Source of the DNA: a virus | Strand: one strand, 5' to 3' | DNA length: 36,921 bases | IMG/VR virus record: IMGVR_UViG_3300021376_000158 | Span: 1 to 36,921 of that record | Shown here: positions 1 through 36,921 of the stretch, piece after piece | Layout of the letters: each line of letters begins with the position of its first letter | Position numbering within the stretch: position 1 is the stretch's first letter | Translations under genes and position numbers: made by a program | Notes under the pieces: generated by a model | Database searches by the model: none | Told to the model about the DNA's origin: nothing | What the model saw: only the letters and a program-made list of their open reading frames with translations

Positions 1-98
1 CACTCGGCACTAATTCCACGATGACGTTTGAGCGTACTTCCAACACTTCTCTGACGATTAAGGTGCGCGGCTCTGACGGCACCACTCGCTCGGTCTCG
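1..98. repeat. Terminal direct repeat, left copy
   Basis: This copy is identical to the last 98 bases of the window. Joining the copies keeps the tail-fibre reading frame open up to TAA at 111-113. This is the usual signature of a circular contig closed by an assembly overlap. It could in principle be a short physical terminal repeat, but its position inside a coding sequence makes assembly closure more likely. Confidence 0.95.
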
Positions 99-113
99 CT
101 AACCCTCGCCTAA
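1..113 (+). CDS. Tail fibre/structural protein, C-terminal end (wraps from 34990)
   Basis: Codons starting at position 3 continue the frame of the gene that begins at 34990 and leaves the right end of the window. The segment encodes about 36 residues (LGTNSTMTFERT...) ending SVSLTLA and stops at TAA 111-113. After removing the 98-bp overlap, the complete product is 648 residues. The next gene starts five bases after the stop, so the fibre and the following virion genes look like one transcription unit. Confidence 0.9.
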   Translation, partial: LGTNSTMTFERTSNTSLTIKVRGSDGTTRSVSLTLA

Positions 114-118
114 AATCT

Positions 119-493
119 ATGCAAACCACCATCTCACCCGTCCAAGTTTATCCGTCCACCGCAAACACGCTGATGATTCGCTCGATCACGCTCGGCCCGC
201 CGCCCGCATATTACTACGAGTTGCAGGATGTGCAGACCGTGGAGAAGACCCGCGAGGTCGCCAATCCTGCCCACGTTCCCGCAAGCGTGGACGCGGACGG
301 CAATGCTGTCGCCGCGCAGGGCGCACCCACGATCACCGAGACCTACGAGGAGACGACGGTTGTCGTGCTGAAGAACGGCAACACCTCGATGACCATCGAC
401 CAATGGGACGCTTGGCCCGCTGGCCCAGAGTCGGGCGACGACGACTACCAGCTTAATGCCATCACGGCCAACCTTGGCCTGACCCGCGCTTGA
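119..493 (+). CDS. Hypothetical small virion-region protein (124 aa)
   Basis: This 124-residue acidic protein has no signal peptide or membrane segment. Residues 85-124 (VVLKNG..SMTIDQWDAWPAG...DDDYQLNAITANLGL) resemble a short C-terminal module often seen in small proteins encoded beside phage fibre genes; this is family recognition by eye, not a search result. It starts five bases after the fibre stop, and its TGA shares one base with the ATG of the next gene, so the three are probably cotranslated. A fibre-associated or chaperone role is possible but unproven. Confidence 0.7.
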   Translation: MQTTISPVQVYPSTANTLMIRSITLGPPPAYYYELQDVQTVEKTREVANPAHVPASVDADGNAVAAQGAPTITETYEETTVVVLKNGNTSMTIDQWDAWPAGPESGDDDYQLNAITANLGLTRA

Positions 494-954
494 TGCGTCA
501 TTTTAAGGCAGCATTCACGGCCCTGCCCTACTGCATCGCCACTTATGTGGCGTTGATCGGCTTGGCTTGGCTGCTGCTGTTCCCGTTCCAGCCGGTAAAG
601 GCCAACCCTCCGGTCTACTCCGTTGCCGATCCCAAATCAGAGGCCATCCTCGCTGCGCTGTCGTCAGGCGGGCGGGTCTGGGAGGTCGCGCACACCGGGT
701 CGATGCGCCCGTTCCTCGATGGCGGCGAGTTTGTCGTCACCGCGTCTGCCTTCGAGTCTATCAGACTGGGCCAGATTCTCACCTACAAGGCAGCCTACCA
801 CGACATTCCCATCGTGCATCGTGCGGTGCAGCGCGATAAACACGGCTGGCTGATGGCGGGGGATGCATCTCCGCGCAGCGAGTCGTGGGCGCGGGTCACG
901 ACCAACGAATACCTTGGGACGGTGATAGCCGTCTACCGCCCTATCGCCCATTAA
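493..954 (+). CDS. Signal-peptidase-like S26 protease, ER/archaeal type
   Basis: This 153-residue protein has one N-terminal membrane segment (about residues 12-32), followed by an exported or lumenal domain. Key sites are HTGSMRP with candidate nucleophile Ser70, IVHRAV with His109, and AGDAS with Asp124. In family S26, bacterial signal peptidase I uses a Ser-Lys dyad. The archaeal/ER Sec11 branch has His in the VHR position and a GD(N/A) motif, which matches here. The protein is about the length of Sec11. The ATG at 493 overlaps the upstream TGA by one base; an in-frame TTG lies at 490. It sits among virion genes, so it might cleave a phage tail or membrane protein, or a host exported protein. 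The substrate is unknown. A LexA-like fold is less likely because no DNA-binding domain is present. Confidence 0.72.
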   Translation: MRHFKAAFTALPYCIATYVALIGLAWLLLFPFQPVKANPPVYSVADPKSEAILAALSSGGRVWEVAHTGSMRPFLDGGEFVVTASAFESIRLGQILTYKAAYHDIPIVHRAVQRDKHGWLMAGDASPRSESWARVTTNEYLGTVIAVYRPIAH

Positions 955-964
955 CCCGCGTTCT

Positions 965-1114
965 ATGAAAACCAAAGAAGTCATCAAGTCTGAGATTATT
1001 AGCCAGCTTCAGCAACAGTCGATGGCTGTGTTGGTGGACTCGCTTACCGAGGCCCAGGCCCGCATAGCGGAGCTGGAAGCCAAGCTGGCCGAGGCTGCCA
1101 AGCCGCAAGGCTGA
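965..1114 (+). CDS. Small coiled-coil protein (49 aa)
   Basis: ATG at 965 to TGA at 1112-1114 gives 49 residues (MKTKEVIKSEII...AAKPQG). Residues 10-44 show heptad spacing of Leu/Ile/Ala (VDSLTEAQARIAELEAKLAE), predicting a single amphipathic coiled-coil helix. It lies 10 bases after the peptidase gene and 19 bases before the large tail gene, on the same strand and with compatible spacing. The function is unknown. Confidence 0.6.
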   Translation: MKTKEVIKSEIISQLQQQSMAVLVDSLTEAQARIAELEAKLAEAAKPQG

Positions 1115-1133
1115 AGCCCGCCCTCCCACGGTC

Positions 1134-3761
1134 ATGGACCGTTACCGCTCATACGGACCGACTGACGATCCCCCCAAACAAGTGGGGGACACGGCGTTCA
1201 TTGGGGTGGACGAGTACAACGCGCCGGAGAACATCCGGCCTGGCAACGTCCAGCAGGCGGTAAACCACGACTTCTCGTCTCAGAACGCAAACACGCGGGG
1301 CGGGTTTGTGTGCCTGCCGGAGTTGGGCAATGTTGACAGCATTACTGGCACCGGAGGCGCATTTGGGCAGAAATGGACGGCAATGACAATGCCGTCCTCG
1401 AACTACACTTCAGTGGTGTACGGGCAGGATAAATTTGTAGCCATCGGGTATGGCCCGGAAACAATTGTGTACTCTAGTGATGGCATTAATTGGACAGCGG
1501 CGGACATCTCGGCGTTCTCAATCGGAGCCTTAAATTTCATCGGGTTTGCCGCTGGTTTCTTTATTGTTATTGGATTAGATGCTGCTGAAACCGCTTGCCT
1601 TGTTCTTCGTTCGCAAGACGGCATCACTTGGACGGCAGCCGCAACGCCACCAGTTGATCCTGCTGGCCTCCAAAACCAGTTCTATACCTTGGCCTATGGT
1701 AATGGCAAATGGGTATCTACTGTAAATGGCTCTTATAATAGCCGTTCATCAGTTTCAAGCGATAATGGTAATCATTGGACGACGTATTCAGCAGTTCCGG
1801 CTGCTCTTCTCGATGCTCAGGTATTGTGTTTTGGAAACGGCAAGTTTGTGGCTCCAGTTCAGAATGCCATCCTAACATCTTCGGATGGGGAAACTTGGAC
1901 GACCATTAATTTTCACGCTTCGCCGCCTAATATTAATTGGGATTTTGTAGCGTTTGGCAACGAGCGTTTCGTGTTGGTATCGCGGGACGGTTATGTGGCT
2001 TGGTCTCAGGATCTTCTCATTTGGACATTCACTGAAACGGCCAACCTCGAGTTGTTAAACGCGACCCGTGTCTATTTTTTTAATCAAGTTTTCATTCTTG
2101 TCCGGCAAACCCCTGGTTTTTCCAATAGCCCACGCATCTGGACATCGATCAACGGAACCAATTTTATTCCGGCGGGCGCGACCGCAGAGACAGCTGGTTT
2201 TCCCAGTTCGGGGATCAATGCGATTGCTGCAAATCCCAATGGGCGTTTTATTACGGTTGGACTTTCGGTGACGCAGGCATCATATTACTCGGATAGCGTC
2301 GTTGCTAGTGTATTTGCTTCCGGCTTGTTTTCCGATCCATCTGAACCAGACACCCCGTGGATCGTCGTTGTAGGCTACGACGCCGTTGGCTTCTACGCCT
2401 TCGGCAAGGCCAGCAAGACTGTCAGCCTTGGGGCTTACCGCGTCACCGACCAATCGACCATCGTCCAAGCCAACAACTTTCTGTACTTGTTTCGGGGCGA
2501 CACCGAAACCCCTTTGTACTGGGACGGGCAATGGGACAGCGAGTTTGAGTTGGTTCCCAACACCAGCCTGCCCGCAACTTTCAGCAGCATTCCAAATAGT
2601 AGCCAAGCCACCTACTATCAAAACCGTCTTTGGGTACGTTCTGGAAAGGACAACGTCGCTGCGTCAGACGTTCTTGCGTTTACCAATTACGACCCGGTGG
2701 CCAACGAGTTTAGCATCAACACGGGCAACTCTGACTTTCTTGTCGCCACATTCCCCTTTGGCACCAACACGCTGGTCGCCTTCAAGAACAAGTCCATTCT
2801 TGCCTTGAACAACGTCGAGGGGTCGCTGCTGGACGTGACCACCACTGAGGTGACCCGCCAGGTAGGTTTGGTTGGCATCAATGCGGTCGCCTCAATTGGT
2901 CCCGACCTAGCCTACGTCAGTTACGGCAACATCAACCTGCTGACGTTGACCAGCACCAATAACGCCCTCCAGCACAAGACCCTGCCGTTGTCCGCCCGGA
3001 TTCGGAAACTTATGAGGCGGGTCAACTGGGAGGTGGGGGGCAAGATTAGTCTTGGGTATTGGAACAACAAACTTTACGTCGCCCTACCGCTGGATAACAG
3101 CGTCTTTTGCAACACTGTCATTGTTTACAACTTTGTTACGGAGCAATGGTTTGGAGAGTGGGCGTTCAACGATGACATGAATATGTGCATCCAAGGTTGG
3201 CAGGTGGTCGATTACCTTGGCCTGCAGCGCCTGCACGCCATCACCGAGGATGGCCGGATCTTTGTCACGGATGAGGGTCCAAACGACATCAGCGGCCCAA
3301 CCTTGTGTGAGATCTCAACCCAGTTGGTCACCCGCGCTTACAATACGGATGGGCTAAATCACATCCAACGACGGATGTTTTTGGACGTAGCCACCAACCG
3401 CCCCGAATTTTCGGTTTCAACTTATACGGAGGGAGCCAACGAGGAGTCGGTCCTGATCACGGACCAGACCTACAGCCGGGCCGATAGCTGGAAGTTTGCG
3501 GATTCGGCCTACGACTTGACCAACGCGAACAACGATTACAACCGGGCCTACCGCCAAGACTATTCGACCGGACCAAATAGCATCCAGCCTGGCACCGGGT
3601 TTGAGCCGCAAATGAATCAGGAGTTGCGTTTGCCCTTGATTTCGCGCCGCCAAGGGCGTCTTAGCTGGATTGAGATCACCAATACCCAAGGATTCATTTC
3701 CGTGATGTCGGTCGGGTATGAGACCCGCCCCGGCCAGCGGGCAAACTACGTCCAAGTCTAA
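1134..3761 (+). CDS. Tail/stabilisation-type virion protein with beta-propeller insert (875 aa)
   Basis: This is a large structural protein. Residues 1-75 and about 390-875 form the GC-rich framework. The latter half (AATYYQNRLWV-type and TFPFGTNTLVAFKN segments, then VYNFVTEQWFGEW) resembles tail-nozzle or packaged-DNA stabilisation proteins of short-tailed phages; this assignment is by general resemblance. Residues about 78-385 hold six repeats of roughly 40-50 residues around SxDGxxWT-like turns (W120, W166, W215, W255, W297, F344), typical of sialidase/BNR-like beta-propellers. The DNA for this insert is visibly richer in A+T than its flanks, suggesting separate origin. A receptor- or glycan-binding role for the insert is inferred. 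Confidence 0.75.
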   Translation: MDRYRSYGPTDDPPKQVGDTAFIGVDEYNAPENIRPGNVQQAVNHDFSSQNANTRGGFVCLPELGNVDSITGTGGAFGQKWTAMTMPSSNYTSVVYGQDKFVAIGYGPETIVYSSDGINWTAADISAFSIGALNFIGFAAGFFIVIGLDAAETACLVLRSQDGITWTAAATPPVDPAGLQNQFYTLAYGNGKWVSTVNGSYNSRSSVSSDNGNHWTTYSAVPAALLDAQVLCFGNGKFVAPVQNAILTSSDGETWTTINFHASPPNINWDFVAFGNERFVLVSRDGYVAWSQDLLIWTFTETANLELLNATRVYFFNQVFILVRQTPGFSNSPRIWTSINGTNFIPAGATAETAGFPSSGINAIAANPNGRFITVGLSVTQASYYSDSVVASVFASGLFSDPSEPDTPWIVVVGYDAVGFYAFGKASKTVSLGAYRVTDQSTIVQANNFLYLFRGDTETPLYWDGQWDSEFELVPNTSLPATFSSIPNSSQATYYQNRLWVRSGKDNVAASDVLAFTNYDPVANEFSINTGNSDFLVATFPFGTNTLVAFKNKSILALNNVEGSLLDVTTTEVTRQVGLVGINAVASIGPDLAYVSYGNINLLTLTSTNNALQHKTLPLSARIRKLMRRVNWEVGGKISLGYWNNKLYVALPLDNSVFCNTVIVYNFVTEQWFGEWAFNDDMNMCIQGWQVVDYLGLQRLHAITEDGRIFVTDEGPNDISGPTLCEISTQLVTRAYNTDGLNHIQRRMFLDVATNRPEFSVSTYTEGANEESVLITDQTYSRADSWKFADSAYDLTNANNDYNRAYRQDYSTGPNSIQPGTGFEPQMNQELRLPLISRRQGRLSWIEITNTQGFISVMSVGYETRPGQRANYVQV

Positions 3762-3763
3762 CC

Positions 3764-4276
3764 ATGCCCAACGTCACTCCAGGCTACACCTTCACGGGGA
3801 CTACGGACCCGATCACCTACACCAAGCTGAACCTTTTGGGGCAGCCTACGGTCAGCATCGGCAACGATGAGGTGACCTCCTCGATGCTTGCTTCTGGTCT
3901 GACCATCGACTCGCTTACAGTCTCAGGCGGGCTGACGTTAGGCAGCGGAACCGGCCTGTTCACGGCGGCGACCACGGAGACTTTTAGTGGAACAATTGCT
4001 CTGACCTTTGGGGTTGATAAGGGCAACACCCGCATCATTAACTGCTCGTCCAGCACGGCCTCCACGCTGAACGCGGCCAGCGTCCCGGCGGCAGGCTACA
4101 TCTTGATCATCCGATTCAAGACTGATGGTACGGCTGGTAACACCATTACCTTTGGCACCAACTTTAAGAAGACCGGCACCTACGCTTTGACCAACGCCAA
4201 TCAGTTTTACCAGATCATGTTCATCTCGGACGGCACCTTCCTCTGCGAGGTCTGCCGGTCTGGCGCAACCAGTTAA
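3764..4276 (+). CDS. Short fibre-like virion protein (170 aa)
   Basis: This is a Gly/Thr/Ser-rich beta-strand protein. It has a fibre-like N-terminus (residues 1-70, including LTVSGGLTLGSGTG, which is similar in style to the fibre encoded at 34990). The C-terminal domain (about 80-170) has alternating hydrophobic strands and two cysteines near the end (CEVC). It starts two bases after the large tail gene and is followed by the Hint-containing gene after nine bases. It is probably a minor tail or fibre component. No enzymatic motif is visible. Confidence 0.7.
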   Translation: MPNVTPGYTFTGTTDPITYTKLNLLGQPTVSIGNDEVTSSMLASGLTIDSLTVSGGLTLGSGTGLFTAATTETFSGTIALTFGVDKGNTRIINCSSSTASTLNAASVPAAGYILIIRFKTDGTAGNTITFGTNFKKTGTYALTNANQFYQIMFISDGTFLCEVCRSGATS

Positions 4277-4285
4277 TTTATTCCA

Positions 4286-6112
4286 ATGCCTCCCGTTGTC
4301 CTTCCTCCTTTTGTAGTCAACGCGGCTCCATTTCGGCAATCGCTTGGGTTTGGTATTTCAGAGCCGGATGAATTTGATACTGATGGAATAGAAATCAGCC
4401 CAGGCATATTTAATTTTGACACAAACATTTTCCAAGGGCCGCTAAGAGGCGGACAAAACCAAATTGTCACATTGCCGCCATTTGTGGTGACGGCAGATCG
4501 CATTGACACGCCGGGGCTCGCTACGCCGTACATGGGCACCCCTTTCTATGTCCGCCCAGAGGGAACTGAAGGAATCGAGCAGTCTCCAACCCCCTACATG
4601 GGCACCCCTTTCTACGTTCGCCCAGAAGGAACTGAAAGAATCGAGCAGTCTCCAACCCCCTACATGGGCACCCCTTTCTATGTCAGTACGGACAGGATCA
4701 CAACTCCATCAATTGAGATTACGCCTGGCATCTTTAATCCTCCTACGGTTGGACCGCCTTTATTGTCCCCAACCCCCTACATGGGCACCCCTTTCTACGT
4801 TAGTACGGATAGGATCACAACCCCATTAATTGAGATTACGCCTGGCATCTTTAATCCTCCTACGTTTGGACCGCCTTTACTGTCTCCAACCCCCCTGGTA
4901 TCCACACCTATCCCAACTCCGTCTCCGTTTGAGCCATCTCTAACGCTTCCATCCCCGACGCCTACGCCCATCGTTGGAGGAGGAGGCCCTTCCACCGTGA
5001 CTACTACTTCTACAGGAACCTCGCCCCAGCGCGACTTTGAAGCGGAATTGGGCAAAACGCTCGTCGCTCTGTCGCGCTACCAGCCGCAGATGCTTGGAAT
5101 GTATAAGGACTTGTATCAGTCGTTTATGCCGGCTGGGCTGACAGCGGCTGAGACCAGCGGACTAGCCCAGATGCGGGCGGATGAGGAAAAGCTCAACCGC
5201 CTGCGTCAGGGCATCCTGAGCCCCGAGGATATCCGTACCGCCACCCAGGGCGCGAGGGAGGCCTACGGCGCCCGCGGGCAAGTGTTTGCGCCTGGCGCCA
5301 TTGGAGCGGAAATCCTTAACCGGGAAGCCATCCGCCAGCAGCGGGAGGATCAGGCCCGTGCTGCCTATCAGCAGTCGATGGGCAACCTGATGAACGTAGC
5401 CAATCTGCAAACCGGCAACATCTTCCAGCCCATCAGCAGCCTGCTGTCCAGTTCTTTCAACCCGCTCGGTGCCTACCCGGCGGATGTGTACGGGACCAAC
5501 GTCAATGCCGCCTTGGCCCGAGAAATCGCGGAGCGCAACAAGGAGGCCGCCATCGAGTCTGCCCGGCTCTCTGGACAGGCTCAAAGTTCGGCTGCTCGAG
5601 CTTCTGCTGGTGGCAGCATCGCAGGTGCAGCACTCCCATTTGCCATCAAAGGCGTAGGCGCTCTGTTCAGTATCCCGCTTCCGTCTTGTATGCCTGGCAA
5701 TCAGTGCATCGATACCCCCACCGGCCCCAAGGCCATTCAAGACCTCAAAGGCGGAGATATCGTCATCGGCTACGATGGCAGGGAAGCCTTCATCATGCAG
5801 GCGTGCAGTTGGAACCAAGATCCGACCCGTACCTTCCTCACGATCACCCGCGAGGACGGCACCGCCTTCACGGTGTGCGATGACCATAAGATCCTTGGCA
5901 TTCCCGCGATGGAGTGGGCGGAAGGTGCGGATATGGCGGGCAGCCGCATCAAGTCCATCACGGCCAGTAACGGCTTCCTGACCAGCTACGACATCCTGAC
6001 CAATCAGGGCGGTTATCGGATTGCCGGCGTGCCGGTGAACTCGATGATCCCTGAGATCATCCGCCTTGCCGCCCGCTTTGAGGCCCTGAGTGCCTCGCAG
6101 AACCCCGCCTAA
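4286..6112 (+). CDS. Virion protein with proline-rich repeats and C-terminal Hint (intein-like) domain (608 aa)
   Basis: Residues 1-79 contain LPPFVVNA and LPPFVVTADRI. Residues 80-201 are four tandem units starting TPYMGTPFYV (two of 22 and two of 39 residues). Residues about 235-440 are helical and resemble internal or core proteins of short-tailed phages (AREAYGARGQ...AEILNREAIRQQR). Residues about 440-466 are a Gly/Ala-rich hydrophobic stretch. Residues 468-585 match a Hint domain: Cys468 in CMPGNQC followed by G.KAI.DLKGGDIV (block A), DDHKIL (block B), SYDI (block F) and GVPVNS with Asn585 followed by Ser586 (block G). There is no homing endonuclease. Only 23 residues follow. It may self-cleave or splice late in assembly. 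The block-G His is Val and the block-B Thr is Cys, so activity is uncertain. Confidence 0.8.
   Translation: MPPVVLPPFVVNAAPFRQSLGFGISEPDEFDTDGIEISPGIFNFDTNIFQGPLRGGQNQIVTLPPFVVTADRIDTPGLATPYMGTPFYVRPEGTEGIEQSPTPYMGTPFYVRPEGTERIEQSPTPYMGTPFYVSTDRITTPSIEITPGIFNPPTVGPPLLSPTPYMGTPFYVSTDRITTPLIEITPGIFNPPTFGPPLLSPTPLVSTPIPTPSPFEPSLTLPSPTPTPIVGGGGPSTVTTTSTGTSPQRDFEAELGKTLVALSRYQPQMLGMYKDLYQSFMPAGLTAAETSGLAQMRADEEKLNRLRQGILSPEDIRTATQGAREAYGARGQVFAPGAIGAEILNREAIRQQREDQARAAYQQSMGNLMNVANLQTGNIFQPISSLLSSSFNPLGAYPADVYGTNVNAALAREIAERNKEAAIESARLSGQAQSSAARASAGGSIAGAALPFAIKGVGALFSIPLPSCMPGNQCIDTPTGPKAIQDLKGGDIVIGYDGREAFIMQACSWNQDPTRTFLTITREDGTAFTVCDDHKILGIPAMEWAEGADMAGSRIKSITASNGFLTSYDILTNQGGYRIAGVPVNSMIPEIIRLAARFEALSASQNPA
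4523..4888 (+). repeat. Tandem coding repeats (2 x 66 bp, 2 x 117 bp)
   Basis: Units begin at 4523, 4589, 4655 and 4772, each opening with codons for TPYMGTPFYV. The first two are 66 bp and the last two 117 bp. They differ by only a few substitutions, so the duplications look recent. Related fragments (IEISPGIFN) lie just upstream at about residues 36-44. Unit number could vary by slippage or recombination without breaking the frame. Confidence 0.95.
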
Positions 6113-6117
6113 ACGCC

Positions 6118-7626
6118 ATGCCCTACAATCCAGGTATCCAGGATATCAGCGGCCAACTGATCGCGCAGGGGATGTCGCAGGCCAGCGCAGCGCGGGCGCG
6201 GGCGATGGAGAACATCGGCCAGTCCATCTCCGGTGCCATCACCAGCGGGTTCAAGCAGTATCAGCAGAACCAGTTCCTGACCAAGCAGGCGATGGGCAAG
6301 TTCGGAGCCCAACTGCAGGACGAAAACTTCAAGAAGTACGTTTCCGGGGTATTGGCAGACGACCCCAATTCCCCGACTGTCCCTGAGCCACTAAAGAAGG
6401 CCCTACAGAATGCCCAGAAGGGCGATGTAGACATCTACGATGCCGCCCTGCTGGGCAGTCTGGCGGATACCTACAAGGAGAACCGTGAGGGCCGATTGAT
6501 GGAGGCGCAGATCGCAAAGCTGCGTGCTGAAACTGGCCAGTTTGGTCAGATTATGTCGATGGGCGATTACCAGGCTTTAATCGCGGCTAACCCCAGCGTT
6601 GACTTTGGGGCCAAGATTCTGTCGGATGGCCGAGTTGCGGTTCAGACGGGTGGGGCACGGGCACCTCAAGCTGCTAGGCCTTTGACCATTCAGCCAATGG
6701 GCGGTGGAGTTGGCGCATTTGATCCAGAAACTGGTGTACTTCGTCGTTTCACTGCCAATGTAGACGCGGGAATGCTCCCCAACGATCCAGCGCTTTTAAG
6801 CATAGTTCCGGGCCAGCCAGCGACCTCTCCAGAGGTGCCTCCGATGCTTAGTCGCTTCCAGCGGGCCGCAGAGGCCCCTGCTGGTCCGATGGCACTTGGC
6901 CGATTTATGGAGGCGCTTGCTCCGGGTGGCCCCATGGCTGCTCTTGGCCAGTTTGCTGGCCCGCCGCGAGCTGCTGCTCCCGCGCCTGCTCCTGCGCCTG
7001 CCCCACTGCCTGTTTACCGAAGAACTCCCCAGGGGCTGGAATTTAAGCCCATACCTGGCAGTAAGCAGGACATTGAGATGCGCGAAGCTGAAGCCCAGAA
7101 GCTCGCTGCGGAGCGTGCGCGGATGGAAAAGGCGCGGAACCTGATGTTCACGCTGGATGGCATCGAGCCTTTGATCGGTCCGCTATCCGTTGGTTTTGTT
7201 GGCCAGAAGACCAAAGGCCAGGGTGGCACTCCTGCAGCCAGTATGTCTTCGCTGCTCAAACAAGTGCAGGCCGCTACTGCGTTTGATGAGCTTGCCAAAC
7301 TGAAGGAATCCAAGACCTCGCTTGGTCAGGTGGCGATCAAGGAAATCGAACTCCTGCAGAATGCAGTGGTGGCGCTTGACCAGGATATGTCTGAAGAGGT
7401 GTTCCGCCGTCAGTATAAGGAACTCAGGCGCAAGACTCAGGAGACCATCCAGCGGCTGAACATCCTTGAGCGTGATCGCCAGGCTGGCCTGACGGCGCCC
7501 TCGGAAGACTACTACAAACTTGGAGGCGCGTCTTTGGAGGAACTAAACAAGCGCGGTGCTGCCGCAACGGCTCCGACAGATGCCACCTCCGCTCTTACCA
7601 AGGGGTCTGGATGGCGAGTGAAATAA
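6118..7626 (+). CDS. Putative internal virion/ejection protein (502 aa)
   Basis: This long, mostly helical protein has a Pro/Ala-rich linker (about residues 275-305, repeated AP dipeptides) separating N- and C-terminal halves. The N-terminal 100 residues (GQLIAQGMSQASAARARAMEN...) are typical of internal proteins encoded next to ejection genes in short-tailed phages. There is no signal peptide or enzymatic motif. It lies five bases after the Hint-domain gene and 18 bases before the next virion gene. The call rests mainly on position and composition. Confidence 0.6.
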   Translation: MPYNPGIQDISGQLIAQGMSQASAARARAMENIGQSISGAITSGFKQYQQNQFLTKQAMGKFGAQLQDENFKKYVSGVLADDPNSPTVPEPLKKALQNAQKGDVDIYDAALLGSLADTYKENREGRLMEAQIAKLRAETGQFGQIMSMGDYQALIAANPSVDFGAKILSDGRVAVQTGGARAPQAARPLTIQPMGGGVGAFDPETGVLRRFTANVDAGMLPNDPALLSIVPGQPATSPEVPPMLSRFQRAAEAPAGPMALGRFMEALAPGGPMAALGQFAGPPRAAAPAPAPAPAPLPVYRRTPQGLEFKPIPGSKQDIEMREAEAQKLAAERARMEKARNLMFTLDGIEPLIGPLSVGFVGQKTKGQGGTPAASMSSLLKQVQAATAFDELAKLKESKTSLGQVAIKEIELLQNAVVALDQDMSEEVFRRQYKELRRKTQETIQRLNILERDRQAGLTAPSEDYYKLGGASLEELNKRGAAATAPTDATSALTKGSGWRVK

Positions 7627-7644
7627 CAACTCAAGGATCACGCA

Positions 7645-9384
7645 ATGGCCACCAAACCTATTGAACTGACGAGTGAGGCATCTGGCCGTACCTATGTTTG
7701 GGATAAGCCGGAGCCGCCCAATGATCGGGACATTGCTGAGTTAATGGCGGCGGACCGTGCCTTCCTTGAGGAACGCGCCCAGGGCGAACAGAAGGTGCTG
7801 GAAGCGGCAAAGTCCGGGGCCATGTTCAGTGGCGTAGCCCCGCTTAACCCGGTAGCTTTGCGGGAATCCGTCGCTACAATGGCTAAGGAAGCGGCTCCTG
7901 CATTGGTTGAAGGTGGCCTGACCACGGTTGGACAGGCTGCTGGCTTTGCCGCTGCTGGTCCGCCCGGCGCTTCCGTGGGTGGCGCTATTGGTGGCGCGGG
8001 TGGCAATGTTTTGGCCCAGATGATGCGTATGCCTGAGCAGCCGATTTCCGGCCCAGAAGTTGCCGGTGCAGCCGTCTCTGGTGCGGTGCCTGGCTCGGGC
8101 CTGCCCAAGATGGGACTAAAGGGCCTTGTAGGTGAGGCCAGAAAACAGGTTGTAGCCAATGTCGGTGGTCTGGCCTTGCAACGTCTGCTGGAGGGCAAGC
8201 CGCTGGAGCCTGAGGAAGCGGCCATGTTCGCGGGTATGGCTACGCTATCAACTGCGCTTGGTAAGCTAGTTGACCCCGGCAAGATCGCCAGTGCTGCTGA
8301 ACGTCGCGCCATTCACGATTACCACAATGATCTGGCAATGAAGGCGCTCCAGCAGAGGGGTATGAAGATTCTGCCTTCAATGCGTAATCCCAGCCGCCTC
8401 AATGCGGCCTTGGAAGTTCTTGCTGGGAAAGACGCCACCATTGCTGACATTCGCAGGCTGAATGAAGAACTGTTTACTGGGATCGCTGCGGCCCAAGTTG
8501 GCATTGAGCCTAAGATTGGCGTCAAGTTAAGCACCCAACTGGATGCGGCAAGCAAGGATGCATCCAAGTTTTTTGGCGAAATCAATGAACTTGCCGCCAA
8601 ACACGCTGACGATCTGCAGGCACTTAAAAAGACAGAACTTACCGCCGCCAACGCCCATGAGCTTGAGGTCATCCGTTCTGATCCGGCCTACGTCGCAAAG
8701 ACTTCTGAACTTACCGTAAAGGCCAAGGCTGATGCGGACAAGTTTTTGCGGGCCAAGGATGAACTAAAGTTGGCGAATAAACAGTATGATCGAACTGGAG
8801 TTCGTGAGGATCTGGACAAGGTCAAATATTGGCAGAAGAAGAGTGATGAATACGCGAAGGACTTGGAAGCCGGTCTGATTGCGATGGATCGCAAAGACCT
8901 TCACGATAGGTTTTTGGAGGCGCGTCGGAAGATTGGCATGATCAATGAAATTGAGGATTCTTTGACCCCAGGTGAATTTGTAGACCCCCAGAAACTGGCC
9001 GCTGCCCAGGAGCGCGGGGTGCCGTTTACTGGAGATCTGGAGAGGCTGGCCCGCTTCGCCAATGACCCACGCTTCAAGTCATTGACCACGCTGCAGGTAA
9101 AAACGCCAAATGAGGCATCTGGGCGCCTAGGGCAGTTCATGGATGTCGTGACCGAGCCGGGTCGCACGCTGCTCAAATCCGACTTGTACCAGAGGATGGT
9201 TGCCGCCTCCGACCCAGCCGCGATGCCTGACTTCATCAGCCGGTTCGCCCGCACCGCCGCTCAAGCCGAGATGGAGCAGCAGGAGGCGCAGAAGAACCGC
9301 GTGCTGGAGTTCTACAAGAACGTGTACCCGCGCCAGCAGCCGCAGCAGCCCCAGCAGACCCCGCGCCCAGTGCCTTACCGCTAA
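7645..9384 (+). CDS. Putative DNA-ejection protein with glycine-zipper segment (579 aa)
   Basis: The N-terminus (SGRTYVWDKPEPPNDRDIAELM) resembles a short motif common at the start of internal virion proteins. Residues about 85-135 are Gly/Ala-rich with GxxxG spacing and could insert in a membrane. Residues 200-440 are rich in Ala, Lys and Glu, consistent with a long coiled coil. The C-terminus is a Gln/Pro-rich tail. Such architecture is typical of ejection proteins that line a trans-envelope channel. It is the last large virion gene before the lysis region. Confidence 0.62.
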   Translation: MATKPIELTSEASGRTYVWDKPEPPNDRDIAELMAADRAFLEERAQGEQKVLEAAKSGAMFSGVAPLNPVALRESVATMAKEAAPALVEGGLTTVGQAAGFAAAGPPGASVGGAIGGAGGNVLAQMMRMPEQPISGPEVAGAAVSGAVPGSGLPKMGLKGLVGEARKQVVANVGGLALQRLLEGKPLEPEEAAMFAGMATLSTALGKLVDPGKIASAAERRAIHDYHNDLAMKALQQRGMKILPSMRNPSRLNAALEVLAGKDATIADIRRLNEELFTGIAAAQVGIEPKIGVKLSTQLDAASKDASKFFGEINELAAKHADDLQALKKTELTAANAHELEVIRSDPAYVAKTSELTVKAKADADKFLRAKDELKLANKQYDRTGVREDLDKVKYWQKKSDEYAKDLEAGLIAMDRKDLHDRFLEARRKIGMINEIEDSLTPGEFVDPQKLAAAQERGVPFTGDLERLARFANDPRFKSLTTLQVKTPNEASGRLGQFMDVVTEPGRTLLKSDLYQRMVAASDPAAMPDFISRFARTAAQAEMEQQEAQKNRVLEFYKNVYPRQQPQQPQQTPRPVPYR

Positions 9385-9394
9385 CATTCACCCT

Positions 9395-9610
9395 ATGAAA
9401 ATCAAGAACGGCAAATTGCCCCGCTCCAACTACAGCCCGTGCGCCTGCAACCCGTCCGCAGAGGACCGGATGGGCAACGGCGTCCCCGACAGGGTTCAGC
9501 GCCCCGTCCGCAAGTTGTACGACGCCAAGAACATCAACTCGAAGATGAAGCTCTCGGAAAAGGGCTACAAGGTGGTTGATATCAGCCGCATGGACTACAA
9601 CGAGGAATAA
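9395..9610 (+). CDS. Hypothetical small protein (71 aa)
   Basis: ATG at 9395 gives a basic 71-residue protein with two Cys (PCACNP) near residue 16. It stops at TAA immediately before the ATG of the holin-like gene. No known domain is recognised. The position between ejection and lysis genes and the tight spacing support a real gene in the late operon. Confidence 0.6.
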   Translation: MKIKNGKLPRSNYSPCACNPSAEDRMGNGVPDRVQRPVRKLYDAKNINSKMKLSEKGYKVVDISRMDYNEE

Positions 9611-10051
9611 ATGTCAGTTTGGGACATTCTGTTCAATGCAGCCGGCGGCGGGGTCGTCGGTTCGTTGCTGCACCTAGGCTCCTCTTGGTTTGAGACCTAC
9701 CGGAAGCGGAAGGAGGCCGAGGTGCAGATCATGCTGCTGAACGCCCAGATGGCGGCGGCAGAGAAGGAGGCGGCGTGGAAGGCCTTTGCCGAGAGCCAGA
9801 AGGCCGGGCAGGGCCTGACCTCGATCCCGGCCGGCACCAGTACCTGGATGACCAACATCTACGTCGGCGTGGATGCCCTGCGGGCCTTCACCCGCCCGGC
9901 CCTGACGTGGATCGGGGTGCTTCTGGTGGCCTGCGTTTATTTCGCCGCCCAGCCGGAACAGCAGGCGGCAATGCAAAGCGAGATCCAGTTTGGCTGCTGG
10001 ACGATGATCTTCTGGTTCTTCGGGGCCAGGTACGGCAAAACTTCCAAATGA
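9611..10051 (+). CDS. Holin-like membrane protein (GTA_holin_3TM-like)
   Basis: The 146-residue protein has a weakly hydrophobic N-terminal helix (about 3-22), a charged helical linker (residues 28-65) and two strong membrane segments (about 96-113 and 127-139). The ALRAFTRPALTW and WFFGARYG signatures match the three-TM holin family found in gene-transfer agents and many phages; this is recognition by eye. A holin would permeabilise the inner membrane for endolysin action. Its TGA overlaps the next ATG, pairing it with a second small membrane protein. The candidate cell-wall enzyme is on the other strand at 13348-13755. Confidence 0.72.
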   Translation: MSVWDILFNAAGGGVVGSLLHLGSSWFETYRKRKEAEVQIMLLNAQMAAAEKEAAWKAFAESQKAGQGLTSIPAGTSTWMTNIYVGVDALRAFTRPALTWIGVLLVACVYFAAQPEQQAAMQSEIQFGCWTMIFWFFGARYGKTSK

Positions 10052-10278
10052 GCAACGAGGAATTATCCTCCATCAAGGAGGCGTTGAATCGCATTGAAAA
10101 AGCCCTCGTCGGTGATCCGGCCATGGGCCATATCGGCATTGCCGACCGGCTGCGGGCGGTGGAGGCCCAGGCGCATGAAACGGATCGCAAGCTGCTGCTC
10201 TGGTCCGGCATATTTACCGGCATTTGGATGTTCATCAGCGTCATCTTCAGTTGGCTGAAGAGCAAACTATCAGGATGA
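10048..10278 (+). CDS. Small coiled-coil/TM protein, XhlA-like lysis accessory
   Basis: ATG 10048 overlaps the holin stop (ATGA). The 76-residue product has an N-terminal amphipathic helix (LSSIKEALNRIEKAL) and a second helix (RLRAVEAQAHETDRKL), then one C-terminal membrane segment (about residues 51-69, LLWSGIFTGIWMFISVIFSW) and a basic tail. This layout matches XhlA-type haemolysin/lysis accessory proteins. It may be an antiholin, holin partner or spanin-like component. The specific role is inferred from context. Confidence 0.6.
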   Translation: MSNEELSSIKEALNRIEKALVGDPAMGHIGIADRLRAVEAQAHETDRKLLLWSGIFTGIWMFISVIFSWLKSKLSG

Positions 10279-10355
10279 CCGGGGAACGCTTTGTCGTCGT
10301 TTCTGACACCCACGGCGACATGGTAGACCACTATCGGCTGCGGATTAAGACTTGA
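10275..10355 (+). pseudogene. Truncated metallophosphoesterase gene (N-terminal stump, 26 codons)
   Basis: ATG 10275 overlaps the upstream TGA (ATGA) and encodes MTGERFVVVSDTHGDMVD followed by eight unrelated residues and TGA at 10353-10355. FVVVSDTHGD is the first metal-binding motif (DxH) of calcineurin-like phosphoesterases, which phages commonly carry at around 200 residues or more. None of the later motifs (GD, GNH) occurs downstream. The glycosyltransferase gene begins 40 bases later, so the gene was probably cut by insertion of that cassette or by a deletion. A reused 26-residue peptide cannot be excluded. Confidence 0.6.
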
Positions 10356-10394
10356 AAACCTGGGTGGTGCTCTGTGACGGTCGCGCTGCGACCC

Positions 10395-11708
10395 ATGAAC
10401 AACGACGGCAGTGTGTTTATTCAGATTGCGGCCTATCGTGATCCCGAATTGGTACCGACAGTTCTGGACTGTCTGGCGAAAGCCAAGAATCCCGACAAAT
10501 TAAGGATTGGCATCTGCTGGCAGTATGCCGAAGGCGATAGCATCGCCCAGATCGCGCATCTCCCGCAGGTGCGATTCATTGCCGTGCCTTACCATGAGAG
10601 CAAGGGCGCCTGCTGGGCGCGGGCGATCGCAAGCGAACTCTACGAGGATCAGGAGTTCTATATGCAAATCGACAGTCATCATCGGTTTGATGAGCATTGG
10701 GACGCCAAGATCATCGCCATGCTGATCGGTTTGGAATCCGATGGAGTCAAAAAACCACTCCTGACATCATACCCGCCGTCGTATGATCCCAAGAATGATC
10801 CGGCAGGGAGGGCGCATGGCGGCATTCAGATCGACTTCCATGTTTTTTCGGAATCGTCCGTCTGGTTCACCGGCTCCTCGCAGATCAAGCACTGGAACAG
10901 CCTGACAAAACCGATCCGAGGTCGATTCTTTGCCGGCGGCTTCGCCTTTGCCCGTGGATCATTCGTGCGTGAGGTTCCAAACGACCCTGGGTATTATTTC
11001 CAGGGCGAGGAGATGAATATGTCGTTCCGGGCGTTCTCGCATGGGTATGACATTTACCATCCGCACCAGCCTGTGGTCTGGCACCAGTACTACCGCCATG
11101 AAATCCCGAAACATTGGAAGGATCATGTCCCCAACCCGGAAGAGAGAGATCAGAAGAAGATCACCTGGGAAAAGCTGAACCAGGAAAGCTACAAGCGCAT
11201 CAAGCACTTCTTTTCCTTCGCGGGGTATCGCTACGAGGACATCGAGTGGGGAAAATTCGGGCGCGGCACGGCCCGCACCTTGCGTGACTTTGAACTCTTC
11301 TGCGGGATCGATTTTCGCCAGAAACGCATCACCAAGAACTGCCTTGACAAGGGCGAGCCGCTGGCCTCCTGGGACCGCAATATGCCCGATGAGGAGTGGA
11401 ACAAGCTGCTCCTGCATATGTACGAGCACACCATCGAGTTGATGCCCGGAACACTCACGCTGGATGACTACGATTTCATCTACGTTGGCTATGAGCGGGC
11501 GGATGGCACCAGCATCTACAACATAAATCTGAAGGATGATGCTTTGAAGGCCCTATTGACCGCATTGCAGCAGCCAAACGTGTCCTATCCTTTGGTAACG
11601 CGGTTCTTTTCGGACCAGATGCCGCACAAATGGGTCTTCTGGCCCCACAGCAAGAGCAGGAAGTGGATCGGCCGTATCAGCGGCCATCTGCCCAGGATCG
11701 TCCACTAA
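10395..11708 (+). CDS. GT60-family (GlcNAc-transferase, PF11397-like) glycosyltransferase (437 aa)
   Basis: The product begins SVFIQIAAYRDPELVPTVLDCL...NPDKLRIGICWQ, the characteristic start of polypeptide GlcNAc-transferases of family GT60. FYMQIDSHHRFDEHWD (residues 88-103, with D93 and H95) is the metal/nucleotide-sugar DxD-like site. In-frame GTG 10374 is an alternative start; ATG 10395 places the family motif at the expected N-terminus. In known GT60 enzymes UDP-GlcNAc is transferred to Ser/Thr or hydroxyproline. In a phage the target may be a virion protein or a host surface component; that is inference. Its 3' end overlaps the convergent FkbM gene by 32 bp, and no terminator is seen between them. 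Confidence 0.82.
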   Translation: MNNDGSVFIQIAAYRDPELVPTVLDCLAKAKNPDKLRIGICWQYAEGDSIAQIAHLPQVRFIAVPYHESKGACWARAIASELYEDQEFYMQIDSHHRFDEHWDAKIIAMLIGLESDGVKKPLLTSYPPSYDPKNDPAGRAHGGIQIDFHVFSESSVWFTGSSQIKHWNSLTKPIRGRFFAGGFAFARGSFVREVPNDPGYYFQGEEMNMSFRAFSHGYDIYHPHQPVVWHQYYRHEIPKHWKDHVPNPEERDQKKITWEKLNQESYKRIKHFFSFAGYRYEDIEWGKFGRGTARTLRDFELFCGIDFRQKRITKNCLDKGEPLASWDRNMPDEEWNKLLLHMYEHTIELMPGTLTLDDYDFIYVGYERADGTSIYNINLKDDALKALLTALQQPNVSYPLVTRFFSDQMPHKWVFWPHSKSRKWIGRISGHLPRIVH

Positions 11709-12306
11709 ACCTGCGGATCAGCAGGGTGTCGTCCCCGCGCCGCAGCGCCTTGTAGCCCAGTTTGCCGTAGATCTCCCTGACTTGGTCGATGGTCGTCTGG
11801 TGCGTCAGGCAGTTGGTTTCAAACTGGATGACATCGGGCATCGGGGCTGGATTCTGCGGGCGCCGCAGGCAAGGTGCGAAATCCAGCAAGATGTCGGAAT
11901 CCATGCCTTCGGTGTCGAGCTTGAGCAGCGTGATTTCCGACACCTGATTTTCCCGCAAAAGCGAATCCAGCGAGATGCATTGGACATCCGTCCGGCGGAC
12001 GTATGGGGAGATGTGCGGCACCATGTGCTGCAGGTGCAGGCCCCCGATCCGATTGCATCCCCGTAGCCAATCGGGCAGATTATGCTTCACCAGGTCATCC
12101 GGGTGGACCCAGTAAATCGGCATCTTTCCGGGCTGATCCCCTGGGGTAATGGCGGCGGCGATCCGTTTGACGTTTGGATGCCTAGGCAGCCTTTCAAGGT
12201 AAAACGGCAGCGGCTCCAAAGCGATGCCGTGGGTATTGGCGTCAGCGTGATGCGACAGGGTATCGAAGTCAGAGGTTCCGATCTCGATGAAGTCGAGTCT
12301 GTTCAT
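11677..12306 (-). CDS. FkbM-family methyltransferase
   Basis: This 209-residue SAM-dependent methyltransferase-like protein has FIEIGTSDF (SAM-binding motif I), ISLDSLL, LLKLDTEGMDSDIL (the FkbM hallmark) and VIQFE. FkbM enzymes usually O-methylate sugars or polyketides. The ATG overlaps the stop of the RusA-like gene by four bases, so it is the last gene of the long minus operon, although its likely partner is the convergent glycosyltransferase. The 32-bp tail overlap with that gene places the two modification enzymes side by side on opposite strands. Addition of a methylated sugar to a virion or host glycan is a reasonable inference. Confidence 0.8.
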   Translation of the reverse strand: MNRLDFIEIGTSDFDTLSHHADANTHGIALEPLPFYLERLPRHPNVKRIAAAITPGDQPGKMPIYWVHPDDLVKHNLPDWLRGCNRIGGLHLQHMVPHISPYVRRTDVQCISLDSLLRENQVSEITLLKLDTEGMDSDILLDFAPCLRRPQNPAPMPDVIQFETNCLTHQTTIDQVREIYGKLGYKALRRGDDTLLIRRFSGRSWADGR

Positions 12307-12670
12307 GATATCTGCGTGATGCTGATTTCAGTTCGTCGGCAACTTTTCTTGACCTGGTATTGACGGAATAGGAGTTCGATTGTCCCAGGGTCATCCTCTG
12401 GGATCAGACCCTCGTAGCGGAGGGCGTCGATCAGGGGCTTGCAGCCCCCGACCCCGTTGTCGATGTCGAGGAGTTTGGCCCCGTAACGGGTGATCGTAAG
12501 CCGATAGCGAGCGCCTGTCTGGCCTCGATCTTCAGCCGGGTGAGAATCCAATGGTTCCGTCCCAGCATCGTGTTGAGGCTGGGCGTCACATAGCCGGCGA
12601 GGACGATGCGGCGCGTCCCGCCGGGCGGCGGCCGGAACGGCTTGGATACCTTCGGGGCTTTGGTCTTCAT
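12303..12670 (-). pseudogene. RusA-like Holliday-junction resolvase, split by a frameshift
   Basis: From ATG 12670 one frame encodes MKTKAPKVSKPF...GYVTPSLNTMLGRNHWILTRLKIEARQ, a RusA-like N-terminus, then drifts to a stop at 12431. The frame ending at 12303 encodes LTITRYGAKLLDIDNGVGGCKPLIDALRYEGLIPEDDPG...TEISITQ, the RusA acidic core (DxDN, K, D, DD). Joining them needs a -1 shift near 12500-12520, and the usual linker seems short. No clear slippery heptamer was seen. It could be a pseudogene, a sequencing indel or an unusual recoding event. The neighbours couple to it: the HTH stop abuts its ATG, and the FkbM start overlaps its stop. Confidence 0.6.
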
Positions 12671-12874
12671 TCACAGGCGGATGTAAGGCGGGGGCGGTTC
12701 CTTGCGTAGGCGGTAGAAATTACAGACCTGCCAGCAGTACGGATGCGAGAGATCGAACTTGGCCGCGATCTCCTTGATTGGCGTGCCCTTCCAGTAGAGG
12801 AGCCGCATCTCCTTGACGGCCTCCGGGGTCGTCTTCACGCGGTAATGGACTTTGGCCTGATAGTTGCGGGGCAT
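12671..12874 (-). CDS. Small HTH DNA-binding protein (67 aa)
   Basis: Residues 15-52 (TTPEAVKEMRLLYWKGTPIKEIAAKFDLSHPYCWQVCNF) form a resolvase/Sigma70-like helix-turn-helix: an initiating helix, then KEIAAKF and a recognition helix. The tail is proline-rich. Its stop is adjacent to the ATG of the RusA-like gene. Its first 155 bases overlap the distal end of the 12720-13391 reading frame in another frame. The clear HTH argues that this frame is real. It may regulate phage genes or assist replication; the target is unknown. Confidence 0.68.
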   Translation of the reverse strand: MPRNYQAKVHYRVKTTPEAVKEMRLLYWKGTPIKEIAAKFDLSHPYCWQVCNFYRLRKEPPPPYIRL

Positions 12875-13391
12875 GGAGTTTACCGAGGATGTACTTCTGG
12901 GCGGCGGGGTCGAGCGCAGACCACGGGCGGCTGGCCCAGGACGGGTCGTTGCTGTTGGCAGTCACCCACTCCCGCCAGCCCGGAGGCTCCCAGACGGGGG
13001 CGGCCGGCTTGGGGAAACTGGTCTGCCCCGCACCGTTGATCGAGACCGGCCGCTCCACCTTGTTCAGCCAGTTGACGAACCGCTGGCGGGTCACCCCCAC
13101 CCCCTTGACCGAGGCCCAAGCCTGCGCCTTCCCAAGCTCCCGTTTGATGTCGATTCCCCGGTAGGCCTCGTTGGCCTCCAGTTCCGCGATCCAATCCTGA
13201 TCCGCCTCCTTGGGCCGTTTCCGCGAGACGGGCTTTGGCCGGGCCTCCCAGGCGGCATGGGCCTGATCCACCGCTGCCAGCCATTCCTCCCTGTTGAGCC
13301 TCCTGCCAAGGGTCTTGGCCTTCCCCGCGCAGGCCGCAAACGCCCAATCAGCGAATCGCGTCGAGGTAAAGATTGGTAACTCTTTGTCCAT
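12720..13391 (-). CDS. Hypothetical replication-operon protein (223 aa, C-terminus doubtful)
   Basis: Residues 1-175 look like a normal protein with several helices, including RELGKAQAWASVKGVGVTRQRFVNWLNKV, which could bind DNA, and a Trp/Pro-rich segment ending near DPAAQKYILGKLH. The last 50 residues (APQLSGQSPLPREDD...) are low in hydrophobics and overlap the HTH gene by 155 bases in another frame. That suggests a lost stop or a small frameshift near 12875. The start at 13391 overlaps the end of the upstream lipoprotein gene by 44 bases. No family is recognised. Confidence 0.6.
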   Translation of the reverse strand: MDKELPIFTSTRFADWAFAACAGKAKTLGRRLNREEWLAAVDQAHAAWEARPKPVSRKRPKEADQDWIAELEANEAYRGIDIKRELGKAQAWASVKGVGVTRQRFVNWLNKVERPVSINGAGQTSFPKPAAPVWEPPGWREWVTANSNDPSWASRPWSALDPAAQKYILGKLHAPQLSGQSPLPREDDPGGRQGDAAPLLEGHANQGDRGQVRSLASVLLAGL

Positions 13392-13755
13392 AGTCGTCTT
13401 GAGTGTTCATACGTTTCATCATCCCTGCATAACCCCACCGCCACCGGACGGCTATCAGGTAGGGGGTGGGCTGGATACCGGCGCTAGTCAGGCGCTCAAT
13501 GCTGTCAGAAATGGCCCTGCGGGCGATTTTACGGGCGATCTCCGGCTTTTGGGACCAGGAGTAGGGGTAATCCGAATAATCGCTCCAAGTGGCCTTGGTG
13601 AAGCCGTAAAGGCCTCCGGGGCGGCTCCACGGGTTCCCCTCCACCATCCCGATGCAGTCGATCAACTGATCGACCCGGATGCCGGCGGCGGCGGGGGCAG
13701 GCGTGCAGGCAACTAGTAAGGACACGGCACAGGCAAATAAACAGATGCGGATCAT
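13348..13755 (-). CDS. Transglycosylase/lysozyme-like lipoprotein, candidate endolysin
   Basis: The 135-residue protein begins with a lipoprotein signal peptide: a basic start, hydrophobic residues 3-15 and lipobox LVAC with Cys17. The mature part (LIDCIGMVEG..., GGLYGFTKATWSDY, LIAVRWRWGYAGM) has the layout of small lysozyme-like transglycosylases. Glu39 would be the catalytic acid, followed by the GLYGFT..TW segment and a terminal W.WG motif. It could cut peptidoglycan during lysis (with the holin on the plus strand) or during infection. A lipid anchor is unusual for an endolysin, so signal-mediated export is implied. Its ATG overlaps the previous stop (13752) by four bases. Confidence 0.6.
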   Translation of the reverse strand: MIRICLFACAVSLLVACTPAPAAAGIRVDQLIDCIGMVEGNPWSRPGGLYGFTKATWSDYSDYPYSWSQKPEIARKIARRAISDSIERLTSAGIQPTPYLIAVRWRWGYAGMMKRMNTQDDYGQRVTNLYLDAIR

Positions 13756-13934
13756 TCACTTACGCCCTCCTCTGCTGCTTTCAGCCGAGCGTACTCAACG
13801 AATGCGCGAGTACTCTCAGCGGTTGAGTTGTTCCGGTAGGCGTGAGCCAGCCGGGTGGCGCACCGCATCCACAGGTCGAGCTTGGCCTGTAGCTTCTCGT
13901 TGTCCGCCTGTAATTTAGCTAGGTCTGGCTTCAT
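13752..13934 (-). CDS. Small coiled-coil protein (60 aa)
   Basis: MKPDLAKLQADNEKLQAKLDLWMRCATRLAHAYR gives a regular heptad in residues 5-25, followed by a helical tail ending EEGVSE. It overlaps the lysozyme-like lipoprotein start by four bases and the upstream gene by 20. Its position immediately before a lysis-like gene would fit a regulator or spanin-like helper, but there is no membrane segment. The function is unknown. Confidence 0.6.
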   Translation of the reverse strand: MKPDLAKLQADNEKLQAKLDLWMRCATRLAHAYRNNSTAESTRAFVEYARLKAAEEGVSE

Positions 13935-14202
13935 CAGCGGGCAGGGTTAGCATCGCTTTGTAGGTTTTGAGGGCTTTGGACAGCTTGGCATCATCCTTGT
14001 TGGCGAGGGCCTCCACGATTGCCTCTGCGGTCTCCCGCCAGCGGTCACGGGAGGCGCGGATGGCCCGGTTCTCGGCGGGCAGGGTTTCCCGCCGGGTGAG
14101 TTCCTCGATGGCATAGACGATGGCCTTGGCTTCAATCCTGGCCCCAAACGGGGCGACCATCATCCGCAATACGGCAACGGCGTCTTTGGTGCTTTCCATC
14201 AT
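13915..14202 (-). CDS. Hypothetical helical protein (95 aa)
   Basis: ATG 14202 overlaps the upstream TGA as ATGA, which decides the start over an in-frame upstream ATG at 14229. The product (MMESTKDAVAVLRMM...LPADEARPS) is helical, with basic and acidic heptads in residues 35-90. No known domain is recognised. Confidence 0.6.
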   Translation of the reverse strand: MMESTKDAVAVLRMMVAPFGARIEAKAIVYAIEELTRRETLPAENRAIRASRDRWRETAEAIVEALANKDDAKLSKALKTYKAMLTLPADEARPS

Positions 14203-14414
14203 TGGTCGAGGCGGTTGAGGCAGTCGCACAAGTGCTCCCGGCGGATGTACTCAGCCAGTTGGTCCGGGGTCTTGAACCGGCTGTCGCCGTGTTTCAGAAG
14301 GTTCCTGAGCAGGGCGTCGATGTCCCATACGGTGGCAGCCAGTGCGGGGGCGTGGATGGCGGCGCGGTGGTCCGCGTTCTCATCCGGCAGGGTGAATTCC
14401 AAAGTAACTTTCAT
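14199..14414 (-). CDS. Hypothetical protein (71 aa)
   Basis: This 71-residue acidic protein starts with a beta strand (MKVTLEFTLPDE) and continues as helices (TVWDIDALLRNLLKHG...LAEYIRREHL). That start and spacing resemble small phage proteins of unknown role. It is joined to both neighbours by four-base overlaps. Confidence 0.6.
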   Translation of the reverse strand: MKVTLEFTLPDENADHRAAIHAPALAATVWDIDALLRNLLKHGDSRFKTPDQLAEYIRREHLCDCLNRLDQ

Positions 14415-14623
14415 GGTACTTGGGAACGCTTCATCCTGCGGCGGCCGCCGATCAGCAGGCGTTCCTTGCGGGTGAGGTACACCCGCTGGAGGCCCAGGGC
14501 GGTGACCTGGTTGCCGATGGTCTTGCAGGACACGCGCAGATTCAACCGGATGAAGCTGATGGGCTGCATCAGCATCAGGGCCTGGCGCACGGCCTGGCTG
14601 GAGGCGTTGGCGGGGCGGCTCAT
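14411..14623 (-). CDS. Small HTH-like protein A (70 aa), paralogue of the next gene
   Basis: Start ATG 14623 overlaps the stop of the neighbouring gene at 14620. Residues 17-63 (LMQPISFIRLNLRVSCKTIGNQVTALGLQRVYLTRKERLLIGG) have a helix-turn-helix pattern and a basic tail. Its core aligns by eye with the product of 14620-14832 (LRV...I...V..LG(M)xRxxxTRxERL). The two are probably a tandem duplication and likely bind nucleic acid. Confidence 0.62.
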   Translation of the reverse strand: MSRPANASSQAVRQALMLMQPISFIRLNLRVSCKTIGNQVTALGLQRVYLTRKERLLIGGRRRMKRSQVP

Positions 14624-14832
14624 GGTACGAGCCTGGGGTTGATGCCGCGTCTCTCCGCCAGCCAGAGGCGCTCCTGACGGGTCACCGGGATGCGGAGCAT
14701 CCCCATGTCGCTGACGTGCCATTTGATGGCGGCCAGGGGGACGCGCAGTTCAGACTGGATCTGCTTGTAGAGCTTCATCTCCATCAGCATTCGCTTGATC
14801 TGGGCACTCTTAGGGTGGGCTGGGTAACTCAC
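14620..14832 (-). CDS. Small HTH-like protein B (70 aa), paralogue of the previous gene
   Basis: The product (MSYPAHPKSAQIKRMLMEMKLYKQIQSELRVPLAAIKWHV...) has a predicted HTH at about residues 20-45, followed by MLRIPVTRQERLWLAERRG. The TR(Q/K)ERL motif and spacing are shared with protein A. The two genes overlap by four bases at 14620-14623. It may be a dimeric DNA- or RNA-binding regulator acting with its paralogue. Confidence 0.62.
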   Translation of the reverse strand: MSYPAHPKSAQIKRMLMEMKLYKQIQSELRVPLAAIKWHVSDMGMLRIPVTRQERLWLAERRGINPRLVP

Positions 14833-15005
14833 GGCTGCTCCTCCCTGATCAGCGCAGCCCGTGCCACTTGGTAGATCACTTGCTCGTCGGTCTCCATCAA
14901 AATGTCCTCCAGTGCCTTCCGCAGCGCGGCGTTCTCAGCCTCTAATTCCGCGAAGCGGGCGGTCTGGGTGCGGTAAACGTCCTCCCGGTTGGTGGATGCG
15001 CTCAC
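14829..15005 (-). CDS. Hypothetical coiled-coil protein (58 aa)
   Basis: GTG 15005 overlaps the upstream stop (GTGA) and matches the operon pattern of four-base overlaps; in-frame ATGs at 15023 and 15044 are alternatives. The segment ARFAELEAENAALRKALEDIL is a clear leucine heptad (single coiled coil), followed by a short helix. The function is unknown. Confidence 0.55.
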   Translation of the reverse strand: MSASTNREDVYRTQTARFAELEAENAALRKALEDILMETDEQVIYQVARAALIREEQP

Positions 15006-15307
15006 GGCTGCGCCTCCTTCCATTTCTTGATGGCGGCGCTCCATTGCTTCAGCGTCGCCTTCGGCCCGAGTTCTGCCTCGATTTCGTCGTAAGCATCAAG
15101 CTGCTTCCTGCTCATCAGATTAACCAAGCGGAATTGCACCGCATCCAATGCATCCAGTTCGTCATCCAACAGCCTAATCTTAAAAAACAAAACGTGCTCA
15201 ACTTGATCGCTGGTCTTGGCCTCGTTGAGTTGGCGCTCCAACTCCGGGTCTTCCTGGAGATAGCGCGGCGTGACATACTTTACGTTGGAGAAGATGGAGA
15301 ATGGCAT
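15002..15307 (-). CDS. Hypothetical helical protein (101 aa)
   Basis: The product (MPFSIFSNVKYVTPRYLQEDPELERQLNEAK...) is acidic and helical, with a Leu/Asp-rich segment at residues 42-65 (FFKIRLLDDELDALDAVQFRL) and a basic C-terminus. No membrane segment or known motif is seen. It is linked to the downstream gene by a four-base overlap and lies two bases from the upstream gene. Confidence 0.6.
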   Translation of the reverse strand: MPFSIFSNVKYVTPRYLQEDPELERQLNEAKTSDQVEHVLFFKIRLLDDELDALDAVQFRLVNLMSRKQLDAYDEIEAELGPKATLKQWSAAIKKWKEAQP

Positions 15308-15309
15308 TG

Positions 15310-15516
15310 TTATTCGGGTTTGATTGCTGCTTTGCGGGCCAGCGCCAGTTGCCGGCGGTGATAGCTCAGATTGGCGGATAGGGATGCGATGCGGCGGCGG
15401 TAGCCGGCCTCACGCTCCATCCAGTCCTGAGTCGTGACGAGCCGCTCAAAGATAAGCTCGTCGCGGTGAAACACGGCGTAACCAGCCCAGCCGAGGATGC
15501 GGTTGATGGTCTTCAT
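15310..15516 (-). CDS. Hypothetical basic protein (68 aa)
   Basis: ATG 15516 overlaps the stop of the small membrane-protein gene upstream. The product begins MKTINRILGWAGYAVFHRDE and has an Arg-rich helix (EREAGYRRRIASLSANLSYHRRQLALARK). The first 18 residues are moderately hydrophobic and might associate with the membrane alongside its neighbour. The function is unknown. Confidence 0.58.
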   Translation of the reverse strand: MKTINRILGWAGYAVFHRDELIFERLVTTQDWMEREAGYRRRIASLSANLSYHRRQLALARKAAIKPE

Positions 15517-15629
15517 CACCAGTCCTCCCTGTCTGGCCCATTCCTGGACTGTACAAGTACGCCAAGCACAAATCCGATCAGTGCGGAAAGTAACATCGCC
15601 ACTACGAAGAATACGGGAGGAATGTTCAT
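15516..15629 (-). CDS. Single-pass membrane micropeptide (37 aa)
   Basis: ATG 15629 to TGA at 15516-15518 encodes 37 residues. Residues 4-26 (PPVFFVVAMLLSALIGFVLGVLV) are a strong membrane segment with a short charged C-terminus (QSRNGPDREDW). Both ends overlap neighbouring genes by one to four bases. It may be a holin-like, superinfection or membrane-tethering peptide. Confidence 0.6.
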   Translation of the reverse strand: MNIPPVFFVVAMLLSALIGFVLGVLVQSRNGPDREDW

Positions 15630-15913
15630 ACGGAGTGCCAGCGGGTGATGATGCGGGCGTGAGCCGCAGGGTTCTTTGCGGGTTCGTATGTTGGCATGAG
15701 ATTGCGGTCGCGGGCGAACACGCGGGTGGCCGCGCCGATGGCGTTGGGATGGTGCGGCTGGCCCACCAGAGGCACGATCTCCTCCGCGGTGTAGCTGCCG
15801 TTGCGGGCGAGCATCTGCTCGGCCTGGGTGAAGAAGGCCTCCTTCCACGCCTCCGAGGTGTTGGCATGGACCCGGTCACAGCCGGCGTCCTTCAAGTCCT
15901 GTCCGATGGTCAT
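15626..15913 (-). CDS. Hypothetical protein, possible winged-helix (95 aa)
   Basis: ATG 15913 is the first start giving a protein-like sequence: MTIGQDLKDAGCDRVHANTSEAWKEAFFTQAEQMLA. Then SYTAEEIVPLVGQPHHPNAIGAATRVFARDRNLM looks like a DNA-binding winged helix, and the C-terminus HARIITRWHSV is a short basic element common in phage early proteins. It is the first gene after a 50-bp gap following the SSB-like gene. Confidence 0.6.
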   Translation of the reverse strand: MTIGQDLKDAGCDRVHANTSEAWKEAFFTQAEQMLARNGSYTAEEIVPLVGQPHHPNAIGAATRVFARDRNLMPTYEPAKNPAAHARIITRWHSV

Positions 15914-15963
15914 GGTGGTTGGGCCAGCCGCCCGCCCGGTGGGGGCGAGCGGCCGGCGGGTTG

Positions 15964-16620
15964 TCAGAACGGCACGTCCTCCCCGACTCCCTCCAAAGGG
16001 GGCAGGGGCGCCACCGGATCGTTTTTGGCGGGGGCCTTGCCCATCACCAAGGCCTGGTACTCCTGCGACTTGCTGCACACGTCCAGGAGCCACTGGGGCA
16101 GGTTTCCGGGCCACTGCACGTCGCGCTGCCCGGTCGCCTTGGCGATCTCCACCGCGTCCCGGATCGAGAAGTGCGTGACCGGGTTCTCCGGCTGCTTGGG
16201 CGGCATCCCCTTGGGCAGCGGCATCACCCCGGCGATGCCCGCGAACCTGCCGCGGGGCGTCTCCTGGTGGATGACATTGAGCAGGCAACTCTTGCCGAGG
16301 ATTCCGGCGATGTCCCAGCCGGCCAACTCAGCCGCCGTGAACTGTCGCCCGCGCCAGGACTCCAGATCCTTCCGGAGCGTAGCCTTCTCGTTGAGCGACG
16401 CGGTGTACCGCTTGCTGATCCCACGGGGCAGGCTCTGACCCTTGATCTCGATGCGCTCGTCCGCGATCTCCCAGAGGATAATGAGCTTATGCTTGGGTCC
16501 GTACTGCTCGGACTCCTGGGTGCCGAGGTCAACGATGCCGTAGCAGACGGCGCTATGGGTGCCGGCCGGAACCGGATCGCTTTTGGGGCCGGACGAACCG
16601 GCGGTTAGGATGATGCTCAT
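15964..16620 (-). CDS. SSB-like (OB-fold) single-stranded DNA-binding protein
   Basis: This 218-residue protein starts with a beta-rich core (PAGTHSAVCYGIVDLGTQ...HKLIILWEIADERI...GISKRYTASL), a pattern common to a widespread phage family encoded beside recombination nucleases. It ends GVGEDVPF, matching the acidic-aromatic tip (DDDIPF-type) through which bacterial SSB recruits partners. A role in protecting ssDNA in replication or recombination is inferred. It is encoded next to the RecB-like nuclease, separated by a hairpin-containing gap. Its start codon follows an A-rich leader rather than a Shine-Dalgarno sequence. Confidence 0.6.
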   Translation of the reverse strand: MSIILTAGSSGPKSDPVPAGTHSAVCYGIVDLGTQESEQYGPKHKLIILWEIADERIEIKGQSLPRGISKRYTASLNEKATLRKDLESWRGRQFTAAELAGWDIAGILGKSCLLNVIHQETPRGRFAGIAGVMPLPKGMPPKQPENPVTHFSIRDAVEIAKATGQRDVQWPGNLPQWLLDVCSKSQEYQALVMGKAPAKNDPVAPLPPLEGVGEDVPF

Positions 16621-16696
16621 TTTTTTATGCTTTTATGGTTTACTTACTACCCGCACGGGCAGAAATTCTCTCGGTCGTCGTGTTCACCCTGGCCGG
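16621..16696. other. Intergenic leader of the SSB-like gene
   Basis: This 76-bp gap upstream of the SSB-like gene ends, on the coding strand, with an A-rich run directly before the ATG. A short inverted repeat (CCCG/CGGG) lies mid-gap, and the left arm of the 16687-16713 hairpin falls at its distal end. There is no convincing -35/-10 pair. The A-rich leader could serve as a translation enhancer where no Shine-Dalgarno is present. Confidence 0.4.
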
Positions 16697-16713
16697 CTAG
16701 TCACCGGCCAGGG
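16687..16713 (-). terminator. Perfect 10-bp inverted repeat over the stop of the 16697-16936 gene
   Basis: Arms CCCTGGCCGG (16687-16696) and CCGGCCAGGG (16704-16713) flank a 7-base loop containing the stop codon. No T-run follows on the minus strand, so it may be a weak or Rho-assisted terminator, or a processing or attenuation hairpin between the nuclease and SSB parts of the operon. Confidence 0.5.
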
Positions 16714-16936
16714 CTTCTTCCGCCCATTCGCCGGCGACGCGGGAGGCGATGATGTCCACGCCATCGATCAGGATGCTGCTGATCTCAGCCTGCAGGCAGG
16801 CGAGTTCCGGCGGCCCGGACGGGTAGGACGGTTGGCGGACGACGCGGAAGGAGACTGCGATTGGCTGACGCATCTTGCCCCCGACCCGCGTCTGGACTTC
16901 GAAGGCGATGCTCATCGTGATGACTGCCTCCGTCAT
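16697..16936 (-). CDS. Hypothetical protein (79 aa)
   Basis: The product begins MTEAVITMSIAFEVQTRVGGKMRQPIAVSFRV (beta-strand rich), with a short helical C-terminus ending EEALAGD. Its ATG overlaps the nuclease stop (16933) by four bases. Its own stop lies in the loop of a perfect inverted repeat. No family is recognised. Position suggests an accessory factor for the nuclease or SSB-like protein. Confidence 0.58.
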   Translation of the reverse strand: MTEAVITMSIAFEVQTRVGGKMRQPIAVSFRVVRQPSYPSGPPELACLQAEISSILIDGVDIIASRVAGEWAEEALAGD

Positions 16937-17697
16937 TGGGTGCCGGGCTTGTAGTTTTTCAAGTACGACCAGAGCTTGGTGGCGCCGAGGAAGGCAGCCC
17001 AGGCCTCTCTGAGTTGATCGCTGGTGTAGGTCACGATTTCCACCCGCCCGACCTCAGTCGTGCTGATGTAAACGTTGCTGCCGACGATGCCATCGAGCGA
17101 GCTGAACTGCGCGATAGCATAAGCCGCGATCTGCATCGGCTCCGTCTCCCACGGCGTGCATTTCTGGCCGGGCTTGGTCTTGCGGCTCTTGAAGTCCAAG
17201 ATCCCCTGCCGGCCCGCCGAATCCACCATCACGGCATCCGTCGTACCCGCGTACCCGTACTGCGGATTGACCAGCCGCAGTTCGTGCTGGACGAGCTTGA
17301 TCCCGGCCTGGCTGACCTTAGCCAGCGTGGGCAGGACATAGGGGGCCAGCGCGGCGTCGTAGGTCTCGCCGGCAAAGGCAGCCTCCAGCGCGGCGTGGAT
17401 GGCCGAGCCGAGATCGGCCGCATCGGTCACCTGCTCCTCGCTCTTGGCCTCCATCGCCTTGATGTATTCCTCCAGCGTGCCGGTCGGGCGGTTGTCGTAG
17501 CAGGCTTGGATGGCTTGGGCAACCTTCCAACTCACCAGTTGCGGCTTGTCGATGCAGCCCAAGATGGTCGTGACAGAGGGCAGCAGTCCCAGCTTCCGGG
17601 CGTCTGCGATGGTCGTCGGCCGCATCCCGCCGCCAGAGGCACGCGGGACTTCAAAGACGGCTTCGCCCTGGGTGTTGTACCAGTGGGAGGTTTTCAT
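16933..17697 (-). CDS. RecB/Cas4-like PD-(D/E)XK exonuclease (254 aa)
   Basis: ATG 17697 overlaps the upstream stop. The motifs of the RecB-like nuclease fold appear in order: His101 in DLGSAIHAALE, Asp154 in GTTDAV, Asp168-x-Lys170 in ILDFKS, and Gln189...Tyr193 in QIAAYA. An N-terminal segment (SVTTILGCIDKPQLVSWKV) is typical of phage members of the family. The enzyme would resect DNA ends for recombination-dependent replication or packaging, acting with the SSB-like and RusA-like proteins of the same operon. No four-Cys iron-sulfur cluster motif is seen. Confidence 0.78.
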   Translation of the reverse strand: MKTSHWYNTQGEAVFEVPRASGGGMRPTTIADARKLGLLPSVTTILGCIDKPQLVSWKVAQAIQACYDNRPTGTLEEYIKAMEAKSEEQVTDAADLGSAIHAALEAAFAGETYDAALAPYVLPTLAKVSQAGIKLVQHELRLVNPQYGYAGTTDAVMVDSAGRQGILDFKSRKTKPGQKCTPWETEPMQIAAYAIAQFSSLDGIVGSNVYISTTEVGRVEIVTYTSDQLREAWAAFLGATKLWSYLKNYKPGTQ

Positions 17698-17972
17698 CGC
17701 GCCCCTCCCTCGTAAGTGTACTTGATGAGGCCCAGGTTGTACTTGGCCTCGATCACGGCGTCCTGCGCGGCCCGCCGCATCAAGCTGCGCCAGAACGCGC
17801 ACTCCTGCGTCTGGCCGCTGCGGCGGTGATGGTCGGCCACAATCTGGAAGGCGTGCGCCTTGCCGAGGGACCAAGAGCAGAAGTGGGCGTTGCGGATTTC
17901 GCGCTTGAGCGTGCGAGCAGCTTGGATACGCGGCAACATGACATAAGTGGTCTGGTCGTAAATGGAGGTCAT
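17694..17972 (-). CDS. Hypothetical protein (92 aa)
   Basis: The product (MTSIYDQTTYVMLPRIQAARTLKREIRNAHFCSW...) is basic and helical, ending IKYTYEGGAR. It overlaps the nuclease ATG by four bases. No motif is recognised. It may be an early host-takeover or DNA-binding protein, judging from its place near the start of the operon. Confidence 0.6.
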   Translation of the reverse strand: MTSIYDQTTYVMLPRIQAARTLKREIRNAHFCSWSLGKAHAFQIVADHHRRSGQTQECAFWRSLMRRAAQDAVIEAKYNLGLIKYTYEGGAR

Positions 17973-17975
17973 CGG

Positions 17976-18155
17976 TCAATCCTCCCGGTCATTGGTGTTG
18001 CTGATCCGGTAGCGGCCGGCCTGGCGCTCGGTCTCCGCGATCTCCTGATGGATGGCCCGGTCAAGGGCGGCGATGGTGCGCTCGATACACTCGGCGTGGT
18101 GCTGAAGCGCCTCGGCGTACCGGAGCGCGGCATGGTGGATTGGGTCGTCGTGCAT
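17976..18155 (-). CDS. Hypothetical first gene of the minus operon (59 aa)
   Basis: ATG 18155 to TGA at 17976-17978 encodes 59 residues (MHDDPIHHAALRYAEALQHH...ISNTNDRED). It is His-rich at the N-terminus and helical throughout. It lies three bases upstream of the next start and borders the 508-bp divergent control region. A competing frame over the same bases gives a Ser/Pro/Arg-rich, unstructured product and was not chosen. Confidence 0.55.
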   Translation of the reverse strand: MHDDPIHHAALRYAEALQHHAECIERTIAALDRAIHQEIAETERQAGRYRISNTNDRED

Positions 18156-18304
18156 ACGGGCTGACCCTGAGAGGTGCTTCCGGGCTTGACAAGCACAAAG
18201 TGATTTTTTCCTAAAACGAATTTTCTTGCCCCCTCCAGCCTCCGGTGATCCCCTGCTCGCGTTCGCTGGGTAAGAGCAGCGCGGTGAAGACTTTCAGTTA
18301 GCTG

Positions 18305-18345
18305 AAAAGCCCGAGACGTGCCTCTTACCACGCTCTCGGGCTTTT
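18305..18345. terminator. Strong hairpin with A/T flanks (bidirectional terminator-like)
   Basis: Arms AAAAGCCCGAGACGTG (18305-18320) and CACG-c-TCTCGGGCTTTT (18329-18345) pair perfectly except for one bulged C. The A-run on one side and T-run on the other are typical of a bidirectional intrinsic terminator. A terminator between divergent operons is unexpected, so it may end a short RNA or insulate two promoters. Confidence 0.65.
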
Positions 18346-18553
18346 CTCTTCCCGAAGTCCTAAGAGATCGGTGAGCGACCACCCTAACCGGGAGTCCTGC
18401 CACCATCATCGGCAGCCAGAATCATCACCCGCTGGCGTAAGAGTGAAGGTGTAAAACCTAGTGAGCCGGTGGATCAGCCGTGTGCATGAGGCACCTCCGA
18501 GCGGCCCCACCAGTCGAAGCGACACCCCGTCCAAGGCGCGTATCGCCCCTGAC

Positions 18554-18588
18554 AGACAGCTTGCCCCCCTGTGAGGGGTGAGCTGTCT
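18554..18588. other. Hairpin in divergent control region
   Basis: Arms AGACAGCT (18554-18561) and AGCTGTCT (18581-18588) enclose a second stem, CCCC/GGGG, with a 7-base loop region. No T-run follows. It could be a leader RNA structure of the 18664 operon, an operator or part of an origin. Confidence 0.5.
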
Positions 18589-18663
18589 TCGCACCGTTAC
18601 CCGAGCCAAAACGCGGTTTACCCCAGGATTGACAAGATCCAATACCCCAAGTAGCGAAGAGCA

Positions 18664-18849
18664 ATGGCCTTTGAGCGCACCCTCCAGTTCCTCCGTCTGC
18701 CCGCCGCCGCCCCGGTCAAGGTGCAGGTGGATGGGGAGCAGGCGGAGGTGGGCGCGGTGCTGAACCTCGTCATTGGGGAAGGTCTGCAACTCACCCAGTC
18801 CACTGATCAATTCGGCGTGACGACCTGGACCCTGTCAGCCACTCCTTGA
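18664..18849 (+). CDS. Hypothetical protein (61 aa)
   Basis: First gene of the small plus operon. The product (MAFERTLQFLRLPAAAPVKVQVDGEQAEVG...) is acidic and beta-rich, ending TTWTLSATP. No family is recognised. It starts near a TTGACA box at 18629, although the spacing to the ATG would leave almost no leader. Confidence 0.55.
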   Translation: MAFERTLQFLRLPAAAPVKVQVDGEQAEVGAVLNLVIGEGLQLTQSTDQFGVTTWTLSATP

Positions 18850-18853
18850 ATTT

Positions 18854-19108
18854 ATGGTCACCTACCGCGGCGAGAGATTCTCCGGCTACAATAAGCCCAA
18901 GCGCACCCCCGGCGGCAGGAAGAAGTCTGCTGTCCTCGCCAAGAAGGGCAGCAAGGTGAAGCTGGTGCGCTTTGGCGATCCGACGATGACGATCAAGAAG
19001 GATCAGCCGGGTCGCAAACGGAACTACTGCGCCCGGTCAGCCGGCCAGGGCAACACCAGCAACATCTTTTCCCCCAATTATTGGTCGCGCAAAGCCTGGA
19101 GTTGCTGA
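18854..19108 (+). CDS. Conserved aquatic-phage-type basic protein (84 aa)
   Basis: The sequence (FSGYNKPKRTPGGRKKSAVLAKKGSKVKLVRFGDP...) closely follows a short basic protein family that I know from cyanophages and other aquatic phages: YNKPKxTP, then KSxxVxxKxGxKVKxxRFGD, then a Lys/Arg-rich region and a C-terminal SxxYWSRKxxW. The product is rich in Lys and Arg and may bind nucleic acid. It overlaps the next ATG by one base. Confidence 0.65.
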   Translation: MVTYRGERFSGYNKPKRTPGGRKKSAVLAKKGSKVKLVRFGDPTMTIKKDQPGRKRNYCARSAGQGNTSNIFSPNYWSRKAWSC

Positions 19109-19287
19109 TGAAATCCAAATCCCGAGTCAACGAGGCGGGCGTGTACACCAAGCCCAGCCTCCGCAAGGAACTGTTCAACCGGATCAAGGCCGGCGGGAAG
19201 GGTGGGCGCCCCGGCCAATGGAGCGCCCGCAAGGCACAATTCCTCGCTGCTGAGTACAAGCGCCAGGGCGGGGGTTACAAATCGTGA
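19108..19287 (+). CDS. DUF5872-like small protein (59 aa)
   Basis: ATG 19108 shares a base with the previous TGA. The product (KSKSRVNEAGVYTKPSLRKELFNRIKAGGKGGRPGQWSARKAQFLAAEYKRQGGGY; quoted as separate motifs SRVNEAG, YTKP.LRK.LF, IKAGGKGG.PGQWSARKAQ) matches the DUF5872 pattern known from cyanophages and algal viruses. It is basic and small. The role is unknown, but the family is recurrent beside similar genes, as here. Confidence 0.75.
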   Translation: MKSKSRVNEAGVYTKPSLRKELFNRIKAGGKGGRPGQWSARKAQFLAAEYKRQGGGYKS

Positions 19288-19517
19288 AAGCGACCCAGCG
19301 GAGCCTCCGAGAGTGGACTGATCAGCAGTGGCGCACTAACACGGGCAAGCCCTCTTTGAAAGGTGGCGGACGCTACCTGCCGGATGCCGCTTGGAAGAGC
19401 CTGAGTCCGGCCGAGAAGGCCGCGACTAATGCCGCGAAGCGGAAGGCCACTCGCGCCGGCAAGCAGTTTTCTAGGCAGCCGAAGAGATTGGCCGAGAAGA
19501 CCGCACGGTATCGGTGA
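19284..19517 (+). CDS. Conserved basic protein of DUF5872 neighbourhood (77 aa)
   Basis: GTG 19284 overlaps the previous stop (GTGA). Motifs SLREWTDQQWRT..GKPS..GGRYLP, AWKSLSPAEKAATNAAKRK and GKQFSRQP..LAEKTARYR match a small protein that often accompanies DUF5872 genes in aquatic phages. It is very basic and likely binds DNA or RNA. The function is unknown. Confidence 0.7.
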   Translation: MKATQRSLREWTDQQWRTNTGKPSLKGGGRYLPDAAWKSLSPAEKAATNAAKRKATRAGKQFSRQPKRLAEKTARYR

Positions 19518-20062
19518 ATAGCGTCATCGGCTCCCTGCCGAAGCATCAGTATGTCCTGGTGGACACCGCCTTCACGCATCGTGAGCCGGTGGGGTTCGCG
19601 CCGGCTGTCTGGTTTGGCCTCGTCTCGATTCCCGGCAGGATGTGGGGCTGCAACGTGATGCTGGAGTGCGGAGCGATTTACCGCAGCCTGCCCCTCCACG
19701 CGCTCGCCCACGGGGACGATCCCGCTGCGGAATGGGTCGAGGCGCAGGCGCAACGGTGGGACTGCTACGGCTCGGATTGGACGGCGACTGAGTACACGTT
19801 TCTCCGCAGTTTGCGCCTTCAGGCCAATTGCGCCGGCACCCCCATGCGCGGCGAATATCTTTTCACCGCAGCCCCGACAAACGACGCCTTTTCCGCCGCG
19901 CCAGATCAGTCCAAGGAATTCACGTTCGCCCAGTTGGAGAACGGACGTTTCACCGTGCAGCCGACAGACAAAATACTCTTCGAGGATCGCAGCTTCACCC
20001 GGCACGACTGGTCGTGGCCCCAGGGGTTGTGCCGCCAAACCGACATTTATTCCTGCGAATAG
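19514..20062 (+). CDS. Hypothetical protein (182 aa), last gene of the plus operon
   Basis: GTG 19514 overlaps the previous TGA (GTGA). The product (YVLVDTAFTHREPVGFAPAVWFGLVSIPGRMWGCNVML...) is a globular alpha/beta protein. Features include LECGAIYRSLPLHAL, WDCYGSDWTATEYTFL and a C-terminal DWSWPQGLCRQTDIYSCE. This resembles conserved proteins of unknown role that travel with the preceding two genes in aquatic phages. It is followed by a strong terminator at 20069. Confidence 0.62.
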   Translation: MNSVIGSLPKHQYVLVDTAFTHREPVGFAPAVWFGLVSIPGRMWGCNVMLECGAIYRSLPLHALAHGDDPAAEWVEAQAQRWDCYGSDWTATEYTFLRSLRLQANCAGTPMRGEYLFTAAPTNDAFSAAPDQSKEFTFAQLENGRFTVQPTDKILFEDRSFTRHDWSWPQGLCRQTDIYSCE

Positions 20063-20068
20063 ACCAGA

Positions 20069-20111
20069 AACCCGCCGGCTTCGGTTGGTTCGCCCCTAGG
20101 GCCGGCGGGTT
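20069..20111. terminator. Bidirectional terminator between convergent genes
   Basis: Perfect 11-bp arms AACCCGCCGGC (20069-20079) and GCCGGCGGGTT (20101-20111) lie between the plus operon stop (20062) and the minus regulator stop (20115). Short A/T flanks on both sides fit an intrinsic terminator acting in both directions. Confidence 0.8.
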
Positions 20112-20114
20112 GCT

Positions 20115-20357
20115 TTACTTGGTGCTCGCAGGTGCGGCGGCGTCACCATTGCGCTGCTTAGAGTCCGCGTCAAGCCTGGCCAAAGCCCCCTCCTGAGCCA
20201 GAATGTGCGGCGCCGGCCGCCGGGAATCCTCCCAATGCTGGATGGTCCGCCGGCTGACGGACAGGAGTTTGGCGGCCCCGGTCTGGGTCAAATCCAGGGT
20301 CCGGCGGGCGCAGCGGAGCGTCTCCGCGAAAGTGATTTCTTGGTCAGTCGAATTCAT
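20115..20357 (-). CDS. XRE/Cro-type HTH transcription regulator (80 aa)
   Basis: ATG 20357 gives 80 residues; an in-frame TTG lies at 20366. Residues 10-47 (FAETLRCARRTLDLTQTGAAKLLSVSRRTIQHWEDSRRPAP) are a classic Cro/C1 helix-turn-helix, with TQTGAAKLLSVS as helices 2-3 and the recognition segment RRTIQHWED. The short Ala-rich tail gives no metal site or sensor domain. It is encoded alone, convergent to the plus operon, with a repeat array (20363-20413) just upstream of its start. The simplest reading is an autoregulated repressor controlling early genes. No integrase was found, so lysogeny is not established. Confidence 0.82.
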   Translation of the reverse strand: MNSTDQEITFAETLRCARRTLDLTQTGAAKLLSVSRRTIQHWEDSRRPAPHILAQEGALARLDADSKQRNGDAAAPASTK

Positions 20358-20362
20358 TTGGG

Positions 20363-20413
20363 TCAAATTGGGTCAGATCAAATTGGGTCAGATCAAATCA
20401 AGTTGGGTCAAAC
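20363..20413. repeat. TCAAAT/TTGGG array next to the HTH regulator start
   Basis: TCAAAT-like words start at 20363, 20378, 20393, 20398 (TCAAGT) and 20408 (TCAAAC), with TCAGAT at 20373 and 20388. All spacings are multiples of 5 bp, with TTGGG between them. It lies directly upstream of the regulator ATG and would overlap its promoter. Likely operators of the regulator; an iteron origin is an alternative. Confidence 0.7.
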
Positions 20414-20583
20414 CTAAGCGCACGAAATGCGCCGGTATAAGCCCAACTATTGGCAGGCCGGTCAAATGCGTTTAAACAGGCGATCCCGCCCGGTTTGGGT
20501 CAGGACCGCCCCGGGGGCCGGAAAGGGCCGCAAATGGGCAAGAAAAGGCCTCGGCGGTGAACCGGGGCCAAGGTTTACGGGGG
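20414..20583. other. Intergenic stretch between regulator array and minus cassette end
   Basis: 170 bp with no supported gene. It contains another GGGTCAGG word near 20497 and G/C-rich segments. Short plus frames here give Arg/Pro-rich products with no recognisable motif. Confidence 0.4.
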
Positions 20584-20838
20584 TTACCAGTCCGCCTGCG
20601 CTTCCTCAGCGACCCTGAGCACGCCGGCAGGATCGCGGTACGTCCAAAGGACCGCTTGGCACCTATCCTCCCGGCCGGATTCCTGATAGCCGGCTTCGCC
20701 CAGAATTTCAAAGCCGCCGTCACTCCACTCGTCGTTTTCCTCCACGACGTAGGCCCAGAGGCCTTCGCGACCCGAGGCGAGCAGCCGGCCGCGGGCGCCG
20801 GCAATGGCGGCCGATAGGTTGCGGGTGGTGAGGCTCAT
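20584..20838 (-). CDS. Hypothetical protein (84 aa)
   Basis: Last gene of the four-gene minus cassette. The product (MSLTTRNLSAAIAGARGRLL...) contains an acidic beta-rich middle (AYVVEENDEWSDGGFEILGEAGYQE) and a C-terminal VLRVAEEAQADW. Its ATG overlaps the preceding stop (20835) by four bases. No family is recognised. The GC-rich, GCCGGC-rich base usage matches the rest of this region. Confidence 0.6.
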   Translation of the reverse strand: MSLTTRNLSAAIAGARGRLLASGREGLWAYVVEENDEWSDGGFEILGEAGYQESGREDRCQAVLWTYRDPAGVLRVAEEAQADW

Positions 20839-21185
20839 CGGCTGGCCTCCTCGATCCGCCGGCAGATGGCGCGGGCTGCCTCCAGGAGTGCGGCATCCTC
20901 CGGGTCAAGATCGACCTCGCCCAAGTCCGCCGCCGCCCCGAGCTGCTGCAAGATGCGGAACATCTCTGGTGCCGCCGCGATCATGGCGGCCGCCTGGGCC
21001 TCCTGCGCCCAGGTCCGCGTCGCCGGCCGCTGGGGTTCCGGCGTGTCAAGCGCGGACTCGCACGCGACCTGGCACACCAGCCGGTCGCCAATCTGCCGGC
21101 CGTCGCGCCAATATGGTGCCGTATAAACGGCCAGGCCATCAGCTTGCCAGCGTTGCGCCATGGGAAGGAAATCGGCGGGGCTCAT
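20835..21185 (-). CDS. Hypothetical protein (116 aa)
   Basis: The product begins MSPADFLPMAQRWQADGLAVYTAPYWRDGRQIGDRL. It continues with an Ala/Glu-rich half (QAAAMIAAAPEMFRILQQLGAAADL...AALLEAARAICRRIEEASR). APEMFRIL...AALLEAARA.. resembles a short helical module found in many phage accessory proteins. It is four-base coupled to both neighbours. The function is unknown. Confidence 0.62.
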   Translation of the reverse strand: MSPADFLPMAQRWQADGLAVYTAPYWRDGRQIGDRLVCQVACESALDTPEPQRPATRTWAQEAQAAAMIAAAPEMFRILQQLGAAADLGEVDLDPEDAALLEAARAICRRIEEASR

Positions 21186-21361
21186 GATTCGTCCTCCTCC
21201 TGCCAGATCTCGGGGAAATCGGAGGCCTCGGCCCAGGCCTCCTCCCGGTCAAATGTGACCAGAATGACGCGGCCGACGCGATTCGTAAGCGTGTACCGGG
21301 CAACATACTCGCCGGGTTCCTCGGCGGGTTCGACGCGATAGGTGAGACGTGCGGCGCTCAT
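21182..21361 (-). CDS. Hypothetical protein (59 aa)
   Basis: ATG 21361 overlaps the previous stop (21358). The small acidic, beta-rich product (MSAARLTYRVEPAEEPGEYVARYTLTNRVGRVILVTFDRE) ends EIWQEEDES. Its strong negative C-terminus is typical of small phage inhibitors and DNA mimics, but that is only a compositional remark. Confidence 0.58.
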   Translation of the reverse strand: MSAARLTYRVEPAEEPGEYVARYTLTNRVGRVILVTFDREEAWAEASDFPEIWQEEDES

Positions 21362-21555
21362 CGGGCGGCCTCCTTCGCTTCCTTCATCCAGCCTGCCCAT
21401 TGCTCCTGGGCGGCGACGATCACCTCGAAACGCTCCCAAGGCGTCAAGGTGCGGTTGTCGTCCTGCCAGGCAACGAGCGCGGCGCCGTAGGTTCCGCACA
21501 GGTCGCGGAATTCGTTCAACGTATTGACTGCGGATTTCAGTTCTGCGGATGTCAT
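21358..21555 (-). CDS. Hypothetical protein, first gene of the minus cassette (65 aa)
   Basis: The product (MTSAELKSAVNTLNEFRDLCGTYGAALVAWQDDNRTL...) is helical, ending EQWAGWMKEAKEAAR. Its ATG at 21555 is the operon start. Upstream lie the 17-bp palindrome (21603) and the seven-copy TCAAAT array (21649-21739), which are likely control sites. Confidence 0.58.
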   Translation of the reverse strand: MTSAELKSAVNTLNEFRDLCGTYGAALVAWQDDNRTLTPWERFEVIVAAQEQWAGWMKEAKEAAR

Positions 21556-21602
21556 GGTATCGGGTTATCCCGGAGCGGAATTGCCCCGGTGAAACAGAGT
21601 GA

Positions 21603-21619
21603 GGCGCAATGATTGCGCC
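21603..21619. promoter_or_regulatory. Perfect 17-bp palindrome (operator candidate)
   Basis: GGCGCAAT-G-ATTGCGCC is an exact 8+1+8 palindrome, 48-64 bp upstream of the 21555 start. On the minus strand it directly follows a TTGACC box, so it could overlap the operon promoter. A dimeric repressor site is the simplest reading. Confidence 0.6.
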
Positions 21620-21648
21620 GGGTCAAGATTAAATTGGAAAAAATCAGA

Positions 21649-21739
21649 TCAAATCAGGCCGGATCAAATCGGATCAAATTGCCCAGGATCAAATCGCCCA
21701 GGGTCAAATCACCCAGGATCAAATCCAGGCGGGTCAAAT
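21649..21739. repeat. TCAAAT array, seven copies at 15-bp spacing
   Basis: TCAAAT starts at 21649, 21664, 21674, 21689, 21704, 21719 and 21734, giving steps of 15, 10, 15, 15, 15 and 15 bp. Most are flanked as GG(A/G)TCAAATC with a CCCAGG-type spacer. The same word and the same multiples-of-5 spacing occur at 20363-20413 beside the HTH regulator. Likely protein-binding iterons (operator array or origin). Confidence 0.75.
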
Positions 21740-21914
21740 CGAGGGCGGCGAATCCGGCCGGGGTCCGGCCAGGCCTCCCCCGCCGGTAGCGTTTGCGGGC
21801 CAGCTGCGGCCCGTTTGCGGCCCATTCCCCCGGCCGCCCGTGGCAAGGCCTCCCCCGCCGGCTCCCCGCGTTCCCCCGGCCGCCGGCCGCCCGCCCTCCC
21901 CCGGCCGTGGCCAC

Positions 21915-22012
21915 CGTTCCCCCGCGTTCCCCCGCGTTCCCCCGCCGGCCGGCCGTGGCACGCTCCCCCGCTCCCCCGCCGGCCGCCCGTGGCACGCTCC
22001 CCCGCTCCCCCG
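21915..22012. repeat. GC-rich tandem repeats
   Basis: Three exact 10-bp units CGTTCCCCCG occupy 21915-21944. A 26-bp unit (CCGTGGCACGCTCC...) occurs at 21953-21978 and again at 21987-22012, spaced 34 bp. The block is almost free of A. It is C-rich on the plus strand and would form a G-rich transcript on the minus strand. Confidence 0.85.
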
Positions 22013-22041
22013 GCCGCCGGTACCGGCCGCGAGCTTGCACG

Positions 22042-22069
22042 AAAAAAGCGCCGTCCGGGGGAACGGCGC
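22042..22069 (-). terminator. Rho-independent terminator of the 23242-22091 operon
   Basis: On the minus strand, stem GCGCCGT/ACGGCGC (7 bp) is followed by TTTTTT (plus coordinates 22042-22047). It lies 22 bases after the stop of the last gene of this operon, in the correct orientation. Confidence 0.85.
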
Positions 22070-22090
22070 CTTGCCTTGCCTCGCCCGTGA

Positions 22091-22831
22091 TCAGCTCATG
22101 GCCACGGCGGCCGCGGTCGCGCTGCGCGACCCGTGAGGGTTAATCCATATTGAAGGACGCTGCCTCTCCGCCATCGGCCGGAATGCTTGGCCAGCCGAGC
22201 CAAACCGCCCGTTGCATAGGCGGCATTCTGCGCAGGTAATCCCCTTGGCATCTGACAGGCACTCGATCGAGCCGGCCGGCTTTTCGGGGGAAACGTGAAA
22301 GACGCGAAACCCGGCCGTGATTGCTTGGCGCAGGCTTGAGGCCGTTTCCGTGCTGGCCATGAAGTAACGCCCATACTCGGCCGCTTGCGCATGCGTGCGC
22401 CAGTCGTGAAAATAACCGGTCCATCCGTCCGAAAGCCTCGCGATTCTGTCGACAAGCGGCAAAGGCAACAGCGTTGGATTGCCGTAGGCACCGAAGCGGA
22501 CGCGCCGCTCGGAGAAAACCCGCCCATAGTCGGCCGGAGGAAGGAAGGGGTACCGGCCGCGGTGAAACGTCTCCCACACGGCGAGGGGAGCTTGCCCGAT
22601 ATTAACGTAGCAACCGCGGCCGCGGGCAAATACGCAGTCCCGGCAAATGGTCTCAAAATCGATTCCTTCTTGTACTGCTTGCACGGGGTGAATGTCGCGG
22701 AGGAGAAACCATATTTGAACCATGTCGCCCGTCTTGCGGTTGCTGGTTTCGAGCGTGGCAATGGCGACGTAAGCGCGGCCGGCAACGGTGCCAGTGTGGA
22801 GGAGGTAGCCTGTAGGATTGTCGGTTGTCAT
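22091..22831 (-). CDS. Conserved Cys-rich phage/plasmid protein, probable zinc-binding (246 aa)
   Basis: Residues 27-95 (SNRKTGDMVQIWFL.RDIHPVQAVQEG.D..ICRDCVFA...CYVNIGQAPLAVWETFHRGRYP) match a family widely encoded by phages and plasmids, whose function is not known to me. C63, C66 and C74 form one putative metal cluster. C191, C200, C203 and C206 (ECLSDAKGITCAECRLCNG) form a second. Its ATG lies 19 bases after the stop of the small membrane gene upstream, and an intrinsic terminator follows. Codon choice and GCCGGC density match neighbouring genes. Confidence 0.75.
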   Translation of the reverse strand: MTTDNPTGYLLHTGTVAGRAYVAIATLETSNRKTGDMVQIWFLLRDIHPVQAVQEGIDFETICRDCVFARGRGCYVNIGQAPLAVWETFHRGRYPFLPPADYGRVFSERRVRFGAYGNPTLLPLPLVDRIARLSDGWTGYFHDWRTHAQAAEYGRYFMASTETASSLRQAITAGFRVFHVSPEKPAGSIECLSDAKGITCAECRLCNGRFGSAGQAFRPMAERQRPSIWINPHGSRSATAAAVAMS

Positions 22832-22850
22832 TTTGTCAGGGGATGAAGGT

Positions 22851-22994
22851 TTAGGGGAAGGTGAGGCAGAGGAGGAAGCCGATGAGAGCGGGAACGGCCG
22901 CGGTGAGGAAGCCGACCAGAAGGCCTTGCCGGAATGGGTCCGGCCGGCGGGAGCGTGAGGGGATGGCCACGCGGCCGAGGCACGGACGGCTCAT
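22851..22994 (-). CDS. Single-pass membrane protein (47 aa)
   Basis: ATG 22994 overlaps the upstream stop (22991) as ATGA. The product has a basic N-terminus (MSRPCLGRVAIPSRSRRPD) and one C-terminal membrane segment (about residues 24-45, GLLVGFLTAAVPALIGFLLCL). It is probably an inner-membrane anchor or inhibitor. The function is unknown. Confidence 0.62.
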   Translation of the reverse strand: MSRPCLGRVAIPSRSRRPDPFRQGLLVGFLTAAVPALIGFLLCLTFP

Positions 22995-23242
22995 GAGGCA
23001 ACCCCCAACTTCCGCAGCGTCCGGTTCACCTTGGCCAGCTGCGCGGCCAGCTCGGCGTCCGTGGCGCTCGGCGTGAGATGCACGGTGGCTGCCTCGGCGT
23101 GAATGGCGGCCAGCTTCACCCAAGTTTTTTCGGGGAACGTGCGCCAGGCGCTGAACGTGAGATGCAGGGTTTCGCACGCCCTATAGAGGGCGTTTCGGAC
23201 GACATCGCGGGAGGTGAGGGTATCGGTGTTGTTGTGGTTCAC
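22991..23242 (-). CDS. Hypothetical helical protein (83 aa)
   Basis: First gene of the three-gene minus cassette. The product (MNHNNTDTLTSRDVVRNALYRACETLHLTF...) ends in a helical Ala/Leu segment (TDAELAAQLAKVNRTLRKLGVAS). It is divergent from the 23342 gene with about 99 bp between starts. No motif is recognised. Confidence 0.6.
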   Translation of the reverse strand: MNHNNTDTLTSRDVVRNALYRACETLHLTFSAWRTFPEKTWVKLAAIHAEAATVHLTPSATDAELAAQLAKVNRTLRKLGVAS

Positions 23243-23341
23243 GCCGTCACCGTGGCCACCTTCCCCTCACTAAGCAAGCGCAAACTATGCGCCTTCTGCT
23301 TTTTCTTGCTCCCCCCCGTTCCCCCGGTTTGCAATTCCCTT

Positions 23342-24340
23342 ATGACCTCTCCCGCCCCTCACCCCACCGCAGCAAATAACCTTATGCCAGAAGCAGGCCA
23401 GGCGGAACGGTCGCAGGCCCAAAGGTGGGGTGCCAAGGGTGGCCGGCCCTCCCGCCGGGTGCTGCAGGGCCGCCGGGTGTGGCTTCGCCGCCTGCTGGCC
23501 GCCGGCCGCCTAGCCGAGGCGGAGCGGTGGGCCGCCCTGCACCGCCTGCCGTGGCCGCCCCCCGCCGCCCCGGCCCTGGCAGGCCTGCCCCCGCCCCCTG
23601 CCCCGGCTCCCGCCCCGGCCGCCTGCCCCCCGGCCGCCCCTGCCAGCCCTGCCCTGGTCGCTGATGCCCTTGCCAGCTTGCCCGCCGGGGGGGAGGGGGT
23701 CACGCCGCCCCCCGCGCCTAACAATTGTGATATATCTGCTCCTGCACCTCAAAATTTGCAGTTGGGTGCGGTTGAGGTGGGGGAGGGTTTGGCTGTAGCA
23801 GCTTTAGCTGATGAGGGGGGTGGAGGGGGTGAGGTGGGGTCTGGGGCGGGCGGCTTGCCGTGTAGTGGTGGCGAAGCGTCCTTGCAAGCACCAATTTCGT
23901 CTTTTGGGGTGGGGCAAGTACTTACGTCAGATATTTCCGTTGTTGATCAGTGGGGAAATTTACCCAATTTGGGTGTTGGGGTGAAGTTGGGGGTGGTGGG
24001 TCAGCGGTGTCGTAACAAGTGGTATGTGGAGGTGCAGGTGGATGGGAGGTGGACAAAGGCGGAGGTTGGGGGGTGGGTGTTGCATCCGCAGGATCGGGTG
24101 ATGGTGGAGTTGGTTTGGACGAGTGCGGATGGGCGGGATGATGAGTGGCGGATTGTGGGGAAGTTGGCGTATCCGGCTCCCAGGCCTGATCCTGCGTCGG
24201 AGACAAAAGTTGCTGCCGAAACCGGGGAAGTTGCCACTGAGGACGTGAAAGTTGCCACCGAAGACGAGTTGACGCATCCGGCGGCGGAGGACTTTATGGA
24301 GCGGGCCAGGCGGGAGGCTTACGCCGCCTACAACCGATGA
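23342..24340 (+). CDS. Proline/glycine-rich protein of unknown function (332 aa)
   Basis: ATG 23342 follows a C-rich tract; a later ATG at 23384 is possible. Residues about 20-55 (ERSQAQRWGAKGGRPSRRVLQGRRVWLRRLL) are basic and may bind DNA. Residues about 60-185 are Pro/Ala- and then Gly/Glu-rich, low complexity. Residues about 190-275 (GVGVKLGVVGQRCRNKWYVEVQVDGRWTKAEVGGWVLHPQDRVMVELVW) look like a small beta domain. The C-terminus is acidic. The plus strand is remarkably G-rich from 23690 to 24200. It precedes putative TerS with a four-base overlap, so a packaging role is possible. Confidence 0.62.
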   Translation: MTSPAPHPTAANNLMPEAGQAERSQAQRWGAKGGRPSRRVLQGRRVWLRRLLAAGRLAEAERWAALHRLPWPPPAAPALAGLPPPPAPAPAPAACPPAAPASPALVADALASLPAGGEGVTPPPAPNNCDISAPAPQNLQLGAVEVGEGLAVAALADEGGGGGEVGSGAGGLPCSGGEASLQAPISSFGVGQVLTSDISVVDQWGNLPNLGVGVKLGVVGQRCRNKWYVEVQVDGRWTKAEVGGWVLHPQDRVMVELVWTSADGRDDEWRIVGKLAYPAPRPDPASETKVAAETGEVATEDVKVATEDELTHPAAEDFMERARREAYAAYNR

Positions 24341-24918
24341 AACGCAAGTCTGGACCCAATCGCACCTATCAACCCCAGAAACTCATCAATGCCGTCGCCC
24401 AGGCCACATTGGAGACCGGAGGGGTCGGGCTTGTCCGGCATCCCCAACTTAGGGAGGTTTCCAAGAATGATCGCGCTGTCTTGCAGAGGGTGGTGGGTAT
24501 GAGCGTGGAGGAGTTCAACAGCCGCCTGATGTCCAAACTGGACAATCTGGCGGACAAGATCTTGGACCGGATGCTGGAGACGGTGGACGACACCCCGCTC
24601 AACAGTCTGGGTTTCAACCTGTCGGTTGCGATTGACAAGCGTCAGCGGTTGCAGGGTTTGAACGCCACCCAGGCGGCCAACGTCAATATCCAGGTCAACA
24701 ACTACGGGGCGATGAGCAAGGAGGAGATTGTCGCCAAGCTGACCGGCCAGTCACTGATTGCCCCGCAGGATGCCTTGGTGTCCGCGCCGGTTGAGGTTGC
24801 GGAGACGCCCGCGGCGGATTTTGCGGTTGCTGCGTCCGAGCCGGTGGATCTGACGGCGGGTGAGGGTGGGCAGGTGCAGGATCTGGAGCAGCCGCCGGTC
24901 AATTTGCGGGATGCGTAG
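24337..24918 (+). CDS. Putative terminase small subunit or terminase-associated protein (193 aa)
   Basis: ATG 24337 overlaps the previous TGA. The product has a basic N-terminus, a helical middle (MSVEEFNSRLMSKLDNLADKILDRML) and LGFNLSVAIDKRQRLQGLNATQ, a type of segment found in proteins encoded directly before TerL, where the product binds DNA and assembles. The C-terminal part is acidic and Ala/Val-rich. Its 3' end overlaps a convergent glycosyltransferase by 20 bp, which separates it from TerL by nearly 1 kb. Confidence 0.55.
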   Translation: MKRKSGPNRTYQPQKLINAVAQATLETGGVGLVRHPQLREVSKNDRAVLQRVVGMSVEEFNSRLMSKLDNLADKILDRMLETVDDTPLNSLGFNLSVAIDKRQRLQGLNATQAANVNIQVNNYGAMSKEEIVAKLTGQSLIAPQDALVSAPVEVAETPAADFAVAASEPVDLTAGEGGQVQDLEQPPVNLRDA

Positions 24919-25798
24919 CCTGCTCGCAGGTCTTGCTGGCTTTGGATTTAAGCAGTTGTTCGCGGATTGACCTGATTTCATCCTTGCGCCAGGGTTCGGA
25001 GAGGATTTCGAGCAGTTCCGGGGTTTCAATCGGGAAGGCGATGGTGCCGAGGTGGCTCAGAACCAGGTTGGTATCGAGGTGGATGTCGATGCCTGCACTG
25101 CGTGCCAGATCGCAGAACCAGTAGTCTTCGCTGACAAAGACATTGGGCTGGTCGTAGGGGATGGTGGCGAGGCGCTGGATGCGCTGCACCATGATCTCCG
25201 GGCTCTTGGCCGGTTGTTCCAGCGCCTCCAGAATGGAGTTCAGCCGCGCCTCCGGCGTGTCCGGCCCCTTCAGCCCCATGGGGAAGAACTCCGTCATGGC
25301 GTGCGGCGGATGGTTGGGGTCCACCAGCACGCCTTTGCGCCAGGGGTTCCTTTCCTCGATGCGTTTGAAGACGCTCATCTTGATCTTGGAGAAACCAAGG
25401 GCGGAGCGGCTTACCTTTTGCAGCCCGTCCTGGTCCGGTTTCTCGTCCGCGATCAGGTGCCCGTGCCAGTGGGTCTTCAGTGACCGGGTGCTGTAGATGC
25501 CGCAGACCATGTCCACGTTGTGACTGAGCAGCCGGATCATCGCCCCTGAGGTCACGTCTTTGCCCTCCTGCTCGCACAGCAGATCCTTGTCCCAGAAAAC
25601 CAACTCGTCGAATTGATTGCGCCGGGCGTGGGCCACCAGTTCGTTGCGGGCCTGATGCACGGCGGGGCCTTCCAGCAGGCACCAGTCAAGTTTGATGCCG
25701 GGCAGGTGTTCCACCGCCAGCTTGAGGCTGTTTTGGAAGTAACTGGTGGGGATTTGGCCCTTCAGCGGCGTGGCAATAAGGATTTTCTTCGGCGTCAT
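24899..25798 (-). CDS. GT-A-type glycosyltransferase (299 aa)
   Basis: ATG 25798 is preferred over the upstream in-frame TTG 25804. The product begins MTPKKILIATPLKGQIP and has AVHQARNELVAHA followed by FDELVFWDKDLL, where DKD (residues 70-72) is a DxD-like metal site. A Rossmann-like GT-A start and the segment MVCGIYSTRS are consistent with phage-encoded glycosyltransferases. It is encoded against the packaging genes, between putative TerS and TerL, and so resembles a moron. Its target may be a virion protein or host surface glycan. Confidence 0.72.
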   Translation of the reverse strand: MTPKKILIATPLKGQIPTSYFQNSLKLAVEHLPGIKLDWCLLEGPAVHQARNELVAHARRNQFDELVFWDKDLLCEQEGKDVTSGAMIRLLSHNVDMVCGIYSTRSLKTHWHGHLIADEKPDQDGLQKVSRSALGFSKIKMSVFKRIEERNPWRKGVLVDPNHPPHAMTEFFPMGLKGPDTPEARLNSILEALEQPAKSPEIMVQRIQRLATIPYDQPNVFVSEDYWFCDLARSAGIDIHLDTNLVLSHLGTIAFPIETPELLEILSEPWRKDEIRSIREQLLKSKASKTCEQATHPAN

Positions 25799-25887
25799 GA
25801 CCAAAAGGATTATTTCTTGAATCAGTCCGAGTCCAGCCCAACTTTGACATCGCCATCCGCGGCCGGCCGCGCCAACAGCCTTTTGTC
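25799..25887. promoter_or_regulatory. Divergent gap between glycosyltransferase and TerL
   Basis: 89 bp with a TTGACA box on the plus strand (25844-25849) but no good -10, and a GC palindrome GCGGCCGGCCGC near 25859-25870. It probably contains promoters for both directions. Confidence 0.4.
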
Positions 25888-27528
25888 ATGCCCATTGGTA
25901 ACGTCTACTTTGCCGACGATTTTCAGCCCGCCTTCGGCATTCCCTGGGTGCCGATGCCGCTTGCCGCGGAACTGATGAAGTGGCCGCGGGAAAAACTGAC
26001 GGAATACATGGTTTTCCGCGAGCAACGCAACGCCCAGGCGATCGACAATCCCGTGGGCGCCGGCTGGTCGCTGCCGATGTGGCAGGAGGTGATGAACAAC
26101 TGGCACAAATACAAGAACCACGTCATTCTGGGCGGCAACCGCTCCTCTAAATCAATTTTCGCCAGCCGGATGTGCGTCTGGGCCGCCGCCACCATTCCCT
26201 CGGCGGAAATCCGCGCCTATCACGTCAACGAGAACCGCTCCATCGAGGATCAGCAGCAGATGGTCTACGACGGGCTGCCGCTGGGCATCCGCAATCTGCC
26301 CACCAAGAAGGGACTGAACCACTCCGTGCAGTACAGCCAGAAGAACGGGTTCACGGACAACATCTGCATTCTGCCCCCGGTCAAGCCCGGCCACAAGGGC
26401 GGGGCGATCAAGTTCAGCCACTACCGCAGTTACCAGCAGGACGCGCAGGTGGCGGAGGGATACAAGGCGCATCTGATCTGGTGCGACGAGGAATGCCCGC
26501 AAAGGATGTTTGAGACGCTGCAGTACCGCACGGTGGACTTGCACGGGCGCATTTTGCTCACCTTCACCACCCTCACCGGCTGGACCCCGCTTGTGCAGGA
26601 TCTGCTGGGCAAGACGCGCACGCTGAAAAAAAGGTTCGCCCCGCTGGTGGGCAAGGAACTGCCCATCCTGCAGGAGTCCATTTCCCGCCCCGACACCGCG
26701 ATCTATTATTTCTGGACGGAGGACAACGCTTTCCTTGATACGCAAGACTTCGTCGCCAAGCTGGCGGGGCGCCCCCGCGAGGAGGTGCTGGCCCGCGCCT
26801 ATGGCATCCCCACCAAATCCATCACTTCCGTTTTTCCCGGCTTCAACAAAGAGGTCAACGTCATCCCCCATGAAACGCTTCCTTTTGTTCGTGATCCAAA
26901 CTATCAGGTCACCCGTTACATGGCTCTGGACCCGGCGGGTTCCAAGAACTGGTTCATGCTCTGGGTCGCCATCGACGCCGCCGGCACCTGGTGGGTGTAC
27001 CGTGAATGGCCCGACTACGACGACTGGGCGCTGCCCGGATCAAATTTGGAGGGCAAGCCGGGGCCGGCGCAAAAAGGCTCCAAGCGCGGCATCCGTGACT
27101 ACGTCGAACTTATCGAAAATTGTGAGAACGGTGAGCCGGTTCAGGAAAGATACATTGATCCGCGACTGGGCGCCGCCGAAAGACAGTCCGCTGAAGGGGC
27201 CACCACCATCATCTCGGAGCTGGACGAAGCCGGAATGACCTGCATCCCCGCCCCCGGCGTGGAGATCGAGAACGGCCTGCAATTGATCAACAGCCTGCTC
27301 GCCTACAACGACCAGCAGCCGATCTCCGCCTTGAACGGACCCCGGCTTTACATCTCGGACCGCTGCCAGAACCTCATTTACTCGATGCAGGAGTACACCG
27401 CCCGCGGCGGCAAGGACGAGGCGACCAAGGACCCGGTGGACTGCCTGCGCTACCTGCTGGTCGCCAACTGCGGGTTTGTTGATCCGCAGGCCGTGCCGGC
27501 GGGAAATGACCGGACTTGGAGCTATTGA
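25888..27528 (+). CDS. terL: Terminase large subunit
   Basis: This 546-residue packaging motor has an N-terminal ATPase with Walker-A-like GGNRSSKS (residues 82-89; second Gly replaced by Ser) and Walker B LIWCDEE (D200, E201). The C-terminal RNase-H-like nuclease has candidate acidic residues D348 (YMALDPAGSKN), D424 (RYIDPRLG) and D516/D518 (KDPVDCLRY). The length is normal for TerL. It acts at the procapsid portal to translocate and cut DNA. It is followed after 39 bases by the portal gene. Confidence 0.93.
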   Translation: MPIGNVYFADDFQPAFGIPWVPMPLAAELMKWPREKLTEYMVFREQRNAQAIDNPVGAGWSLPMWQEVMNNWHKYKNHVILGGNRSSKSIFASRMCVWAAATIPSAEIRAYHVNENRSIEDQQQMVYDGLPLGIRNLPTKKGLNHSVQYSQKNGFTDNICILPPVKPGHKGGAIKFSHYRSYQQDAQVAEGYKAHLIWCDEECPQRMFETLQYRTVDLHGRILLTFTTLTGWTPLVQDLLGKTRTLKKRFAPLVGKELPILQESISRPDTAIYYFWTEDNAFLDTQDFVAKLAGRPREEVLARAYGIPTKSITSVFPGFNKEVNVIPHETLPFVRDPNYQVTRYMALDPAGSKNWFMLWVAIDAAGTWWVYREWPDYDDWALPGSNLEGKPGPAQKGSKRGIRDYVELIENCENGEPVQERYIDPRLGAAERQSAEGATTIISELDEAGMTCIPAPGVEIENGLQLINSLLAYNDQQPISALNGPRLYISDRCQNLIYSMQEYTARGGKDEATKDPVDCLRYLLVANCGFVDPQAVPAGNDRTWSY

Positions 27529-27567
27529 CTTGCTAGTTGACGCCGTTGGCAATAAGGGGCGCTTGCA

Positions 27568-29715
27568 ATGAGTTCCATTGACTCCCTCAACACCTCCGTC
27601 CCCAACGACCCCGGCCTGCAACTAGCCCCCGTTGGCGATTCCGGCCCCGATTTCAACACCCTGGTCAAGGCCTTCGAGGACTGCGTGCGCGACAACCAGC
27701 CCTACGTTGACCAGTGCCGTTGCAACTACGAGACCCGGTACGCGATCTGGAACGGCCAGTCCGCCGATGGCAAGAAACACGCCCGCGAGGGCAGCAAGAC
27801 CAGCCCCACGCCCTGGGACGGCGCCTCGGACCTGCGCGTCTTCCTCGTTGACAACATCATCAACAAGAAGGTGGCGATGCAGTGCATGGCCTTCCAGCGG
27901 GCCAATCTGGTGGCGGTGCCGGTGGGCACCAACGACATGGGCCGCTCGGTGCTGGTGACCAACTTCATGCGCTGGCTGATCCAGACGCAAATTCCCGAAA
28001 TCCAACGCGAGATCGAGATCGCCGCCAATTACATCAACGAGAAGGGCCTGGCGGTGATGGGGCAGTTCTATGAGAAGCGCCGCGAGAAGACGCTGGTCAA
28101 CGTGCGGATGGAGGATCTGCAGGTGCAGTTCCCCGAGATCGACATCACCGCGCTGATCAATGACAAGGGCGCGGAGAACGATTTGAAGAGCATCTTCGAG
28201 GAGCAGTACGGCTGCTCCCGCCAGAAAGCCGGCACCATGCTGCGCGAGTTGCGGAAGACCGGCGAGACCTCGGTGCCGATGGATGGCCCGGAGCGCAGTT
28301 TCCCGGTCATGCGCGCCTTCAACCTCGATGAGAACCTGTTTGTCCCCTCCTTCTCGCTTGATCTGGAGCGCGTGCCCGGCATCTACCGCGTGGAATACTT
28401 TACCGCCGAGCAGATGCGGCAATTGGTGCAGGATGACGGCTGGGACAAGGATTGGGTGGAAAAGGCCATCGAGACCCAGCGCGGGCGTCTGATCACGCTC
28501 AGTCCCTCCGAGTACCTCCAGCCCATCAGCCGCTCCTTCGTCTACACCCAGCAGCGTTTCACCGACAAGATCGGGGTGGTCTACGCCTACCAGCGGCTGT
28601 CCGACGAGGACGGCGTCCCCGGCATCTATTGCACCGTCTTCAACCCCCAGATGCCGCCCAGCGAAACCCAATCGGGATTCGCCAAGACGGGTCTGCTGGG
28701 CTACGCGCACGGCGAGTATCCGTTCGTGCTCTACCGGCGCGAGTACCTGTCGCGCAAACTGCACGACTCCCGCGGCGTGCCGGAGCCGGGCAAGTGCTGG
28801 CAGGATCAGATCAAGGCGCACAAGGACTCCCGCATCGACGCCGCATCGCTGGGTGTCTTGCCCCCCATCTGCTACCCGCAGGGACGCCCGCCGGGCCGCT
28901 GGGGTCCGGGGGCGATGATCTCCGAGCGCCGGCCCAACGAGTACCACTACGCCGACCGGCCGATCCCCGACATGAACACGGAGAATTCCGAGGCGCTGCT
29001 GGAGTCCTCCTTCAAGGAATACAACGGTTTTGCCGCCTCCAAGGGAGATCCGGCCATCGACCCGATCTACAACCAGTTTGAGGTCAATAAATTCCTCAAT
29101 TGTTTGGCGAAGAGCTTCCGGCAGATCTGGAAGTTGTACAAACAGTACGGCAGCGAGCAGATCGTCTTCCGCGTCATGGGCGTCAAGGACGCCGAGACCA
29201 TGATCTTCAACAAGGGGGACGTGAACGAGGAGTTTGATTTCTACCTCTCCTGGGACGTGCAGAGCACCGACTTCAAGATGATGTCGGAGAAATGGAGTGC
29301 CATCATCCAAGGCGCCCAATCCCTCGACCGCGAGGGCGTCTGCGATTGGGGCGCCCTGTTCCAATCCTTCGTCTCCTCCATCGATCCCAACATTGCGGAG
29401 CGCATCGTCCGCCCGGCCAAGACCGGCCAGCAGCAGGTGGTCAACGACGAGCAGCAGGATCTGGCGCAGATCTTTGCCGGGATACCGAAAAACATCCGCA
29501 TCGGCACGCCGCCGCAACTTGGTCTGCAGGTGATGCAGCAGTACTTGCAGCAGCCCGACGTGCAGCAGCGTTACGCCTCGGACGCCGCCTTCAAGGACCG
29601 TTTGGACGCCCGCGCCAAGCAGTACCAGTTCCAGATGCAACAGCAGCAAAACGCCACCATTGGCCGCTTTGGCGCCGCCATGCCGGGTCCGATGCCCGCC
29701 ACCACCTCGACCTGA
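27568..29715 (+). CDS. Portal protein (head-tail connector)
   Basis: This 715-residue protein directly follows TerL. SKTSPTPWDGASDLRVF and the surrounding N-terminal sequence, KEYNGFAASKGDPAID and a long C-terminal Gln-rich helix (QVMQQYLQQPDVQQRY...FQMQQQQN) are typical of P22/SU10-like portals. It would form the dodecameric DNA portal. Its TGA overlaps the next ATG by one base. The C-terminal barrel-type helix likely extends into the head. Confidence 0.85.
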   Translation: MSSIDSLNTSVPNDPGLQLAPVGDSGPDFNTLVKAFEDCVRDNQPYVDQCRCNYETRYAIWNGQSADGKKHAREGSKTSPTPWDGASDLRVFLVDNIINKKVAMQCMAFQRANLVAVPVGTNDMGRSVLVTNFMRWLIQTQIPEIQREIEIAANYINEKGLAVMGQFYEKRREKTLVNVRMEDLQVQFPEIDITALINDKGAENDLKSIFEEQYGCSRQKAGTMLRELRKTGETSVPMDGPERSFPVMRAFNLDENLFVPSFSLDLERVPGIYRVEYFTAEQMRQLVQDDGWDKDWVEKAIETQRGRLITLSPSEYLQPISRSFVYTQQRFTDKIGVVYAYQRLSDEDGVPGIYCTVFNPQMPPSETQSGFAKTGLLGYAHGEYPFVLYRREYLSRKLHDSRGVPEPGKCWQDQIKAHKDSRIDAASLGVLPPICYPQGRPPGRWGPGAMISERRPNEYHYADRPIPDMNTENSEALLESSFKEYNGFAASKGDPAIDPIYNQFEVNKFLNCLAKSFRQIWKLYKQYGSEQIVFRVMGVKDAETMIFNKGDVNEEFDFYLSWDVQSTDFKMMSEKWSAIIQGAQSLDREGVCDWGALFQSFVSSIDPNIAERIVRPAKTGQQQVVNDEQQDLAQIFAGIPKNIRIGTPPQLGLQVMQQYLQQPDVQQRYASDAAFKDRLDARAKQYQFQMQQQQNATIGRFGAAMPGPMPATTST

Positions 29716-29993
29716 TGCGAAGAAAACAACTGCTCCTCACCCCCTTTGAACGCACCGAGCAACTGAAGACCTCGGTGCAGCGGCTGATCGGCAATGATGC
29801 CTTCCAGGACTTTGTCGAGGCCCTGCGCGACATCCAGCACAACACGATGGTCGATCTGATGAATGACGCCGTGATCAAGGACGAACGCCTGACCACCACG
29901 GCGGTGGGCGAACTCCGCGCCTACGAGGCCATCATCAATTTGTATGATGACTTTGTCATCACCCGGATGACCGAAGCGGACGCTCAATCATAG
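29715..29993 (+). CDS. Small helical protein after portal (92 aa)
   Basis: ATG 29715 overlaps the portal stop. The product (MRRKQLLLTPFERTEQLKTSVQRLIGNDAF..FVEALRDIQHNTMVDLMNDAV) is helical and acidic at the C-terminus. Short proteins of this kind lie between portal and scaffold in related phages. No function is assigned. Confidence 0.7.
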   Translation: MRRKQLLLTPFERTEQLKTSVQRLIGNDAFQDFVEALRDIQHNTMVDLMNDAVIKDERLTTTAVGELRAYEAIINLYDDFVITRMTEADAQS

Positions 29994-30010
29994 GTTGAAA
30001 AAAAACCTAT
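29990..30010. terminator. Short inverted repeat after the small portal-linked gene
   Basis: ATAGGTT (29990-29996) and AACCTAT (30004-30010) flank an A-rich loop directly behind the stop. The stem is short and lacks a T-run on the plus strand, so termination would be weak. A TTGACA box (30010-30015) follows within a second inverted repeat (TGACAA/TTGTCA). Confidence 0.4.
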
Positions 30011-30116
30011 TGACAAGCATTTGTCATGTTTGCATCGGTGATCTCGCCCGGCGAAAGCTGGGTAAAGCCCTTGGGGGCGTCAAACCCATGATTCTGCCCT
30101 TGGGGGCCTTAAACCC
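30010..30116 (+). promoter_or_regulatory. Leader of the scaffold gene with duplicated segment and mini-ORF
   Basis: A TTGACA box sits at 30010-30015 within TGACAA-GCAT-TTGTCA. Two 26-bp near-identical copies lie at 30067-30092 and 30096-30121, the second including the scaffold ATG. The first copy's ATG (30088) opens a 10-codon frame (MILPLGALNP) ending in TGA overlapping the scaffold start. This may provide translational coupling or fine control of scaffold expression. Confidence 0.55.
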
Positions 30117-31226
30117 ATGATGAACGAACCAGCTACAGCTACTTCGCAGCCTGTTGAGGCGCCTCAAGCGCAAGCAACCAAAGCCGATGAAAAAGTCAGT
30201 GGTAACCTGAGTGTCGCCCAAGCCGCTCAACGTCTGCTTAATATGCAGGCGGAGAACGCCAAGGGACAAACGGCACCCGCGGAACAGGTCGCCCAGCCCG
30301 AAACGGCTGAACAACCCGCATCAACAGAAGCGGACCCAACCGAGTCTGTCGAAAATTCCAATGCCCAGGATGAAAAGGCCGCAAGCCCGGAGTCCAAAGC
30401 GGAGGATGATTCCGTTCCTTCTCAGATTCCGCCAGAGGTTAAGAAGAACATCAACAAGCGTATTGGCGAGGAAGTCGCCAAGCGTAAGGCCCTTGAGGCT
30501 CAGTTGAACGAACTCAAGCTGGAGCTCGCCAAGAGTCAGCAGGAAGCCCAGACGAAAGTCCCGGACATCTCAATGGCTCCGCTTCCCGGCATGGGTGGGC
30601 CGCTCGCCCATATTGAGAACATCAATCAACTGGACGCCATTGCCCAACAGGCAAAGGAGGCCAAACGCTTTGCCCAGCAGGAACTTGCGAAACCAAACTT
30701 TCAGCCCATTCGACTGGGAGATCAGGTTTTTGATCAAGTGGCGCTAACGTCAGTCATCATCAAAGCGGACCAGACGCTTGAGGATGACATTCCTGCCCAA
30801 AGACTGTTTTTGCAGCAACGTAGTGAGGCCCGAAAAATTGCCTACCAGGAATTTCCAGCCTTGCAGGACAAGAGTACGCCCGATTACGTTGCGGCCCAGC
30901 AGGCCTACATAGAAAAGCCTTGGCTTCGTTATGTAGCAGAAGCGGATTGGGTCATCGGCGTCCAAATCGAGGGCTTGAAGTCAATAGCAAGAAAGAAGGC
31001 GCTCGCCAACAAGCCTGCCAAGGCTGGCGTGATTCCCTCCAGCCGGCCGCCTTCGTCCCAAACGGTGGCGACCGCAGGTTCTTCTGACAACCGCACGCCC
31101 TCGGCTTCCAAGTCGCAGGCGCAGGTTGACGCCCTCCGGCAGCATCTGTCCAAGAAGGGTGGAGTCACGACAAGCGAGGCGGTTCAATTCCTCCTGGCCC
31201 GAGAGGCGGCCAAACAAGCTCGTTAA
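30117..31226 (+). CDS. Capsid scaffolding protein (369 aa)
   Basis: Its position between portal and major capsid, strong charge bias and helical composition fit a scaffold. The N-terminal 110 residues are Ala/Glu/Pro/Gln-rich. Residues about 110-145 (KKNINKRIGEEVAKRKALEAQLNELKLELAKSQQ) form a coiled coil. The C-terminus is basic (HLSKKGGVTTSEAVQFLLAREAAKQAR), as in scaffolds that bind capsid. It starts with ATGATG inside the duplicated leader and ends four bases before the capsid gene. Confidence 0.78.
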   Translation: MMNEPATATSQPVEAPQAQATKADEKVSGNLSVAQAAQRLLNMQAENAKGQTAPAEQVAQPETAEQPASTEADPTESVENSNAQDEKAASPESKAEDDSVPSQIPPEVKKNINKRIGEEVAKRKALEAQLNELKLELAKSQQEAQTKVPDISMAPLPGMGGPLAHIENINQLDAIAQQAKEAKRFAQQELAKPNFQPIRLGDQVFDQVALTSVIIKADQTLEDDIPAQRLFLQQRSEARKIAYQEFPALQDKSTPDYVAAQQAYIEKPWLRYVAEADWVIGVQIEGLKSIARKKALANKPAKAGVIPSSRPPSSQTVATAGSSDNRTPSASKSQAQVDALRQHLSKKGGVTTSEAVQFLLAREAAKQAR

Positions 31227-31230
31227 TCAC

Positions 31231-32232
31231 ATGGCTCTAAGCACCACTTACAACGTCGCGGGGGATCGTGAAGATCTTACCGACTTTCTCACCATCCTTG
31301 CTCCCGAGGATACACCGAAAATTTCCACCTTCGCCAAGACGAAGCGGATGACCAATGCCTATCAGGAGTGGCAGGTCGATAGCCTGACGCCCGTCAGTTT
31401 CAGCGGCGTCCTTGAGGGTCAGGATGTTTTGGCCTTCTCCAACCAGGCCGTCAACCGCGCCCGCATCGGCAACTACGTCCAGCAGTTCCGCGAACAATGG
31501 ATGGTTTCCCGCCTGCAGGAGGCGTCCGATGTCGCGGGCGTCGATAGCGAGGTCGCCAATGCCAAGATGAAGTGTATGCGCGAACTCAAGCGCGACCTAG
31601 AAGCCTGCATCGGTTCCGACAATGACCGGCAGCAGGAGGCCCCGCCGGCCCCCTACAAGATGCGCTCGCTTGGCAAGTGGATCAGCACCACCCCCGGCAG
31701 CGATGTCCCGGCCGCCTTCCGCACCCCCAGCGCCAACATCGACACCACCGCCACCAACTCCCTTGGTGAGTCCGCCTTCAATGACGTGTTCCAGTCAATC
31801 TTCCAACAGGTTGGCGGCCGTCGTTCGTACACGCTGTTTGCGGGTCCGAATCTGAAGCGGGCGATCTCCAAGTTCCAGCGGCAGGAGGGCGCGTCCGGCA
31901 CCACCAAGACCTATCAGGTCACGCAGGATGCAACGTCCCACCAGGTTGACCTGGATGTGACCGTGTACGTTGGTGACTTCCATACCGTGACGGTCGTTCC
32001 CGACCTGTTCAACGGGATTCTGGATGGCGCCGATCCCTCGACCACCACCAACCAGCAAAAGGCCCGTGGCTACGTCATTGACCCGGAGCTGGTCGGGGTG
32101 GGCTATATGCTCGGCATCGAATCCAACGAATTGCCAGACCTGGGCGGTGGTCGTCGCGGGTTCATCCTCGCGGCCCTCACCTTGCTGGTGAAGAATCCGC
32201 TCGGCCTCGGCAAATTTGCCGCGACCAGCTAA
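31231..32232 (+). CDS. Major capsid protein, SU10/DUF5309 type (333 aa)
   Basis: ATG 31231 begins MALSTTYNVAGDREDLTDFLTILAPEDTPKISTFAKTKRMTNAYQEWQVDSL. This is characteristic of the SU10-like HK97-fold capsid family (DUF5309). The rest, including GSDNDRQQEAPPAPYKMRSLG and a C-terminus GRRGFILAALTLLVKNPLGLGKFA, fits. It would form the icosahedral shell with the scaffold upstream and the decoration protein downstream. A small gap (30 bp) with a strong ribosome-binding site follows. Confidence 0.88.
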   Translation: MALSTTYNVAGDREDLTDFLTILAPEDTPKISTFAKTKRMTNAYQEWQVDSLTPVSFSGVLEGQDVLAFSNQAVNRARIGNYVQQFREQWMVSRLQEASDVAGVDSEVANAKMKCMRELKRDLEACIGSDNDRQQEAPPAPYKMRSLGKWISTTPGSDVPAAFRTPSANIDTTATNSLGESAFNDVFQSIFQQVGGRRSYTLFAGPNLKRAISKFQRQEGASGTTKTYQVTQDATSHQVDLDVTVYVGDFHTVTVVPDLFNGILDGADPSTTTNQQKARGYVIDPELVGVGYMLGIESNELPDLGGGRRGFILAALTLLVKNPLGLGKFAATS

Positions 32233-32250
32233 ACCAAGCCATTAACCTAG

Positions 32251-32262
32251 GAGGAATTTACC
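32251..32262 (+). promoter_or_regulatory. Strong Shine-Dalgarno site of the decoration-protein gene
   Basis: AGGAGG followed by AATTTACC precedes ATG 32263. It is the best ribosome-binding site seen in this genome; most other starts lack one or rely on overlap coupling. High translation of a capsid-stoichiometric protein is implied. Confidence 0.75.
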
Positions 32263-32730
32263 ATGGCTGATACTGCTGTTACTATCTCCCGCGCCCGTGT
32301 TTCGCAGCTTTCGCTGCAGGAGCAGGCCCGCGGCTTCTCGCACAAGTTCAACGTCAAGTCGCCTGATGTCGCCTTCGGCTCCGGTGCCACTGACACCGTC
32401 ACGATGACGCTGGGCGCCCTGCCGTCGAAGTTTGTGCTCAACAACGCGCTGGTGAACATCACCACGGCCTTCGCGGGCACGTCGGCGTTCACCATCCAAG
32501 TCGGAACCACCACCACCACCAACAGCCTGGTGACTGCTCAGTCAGTCCTGACGGCCGGGGCGTTGGCGGGCGTGCCGACGACCGCCACCATCCGCACGGC
32601 AACGGCGACCGCCAATCTGGTCGCTATCTTCACCAATGCGACTGGGGGCAGTCCCTCGGCTCTGACCGCCGGGGAATTGGACATCTACCTTAACATCGTA
32701 GATTTGTCCGATTCGTCCAAGCTCGGATAA
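32263..32730 (+). CDS. Putative head decoration/stabilising protein (155 aa)
   Basis: This Ala/Thr/Ser-rich, beta-structured small protein lies immediately downstream of the major capsid gene. Segments GSGATDTVTMTLGALPSKFVLNNALVN and AGELDIYLNIVDLS suggest a beta-sandwich. Its own strong Shine-Dalgarno site and a following terminator point to abundant production, as expected for a capsid-decorating protein. No catalytic motif is present. Confidence 0.65.
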   Translation: MADTAVTISRARVSQLSLQEQARGFSHKFNVKSPDVAFGSGATDTVTMTLGALPSKFVLNNALVNITTAFAGTSAFTIQVGTTTTTNSLVTAQSVLTAGALAGVPTTATIRTATATANLVAIFTNATGGSPSALTAGELDIYLNIVDLSDSSKLG

Positions 32731-32744
32731 CCAAACCTGATAGC

Positions 32745-32783
32745 GGGGGCATCTTCCCCGGAGGCTCTGCCCCCTCCTTTTTT
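32745..32783 (+). terminator. Intrinsic terminator abutting the next start codon
   Basis: Stem GGGGGCA (32745-32751) pairs with TGCCCCC (32768-32774), followed by TCC and six T. The T-run ends directly before ATG 32784. It would cut transcription after the capsid block and reduce expression of the adaptor and tail genes. Confidence 0.75.
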
Positions 32784-33146
32784 ATGGTCCCTGCGGAACC
32801 TGAGATCATCACCGCCTTGCCCAAGGGAGTGGTGCGCGAGTTCTGGCGCGAGATGGAAGAGGGTCTGCCGGCCGAAAAGGTTGCGGCGGGTCTCAGGCAA
32901 GTGCAACGCGCCCGTGTGATGGCGGCGCAGGGTTCAACCAAGATTGACGGGTTGGGACAGATGGCGGCCCGCATTGACGGGCGGCTTTTCTTCCGCCTCC
33001 AGCAGCAGCATGGTGTCAAGGTGCATGAGTGGCTGCCAGAGTACTTGAAGGACAACCCGAATATGTGCGCTAAAGGCTACCAGCCCAAGGTGAACCCGGC
33101 CCGTCACGGCTTGACGGGCGGCTGGATGGCCCAAAAGGCCTCTTGA
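32784..33146 (+). CDS. Hypothetical head-tail region protein (120 aa)
   Basis: The product (MVPAEPEIITALPKGVVREFWREMEEGLPAEKVAAGLRQVQRARVMAAQGSTKIDGLGQ...) is helical and ends NPARHGLTGGWMAQKAS. The C-terminal half (IDGRLFFRLQQQHGVKVHEWLPEYLKDNP) looks globular and is similar in style to small proteins before adaptor genes in short-tailed phages. Its TGA overlaps a TTG start of the next gene. Confidence 0.65.
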   Translation: MVPAEPEIITALPKGVVREFWREMEEGLPAEKVAAGLRQVQRARVMAAQGSTKIDGLGQMAARIDGRLFFRLQQQHGVKVHEWLPEYLKDNPNMCAKGYQPKVNPARHGLTGGWMAQKAS

Positions 33147-34459
33147 GAATTGTCCCGTACAGCAAGGCCCTTAACCACATTTGCAGTCTGATTGGGGTGC
33201 CGAGCAGCCGGCTGATCACTGAGACAGCGGACAGCATCAACGCGCTCTTCAACTCCAACGTGCGGCAAGTCTGGGGCGCGGGCAACTGGCCCGATTTGTC
33301 GATCTGGGGTGAAGCACGCTTTGCCGGCGACCTGCTGGTCTATGCCAATGATCTGAGCCAGTCCAGCGTCTGGACGGCGACCAACCTCTCGGTCACGGCA
33401 AACGCGATCAACAACCCGGCGGACAATCGGGTGACCGCTGACAAGCTGCTGGAAACCGTGGCCAACGGGGAGCACAAGGTCAGCCAGACCATCAGCGGTT
33501 TCCCCAGCACCCAGTACCAGGCGTCCGTCTTTGCCCGCCCCAACGGCCGCGACTTTATCCGTCTGGCCGTCAATGACGGCACCACCACCTTCAGCACCTT
33601 TTTCAACGTGCAGGCGGGCACGGTTGGCACCCAGGCCAATGTCACCTCTGCCAACATCCAGCAGTGTCCCAACGGCTTTTTCCTCTGCACCATCACCTAC
33701 ACGACGGGGGTTTCCTGCACTTCGCAGACCTACTCCGTCAACGTGTCCACCAATGGGAGCACCATCTCCTACGCCGGGGACATCACCAAGGGGGTCTACC
33801 TCTGGGGCAACCTGGTGGTGCAGCAGACCAACGTCAGTCCCAACCAGTTCATCGTCCCCTACAACCAGACGGGAGAGAAGCAGATTGATGTCGTTTTCCA
33901 AGTCTGGATCGACAACCCGGCGATGGTGACCTACCCGCGTCCGCAGGGTTTTGTCGTCACGGACGAGGGGTTCCAGATGATCTCGACCGCTGGTGGATTC
34001 ATGGGAACCAACGGGTACGTCTCCTACAACACCAATCCCGCCAACCCGGTCTACCTGTTTTATCGCCCCGTGCCTTACAACTACAGCGGGGACACCTTCA
34101 GCGCCACCGCCACCTACGTTGCGGAACAGTACATTTATTACACCCGGACGACGGGTCCGCTGGTTGGCACCGCAGACTATTGGAAGTGCTTGGCCGCGAC
34201 TACAGCGGGGCAGGACCCCGAGGACACGCCCTCCAAGTGGGAGTTGCAGGAGCTGCCTGAGAGTCTAGCCGGCATTCTGGTATGGCAGACCTATGGCGAT
34301 TGGCTAATGCAGGACGGCCAGATGGACAAAGCCCAGCAGGCCTACCAGACCGCTGAACTCAAGAAACTCAACGAATGGGATCGGATTGAACGTCAGATGC
34401 CTGATAACTTCCAGATGCAGGTGGCAACCCATGTCACCAGCCAAAACCGCGCTTGGTAA
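33143..34459 (+). CDS. Head-tail adaptor with carbohydrate-binding-like insert (438 aa)
   Basis: TTG 33143 overlaps the previous stop. Residues 1-58 (IVPYSKALNHICSLIGVPSSRLITETADSINALFNSNVRQVW) and about 245-438 (IDVVFQVWIDNP...ESLAGILVWQTYGDWLMQDGQMDKAQQAYQ..EWDRIERQ) resemble adaptor/tail-tube-type connector proteins. Residues about 60-245 (NDLSQSSVWTATNLSVTANAINNP..NRVTADKLLETVANGEHKVSQ) match the jelly-roll, CBM-like modules found in phage tail proteins. The insert probably projects from the virion and may bind glycans. The alternative is a single adhesin. Confidence 0.68.
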   Translation: MRIVPYSKALNHICSLIGVPSSRLITETADSINALFNSNVRQVWGAGNWPDLSIWGEARFAGDLLVYANDLSQSSVWTATNLSVTANAINNPADNRVTADKLLETVANGEHKVSQTISGFPSTQYQASVFARPNGRDFIRLAVNDGTTTFSTFFNVQAGTVGTQANVTSANIQQCPNGFFLCTITYTTGVSCTSQTYSVNVSTNGSTISYAGDITKGVYLWGNLVVQQTNVSPNQFIVPYNQTGEKQIDVVFQVWIDNPAMVTYPRPQGFVVTDEGFQMISTAGGFMGTNGYVSYNTNPANPVYLFYRPVPYNYSGDTFSATATYVAEQYIYYTRTTGPLVGTADYWKCLAATTAGQDPEDTPSKWELQELPESLAGILVWQTYGDWLMQDGQMDKAQQAYQTAELKKLNEWDRIERQMPDNFQMQVATHVTSQNRAW

Positions 34460-34468
34460 CCTAATCAT

Positions 34469-34795
34469 ATGGCCTCGTATAATCTAAACAACATTTTCCC
34501 GAAGCCGGCTTACTTCCGCAGTAGTCCGGTTACGGATCAGCGTCTGACGGTGGATGCAACCGCTGGTGGCGTGCAATTTGGCGCCTTCAACGAAACCAGC
34601 AACATGGTCGTCCTCGACGTGCAGGATGCCGACGTGATGTGCACGTTCGACGGGTCCGCGCCGACGAGCACCAATGGCCATCGCCTGTACAGCGGCTCCC
34701 ACTACACCTGGAGCACCGCAGCGGCGGCCGCCGCGAAGTTCATCCGCCAAGGCGGCACCTCCGCCGCCATCCAAGCCTCAGAGTTCCAACTGTGA
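34469..34795 (+). CDS. Small virion protein (108 aa)
   Basis: The product (MASYNLNNIFPKPAYFRSSPVTDQRLTVDATAGGVQFGAF...) is beta-rich, with DVQDADVMCTFDGSAPTSTNGHRLYSGSHYTW and a C-terminal AAAAKFIRQGGTSAAIQASEF. This resembles small capsid- or tail-associated proteins with the pattern VMVTFDGSxPTxxNGHxLxxG, common in phages between adaptor and fibre genes. Its stop overlaps the next GTG start. Confidence 0.65.
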   Translation: MASYNLNNIFPKPAYFRSSPVTDQRLTVDATAGGVQFGAFNETSNMVVLDVQDADVMCTFDGSAPTSTNGHRLYSGSHYTWSTAAAAAAKFIRQGGTSAAIQASEFQL

Positions 34796-34977
34796 CCTCC
34801 GGCACGTTCGCCTCCTTTGTTGATATGCTCGGTCGTCGTTTTGCGACCGGCCTCAACGATACTGTCATCTACGATTCCAATGAGCCGGTGCAGCCGGACG
34901 GGTATCTGGTGACGGCAACAAGCGACCGTTTCGAAGCGTCCAATGGTGACCTGATCGTGTACGTTCAAACTCCCTAA
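34792..34977 (+). CDS. Small hypothetical protein (61 aa)
   Basis: GTG 34792 overlaps TGA 34793-34795. The short product (VTSGTFASFVDMLGRRFATGLNDTVIYDSNEPVQPD...) ends LIVYVQTP and stops 12 bases before the fibre gene. No family is recognised. The frame extends further left, but starts there would overlap most of the upstream gene. Confidence 0.55.
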   Translation: MTSGTFASFVDMLGRRFATGLNDTVIYDSNEPVQPDGYLVTATSDRFEASNGDLIVYVQTP

Positions 34978-34989
34978 CGCCCTACTTCC

Positions 34990-36921
34990 ATGGCTGACAT
35001 CAGAATCAACGCCCTAGCCACGACGGCCTCCAGCACGGCGTCGGACGACTTCCTTGCCGTAGACGGCAGCTCTCAAGGCACGCGCAAGCTGAACGCCTTC
35101 AGCCCCAGCTTTGGCGGCAACGCGACGGTGGGCGGCAACCTGACGGTCAGCGGCACGGGACAAAGCAGCGTGGCGGGGAGTTTTGGAGTCGGAACCTCAA
35201 GTCCATCAACACTCCTTGAAGTTCGTGGAGCACCAAGCAATCCAGACACAAACGTCTTTGGGCAGGTCCGATTGACCAATAACAGCACAGCCTACAACGC
35301 AAATCCTCGTGCTGGAATTTATTTTTCCCTGCGATACAACTCGGGAGGCGCCTTAACTGCTGGAGGCACCTCTGTTCAGTCTTACAAAGAAAATACTGCT
35401 GAAGAATTTGGAACAGGATTGTTAGTTACAACGCAACCGAACGGAGGAGCACCAGCGGAGCGTTTTAGGATTACTCCAAGCGGCAACCTCCTCCTCGGCA
35501 CGACGACGGACGGCGGGCAGAAGTTGCAGGTAAGCGCGGGTGCGATTGGTGCCGGGATCACTCCTACGATTAGGCTAACCAGCACCTACAACACCGGCAG
35601 CTCGGGAACCAGCATTGATTGGTCAACCACTCTCTCTTCCAATCCTATCGCACGAATCTCGGTATTTAACGACGGAGGCGGAAGCAGCCCGATGGCGTTC
35701 TCGACGTCCACCAACGTGAGCAGCCCAAGTATGAGCGAGGCGATGCGGATCACCAGCGGCGGCAACCTCCTCCTCGGCACGACGACGGACTCCGCCAACG
35801 GCAAGCTCCAGCTCACCACGCACACGACCAGCGCGGGCGGCATTGGGTTTGGGACGGATACGAGCTTGTATCGGGCTGGAACTGGCGTGCTTCAGCTAGA
35901 CGGTTCTAATGTTGCCCGCCTTACAATGAAGGATGTGGCCGCTGGACTGGCAAACTACATCGCATCGGATGGTGGCAATCTTTTCATCGGAGTTACCGAC
36001 ACGCCTTCACCAGCAAATGATGCTATCGTTCTCGACCCATCGAAGAACGTGACGTTTGCGGGAAGCGCCACCCTCGCCGGCAACCTAACCATGAGCGGAG
36101 GCAGCGGGACCACGCTCTCGCTCCAGCACTCTCCATCCTACGGCCAGGCGATCAGCAAAACGATCAGCATCGGCGGCACAAACGTCGGATACGTCAACAA
36201 CGGCGCGACGGCCTACTGGGACCTCAACGTAGCCAACGCCGACGTTTACGGCGCCGACTTTAAAGTGAAGCGGTATGTCCAAGGCACGGGCCTTGCCGAC
36301 GTGCTGACGCTTTCGAGCGCCGGCAACACCACCCTTTCGGGCAACCTCACCGTCAGCGGGTCAGAAAGCTCGCTCACTAATTCGTCTCCTGCTCCAGAAA
36401 ATGCGGCATCCGCGCCGGGTAGTTTCAAGTTTACTGGAGCTGGGTGGAACACGTTTACTGGCTCACAGGCGATTGCGGTAAGACTAAATCCAATCTTCTT
36501 GTATTGGACCGCAGCAGGCAGTAATTCTCCTTTTGGGCAAACATACCCCGATTTAGCATTTGATTTTCTAAACTCGGACGCAAGCGGAACCTATTCGGAA
36601 AAAGTAAGGATTACGGGTAGCGGCAATCTCCTGATCGGCGGCACGACCAACATCACCGGCGGCGGCGGGCTCAAGGTGTTTGGGACGACGGCGGCAAGCT
36701 CCACGACGACAGGTGCACTTCAAGTGGCGGGTGGCGTGGGGATCGCGGGTGCGGCTTATGTTGGCGGCAACCTCAACGTCAGCGGGACGCAAAATGTATT
36801 CGGCTTGCCATCCTCGGCCAGCGCACTCGGCACTAATTCCACGATGACGTTTGAGCGTACTTCCAACACTTCTCTGACGATTAAGGTGCGCGGCTCTGAC
36901 GGCACCACTCGCTCGGTCTCG
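34990..36921 (+). CDS. Tail fibre/structural repeat protein (continues at 1-113; 648 aa in total)
   Basis: ATG 34990 starts MADIRINALATTASSTASDDFLAVDG, a typical fibre N-terminus. Repeats of (V)GGNLTVSGT and SGNLLLGTTTD occur throughout. These are characteristic of beta-helical, trimeric phage fibres. The frame runs to the window end without a stop and continues to TAA 111-113. The last 37 residues (LGTNSTMTFERTSNTSLTIKVRGSDGTTRS...) may form a receptor-binding tip. Duplicated DNA segments could allow length or tip variation. No intramolecular chaperone motif is visible. Confidence 0.8.
   Translation, partial: MADIRINALATTASSTASDDFLAVDGSSQGTRKLNAFSPSFGGNATVGGNLTVSGTGQSSVAGSFGVGTSSPSTLLEVRGAPSNPDTNVFGQVRLTNNSTAYNANPRAGIYFSLRYNSGGALTAGGTSVQSYKENTAEEFGTGLLVTTQPNGGAPAERFRITPSGNLLLGTTTDGGQKLQVSAGAIGAGITPTIRLTSTYNTGSSGTSIDWSTTLSSNPIARISVFNDGGGSSPMAFSTSTNVSSPSMSEAMRITSGGNLLLGTTTDSANGKLQLTTHTTSAGGIGFGTDTSLYRAGTGVLQLDGSNVARLTMKDVAAGLANYIASDGGNLFIGVTDTPSPANDAIVLDPSKNVTFAGSATLAGNLTMSGGSGTTLSLQHSPSYGQAISKTISIGGTNVGYVNNGATAYWDLNVANADVYGADFKVKRYVQGTGLADVLTLSSAGNTTLSGNLTVSGSESSLTNSSPAPENAASAPGSFKFTGAGWNTFTGSQAIAVRLNPIFLYWTAAGSNSPFGQTYPDLAFDFLNSDASGTYSEKVRITGSGNLLIGGTTNITGGGGLKVFGTTAASSTTTGALQVAGGVGIAGAAYVGGNLNVSGTQNVFGLPSSASALGTNSTMTFERTSNTSLTIKVRGSDGTTRSVS
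35481..35511 (+). repeat. 31-bp direct repeat in fibre gene, copy 1
   Basis: The segment encoding GNLLLGTTTD (CGGCAACCTCCTCCTCGGCA...) recurs exactly at 35760-35790, 279 bp away and in the same frame. Recombination between copies would remove 93 codons without a frameshift. Confidence 0.9.
35760..35790 (+). repeat. 31-bp direct repeat in fibre gene, copy 2
   Basis: Exact copy of 35481-35511, again encoding GNLLLGTTTD. A diverged third copy lies near 36620-36650. Confidence 0.9.
36824..36921. repeat. Terminal direct repeat, right copy
   Basis: Identical to 1-98. It lies inside the fibre gene; see the left copy. Confidence 0.95.

Follow-up and report, generated by a model that had tools for sequence, protein, structure and literature searches.

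A Hint domain with a putative N-side-only activity at the C-terminus of a probable phage ejection protein

What might a Hedgehog/intein-type (Hint) domain do at the end of a phage protein? The question is raised by the window, a 36.9-kb virus record analysed over its full length. Among the products of the window are the terminase large subunit (phrog_2, E 1.6e-19) and a major capsid protein of the SU10 type (Pfam). Of the phages matched, C75C1 has the most similar capsid protein (42% identity); podophages of Rhizobium, Sulfitobacter and Pseudomonas rank lower. An initial annotation of one of the window's open reading frames (ORFs) proposed a C-terminal Hint/mini-intein domain that may autocleave, either to release a membrane-active peptide or to trim a 23-residue tail. 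The features that bear on this proposal are as follows.

4286-6112, plus strand: Hint-domain ORF, 608 aa; by position a probable T7 gp14-like ejection (internal virion) protein
4529-4894, plus strand: near-perfect tandem DNA repeats of 66 and 117 bp, translated into PTPYMGTPFYV-type units within a Pro/Thr-rich N-terminal region
5024-5605, plus strand: conserved region, predicted to be all-helical (about residues 247-440; alignments), common to Hint-less phage relatives
5606-5686, plus strand: hydrophobic Gly/Ala-rich segment (about residues 441-467; sequence), directly before Cys468
5687-6043, plus strand: Hint domain, Cys468 to Ser586 (model, structural and profile alignments, Pfam)
5687-5689, plus strand: Cys468 of block A, at the position of intein residue 1 and Hedgehog Cys258; invariant (n=58)
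5876-5887, plus strand: block B C-x-x-H, with Cys531, which is Ser in part of the family, and His534, which does not vary
5984-5992, plus strand: block F S-Y-D, with Ser567 and Asp569 invariant
6038-6046, plus strand: invariant N585-S586-M587, aligned with the His and Asn of block G and with +1
6047-6109, plus strand: C-terminal tail, with a helix that begins directly after the Hint domain and conserved first residues (model, alignment)
6118-7626, plus strand: neighbouring probable ejection protein, 502 aa (phrog_2534, 'released from the phage upon host infection', E 1.3e-6)
7645-9384, plus strand: probable third ejection-cassette protein, 579 aa, with a Gly-zipper stretch (size, order)

The Hint fold and its host protein

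The proposed location of a Hint domain at the C-terminus is borne out by a confident model, by structural superposition and by homologue matches to the Hint_2 family. Its boundaries agree exactly with the translation, in which the first base of Cys468 lies at 5687 and Ser586 ends at 6043. The DLKGGDIV, DDHKIL and SYDI segments, Asn585, Ser586 and the 23 residues past Asn585 are likewise found where they had been read, a hydrophobic Gly/Ala-rich stretch (about residues 442-467) precedes Cys468, and the domain contains no endonuclease insert. A predicted model without structural similarity to Hint had been named as grounds for abandoning the proposal; the AF2 model of residues 462-608 (pLDDT 94, pTM 0.84) clearly adopts a Hint fold.

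Foldseek matches of this model comprise inteins, BIL domains and Hedgehog. The Hedgehog structure 1at0 (VIA Z 16.7, 1.8 Å, 118 aa) is tied with the inteins, among which 6bs8 (VIA Z 16.4) is level with several others, and superpositions on Hedgehog and inteins give an rmsd of 1.8-2.0 Å over ~117 residues. The window protein matches Pfam Hint (E 0.002) and Hint_2 (E 0.03) weakly and below cut-off, with a Hint_2 (PF13403) score of 15.0 bits against a cut-off of 28.4. Each of the 32 homologues that were aligned has a Hint_2 match at E<0.1, the best being 1.8e-9. In the PDB, a family profile detects gp41-1, a BIL domain and a consensus intein, with E values from 4e-4 to 3e-3. On the strength of the model and these matches, residues 468-586 form a genuine Hedgehog/intein-type Hint domain of a Hint_2-like family. 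To our knowledge, the chemistry of Hint_2 proteins is uncharacterised.

The initial annotation also called the protein a virion protein, a reading with which gene order and size agree and which we draw from synteny. The Hint-domain ORF sits between fibre/tail-like genes and the 502-aa gene, an order shared with the relative L002 and with Puniceispirillum phage HMO-2011. Protein lengths along the cassette are 821, 551 and 1072 aa in L002 and 706, 164, 502 and 1128 aa in HMO-2011. In the window, the 579-aa protein matches Pfam Gly-zipper_Omp weakly (E 0.006, below cut-off). In T7, gp14 forms the pore in the outer membrane, and homologues of gp15 are for the most part identified from their size and synteny (PMC8954989). 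The three-gene cassette looks like the gp14-gp15-gp16 order of T7, and synteny, size and one modest PHROG match to the neighbour suggest that the Hint-domain ORF is probably a gp14-like ejection/virion protein; homology to gp14 itself is seen neither in Pfam and PHROG matches nor in a low-confidence model (pLDDT 48) of the helical region.

The repeat-bearing N-terminal region varies greatly in length between relatives, whose proteins span 728-821 aa. Helices of the region at residues 247-440, for which Pfam and PHROG gave no match, appear in the low-confidence model (pLDDT 48), and a structural reading of this region was dropped because the model was too poor.

Register of the C-terminal residues

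Whether the domain could cut at both of its ends depends on which residues occupy the intein positions. Structural alignment pairs Cys468 (model residue 7) with intein residue 1 and Ser586 (model residue 125) with the last intein residue of gp41-1, MchDnaB, MsmDnaB, Mtu RecA, GyrA, PI-SceI and others. Model residues 7..125 align with 1..139 of 6bs8, 1..145 of 6rix and 1..440 of Mtu RecA, residues 5..125 with -1..125 of gp41-1, and residues 7..126 with 258..401 of Hedgehog; longer chains keep step, model residue 126 falling on 146 in 6riy and 127 on 156 in 6frg. An independent profile alignment (6dsl, E 4e-4) sets the block-G Gly of the family (G581) on the intein Gly, with Ser586 five residues later. 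Inteins have Asn at this distance past the block-G Gly. In many inteins the block-F His follows the block-F Asp by seven residues, and the residue seven positions after Asp569 is the invariant Gly576.

In the modelled register, Asn585 would thus take the place of the penultimate His, Ser586 that of the terminal Asn and Met587 the +1 position. This revises the initial annotation, which had taken Asn585 for the terminal block-G Asn, a Val for the substitute of the block-G His and Ser586 for the nucleophile of a mini-intein. Since Ser586 stands in for the terminal Asn and Met587 occupies +1, the machinery for Asn cyclisation and a +1 nucleophile are absent. Trimming of the 23-residue tail is therefore unlikely, and the invariant N585-S586-M587 block runs straight into a conserved helix. 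What stands of the proposed mini-intein chemistry is its N-side half, to which the block-A Cys and block-B His conform. Taken together, the register and Gly576 indicate that the parts for canonical C-side cleavage or splicing are absent and that those for an N-S acyl shift are kept. By its residues, the domain retains what a front-end cut would use and lacks what the back-end cut of an intein would use, an N-side-only pattern.

A comparison with characterized systems is consistent with this pattern. The gp41-1 and DnaB mini-inteins (6qaz, 6rix, 6bs8) share the fold and have blocks A, B and F in register with the window domain, but their block-G His-Asn is replaced here by Asn-Ser, their +1 residue by Met, and there is no continuous conserved extein. 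Besides the first residue, the sole constant of class 1 inteins is a C-terminal Asn, Gln or Asp (PMC7664689). The window domain has Ser586 at this position (G:7) and Met587 in place of a +1 Cys, Ser or Thr, and it does not interrupt a protein: the Hint-less relatives L008 and L017 end in an unrelated module rather than a joined tail. Class 3 inteins carry a block-F Cys of the WCT set, where the window protein has S567-Y-D569 with Cys468 at position 1, and A-type BIL domains end in His-Asn, where it has Asn585-Ser586. All three classes were rejected, as their defining residues are absent.

The closest likenesses are found elsewhere. B-type BIL domains have the intein motifs except the C-terminal one and are of an N-side cleavage type (PMC7765530). 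The window domain has the same set of motifs, a likeness by motifs alone, and differs in setting, since known B-type domains lie in variable regions of non-conserved bacterial proteins. The Hog domain of Hedgehog (1at0) is alike in fold, in its catalytic Cys at the start and in having no terminal Asn, and its chemistry is N-side-only (PMC7664689). Hog possesses a sterol-recognition region, whereas here 21 residues forming one helix follow Met587, and the domain is joined to a phage protein or a lipopeptide. Ser586 lies at about the position of Hedgehog Cys400. On paper, the window domain might thus work like a B-type BIL domain or like Hog without its sterol part; its fold, block-A Cys and block-B His (n=58) are those of the Hint superfamily at large.

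Relatives, conservation and exchange

Three viral contigs are 82-83% identical to the window in the Hint domain and about 60% identical in the part that precedes it, and five further viral contigs share about 55%. Annotated phage records gave no match to the window sequence and weak matches, to terminase inteins and other Hint proteins, with the sequence of a relative. Three candidates (L027-L029) were excluded from the family because they share the N-terminal blocks alone and look like ordinary inteins in terminase/primase-type genes. We found no description of this Hint family in the open-access literature on Hint/intein-like domains together with phage, virion or Verrucomicrobia.

A scan of genomes with the pattern G[VI]PVNSM, later repeated with a profile, identified 41 loci, 40 of them in Verrucomicrobia and one on a phage contig binned in an alphaproteobacterial metagenome-assembled genome (MAG). 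Within one family, 29 of 74 genomes match the profile. In an even sample of the whole phylum, the query genome was the sole strong match, so the gene appears to be restricted. The bacterial homologues are mostly 170-200 aa long (longer where an upstream ATG or a tail is taken), are normally encoded in single copy and have a common layout of signal peptide, lipobox-like Cys, 15-30 mostly hydrophobic residues, K-L-x-F-[ASG] and the Hint Cys. Position -5 is Lys and position -2 is Phe, Tyr or Leu in 40/40 Verrucomicrobia loci, and position -1 is Ala, Ser or Gly in 35/40.

A prophage origin of the Verrucomicrobia genes was rejected, as they lie among genes usual for a chromosome, such as those for sulfatase, peptidases, SufBD and biotin carboxylase; no conserved synteny surrounds them. 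In an unrooted tree, the phage sequences, including that of the binned contig, cluster together with good support and are separate from the bacterial sequences. The sampled Verrucomicrobia genomes contain no backbone relatives of the phage beyond one weak capsid match, and somewhat better capsid matches occur in the phylum of the alphaproteobacterial MAG. The same bacterial phylum also encodes proteins in which two or three Hint domains follow one another and VHNKG forms the end (L084, L085, L093); what they share with the present family is confined to the fold and the N-terminal blocks.

Across 58 sequences, 14 of 126 columns are invariant: C468, D476, G490, G495, Q505, H534, S567, D569, T572, G576, V584, N585, S586 and M587. 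All three N-side catalytic positions (C468, H534 and D569) are among them, for which the chance expectation is about 0.001. Phage and bacterial members are 33-42% identical, and dN/dS of the Hint domain is 0.01-0.09 in close phage pairs. These values point to strong purifying selection on the domain, and the invariant columns and low dN/dS are signs of a working domain rather than one in decay. Conservation of N-S-M could have been an artefact of the search pattern; the whole-genome profile search in one family ruled this out, since the triplet is invariant there even though the preceding residues vary (AVNSM, SVNSM, QVNSM).

The domain also changes places with another C-terminal module. L008 and L017 are 64% identical to the window in the upstream region but end in CWVAREVYG and have no Hint domain, and the Cys of the Hint domain aligns with the Cys of this module. 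The sequence IFCWVAREVYG is a very constant, nearly invariant C-terminal end of many phage proteins (L125-L164; L121:8001-8237). It is preceded by a Gly/Ala-rich hydrophobic stretch in most of 40 viral loci, and in none of these is it preceded by a Hint domain; no Pfam or PHROG family covers it in the cases scanned. HMO-2011 gene 25 (phage1322_25), which occupies the same place in the gene order and has a Gly/Ala-rich hydrophobic stretch followed by Cys, differs from the window gene in ending with this module. In one relative (L018/L161), the Hint-less gene appears to be broken by several frameshifts within about 900 bp, which are probably sequencing errors of the contig.

Divergence also differs between the two parts of the protein. 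The window and L002 are closer in the Hint domain (dN 0.12) than upstream (0.39), and the reverse holds for L002 and L014 (0.42 in the Hint domain, 0.14 upstream). These differing histories, together with the module swap, identify the Hint domain as an exchangeable C-terminal cap and indicate that it is exchanged between phage backbones.

N-side cleavage and its alternatives

The activity of the domain is something that we infer throughout. We judge N-side cleavage to be the most probable reading, followed by a silent fold, acyl transfer and C-side trimming. Putative N-side autocleavage at Ser467/Cys468, phage context included, is the best-supported mechanism, and we give it a little less than an even chance. 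Cys468, helped by His534, Cys531 and Asp569, would attack the Ser467-Cys468 bond to form a thioester, which would be resolved by water or another nucleophile. The 467-residue front part, ending in its hydrophobic Gly/Ala-rich helix, would then part from a 141-residue piece consisting of the Hint domain and tail. Neither Asn cyclisation nor splicing would follow, because the Asn place is held by Ser586, the block-G and block-F His places by Asn585 and Gly576, and +1 by Met587.

In the phage, the protein that undergoes this reaction would probably be an ejection protein like T7 gp14. Its Hint domain stands where related phages have the CWVAREVYG cap and could keep a membrane-active helix covered until assembly or ejection. 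In Verrucomicrobia, where the Hint domain lies 15-30 residues behind the lipobox-like Cys, such a cut would detach the domain from a short lipopeptide that anchors it. A membrane-associated segment directly before the Cys in both settings suggests a common effect, namely separation of this segment from the Hint domain. If cleavage occurs, the phage would have an injection-apparatus protein with a built-in self-processing domain and possibly a switch that exposes a membrane-active helix during genome delivery. The bacterial genes make up what seems to be a new family of small Verrucomicrobia lipoproteins with a Hint domain. If active, the domain would be a simple example of bacterial Hint chemistry limited to the N-side and separate from inteins and toxins.

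Several observations count against N-side cleavage. The block-B Thr is Cys or Ser in this family, the -1 residue is Met or Lys in some phages, and the Cys position is common to the unrelated CWVAREVYG module, so the Cys could have another role at the junction. The invariant residues, moreover, can serve folding or binding instead. This last point leads to a second and distinctly less probable reading, though a serious one, in which the Hint fold is catalytically silent and has a structural or binding role, covering the hydrophobic helix or attaching to a component of the envelope. That many invariant residues lie outside the N-side catalytic set (D476, Q505, S567, T572, N585, S586, M587), that the domain can be exchanged for a non-Hint module and that the open-access literature yielded no relative with tested activity all agree with a silent fold. 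Retention of C1, the block-B His and the block-F Asp in 58/58 sequences, despite the low identity between phage and bacterial members, would be unusual for a dead Hint domain.

Acyl transfer, which we consider unlikely, would begin with the same Cys468 thioester and pass it, Hedgehog-like, to an amine or hydroxyl of another molecule. The phage front part or the bacterial lipopeptide would thereby be joined to an envelope or virion component, and Ser586 may take part. Hedgehog is the best structural match (though tied with inteins), the invariant Ser586 falls at about the Cys400 place in the range 7..126 = 258..401, and both phage and bacterial forms have the membrane-associated segment just before the Cys. 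The sterol-recognition region is absent, however, leaving only a helix of about 20 residues, and no acceptor is known. Similarly improbable is a broader proposal, that an acyl-transfer domain common to Verrucomicrobia envelope lipoproteins and the phage ejection protein releases or covalently attaches a membrane-penetrating helix in the envelope.

Least probable is a mini-intein or A-type BIL domain that cuts after Asn585 to trim the 23-residue tail, or that splices slowly: Asn585-Ser586 is invariant and some inteins function without the penultimate His (PMC7664689), but structure and profile alignment match Ser586 with the terminal Asn and Asn585 with the penultimate His, the invariant Gly576 sits where block F would have its His, +1 is Met587, and a discarded tail would need neither a conserved Met587 nor a conserved start of its helix.

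Beyond the ejection cassette, the window contains dense short repeats at 20363-20410 (TCAAATTGGGTCAGA units) and at 21641-22020 (GC-rich CCCCCGCCGG units). A 675-aa open frame on the minus strand (27622-29649) lies opposite a 715-aa ORF (27568-29715) and is probably a composition effect. An anti-phage defence library gave no match. The ORF at 10374-11708 encodes a glycosyltransferase (Pfam GlcNAc, E 2e-74; phrog_24687, E 1.3e-106) that possibly modifies a surface structure.

Follow-up and report, generated by a model that had tools for sequence, protein, structure and literature searches.

Question and source of the DNA

Two rows of short direct repeats flank a small leftward gene cassette in an uncultured viral genome, one of them beside a gene for an XRE/Cro-like regulator, and the question raised by this locus is whether that regulator reads both rows as a multi-operator switch, as a preliminary description had proposed, or whether the rows have another reader or another role. 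The DNA analysed (the window) was the whole virus record IMGVR_UViG_3300021376_000158, with a length of 36,921 bases. By its gene content the record is assigned to an uncultured tailed phage, marked by a terminase (PHROG 2), a major head protein (PHROG 1328), a portal-sized open reading frame and an exonuclease. Capsid relatives were distant (42% identity and below) and included Phage C75C1, Methylophilales phage Venkman, and Rhizobium and Pseudomonas phages; the portal-sized protein had one named relative (35% identity), and terminase relatives at 66-90% identity were common in IMG/VR. Phage C75C1, the nearest named phage, had no comparable array, and its replication genes differ. The search for a host in bacterial and archaeal genomes with the portal and capsid proteins found neither a relative nor a host, and the searches for Rfam families and tRNAs found none. 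The gene at 4286-6112 carries in-frame internal repeats of 66 bp and 117 bp, and its C-terminal part reads as Hint/intein-like.

All relatives compared were metagenomic contigs with predicted gene starts, namely G001 (L034), G002-G004 (L057-L059), G005 (L072), G006 (L074), G007 (L017), G008 (L026), G009 (L028), G010 (a partial record) and G014 (L067), and the close relatives represent about four independent array types.

Repeat arrays of the window

The arrays and the features around them are as follows.

20360..20414, plus strand: array 1, four GGRTCAAAYY-type 10-mers with a 15-bp period, directly upstream of the minus-strand XRE start codon
21646..21740, plus strand: array 2, seven GGRTCAAATY copies, upstream of the minus-strand cassette
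20115..20357, minus strand: XRE/Cro-like regulator, 80 aa, HTH_31 above the Pfam cut-off
20584..21555, minus strand: four overlapping small genes (20584-20838, 20835-21185, 21182-21361 and 21358-21555)
22091..22831, minus strand: conserved gene on the far side of array 2, PHROG 2554 (a PHROG without assigned function)
20467..20477, no strand: conserved block TGCGTTTAAAC beside array 1, common to G005-G009

The regulator gene and the overlapping four-gene cassette agreed with the preliminary description, as did the position of the TCAAAT words. On the plus strand TCAAAT starts at 20363, 20378 and 20393 in array 1, followed by TCAAAC at 20408 and interleaved with the variants TCAGAT (20373 and 20388) and TCAAGT (20398), and in array 2 it starts at 21649, 21664, 21674, 21689, 21704, 21719 and 21734. 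The spacings are 15, 15 and 15 bp in array 1 and 15, 10, 15, 15, 15 and 15 bp in array 2, and thus the reported 5-bp register is real. The repeat unit is better described as the 10-mer GGRTCAAATY followed by five variable bases, with starts at 20360, 20375, 20390 and 20405 in array 1 and at 21646, 21661, 21671, 21686, 21701, 21716 and 21731 in array 2. Between the copies of array 2, identity was 0.88-0.91 in the core and 0.29-0.38 in the spacer. The maximum density of TCAAAT was 7 copies per 100 bp, compared with a peak of 3 copies per 100 bp for hexamers with at least three A/T in 40 dinucleotide shuffles of the window. Since the bare hexamer was not clearly enriched over the whole window (22 copies versus 14.4 expected; 6 of 100 shuffles as high), clustering and register constitute the signal. 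Of three stray copies of the word, two lie within genes (20288 in that of the XRE regulator, 21249 in one of the cassette), and the copy at 20462 precedes array 1 on its upstream side.

Both arrays are positioned upstream of minus-strand genes. The cassette yielded no recognised DNA-binding domain with Pfam and PHROGs (three of its four genes), and its genes are replaced by other genes in the relatives. The rest of the array 2 gap (21780-22020) is occupied by GC-rich tandem repeats (CGTTCCCCCG and longer TCCCCCG units), and different repeats are found at this place in L067 (4900-5200) and L209 (5180-5380). Array copies were also considered as -35 boxes of sigma-70-like promoters, and none was found near the gene starts of the window; single array copies with a fair -10 element at 15-17 bp are present in G003, G004 and G014.

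BLAST of array 2 against phages and plasmids gave no match. A database scan with the 15-bp pattern found the same phage in another sample (L284), and the other matches were mostly pentapeptide-repeat or other coding repeats, together with L279, an AT-rich sequence with short frames. The scan with a 14-bp period gave a single match, an AT-rich 14-bp repeat in L083, a contig of no seen relation. A pentapeptide-repeat gene of G001 (2161-2421, oriented) has an exact 15-bp DNA period and served as a control against mistaking coding repeats for arrays.

Arrays in related phages

Scans and sequence reading located arrays in the same minus-strand gene block of the relatives, each with its own word and its own period; one word is shared by the arrays within a genome, and words differ between genomes. 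The word of G006-G009 is GGGTAAAAT at a 14-15 bp period, with two arrays in each genome. G002-G004 carry GGTC[A/G]AAT at 12-13 bp: the array 2 gap holds 11-13 copies and a smaller row occurs near the position of array 1, to which G002 and G003 add a mini-row in a third gap. One of the short rows of G002-G004 lies in a gap where convergent genes face each other with their 3' ends. G014 has two arrays of G[A/G]TCAAGC at a period of mostly 9-10 bp, and its rows look freshly expanded. In G005 the array copies are degenerate, and scans of G001 and G010 found no arrays and only coding repeats. The three-copy 13-bp pattern was confined to G002-G004 among IMG/VR contigs. Copies are limited to two or three gaps per genome and are not spread genome-wide; in the window, G006-G009 and G014 these are gaps heading minus-strand genes.

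GGRTCAAATY and the cores of the relatives are asymmetric and have no two-fold symmetry. All rows have the same sense within the block of minus-strand genes, which common descent may explain in part, and every copy of the word in G002-G004 lies on one strand genome-wide (11:0, 12:0 and 11:0). Some relatives of the PHROG 2554 gene beside array 2 have different rows close by: GTGGATCC at a spacing of 16-17 bp in L208 and L209, for example, and a CTGCAG row in the gap behind this gene in L213. In L208 (5350-5700) and L209 (4840-5170), which are more distant relatives, about 18 copies of GTGGATCC lie between a terminator and the next operon. Array 2 of G003 and G004 (L059 5340-5580, L058 4840-5030) has a CAGTAG-N5-CTACTG dyad on one flank and a pair of GTAACG-N5-CGTTAC dyads on the opposite flank, all of them candidate operators of another regulator.

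A constant core, a variable spacer sequence and a fixed period were seen in five genomes. In G002-G004 the cores carry about 1.1-2 bits per position, and most spacer positions carry little information at a fixed spacer length. Substitutions among these three genomes amounted to 4.8-14% in cores versus 28-45% in spacers (for G003 versus G004, 4.8% at core sites and 28% at other sites), a difference that is large even though cores were chosen by their match to the word, which biases toward low core divergence. In the more similar set G006-G009 the difference had the same direction and was mostly not significant. Copy number between relatives changes by gains and losses of whole units. Cores that stay constant while spacers drift point to a periodic array, with protein binding inferred, rather than to fresh slippage, because slippage would copy the spacers along with the cores.

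XRE regulator and its candidate operator

The nearest solved relatives of the regulator include P22 c2 and 434 Cro by sequence and the restriction-modification controller C.BclI by fold. Its structure model was confident (mean pLDDT 85), and the best fold matches of the model, individually weak, were restriction-modification controllers, HipB and P22 c2. The dyad GCGCA-N5-TGCGC occurs in the window in three copies (0.12 expected from mononucleotide shuffles), each a candidate operator of the XRE regulator.

20418..20432, no strand: dyad GCGCACGAAATGCGC, distal edge of array 1
21604..21618, no strand: dyad GCGCAATGATTGCGC, between array 2 and the start of the cassette
23278..23292, no strand: dyad GCGCAAACTATGCGC, divergent gap preceding the rightward operon

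Three copies are also present in each of G005-G008 and two in the truncated G009, at the same kinds of position: at array 1, in the gap that precedes the rightward operon, and immediately behind the regulator gene (in the window, in the leader of array 2). The copy at 23278 is syntenic in L017, L026, L028, L072, L074 and L014. No copy was found in G001, G002, G003, G010 or G014, and the two copies of G004 lie within GC-rich hairpins. Since other dyads likewise reach three copies in the window and G006, the weight of this dyad lies in its recurrence and position in several genomes and not in its count. The genomes with both dyad and XRE gene (the window and G005-G009) have in common the recognition helix SRRxxQ[H/Y]W; the helices of G014 (SHRTLDSW) and of G001 and L079 (ARNTVKAW) occur in genomes without the dyad. 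The dyad therefore co-occurs with one recognition-helix subtype, and it lies at the putative promoter of that regulator. With a shape normal for operators of this fold, it is the better candidate for the operator of the XRE regulator.

The regulator lies downstream of a DNA methylase gene, identified by sequence reading, in G005, G006, G008, G009 and G014. A putative DNA cytosine methylase gene is placed between array 1 and the XRE gene in L026 (1823-3370), L067 (1218-2699) and L072 (3354-4740), an arrangement that resembles a controller-methylase operon.

Interpretation of the arrays

We tentatively favour, at somewhat less than an even chance, the reading that the arrays serve leftward operons as operators or stoperator-like sites for a putative protein; the nearby XRE regulator is probably not their reader. 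The arrays would be protein-docking strips in non-coding gaps of the leftward gene block. Each core of 8-10 bp would take a single unit of a DNA-binding protein other than the XRE regulator, which would bind there at most in a minor role, and adjacent bound units would touch, which would keep the period fixed (13-15 bp in most lineages) despite drifting spacers. The row of bound proteins may control leftward transcription by covering a promoter or stopping a passing RNA polymerase, and the XRE regulator would sit on its own dyad, nested in or beside the arrays. The contrast between cores and spacers, the genome-specific word, the single orientation and a separable XRE regulator with its own dyad all argue for this reading, although the strand bias is partly expected of direct repeats inherited by descent. 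On the other side, no binder was found, no sigma-70-like promoter was found in the gap of the window, and a single conserved protein-protein contact is not obvious because the period varies by lineage (9-10, 13, 14-15 or 15 bp). The row between convergent 3' ends in G002-G004 speaks against plain operators and fits stoperators. A more specific form, in which the arrays are tandem stoperators of a putative small protein with a lineage-specific word and step that silence or pace the leftward block independently of a classical, dyad-bound repressor, is possible and clearly less assured.

A 67-aa HTH-like protein (12671-12874, minus strand) is conserved in all long relatives and adjoins a gene that reads as RusA-like. 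It is a possible array binder and is also present in G001, which has no array.

The main rival is an iteron-type replication origin, in which an initiator would bind one or both arrays and open the DNA nearby; we regard it as possible and rather doubtful. Iterons are typically direct repeats of fixed period, A/T-richer than their surroundings, whose words are lineage-specific and usually change along with the initiator, and the variation of the arrays by whole units is in keeping with such an origin. The two separated clusters might act together, as ori1 and crr do in the satellite phage P4. Against an origin, G001 has no array at a similar length (36.6 kb) and that of G005 is degenerate, though another origin type is possible there; no initiator was recognised among the proteins scanned, many small genes being without assignment. 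The protein at 12720-13391 is a possible initiator, with a low-confidence model and no solved relative. The GC-skew extremes of all long relatives fall around 1-8 kb and 24-26 kb on the window scale and not at 20.3-21.7 kb, a weak argument against an origin since skew may follow transcription.

Non-functional, expansion-prone tandem repeats, namely minisatellites formed by replication slippage in the gap behind 22091-22831, are an unlikely source of the arrays. The GC-rich repeats of the same gap, the unrelated rows there in L208, L209 and L213 and the fresh appearance of the G014 rows would suit slippage, but cores and period have been kept despite diverged spacers, and the word recurs in two separate gaps.

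The switch of the preliminary description, with the 80-residue XRE regulator bound cooperatively to the TCAAAT arrays, seems improbable in that form. Array 1 abuts the XRE start codon, and array and XRE gene occur together in the window, G005-G009 and G014. Against this, G002-G004 have the TCAAAT core and GGTCAAAT arrays, yet profile searches detected no XRE gene in them, and G001 and G010 have an XRE gene without arrays, contrary to the expectation that arrays persist wherever the regulator is kept, though their XRE proteins have diverged (36-44% identity) and carry a different recognition helix. Arrays and regulator are thus separable both ways, and a protein of this family usually binds dyads, with the dyad here following the XRE subtype. 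What survives of the switch is a multi-site array, probably cooperative, which fits the constant core, fixed period and drifting spacer; its assignment to the XRE regulator is unsupported.

A centromere-like or packaging-related site, with rows bound by a small partition or packaging protein, is very improbable: plasmid partition sites are known to contain short direct repeats in rows, but no partition protein was recognised among the subset of ORFs scanned. That array 2 is the end of a short minus-strand pentapeptide-repeat coding sequence (containing LDLILGDLTLGDLILGNLI) is hardly credible. One minus-strand frame does stay open from 22040 to 21654 and contains five such repeats, and in L280, L282, L285, L287 and L288 the word at a 15-bp period belongs to pentapeptide-repeat coding DNA. 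Array 1, however, is closed by stop codons in each minus-strand frame, the frame of array 2 is broken by its 10-bp step, and the periods of the relatives (13 and 14-15 bp) do not fit multiples of three.

Within one phage group, several lineages have retained arrays in the same region with altered words and periods, and the series is natural material for studying co-evolution of a protein and its repeated sites. If the arrays are regulatory, they would be a tandem phage operator independent of the XRE repressor, and if they are origins, they would mark the start of DNA synthesis in a phage group without recognised replication enzymes.

Comparison with known systems

The stoperators of cluster A mycobacteriophages (L5 and relatives) are asymmetric sites in one predominant orientation with a genome-specific motif; some of them lie in promoters, the majority elsewhere (PMC6550527). 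The present arrays are likewise asymmetric, in a single orientation and with a genome-specific word, and rows also occur away from operon starts. They differ in forming tight rows of fixed period with 4-13 sites (more in G014), whereas cluster A stoperators are 20-30 scattered sites of one known repressor. Iteron-type origins of plasmids and phage satellites, such as the Vibrio cholerae PLE origin with its direct repeats in a non-coding gap and lineage-specific words (PMC7145576), share with the arrays these non-coding direct repeats and lineage-specific words; the arrays differ in having no recognised initiator, in being missing from a full-length relative and in skew extremes that lie elsewhere. 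The 17-bp phage-specific repeats of cluster O mycobacteriophages, of unknown function, have their intergenic copies concentrated in a leftward block (PMC4351075), but they are scattered dyads and the arrays are direct repeats in rows. The GCGCA-N5-TGCGC dyad and the fold of the regulator resemble the operators and proteins of XRE/Cro-like repressors, restriction-modification controllers and Aca regulators, a likeness that extends to the dyads only and not to the TCAAAT arrays.
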